Assembly: GCA_023135255.1 (NCBI GenBank)
Contig: JAGLTN010000051.1
Coordinates: 1 to 10,598 of the forward strand
DNA from: Planctomycetota bacterium
GTDB taxonomy: Bacteria > Planctomycetota > Phycisphaerae > Sedimentisphaerales > Anaerobacaceae
Reading direction: 5' to 3'
DNA: 10,598 nucleotides
The notes under the pieces are model-generated. The model saw nothing but the letters and a program-made list of their open reading frames with translations. It had not been told where the DNA came from and made no database searches. Within the stretch, counting starts at the first letter, position 1, and every line of letters begins with the position of its first letter. Position numbers and translations under genes: made by a program. Of the stretch, positions 1-10,598 are shown piece after piece.

Positions 1-80
1 AATTTATTACCATGAATGGTATCAGACATCGTTAAAACCGCAAAAAACCATTTTTATAAGAAAAAACGCAGAATTGGATA

Positions 81-106
81 TGAGGTATCTAAGCAGATGG
101 CGGACA
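81..106 (+). repeat. Imperfect dispersed repeat, copy 1
   Basis: This 26-bp segment begins TGAGGT and ends GATGGCGGACA. It matches 6752-6776 in the same orientation at 22 of 26 aligned positions, with one 1-base gap and three substitutions. The flanks do not match. The two copies bracket about 6.7 kb. The segment lies in an open frame here (2-253), but the second copy is interrupted by stops in the equivalent frame, so conservation as protein is unlikely. Its function is unknown; it could be a genome-wide intergenic repeat or a recombination remnant. Confidence 0.5.
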
Positions 107-206
107 GTTGATTTACCAATTGGCAGTGGGGATGCCTTTGGTGTGGTTTGTTTTGTTATTTTTGGGGTGAAATTCGTTGTTATGTCGCTTCGGTGGGGAT
201 TGGGAT

Positions 207-234
207 TTGACTTTGTCTGGGTGAGGTGTATTGT
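207..234 (+). promoter_or_regulatory. Candidate promoter of the fucosidase gene
   Basis: TTGACT at 207-212 and TATTGT at 229-234 are separated by 16 bp. The preferred start codon lies 35 bases after the -10 box. The same box pair recurs before the response-regulator gene and, with one change in each box, before rex, which raises its credibility. Confidence 0.4.
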
Positions 235-269
235 GGTGGTAATTATTGTTTAGATATATGGAGACAGGC

Positions 270-2315
270 ATGAAGGCTAAGAGTTTTTTGATCATTCTTT
301 TGATTATGTGTATTTGCGGCCAAGTCTGGGCAAGCAGTGAGGATACTATGCAGTGGTGGCGGGATGCCAAGTTTGCGTTGTTTGTGCACTGGGGGCCTAT
401 CAGTATATTGGGCAAAGAAATCAGTTGGTGCAGAGGTTTGCCGAGGACTGGTGAGGAGTACGCGACCTGGGACAGGAGTGTGCCTTCGGAAAAATACGAT
501 TCGCTTTATAAAGAGTTTAACCCTGTAAAGTTTAATGCTGATGAGTGGGTACAGATGATAAAAGATGCTGGGATGAAGTATATCGTTTTTACGACGAAGC
601 ATCATGACGGATTTGTGAATTTTGATTCTAAGTATACCGATTATAAAATCACGTCTAAGGATTGTCCATTCGGGCGTGACATTGTTAAGGAGCTGGCGGA
701 TGCCTGTCATAAGGGCGGGATCGGACTTGGGCTTTATTATTCTCCGCCGGACTGGCATCATCCGGAGTATCTTGGGCCTAACCATGATACGAAATATATC
801 AAGTATTTTCATGGGCAGATGGAAGAGCTTTGTAAGAATTATGGCAAGGTTGATATATTCTGGTTTGATGGGCTAAGGGGGACTACGGAAGACTGGCATG
901 CGCAGGAAATCGTTGATAAGATTAAGCAATGGCAGCCTGACGCTTTGATAAATAATCGGCTCGGCGTTGGTGGGAATATGGGAACACCTGAACAGACTGT
1001 GGGCGGATTTAACAGGACTCGGCCTTGGGAAAGCTGTATTACTCTCGGGACGCAGTGGACATGGGGCGGTAATGATAAGACTAAAGGTTATGAAGAATGT
1101 ATGAAGCTTCTGCTTGGCACTGCCGGCGGTGATGGAAACCTGCTTTTGAATCTGGGGCCCAGACCTGATGGTAGTTTTGAGGCTACGCAGGTTGCGGTTA
1201 TTAAAAAAATGGGCGATTGGCTAAAGAAGTATGGGGAGAGTATTTATGCGACGAGAGGTGGCCCTTTTAAGCCAGGCAAATTCGGGGTAAGCACTTGCAA
1301 AGGCAATAAGATATATGTGCATATTACGGAATTTGATGGGGAAAAGGTTAAGCTTGGTGCGCTGTCTGCGAAGATTATCAATGCGACAGTGATGACTGGC
1401 GGCAAGTGCAGTTTTGTGCAGGATGATGACGGAGTTGAGATTACGGTTGCTAAGGAATATCATCAGCCGATAGATACGCTGGTTGCCCTTGAAGTTGATA
1501 CGGATGCGACTGGGATACGGATGATCGAGCCTGTCGCTAAGGCGGAGAAGATTAATCTTGGGCATCATGCTGAGCCTAAAAAGAAAATTGTGGGTAAGAC
1601 GCCTAAGGTTGTATTTAAAAATGATTGCAGTGAGCTTGTTGAAGTGCCGAAGGGTGCTTATATTAATCGTGACGGCAAAAAGATTAAGCTGAAAAAATAT
1701 TATATTCAAAAGCATGAAGTCACTAATGCGATGTTTTGTGAGTATTTGAATAGTAGCGACGAGGTCGGCAAGGCTTATCACAGCAGGATGCAGATCGAAA
1801 AGAAAACCGCTGACGACAAGGTAACATATTCAGCTGAGCCGGGGAAAGAAAACTATCCGGTTACGTTTTTGACTTATTATACTGCCCAGGCTTATGCGGA
1901 CTGGATGAGCAGCAAGACGGGCAAGAACTATTCATTGCCGACGGAAGAGCAGTGGGAAAAGGCCGCGGGCTGGGATAGTAAGAAAAAACACTTCTATGCC
2001 TACGGGATTCAGACTGATGAGATTAGACCTTACAAGTTTGCGTGCAGCACGAGCATTTATCATGACAGGGATGTGCCGGGCGGATATGCGGCGATTGCGG
2101 TTGGCAGTTTTGATGTCACCAGCCCGGTTGGTTGTTATGATATGAGCGGGAATGTGCGCGAGTGGACGAGCAGTAAAATCGGCGATAAAATGATAATGAA
2201 AGGCGGCAGCTACTGGAACTATCATACGAGCTGCAGAACTTTTTCGCGGTTTCCGTTGGAGGCTGCTGGCGCCGGCGGGGACAGAGGTTTCAGGCTTGTA
2301 GTTAATTGTGATTGA
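270..2315 (+). CDS. Secreted GH29 alpha-L-fucosidase fused to FGE/SUMF1-like domain
   Basis: Predicted exo-fucosidase releasing alpha-L-fucose from glycans outside the cytoplasm. The ATG at 270 is chosen because GGAG sits 6 bases upstream and the protein then opens with a clean signal peptide (residues 1-21, likely cut after VWA). An in-frame TTG at 246 and ATG at 258 are less likely. Residues ~28-345 form the GH29 barrel: WRDAKFALFVHWG near the start, KHHDGF at 110-115, the expected nucleophile Asp200 in FWFDG, WE at 253-254, and the LLLNLGPRPDG signature. Residues ~345-445 look like a beta-sandwich linker. Residues ~455-678 form an FGE-sulfatase (formylglycine-generating enzyme-like) domain with LPTEEQWEKAA, GCYDMSGNVREW, KGGSYW and GDRGFRLV. 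By my alignment from memory, one of the two copper-binding cysteines of true FGE is Asn650 while the other, Cys655, remains. The domain is therefore more likely a binding or structural module than an active oxidase. 681 aa; appears monocistronic. Confidence 0.9.
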   Translation: MKAKSFLIILLIMCICGQVWASSEDTMQWWRDAKFALFVHWGPISILGKEISWCRGLPRTGEEYATWDRSVPSEKYDSLYKEFNPVKFNADEWVQMIKDAGMKYIVFTTKHHDGFVNFDSKYTDYKITSKDCPFGRDIVKELADACHKGGIGLGLYYSPPDWHHPEYLGPNHDTKYIKYFHGQMEELCKNYGKVDIFWFDGLRGTTEDWHAQEIVDKIKQWQPDALINNRLGVGGNMGTPEQTVGGFNRTRPWESCITLGTQWTWGGNDKTKGYEECMKLLLGTAGGDGNLLLNLGPRPDGSFEATQVAVIKKMGDWLKKYGESIYATRGGPFKPGKFGVSTCKGNKIYVHITEFDGEKVKLGALSAKIINATVMTGGKCSFVQDDDGVEITVAKEYHQPIDTLVALEVDTDATGIRMIEPVAKAEKINLGHHAEPKKKIVGKTPKVVFKNDCSELVEVPKGAYINRDGKKIKLKKYYIQKHEVTNAMFCEYLNSSDEVGKAYHSRMQIEKKTADDKVTYSAEPGKENYPVTFLTYYTAQAYADWMSSKTGKNYSLPTEEQWEKAAGWDSKKKHFYAYGIQTDEIRPYKFACSTSIYHDRDVPGGYAAIAVGSFDVTSPVGCYDMSGNVREWTSSKIGDKMIMKGGSYWNYHTSCRTFSRFPLEAAGAGGDRGFRLVVNCD

Positions 2316-2362
2316 GATGAGATATTGCCGAGATGAGCTGACTGTTGTGGTAAGGCTGTTAA

Positions 2363-2575
2363 AAAGCTGAGATTGGCAGATTTATTAATTGGCATAACAG
2401 CAAGCGATATCACGAAGGCATCGGTAATCTAACGCCGGATGATGTTTACTATGGCAGAAGGAAAACGATTCCGCAAAAACGGGCAGAATTAAAAATTAAA
2501 ACAAGACCTGAAATCACAAATGTCAAAAGACCAGATAAGAACCGCCCAAATAGCTGCAAAAAAACTTATCGATAA
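2363..2575 (+). pseudogene. C-terminal remnant of an IS3-type (rve) transposase
   Basis: The frame reads GRFINWHNSKRYHEGIGN, then LTPDDVYYGRR and a basic tail. This matches the end of the integrase core of IS3-like transposases, where a motif of the type YN..RYHESL.NLTPADVYFGR is typical. A stop codon at 2360-2362 precedes the frame, and no start, DDE residues or N-terminal orfA-like region remain. After about codon 48 the sequence stops resembling the family and ends at TAA 2573-2575. It is a dead fragment of an old insertion or deletion between the fucosidase gene and the PEP-CTERM gene. No terminal inverted repeats were recognised. Confidence 0.75.
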
Positions 2576-2606
2576 GATAGAAAAAATCAAGCAACAGCAG
2601 TAGAAA

Positions 2607-3146
2607 CTAAACCAACTTATTTTTTCTTTTTAAAACTATACCACCAAGCCCAAGCAGCAAAACCGTCGCAGGCTCGGGAACGACATCGAAAAAGTCACTA
2701 CCCTCGGCAGGAACGGTTGCATAAAAAGAAGTACCGCTGGAATTTATAATAATTACATTCTCAAAAAAGAAATCCGATATGCCGTCAGCAACAGGATTCG
2801 TTACCAAAAAAGAAATCTGAAGGAAATCCATCCCCTGTATTTCACTTAACCATGAAGTGGTAAAGGTGAGCACTCCATTCACAGTATCATTATTTATTAA
2901 CATCCCTGTTGGAGAATTGCACCCTGTTCCGAAAAAAGTGTAATTGTTATTATAAACGATCTCGGATATGTCATAAACCAAATCAAAATCAAACCCACTG
3001 CATGATGCGTCCATCGCAGGGCTGATAAACACAGTTATTTCCCCACCAGGCAATTCATTAACCATAACCCCCCCCCAGCTGCATACCGCAACTGAGAAAA
3101 TAATAGCAAAGATCATAGCAGTGATTTTTCTTTTGGAACATTTCAT
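2607..3146 (-). CDS. PEP-CTERM sorted surface protein, possibly cohesin-like
   Basis: Exported protein of 179 aa. Residues ~1-25 are a signal peptide (MKCSKRKITAM followed by a hydrophobic stretch). The C-terminus (residues 156-179) is a PEP-CTERM signal: VPEP, a hydrophobic helix, then KRKNK. Proteins with this tail are processed and placed at the cell surface by exosortase. The middle is beta-rich and low in lysine, and contains GFDFDLVYD, GVLTFTTSW and FLQISFLV. That spacing resembles the cohesin/carbohydrate-binding beta-sandwich fold; this is my inference and remains weak. The neighbouring divergent gene encodes a dockerin-like domain, which makes the idea worth testing. An in-frame ATG at 3164 would add six residues. 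The inner ATG is preferred because the signal peptide starts there and AAAGG lies about 10 bases upstream. Confidence 0.8.
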   Translation of the reverse strand: MKCSKRKITAMIFAIIFSVAVCSWGGVMVNELPGGEITVFISPAMDASCSGFDFDLVYDISEIVYNNNYTFFGTGCNSPTGMLINNDTVNGVLTFTTSWLSEIQGMDFLQISFLVTNPVADGISDFFFENVIIINSSGTSFYATVPAEGSDFFDVVPEPATVLLLGLGGIVLKRKNKLV

Positions 3147-3217
3147 TTCTGTACTACCTTTCATAAGTAAGACTACCTAATCCAGCCAAACCGACCGAGC
3201 AGACGAAAAAACACCAA

Positions 3218-3235
3218 CTCAGTTTCTCTCAGTTT
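3218..3235. repeat. Short tandem repeat CTCAGTTT x2
   Basis: CTCAGTTT occurs at 3218-3225 and again at 3228-3235 with a 10-bp period. It lies in the long leader of the PEP-CTERM gene. It could be a repeated protein-binding site or chance. Confidence 0.35.
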
Positions 3236-3272
3236 AGAATTTTAACTCGGTATGAATGCACCACACATTTAC

Positions 3273-3295
3273 GAGGCGTTGCGCAAACAACCCTC
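3273..3295 (-). promoter_or_regulatory. Hairpin in the PEP-CTERM gene leader
   Basis: On the minus strand GAGG+GTTG pairs with CAAC+CCTC, giving eight base pairs with one bulged G and a six-base loop (TTTGCG). It lies just downstream of the predicted transcription start and about 130 bases before the start codon. There is no T-run after it, so it is not a terminator. It may stabilise the mRNA or regulate the leader, but no known riboswitch was recognised. Confidence 0.3.
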
Positions 3296-3307
3296 TCTCT
3301 CCCATTC

Positions 3308-3336
3308 ATTATACAATTTTTGTCGATATTTTTCAA
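3308..3336 (-). promoter_or_regulatory. Strong candidate promoter of the PEP-CTERM gene
   Basis: On the minus strand TTGAAA (3331-3336) and a perfect TATAAT (3308-3313) are separated by 17 bp. It would give a leader of about 150 bases before the ATG at 3146. It is back-to-back with the promoter at 3406-3435 that serves the divergent gene. Confidence 0.6.
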
Positions 3337-3405
3337 GAATATTATCAAAATAATTCATACCAAAACACTATGTTATGCGTTAAAAGCCGATCCTGCACGT
3401 TTTTT

Positions 3406-3435
3406 TTGGAATTTATCAGCCCATTTTGCTATAAT
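3406..3435 (+). promoter_or_regulatory. Candidate promoter of the rhodanese/dockerin-like gene
   Basis: TTGGAA at 3406-3411 and a perfect TATAAT at 3430-3435 are separated by 18 bp. The start codon is 50 bases further on. A second TATAAT at 3455-3460 has no convincing -35 box. Confidence 0.55.
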
Positions 3436-3485
3436 GGACAGGTATAGATGTGGTTATAATATTCAGATGCACGTTTGGAATTGGT

Positions 3486-4172
3486 ATGAAAAAACATTTT
3501 ATCGCGTTACTTGTCTCGCAGACAGTTTTACTATCGGTATTCAGTTTGCCCGTTTTTGCTCACATAGATATTTCCGTCCCCGATGTCAATTCCCTCATCG
3601 CCTCGGACCCGAATGCAATACTAATTGACGTCCGCGATCTTTCCGAATATTGCGGCCCAACAGGGCACGTCGCAGGCGCACTTCTTTACCCCTGGAACTC
3701 TCAAATTATTCAGAATTCATTCCACGATCTTCTAAAATCAGATACGATCATTATAATCTGTCGCAGCGGCGGCCGAAGCAACGATGCTGCAAACTTACTC
3801 GATTCTCAAGGATATCTTCATGTTTACGATATGATCAACGGCATGAACGACTGGCACGGCGTCTACAGTTACCAAACCGTAGATTGCATCGATACTGACA
3901 GCGATGGGCTCAATGACGACCTCGACAATTGCCCAACTATCTACAACCCTCGCCAGACAGACTCTGATGGCGATGGCATAGGAAATGTATGCGACGATCT
4001 CTGCCCATACCTCGACGATCTTAGCTTTGTCAATTTCGCCGACTACGCGATCCTCGCCCAAAATTGGCAACAACAGGCAAGCAACATAATAGGCGACCTC
4101 AACCACGACGACATCGTCGACATAAACGATTTGCCGATTTTTTCTTACTACTGGCTGACAGATTGCAACTAA
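3486..4172 (+). CDS. Secreted rhodanese-TSP3-dockerin-like protein
   Basis: Exported protein of 228 aa with three parts. Residues 1-25 are a signal peptide (MKKHFIALL to PVFA). Residues ~33-130 are a single rhodanese domain: LIDVRDLSEY, GHVAGAL, and the active-site loop CRSGGRS with Cys92 as the persulfide-carrying residue. Residues ~136-170 are a thrombospondin type-3 calcium repeat (DTDSDGLNDDLDNCP, DSDGDGIGNVCD). Residues ~178-226 resemble a dockerin. The second loop, GDLNHDDIVDINDL, is complete. The first, FVNFADYAILAQNW, lacks the first half of its calcium loop. The known rhodanese reaction is sulfane-sulfur transfer; an extracytoplasmic version may handle thiosulfate, polysulfide or cyanide, but the substrate cannot be read from sequence. 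An in-frame upstream ATG at 3450 is rejected because the signal peptide begins at 3486. Its stop codon directly abuts that of the converging DUF1080 gene. Confidence 0.85.
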   Translation: MKKHFIALLVSQTVLLSVFSLPVFAHIDISVPDVNSLIASDPNAILIDVRDLSEYCGPTGHVAGALLYPWNSQIIQNSFHDLLKSDTIIIICRSGGRSNDAANLLDSQGYLHVYDMINGMNDWHGVYSYQTVDCIDTDSDGLNDDLDNCPTIYNPRQTDSDGDGIGNVCDDLCPYLDDLSFVNFADYAILAQNWQQQASNIIGDLNHDDIVDINDLPIFSYYWLTDCN

Positions 4173-4829
4173 TTATTTTAATGGCTCAAGTGTAATATTC
4201 CTGAACTCGATCTCAGAACCTTCCGCCTGCAAGCAAATGTTCCCTGATGTCATACTAGCTTCCGTGCCATAGTTCTTAACCTGCCCATTAACCGCGATCT
4301 CAATAGTATCATCCTTACAGACAATATCATAGCTGTTCCACTGCCCAGCCAGCTTTTCGCTGTCTTGGCCTTGTCTGGCAATAACATTAATAGGCTTATC
4401 TTCAACAGATGCATATCGTTTCCCGTCAACCGTGATCGCCGCACCATCCTGTATCGTCACGAAGTCACCCGTACGCCCATGCTTTAGCTGTGCCTCAATA
4501 CATATAGGCCAAACCATACCTTTGCGTATCTTATCTTCACTATTGCTATGCAGCAAAATACCGCTATTAGTCGGCTCACCAACCCATCGCCACTCGACAT
4601 GCAATTTATAATTTGAATACTCCTCAACACTGCGAAGATACCCGAAAGGCTTGCCCTTACAATTGATGTTGCCATCCTTAACCGACCAAACATCGCCATC
4701 CTCATCGCCGCTATAGCTGCTCCACCCATCAAGGTTCTTACCATTAAAAAGCTTAACCTGCTCAGCACATCCACCAAGCATAACAGCCGTAACAAAACAA
4801 ACAACGATCAGCAAAAATCTAATTTTCAT
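4173..4829 (-). CDS. DUF1080 (3-keto-disaccharide hydrolase-like) lipoprotein
   Basis: Predicted envelope lipoprotein of 218 aa. The N-terminus MKIRFLLIVV leads to the lipobox LGGC with Cys21, so it should be lipidated by the Lgt/Lsp route. Residues ~25-216 are one DUF1080 domain: KLFNGKNLDGW at the start, the NSGILLHS core segment, EAQLKHGRTGDF, then NGQVKNYG and the closing EIEFRNITLEPL. The family adopts a jelly-roll fold and is very abundant in planctomycetes; some members act on 3-keto-glycosides. Activity here is inferred from family only. Start choice: AGGG lies about 8 bases upstream of the ATG. It converges with the rhodanese-like gene with no base between the stop codons, and no terminator hairpin was found at the junction. 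Confidence 0.88.
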   Translation of the reverse strand: MKIRFLLIVVCFVTAVMLGGCAEQVKLFNGKNLDGWSSYSGDEDGDVWSVKDGNINCKGKPFGYLRSVEEYSNYKLHVEWRWVGEPTNSGILLHSNSEDKIRKGMVWPICIEAQLKHGRTGDFVTIQDGAAITVDGKRYASVEDKPINVIARQGQDSEKLAGQWNSYDIVCKDDTIEIAVNGQVKNYGTEASMTSGNICLQAEGSEIEFRNITLEPLK

Positions 4830-5170
4830 TTCAAGTCCCTTTTACAATAAAACACAGCACCGCCCAATACCCTCAGCCGACACCCAAAATTTCCTATCAA
4901 TTAAAAAACAACACCAGAATTCTACCATCAATCAAAACCTTTTCAAGAATTAAATTCAGCCGGAACGTGTCGATAGGATTGATCCATAGGCTTTTAAAAG
5001 TAAAGTTCTTGATAGTTTTGGACCATTTTGGTAAAAGGATATCGCTGTGTAAAGAAAATAAAGCTGAATATGGGTTTGATGGACAAGTAATACAAGTTGG
5101 TCTCTTTGTAATCACTGAAGGCTTTTACTCACAATGAAACAAAAAAAGTTTATTCTGGCAGGAGATTTTA
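4830..5170. other. Intergenic region between divergent genes, mostly unexplained
   Basis: This 341-bp region separates the divergently transcribed DUF1080 and beta-propeller genes. It should carry both promoters; only a modest minus-strand candidate was found. Between roughly 4890 and 5120 both strands are open for more than 70 codons. Neither translation resembles a protein I know, and neither has a convincing ribosome binding site. It may be a decayed gene fragment. Confidence 0.4.
4919..4946 (-). promoter_or_regulatory. Weak candidate promoter of the DUF1080 gene
   Basis: On the minus strand TTGAAA (4941-4946) and TAGAAT (4919-4924) are separated by 16 bp, about 90 bases before the start codon. 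Supported only by box similarity and position. Confidence 0.3.
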
Positions 5171-6451
5171 ATGACATTTTGTTCAGTGGTCAGGCAAACA
5201 TTAGTGATAGCAATAGCAGTTGTGACCGGTTTTGTGCAATCGGGTATTGCAAAAGATTGGCCCCAGTGGCATGGGCCGTTGCGAGACAATATTTCGAATG
5301 AAACAGGACTTCTAAAGCAATGGCCTGAAAATGGCCCAGTGATGCTCTGGTCCATCGAAGGCATGGGATCAGGCTACTCAACCGTTTCTATTGCTGATAG
5401 TGCAATTTACATTACCGGCATGATCGACAAGCAGGGCATGCTCAGCAAGATCGACCTTGACGGCAAACTGATCTGGCAAAAACCATATGCTGGTGAATGG
5501 CGAGGGTCCTATCCAGGTTCGAGAAGTACGCCAACAATTAATGATAGCTGCGCTTACATAATGAGCGGAGTCGGCGATGTTGTATGCATCGACATTGAAA
5601 CAGGAGCAAAAAAATGGTCTGTAAACACTTTAGAAAAATACGGCGGAAAAACCACTGCATGGGGCATTGCAGACTCACTTCTGATTGACGGCGAAAAAGT
5701 TTTTTGCATGGCTGGTGGACCAAACGCATCTATCGTTGCACTGAACAAAAAGACAGGCCAGCTGATCTGGGCAACAAAGCAGCTTAGTGAAAAAGTCGCA
5801 TTCTGCTCTCCGATAATGGTAGAACACCAAGGCAAAAAACAGCTTATATCCGTCCTGGTGGAATCTGTGGTTGGCATTGACACTGAAAACGGTCAGTTGC
5901 TCTGGAAGTTGGCTATGGAATCTTTCAAAAATCCGGAAGGTGAAAAACGTGGTGCCGGTTCGACAGCAAACACACCGATATATAAAGACGGTTGTTTCTT
6001 TGTTACCACCGGCTATAATCACGGAGGTGCAAAGATCAGGATTTCACAAGACAGCAAAACAGCAACCGTCGTCTGGAAAAATTTTGAGCTCGACAATCAC
6101 CATGGAGGCGTTGTTCTTGTTGACGGAATGCTTTACGGATCAGGCTGGACTGACAATCAGCGTGGAGATTGGCTGTGTGTGGATTTCGATTCCGGAAAAA
6201 CTATGTACACTCACAGTTGGGACAACAGCAAAGGTTCGGTATTCTACGCTGAAGATATGCTTTACTGCTATGCGGAGAAGACCGGCAAAGTCGCTCTCGT
6301 TAAAGCCGACCCCAATCAATTCAGCATTGTAAGTTCATTCGAGGTCACTCTTGGTAAGGAAGAACACTGGACACACCCGGTTATTTTCGACGGCAGGCTT
6401 TACATCCGCCACGGCGATGTCTTGATGGCCTATGATATAAAGAAGGAGTGA
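5171..6451 (+). CDS. Periplasmic PQQ-like beta-propeller protein
   Basis: Exported beta-propeller of 426 aa. The ATG is preceded by GGAG six bases upstream. Residues 1-27 are a signal peptide ending GIA. The mature protein opens with DWPQWHGPLRDNISNETGLL, the typical entry of the PQQ-binding-like, outer-membrane-assembly-type propellers that are expanded in planctomycetes. Blade signatures recur: SKIDLDGKLIWQK, VCIDIETGAKKWSV, VALNKKTGQLIWAT, VGIDTENGQLLWKL and CVDFDSGKTMYTHS. These are the usual V.xxD.xTG.xxW pattern. The family includes quinoprotein dehydrogenases and non-catalytic scaffolds. I see no dehydrogenase-specific disulfide or haem motif, so a binding or scaffold role is as likely as catalysis. 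It is divergent from the DUF1080 gene and apparently monocistronic. No clear promoter or terminator was found. Confidence 0.85.
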   Translation: MTFCSVVRQTLVIAIAVVTGFVQSGIAKDWPQWHGPLRDNISNETGLLKQWPENGPVMLWSIEGMGSGYSTVSIADSAIYITGMIDKQGMLSKIDLDGKLIWQKPYAGEWRGSYPGSRSTPTINDSCAYIMSGVGDVVCIDIETGAKKWSVNTLEKYGGKTTAWGIADSLLIDGEKVFCMAGGPNASIVALNKKTGQLIWATKQLSEKVAFCSPIMVEHQGKKQLISVLVESVVGIDTENGQLLWKLAMESFKNPEGEKRGAGSTANTPIYKDGCFFVTTGYNHGGAKIRISQDSKTATVVWKNFELDNHHGGVVLVDGMLYGSGWTDNQRGDWLCVDFDSGKTMYTHSWDNSKGSVFYAEDMLYCYAEKTGKVALVKADPNQFSIVSSFEVTLGKEEHWTHPVIFDGRLYIRHGDVLMAYDIKKE

Positions 6452-6510
6452 TAACTTCAGTTAAACAAAAAAGAGCCCGCCTCATAAACTGACACCGCCC
6501 CAAAATAAAT

Positions 6511-6552
6511 TACGCCCGGCAGAACTCGAACCTGCGACCTTCGGTTTAGGAA
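6511..6552 (-). other. 3' half of tRNA-Arg(CCU): likely attachment-site scar
   Basis: Read on the minus strand, this segment has in order a 7-base anticodon loop TTCCTAA with anticodon CCU (6548-6550), the 3' anticodon-stem strand ACCGA, a 5-base variable loop AGGTC, and a T arm GCAGG-TTCGAGT-TCTGC. The T arm pairs, with one G-T pair. The 3' acceptor strand CGGGCGT and a discriminator A follow. Beyond the anticodon loop the expected 5' stem strand (TCGGT) is replaced by ACGTC, and no D arm or 5' acceptor strand follows. The gene is thus cut at the anticodon loop, the usual crossover point for tyrosine recombinases that integrate into tRNA genes. CCA is not encoded. No intact partner tRNA lies in the window. 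Confidence 0.75.
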
Positions 6553-6806
6553 GACGTAACTCGGAAAATATAACCTCTTCAATATCAAATAGTTATAAAC
6601 AAGCACGAAAATCGTTTAGTACAAATTTTAGTAAAAACATTACTGAAATTCAGCAGGATTTAGCAAAAATTAACATCGAATGATCAATAAATTGGTGAAA
6701 TGTTGCATGTGTAGTGTCAGGAAATGAGTATATCGGGCATCGGAGTACAGGTGAGGTGCTAAACGGATGGCGGACAAAATAATTAAAACAACAGAAATAT
6801 AAACTC
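6553..6806. other. AT-rich gene-free tract beside the tRNA half
   Basis: About 250 bases without a believable reading frame. It holds two direct copies of TTTAGTA (6615-6621 and 6627-6633), an inverted near-copy TACTGAAA (6641-6648), and the second copy of the 26-bp repeat. If the tRNA half is an attachment-site remnant, this tract lies on the former element side and the short repeats might be arm-type recombinase sites. Confidence 0.35.
6752..6776 (+). repeat. Imperfect dispersed repeat, copy 2
   Basis: This 25-bp segment matches 81-106 in the same orientation at 22 of 26 aligned positions and ends in the same 11 bases, GATGGCGGACA. It lies in non-coding sequence about 125 bases before the response-regulator start. 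Confidence 0.5.
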
Positions 6807-6835
6807 TTGACTCTTTGAGTTTTCAATATTATTGT
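6807..6835 (+). promoter_or_regulatory. Candidate promoter of the response regulator-kinase operon
   Basis: TTGACT at 6807-6812 and TATTGT at 6830-6835 are separated by 17 bp. The start codon follows about 67 bases after the -10 box, leaving room for the inverted repeat at 6848-6867. Confidence 0.5.
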
Positions 6836-6847
6836 CTTTAATAATCA

Positions 6848-6867
6848 AGCGTATGCTTTTTTACGCT
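6848..6867 (+). promoter_or_regulatory. Inverted repeat in the response-regulator leader
   Basis: AGCGTA (6848-6853) and TACGCT (6862-6867) are perfect 6-bp inverted arms around an 8-base T-rich loop. The repeat lies just downstream of the predicted transcription start and could be an operator or an RNA hairpin. The short arms make chance possible. Confidence 0.3.
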
Positions 6868-6902
6868 ATGGGCGAAATCTGAAGTAATATTTGAGGAAAA
6901 AA

Positions 6903-7298
6903 ATGGAACAGGCAAAAATCTTAATCATAGACGACGATCCTGACATTACAGAAGCAACGAAAATTGTGCTGGAAAACCAGGGCTACAGCGTCTACACAGC
7001 CAAAGACAGTGAAGCTGGGTTGGAGCAGTTAAAAACAATCGGGCCGGACCTGATAATCCTGGATGTGATGATGAACACTCTTAGAGAAGGTTTTGTGCTC
7101 TCGAGAGAATTAAAGGATAATCCCAAATACAAACACATCCCAATTCTGATGGTGACGGCGGCGAAGGAAAAAACCGGTTTTGATTTTAAGCCAGCTGCTG
7201 GTGATGAGGCATGGTTACCTGTGGAAGATTTTTTAGATAAACCAGTGAAGCCAGAGCTGCTTTTGGCTAAGGTCAAAGAGCTATTGCACGAGTCATAA
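6903..7298 (+). CDS. Single-domain response regulator (CheY-like receiver)
   Basis: Cytoplasmic phospho-acceptor protein of 131 aa with only a receiver domain. Visible residues are the acidic pocket D10-D11-D12, the phosphorylation site D54 in LIILDVMM, the switch Thr85 in MVTAA, and Lys113 in FLDKPVKP. There is no DNA-binding or enzymatic output domain, so it must act through a protein partner or pass phosphate on. The T85-K113 segment contains TGFDFKPAAGDEAWLPVEDF, which is about six residues longer than the corresponding part of CheY. The ATG at 6903 is chosen because GAGG lies six bases upstream; the in-frame TTG at 6891 overlaps that ribosome binding site. The kinase gene starts four bases after its stop, so the two are almost certainly cotranscribed and form a cognate pair. 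Confidence 0.9.
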   Translation: MEQAKILIIDDDPDITEATKIVLENQGYSVYTAKDSEAGLEQLKTIGPDLIILDVMMNTLREGFVLSRELKDNPKYKHIPILMVTAAKEKTGFDFKPAAGDEAWLPVEDFLDKPVKPELLLAKVKELLHES

Positions 7299-7302
7299 AA
7301 AG

Positions 7303-8634
7303 ATGAAAACTCTTCTTCGAGACACAAATCTTATTAAAAGAGCGTTCTGGCTCATCAGATTAAGATGGGCTGCTACGGCAGTGCTGGGGATGGGTGTTTT
7401 ATTTTCTATCAAGATTCTGCATGTGTCCCTGCCTGTAGTCGAACTCAGTATTATTGCCGGTGCGATGGTTTTATATAATGTTGCCTTGTTTGTTTTGCTG
7501 CGGCACATCACTTCAGATAATAAAAATCCTGCACATGAAACAATTAGCCGAATAATCACTTTTCAAATATCTGCCGATATTATTGCATTAACCAGCATAC
7601 TCCGCTACTCAGGTGGAATCGAAAATCCTGTCTTTCTTTATTTCGTATTTCATATGATTATTGCAAGCATTTTACTATCAAGGCGCCAAAGTTATTTCCA
7701 GGCGACACTTGCAGTATTATTTTTTGGTGCTCTGGTGATTCTTGAATACTTTGAGTATATTCCACACTATGGAGCGGCAAGGCTTGCCGATTATAACCTG
7801 TACCGTAATAGTCTGTTTGTTTGCACGACCTTTCTGGTTTTTTCGACTACCTTGTACCTGGTAGTATATATAATGACCTCGATATCACATTTGTTGAAAC
7901 AGCAGCAGGAATGGTACGAGATTGCCAACATTCAGCTTCGAGAAAAAGACCATTTGAAAAATGATTATGTTCTTCGGCTTACACACGATATCAGGGGGCA
8001 TCTCTCTGCTATCCAGAGCTGTCTTAACATTGTCAATGACAAGATAGTGGGGCCGTTGAATGAAAAGCAGATGGACTTGATTGAAAGGTCATATCGCAGG
8101 GCAGGTAAATGCATGGCTTTTATAACCGCTTTGCTGAAACTGACAAGAATGAAAATGACAGGTACACTTGAAATGGGGTATTTTCCGCTCAAAAATTCTA
8201 TTTTCAATGCCCTTGCTGCCGTTCAGAACAGAGCTGCGAGAAAAGAAATTAAAATTGGCTATAATATAGAAGACGGAATTGACGAGATCTACGGAGAGCC
8301 GGTTTTGATCGAAGAAACCATCGCGAATCTGTTGTTTAATGCTGCCAGATATACCCCACAGAACGGCACAATTAAAATAAATGTAAAAGACCAGCAGGAT
8401 TCTATTCTGTTCGAAGTTAGCGATACAGGTATCGGAATACCTCAGGATGATATTGAAAAAATATTCGATGAATTTTACAGATCGGACAATGCCAGAGAAG
8501 TTGAAAGAGATGGAACAGGTCTGGGGCTTTCAATTGCCAAACAGGTTATTGAGAGGCATCATGGCCGAATATGGGTAAAGAATAACCCGGAGGCTGGATG
8601 CACATTCAGCTTTACTTTACCAAAAAAGCCTTAA
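7303..8634 (+). CDS. Membrane sensor histidine kinase with RegB-like GGxxNP motif
   Basis: Two-component kinase of 443 aa, the presumed phosphodonor of the receiver encoded just upstream. Residues ~14-193 hold about six hydrophobic segments with short loops and no recognisable periplasmic sensor domain. Between membrane segments lies SGGIENPVF (103-111). This resembles the GGxxNPF motif that binds quinone in the redox kinase RegB/PrrB. A linker (~195-220) leads to the H box RLTHDIRGHLSAI with His228. The ATPase domain has the N box around Asn346 (ETIANLLFNAARYTP), G1 DTGIGIP (374-380), an F box (IFDEFYRSD) and G2 GTGLGLS (404-410). All catalytic motifs are intact. The regulator gene, Rex and an iron-sulfur oxidoreductase nearby support a redox role, but quinone sensing is inference. 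The start ATG lies four bases after the upstream stop. Confidence 0.92.
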   Translation: MKTLLRDTNLIKRAFWLIRLRWAATAVLGMGVLFSIKILHVSLPVVELSIIAGAMVLYNVALFVLLRHITSDNKNPAHETISRIITFQISADIIALTSILRYSGGIENPVFLYFVFHMIIASILLSRRQSYFQATLAVLFFGALVILEYFEYIPHYGAARLADYNLYRNSLFVCTTFLVFSTTLYLVVYIMTSISHLLKQQQEWYEIANIQLREKDHLKNDYVLRLTHDIRGHLSAIQSCLNIVNDKIVGPLNEKQMDLIERSYRRAGKCMAFITALLKLTRMKMTGTLEMGYFPLKNSIFNALAAVQNRAARKEIKIGYNIEDGIDEIYGEPVLIEETIANLLFNAARYTPQNGTIKINVKDQQDSILFEVSDTGIGIPQDDIEKIFDEFYRSDNAREVERDGTGLGLSIAKQVIERHHGRIWVKNNPEAGCTFSFTLPKKP

Positions 8635-8896
8635 AAATTGTGTGACATTTTACCCAAATACGACTGCCGCTTGTCATCCCTCAAAGATTGTCCCCACCTA
8701 AGCCGGGATTGCCGAATCCTGTATAAAATAGCTATCCGCCAAAGAGGGATTCCATTTTTTTGCTTCAGTCAGTTACTGTATACGGTTAAAATTCACCTTT
8801 TCAGATGGGGTGACAAAAAACATCTTCTTTTTTTTCAGCAAATAATACGCAAAATGACACCCCCCAAATTTTTTTTTATTCAGGGATGTTTTTTTC
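8635..8896. other. Gene-free region between kinase gene and rex promoter
   Basis: No convincing gene was found here. It contains a hairpin at 8704-8721 (CGGGATT, loop GCCG, AATCCTG; seven pairs with one G-T) without a following T-run. Inverted arms ATCCCTC (8676-8682) and GAGGGAT (8744-8750) lie 61 bases apart. Several long T-runs occur (8755-8760, 8827-8836, 8870-8878, 8889-8895). It may hold the 3' end of the kinase transcript. A long open frame here lacks a ribosome binding site and family resemblance. Confidence 0.4.
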
Positions 8897-8925
8897 TTGA
8901 CAATTCCAGAACAACAGTGTATTGC
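8897..8925 (+). promoter_or_regulatory. Candidate rex promoter
   Basis: A perfect TTGACA at 8897-8902 and TATTGC at 8920-8925 are separated by 17 bp, placing transcription start near 8932. The Rex-box-like site begins about 10 bases further on, a position suited to autorepression. Confidence 0.45.
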
Positions 8926-8940
8926 TGATTTAGCTTTAAT

Positions 8941-8958
8941 CTGTGAACGTAAACACAA
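8941..8958. promoter_or_regulatory. Putative Rex operator
   Basis: CTGTGAACGTAAACACAA matches the Rex box TTGTGA-N6-TCACAA at 10 of 12 defined positions, with the right spacing. It lies between the rex promoter and the rex start codon. A weaker second site at 8969-8986 begins with a perfect TTGTGA half (TTGTGAACACAGGCGTAA, 9 of 12). Autoregulation by Rex is common in the family; occupancy here is inferred. Confidence 0.6.
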
Positions 8959-9004
8959 GTTGAAATAGTTGTGAACACAGGCGTAAATTAATTTAAGGTG
9001 ATTT

Positions 9005-9628
9005 ATGCGTTATCGCAAGATTCCAGATGAGGCGGTTTGGCGTTTGCCAATGTATCTCAGGGGCTTGTTGCTCTCGTTAGAGAAGTCCCAGGAGACCATT
9101 TCCAGCCAGGAATTGGCTGATTTTTTCGGTGTTCATCCCTGGCAAATAAGAAAGGATTTTTCATACTTTGGGGCTTTCGGAACACCAGGAGTCGGCTACA
9201 AAGTTAAAAAACTTTCAACGCAAATCAAAAAAATTCTCAATCTCCATGTAAGCCATAAAGCTGTTTTAGTAGGTGCCGGTAACCTTGGTGCAGTCATTCT
9301 TGCTTATCCCGGTTTTAAGATTTATGGTTTTGAAATTACCGCTGTTTTCGACAATAACCCCCAAAAGATTGGACAAAAGATTGAAAATATTAGTATTAAA
9401 GATGTCTCAAAACTGTCCCTGATAAAAAGGCAAAAAATTGACCTTGGTATTATTGCCGTTCCACGTAAGGCGGCGCAAGAGGTAGCAGATAGGCTTGTTG
9501 AAATGGGCATAAAGGGCATTTTGAATTTTTCACCCTGTCGTATCAACGTGCCCAAAAAAGTAAAGGTTATTACTATTGATATCGCAATGGACCTTGCTCG
9601 CTTGCCGTATTATATCCCGTCGAGCTAG
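9005..9628 (+). CDS. rex: Redox-sensing transcriptional repressor Rex
   Basis: Cytoplasmic NADH/NAD+ sensor of 207 aa, the usual family length. Residues ~1-80 form the winged helix: SSQELADFFGVHPWQIRKDFSYFGAFG and then PGVGY, the Rex signature. Residues ~85-200 form a Rossmann fold: VLVGAGNLG carries GxGxxG at 90-95, and Asp116 in AVFDNNP is placed to bind the adenosine ribose. The family releases DNA when NADH rises, derepressing fermentative, hydrogenase and respiratory genes. Start choice: AAGGTG lies four bases before the ATG. A Rex-box-like operator precedes it, suggesting autoregulation. A gene for an iron-sulfur electron-transfer protein follows after 34 bases and is probably in the same operon, so Rex likely controls it. 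Confidence 0.96.
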   Translation: MRYRKIPDEAVWRLPMYLRGLLLSLEKSQETISSQELADFFGVHPWQIRKDFSYFGAFGTPGVGYKVKKLSTQIKKILNLHVSHKAVLVGAGNLGAVILAYPGFKIYGFEITAVFDNNPQKIGQKIENISIKDVSKLSLIKRQKIDLGIIAVPRKAAQEVADRLVEMGIKGILNFSPCRINVPKKVKVITIDIAMDLARLPYYIPSS

Positions 9629-9662
9629 GTAGCTAAACAGAACCAGGTTTTGGTGAGAAAAA

Positions 9663-10598
9663 ATGGAAACCGTTTTTATAAGTAAATTACAAACGTTTTT
9701 GGATGTTGTTGCCGAAAAGCTCCCGCTTTATGTTCCCTCAAAAAACGAAGAGCACTATACGTATAATATATACGACCTGTCCGGGAAGATTTCTGTGGAA
9801 TTTAACGCCATACGTCCCTGTACGCCGATAAAGGAATTTCTTTTTCCCATGCGGGAATTGGCCGCAACCTATCCAAAAGAGCTTGAATCTGACGGTATAA
9901 AGCCGTTCGCAGTATTTGGGCTAAAGGAATGTGATTTGCGTTCGATAGAAATTCTGGATAAAGTTTTCGCAGAGGAAGACTTCAAAGACCAGTTTTATCT
10001 CAAGCGACGTGAAAGCATGTTCATTATCTCCACCGATTGTTCTGAATCTGGGGAAACTTGTTTTTGCAGCATTTTCGGGGGACAAGGTTTTGCTGATAAG
10101 GGTTTCGATCTGAATGTTTCAAAAATAAGGGACGGCTTTATCATCGAATCCGGTTCTCAAAAGGGCAAGGATTTTTTGACAAATCATTCACAAATTTTCG
10201 GTGAGGTTCCCGATACTTTATTGTCTGAGCGTGATACGAACAGGGCTGCGGTAAAAACTCAGCTCGAGGAGAATAACCGCGATCTTAAATTCGAATCCAC
10301 CCTTAAGCAAATTGTCGAAGCCGGCCAGGAAAGCGACGTTTTTGACAACGAAGCGAGAAATTGTATCGAATGTCAGGCCTGCACGAGGATTTGCCCGACC
10401 TGCCATTGTTTCTACCTTTATGACACAGTAAAAGAGGATTACTTCGCTAAAATGAAGATGTGGGACAGTTGCATGAGGTTAAGTTACGCGACAGTTGCAG
10501 GCGGGGAAAATCCGAATAAAATCCTGGGCAACAGAATCAAACATCGTCTTTTGCACAAATTTGTACATTTTTATGACCGCTACGGGCTTGATATGTGT
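9663..10598 (+). CDS. 4Fe-4S HydB/AsrA-type electron-transfer subunit (partial)
   Basis: The 5' part of a gene, 312 codons, open to the end of the window. The ATG has GGTGAG five bases upstream. Segments typical of the HydB (sulfhydrogenase beta) / AsrA (anaerobic sulfite reductase A) family are visible: RPCTPIKEFLFP (51-62), FGLKECDLRSIEILDKVF (85-102), and TDCSESGETCFCSIFGG (124-140). The ferredoxin domain starts with C234-x2-C237-x2-C240-x3-C244-x2-C247-x-C249. Cys312, the last residue in view, is probably the first ligand of a second 4Fe-4S cluster. Such proteins pass electrons between an NAD(P)H-flavin subunit and a hydrogenase, a sulfite reductase or Hdr-type heterodisulfide reductase modules. 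Which of these cannot be decided without the downstream genes. No signal peptide, so cytoplasmic. Probably cotranscribed with rex. Confidence 0.85.
   Translation, partial: METVFISKLQTFLDVVAEKLPLYVPSKNEEHYTYNIYDLSGKISVEFNAIRPCTPIKEFLFPMRELAATYPKELESDGIKPFAVFGLKECDLRSIEILDKVFAEEDFKDQFYLKRRESMFIISTDCSESGETCFCSIFGGQGFADKGFDLNVSKIRDGFIIESGSQKGKDFLTNHSQIFGEVPDTLLSERDTNRAAVKTQLEENNRDLKFESTLKQIVEAGQESDVFDNEARNCIECQACTRICPTCHCFYLYDTVKEDYFAKMKMWDSCMRLSYATVAGGENPNKILGNRIKHRLLHKFVHFYDRYGLDMC

Follow-up and report, generated by a model that had tools for sequence, protein, structure and literature searches.

The segment at positions 6511-6552 of the window, by which we mean the whole 10,598-bp stretch analysed here (contig C457, complete, of a metagenome-assembled genome of 2.85 Mb in 644 contigs, 83% complete), is supported as an integration scar at a tRNA-Arg(CCU) gene, as the first-pass annotation had proposed, by the tRNA half that it carries, by sibling scars in the same Planctomycetota family and by an element-like right flank. 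It quite probably represents the attR of an element with a decayed end, from a subfamily in which attP lies inside the integrase gene. As read from sequence comparison, the integrase gene of relatives spans attP, and integration splits its body from a C-terminal tail. The scar itself is ordinary, and leads to integrases that appear to hold their docking site, and probably control sites too, in their own coding sequence. The features of the window that bear on this are:

5171..6451, plus strand: PQQ/BamB-like gene (Pfam), the chromosomal flank of the scar on the 3' side of the tRNA half
6511..6552, minus strand: 3' half of tRNA-Arg(CCU), nt 33-74 of 74, 41/42 identity, probably the displaced half at the distal (attR) junction
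6553..6683, plus strand: element end with the putative remnant of a severed integrase C-terminal tail, antisense to the tRNA half, truncated compared with relatives
6615..6638, plus strand: tandem 12-bp direct repeat TTTAGTACAAAT/TTTAGTAAAAAC, in frame as FSTN-FSKN, putative integrase arm-type sites
6684..6902, no strand: AT-rich intergenic tract upstream of the response regulator, with no recognised element feature
6903-7298, plus strand: response regulator (RR; Pfam)
7303-8634, plus strand: histidine kinase (HK; Pfam)
9005-9628, plus strand: Rex (Pfam)
9663..10598, plus strand: 4Fe-4S dicluster protein (PF17179), running off the contig

Read on the minus strand, positions 6552-6511 align with nt 33-74 of the 74-nt tRNA-Arg(CCU) of a relative with one mismatch (BLAST, E 4e-13 among the loci searched), and the local alignment scores 80 against a maximum of 27 among 100 shuffles. 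The half keeps the anticodon loop, the 3' anticodon stem, the variable loop, the T arm, the 3' acceptor strand and the discriminator, and the mismatch, a C to T change in the 3' T-stem, leaves a G-U pair. Homology ends at the anticodon loop: nt 32, with which the 5' anticodon stem ends, is already mismatched, so that both the identification as a 3' half of tRNA-Arg(CCU) and the proposed loss of pairing at the 5' side of the anticodon loop are borne out. ARAGORN calls no tRNA in the window and an Rfam search finds no tRNA match in it at E≤10, which is to be expected when only half a tRNA molecule is present; a silent covariance-model scan had been named as grounds for giving up the identification, but such a scan is ill-suited to half a tRNA, and the direct alignment settles the matter. 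A 30-nt pattern of the half, with up to 3 mismatches, occurs in 30 of 60 genomes (the window's own counted), compared with 0 of 60 for the reversed control pattern. The window thus carries one of the features by which Islander recognises a tRNA genomic island, a displaced tRNA fragment that includes a gene end.

Among 89 genomes of this one family in our collection, we found at least 12 scars of the same kind, in the window and in G011, G032, G015, G110, G111, G028, G099, G112, G084, G107 and G003, a lower bound because many pattern matches were never fetched. Homology begins at nt 33 in the window, later than in the 11 others (nt 23-31). The count excludes a partial match in G076, which belongs to the tRNA-Arg(UCU) type; locus L105 has, at 16660-16995, a second scar that by eye is of this type as well, with a complete integrase tail. 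The G032 contig is identical over its length to the Sedimentisphaerales MAG Zod_Metabat.1083, and 500-nt pieces taken from G110 and G015 were found in B3_Pla and bin_34. In three genomes, an intact tRNA-Arg(CCU) and the scar share a contig, 27.6 kb (G110), 8.6 kb (G003) and 5.0 kb (G107) apart. In all three, tRNA and scar are on the same strand and the element is at the scar's 5' side, corresponding to the right in the window, although the scars of G003 and G107 are degenerate (80% and 84% identity) and orientation was read there without integrase confirmation. Together with the element-like right flank, these pairs support a position of the element to the right of the fragment. The 27.6-kb stretch in G110 (L237 7816 to L238 15454) is an Islander-type island with an integrase and a type I restriction-modification HsdM gene.

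To the right of the scar, after 350 bp, starts a conserved operon (6903..9628), which the first-pass annotation considered, with the AT-rich tract, a possible part of the element. The element could then be still in place, with the two-component/Rex/iron-sulfur/hydrogenase operon as its cargo and an intact tRNA-Arg(CCU) past the right end of the contig, an arrangement that we consider unlikely. It agrees with the orientation, which places the operon on the element side, and with G022, where a Rex-to-hydrogenase operon (without RR and HK) begins 63 bp after an intact tRNA-Arg(CCU) in the orientation that cargo predicts. A tRNA-Arg(CCU) or a piece of it is found near the Rex/hydrogenase operon in 5 of 22 fetched stretches (the window, L052, L105, L106 and L111), or, leaving aside the window and L052, which were picked for their tRNA, in 3 of 20 Rex loci (G015, G035 and G017). 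On the other hand, the HK-Rex-FeS order recurs in nine other loci whose fetched stretches, short in some cases, contain no piece of tRNA-Arg(CCU) (G079, G076, G104, G102, G060, G084, G023, G085 and C84 of G017), with RR in all but G023 and a short RR match in G104. Moreover, the GC content of the operon (0.402) is close to that of a genome sample (0.409; ∼50 kb, overlaps included), and the tail at the element end of the window is truncated. In G022, the search for a second scar between Rex and MlaD or behind the hydrogenase operon gave local alignments no better than the best shuffle, with one at the 95% shuffle level, and no hydrogenase gene was found at E≤1e-10 in 25 loci with scars or intact tRNAs, which mostly hold partial elements. 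Of the original proposal, the scar and its right side therefore stand, but the operon as demonstrated cargo was rejected and remains unproven, because it is conserved elsewhere without scars and has a genome-like GC content. In the relatives L052, L119 and L191, the 4Fe-4S protein follows Rex in a hydrogenase/Mrp-like operon (hydrogenase and Mrp named by eye). As a separate observation, the short RR match of this operon in G104 is directly preceded by a tyrosine integrase (L190 3475-5072), 54.5% identical to one found next to tRNA-Arg(CCU) in G028, in the place that the scar takes in the window.

The anatomy of such elements is best followed in relatives. G032, G110 and G015 have integrases of a single subfamily (51-54% identical), each of which runs antisense into the tRNA. 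Body and tail are in the same frame in these three genomes and also in G111, but there with two stops. The tail at the scar ends in a motif like DLAxVVxxWPELPxxIxxAIxAIV in G110 and G015, while the G032 contig ends within the motif. A repeat is common to both element ends, at the scar and on the integrase side, in G032 (25 nt), G015 (11 nt) and G110 (8 nt); in G111, whose integrase is degenerate, it does not recur at the integrase end. The PF00589 catalytic domain is whole in the bodies encoded in L045, L105 and L237. Of the 32 loci in a named-genome scan, G032, G110 and G015 among them, 24 have a minus-strand tRNA after the integrase and 8 have none there; the integrase reading frame enters the tRNA in 22 of the 24 and stops short in 2. 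Elements of this kind are found at Planctomycetota tRNA genes for Arg, Ser, Thr, Lys and Cys, and one integrase has 2,382 database homologues at E≤0.001, a figure that measures similarity and is not a count of attP-spanning genes.

A profile HMM of the tail, run over 43,485 ORFs, found tails outside its training set in L105/L265 (one place), L289, L268 and L279, and among 11 loci from viral contigs it found the tail of the one complete frame-matched element, L293. Seven loci carry integrase and tail on a single contig. In three of these, L268 (6.8 kb, at tRNA-Arg(CCU)), L293 (9.0 kb) and L289 (7.4 kb), integrase and tail have a frame-matched repeat in common; L279 (9.1 kb) is frame-matched, with a shared repeat of 18 nt only, and L272 has a weak frame match and a shared repeat of 16 nt. 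The remaining two do not fit, as the repeat lies outside the integrase ORF in L291 and no repeat is shared in L265. In L293 and L289, ARAGORN places the tRNA on the integrase's own strand, so that these elements duplicate the 5' half and read it in sense. Scars of 5' halves were seen at 256-300 of L293 and 1241-1284 of L289, both frame-matched 5'-half elements, as well as at 3375-3411 of L106 (G035), where a degenerate 5' half of tRNA-Arg(CCU) lies near Rex.

The uninterrupted form is represented by two database proteins, P0105 and P0115, in which catalytic domain, repeat, tRNA-antisense peptide, repeat and tail follow one another; these are just 2 among the 120 homologues listed, while a tRNA-antisense-like peptide, as judged by a hand-made motif list, is found in 93 of the 120. 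Two further protein searches for tailed integrases matched only their own queries. Tandem tetrapeptides occur in 72 of 107 linkers, compared with 2.8 expected, 13 of the 120 proteins having been dropped for want of a landmark or for being too short. The AlphaFold model of P0115 (mean pLDDT 75, pTM 0.50) has an ordered core, a segment predicted as disordered at residues 394-519 (pLDDT <50) and a two-helix tail at 528-555, whose helices (528-536 and 542-555) lie in blocks with pLDDT 68-81.

In the window, an open frame on the plus strand (6465-6680, stop at 6681-6683) runs antisense through the tRNA 3' half into the element end, as in the subfamily. From the tRNA half it reads RPAELEPATFGLG-RRNSENITSSISNSYKQARKSFSTNFSKNITEIQQDLAKINIE-stop, with 43 residues after RPAELEPATFGLG that end in DLAKINIE. 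The DLA start of the tail is thus present, while the conserved W-x-x-LP part is missing, and the complete tail typical of the subfamily (like DLAxxVxxWxxLPxxIxxAI) breaks off ∼120 bp from the junction. The element end looks decayed, therefore, its tail being truncated after DLAK, and the window would hold, at best, a decayed member of the subfamily. The tail HMM matches the window with E 2.9 over 43,485 ORFs, which is not significant by itself; the case for the subfamily is made by place, frame, repeat and flank combined.

The 12-bp repeat of the window lies in frame, and its spacing and offset (-84 to -80 from the anchor) agree with those in the scars of G032, G110, G111 and G015 (8/10 matches, P 0.004). 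Its sequence varies between elements and its position is constant; the exact spaced repeat of the window has a single occurrence in its genome. By their placement, the two copies at 6615-6638 are predicted arm-type sites, to which the integrase would bind. In addition, the ∼85 bp to the right of the scar resemble the ends of known tRNA-Arg(CCU) elements. We compared 90 nt on the element side, ungapped, with ten other scars (without G107), nine of them usable (without G084), a test that, like that of the repeat, was devised after inspecting the sequences. The window flank matches that of G032 at 42/90 positions (26.1 expected; 0/2,000 shuffles), G110 at 40/90 (P 0.0005), G015 at 35/90 (P 0.009) and G111 at 31/90 (P 0.09, with P 0.0015 for the nearest 30 nt), and shows no significant likeness over this length to those of G112, G099, G011, G028 and G003. 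GC content is 0.32 across 6553-6902, and promoter-like sites in the AT-rich tract (6684-6902) show no excess over shuffles.

That the scar was left by an element of another integrase class, its flank resembling those of G032, G110 and G015 by chance, appears improbable. Different integrase types do occur at this tRNA or its scars (G028, G112), the 12-bp repeat is absent from 7 of the 12 scars and present in only 5 (the window, G032, G110, G111 and G015), and the HMM score of the window's tail is weak. Chance would, however, have to account for an in-register flank identity to three members of the subfamily and for a repeat at the offset that is theirs. Accordingly little weight falls on such an origin, and assignment of the window's element to the subfamily with attP inside the integrase gene is the reading that we follow, as a prediction from these sequence features.

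The other end of this element was sought in the window's own genome. The proposed check, for an intact minus-strand tRNA-Arg(CCU) and a tyrosine recombinase gene to the right of the fragment, found neither before the contig ends at 10,598, and no integrase anywhere on it. Nor was an intact tRNA-Arg(CCU) found in the assembly, an absence that says little because only 13 tRNAs were recovered from it. PF00589 is matched nine times on other contigs, none of them a contig with the window repeat at ≤1 mismatch. Searches for the other end by the 5' tRNA half found nothing in this genome, those by the repeat pattern at ≤1 mismatch gave 5 matches in all compared with 11 for the reversed control, and those by the hydrogenase large subunit, run without a positive control, gave no match. 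An empty-site test by synteny of the PQQ gene was dropped, as the family of this gene has many paralogues per genome. Two other contigs of the genome deserve mention in their own right: C334 (L065 1-24), which by eye appears to begin within the 3' end of a tRNA and has an integrase next to it, and C130 (L064), where a tRNA-Ser(TGA) lies beside an integrase 42-45% identical to the subfamily.

The lack of an intact tRNA-Arg(CCU) in the assembly would also be expected if a native gene had lost its 5' half by chance deletion, with no element involved, and Rex is indeed found on the 5' side of tRNA-Arg(CCU) in G015 and of a 5' half in G035. We regard such a deletion as very improbable, given a break at the 5' edge of the anticodon loop, near those of 11 other scars, an element-like flank, and so few tRNAs in the assembly. 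Least likely of all is an assembly chimera at a short repeat, which a fragmented assembly (644 contigs) with the junction on one contig and without read data might suggest, but which is at odds with the fit of the sequence right of the junction to element-end anatomy at the expected offset.

Under the preferred reading, 6511-6552 as the attR of a tRNA-Arg(CCU) element with its attP inside the integrase gene, a tyrosine integrase would have crossed over in or near the anticodon loop of tRNA-Arg(CCU) in this uncultured planctomycete. Element DNA would have rebuilt the tRNA at the proximal end, outside the assembly, and the chromosomal 3' half would have been displaced to 6511-6552. The attP would lie in the part of the integrase gene that encodes the disordered linker between the catalytic domain and the two-helix C-terminal tail, and the linker DNA may serve three roles, as coding sequence, as tRNA core and as tandem arm-type sites flanking that core. 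With attP inside the gene, integration cuts it; the body would stay at the intact tRNA and read on into it, usually antisense, and the tail would be stranded beside the displaced half, in the window as a truncated remnant at an end that looks decayed. Loss of the tail would presumably alter the activity of the integrase. More tentatively, a large family of planctomycete integrases may use its own gene as attP, integration trading the two-helix tail for a tRNA-read peptide in a way that could record the integrated state and set direction, with the tail favouring integration and its absence holding or excising the element. This would account for the tRNA-antisense peptides at the end of many planctomycete integrases in databases, and with both forms of a bacterial family on record in sequence databases, the role of the tail can be tested directly.

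By analogy, the integrase of Myxococcus phage Mx8 is the closest precedent. According to the available part of PMC6070905, its attP lies inside int and integration makes a new 3' end, with activity modified and not abolished. An attP within int and an exchange of the 3' end by integration are likewise seen in planctomycete relatives, as distinct from the window. In contrast to Mx8, compared by description only, the planctomycete elements sit at tRNA genes and have tandem tetrapeptide repeats of the linker as putative arm sites; and while the effect on activity is reported for Mx8 (PMC6070905, in the part available), for the planctomycete integrases it is a prediction. Among the 12 phage matches listed of 271, none is from a Myxococcus phage. 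Archaeal SSV-type integrases are similar in that integration into the target splits the gene, but there it separates Int(N) from a catalytic Int(C) and inactivates the gene (PMC8371274, in part), whereas in planctomycete relatives PF00589 stays whole and only the C-terminal tail is lost. The accessible part of this 2021 review restricts recombinases that disrupt their own gene to archaea, in contrast to the bacterial phage case of Mx8, with its exchanged 3' end, and that of Islander (PMC4383910) names both Mx8 and SSV integrases as spanning attP. The same part of Islander counts 3,760 islands with 3' fragments and 159 with 5' fragments, and describes a 3' tDNA fragment, an anticodon-centred crossover and an integrase beside the intact tRNA, a likeness limited in the window to the fragment and the adjoining element-like end. 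In the open-access literature, no paper was found with both Sedimentisphaerales and integrase.

Some further observations concern the target tRNA and the remainder of the window. In G110 (L237 6390-9288) and G032 (L045 1319-4108), tRNA-Arg(CCU) has a tyrosine integrase gene on either side, the two converging on it. One of them, on the tRNA strand, ends immediately upstream of the tRNA, and the other overlaps the tRNA antisense. Each kind is 51-54% identical between the two genomes, and the arrangement suggests that elements attack this tRNA from both sides. Elsewhere in the window, 246-2315 encodes a 689-aa protein in which an Alpha-L-fucosidase domain and a sulfatase-modifying-factor-like domain are fused, and 3450-4172 a protein with a Rhodanese domain and, after it, a thrombospondin type 3 repeat (Pfam), which from the appearance of its N-terminus is possibly secreted.
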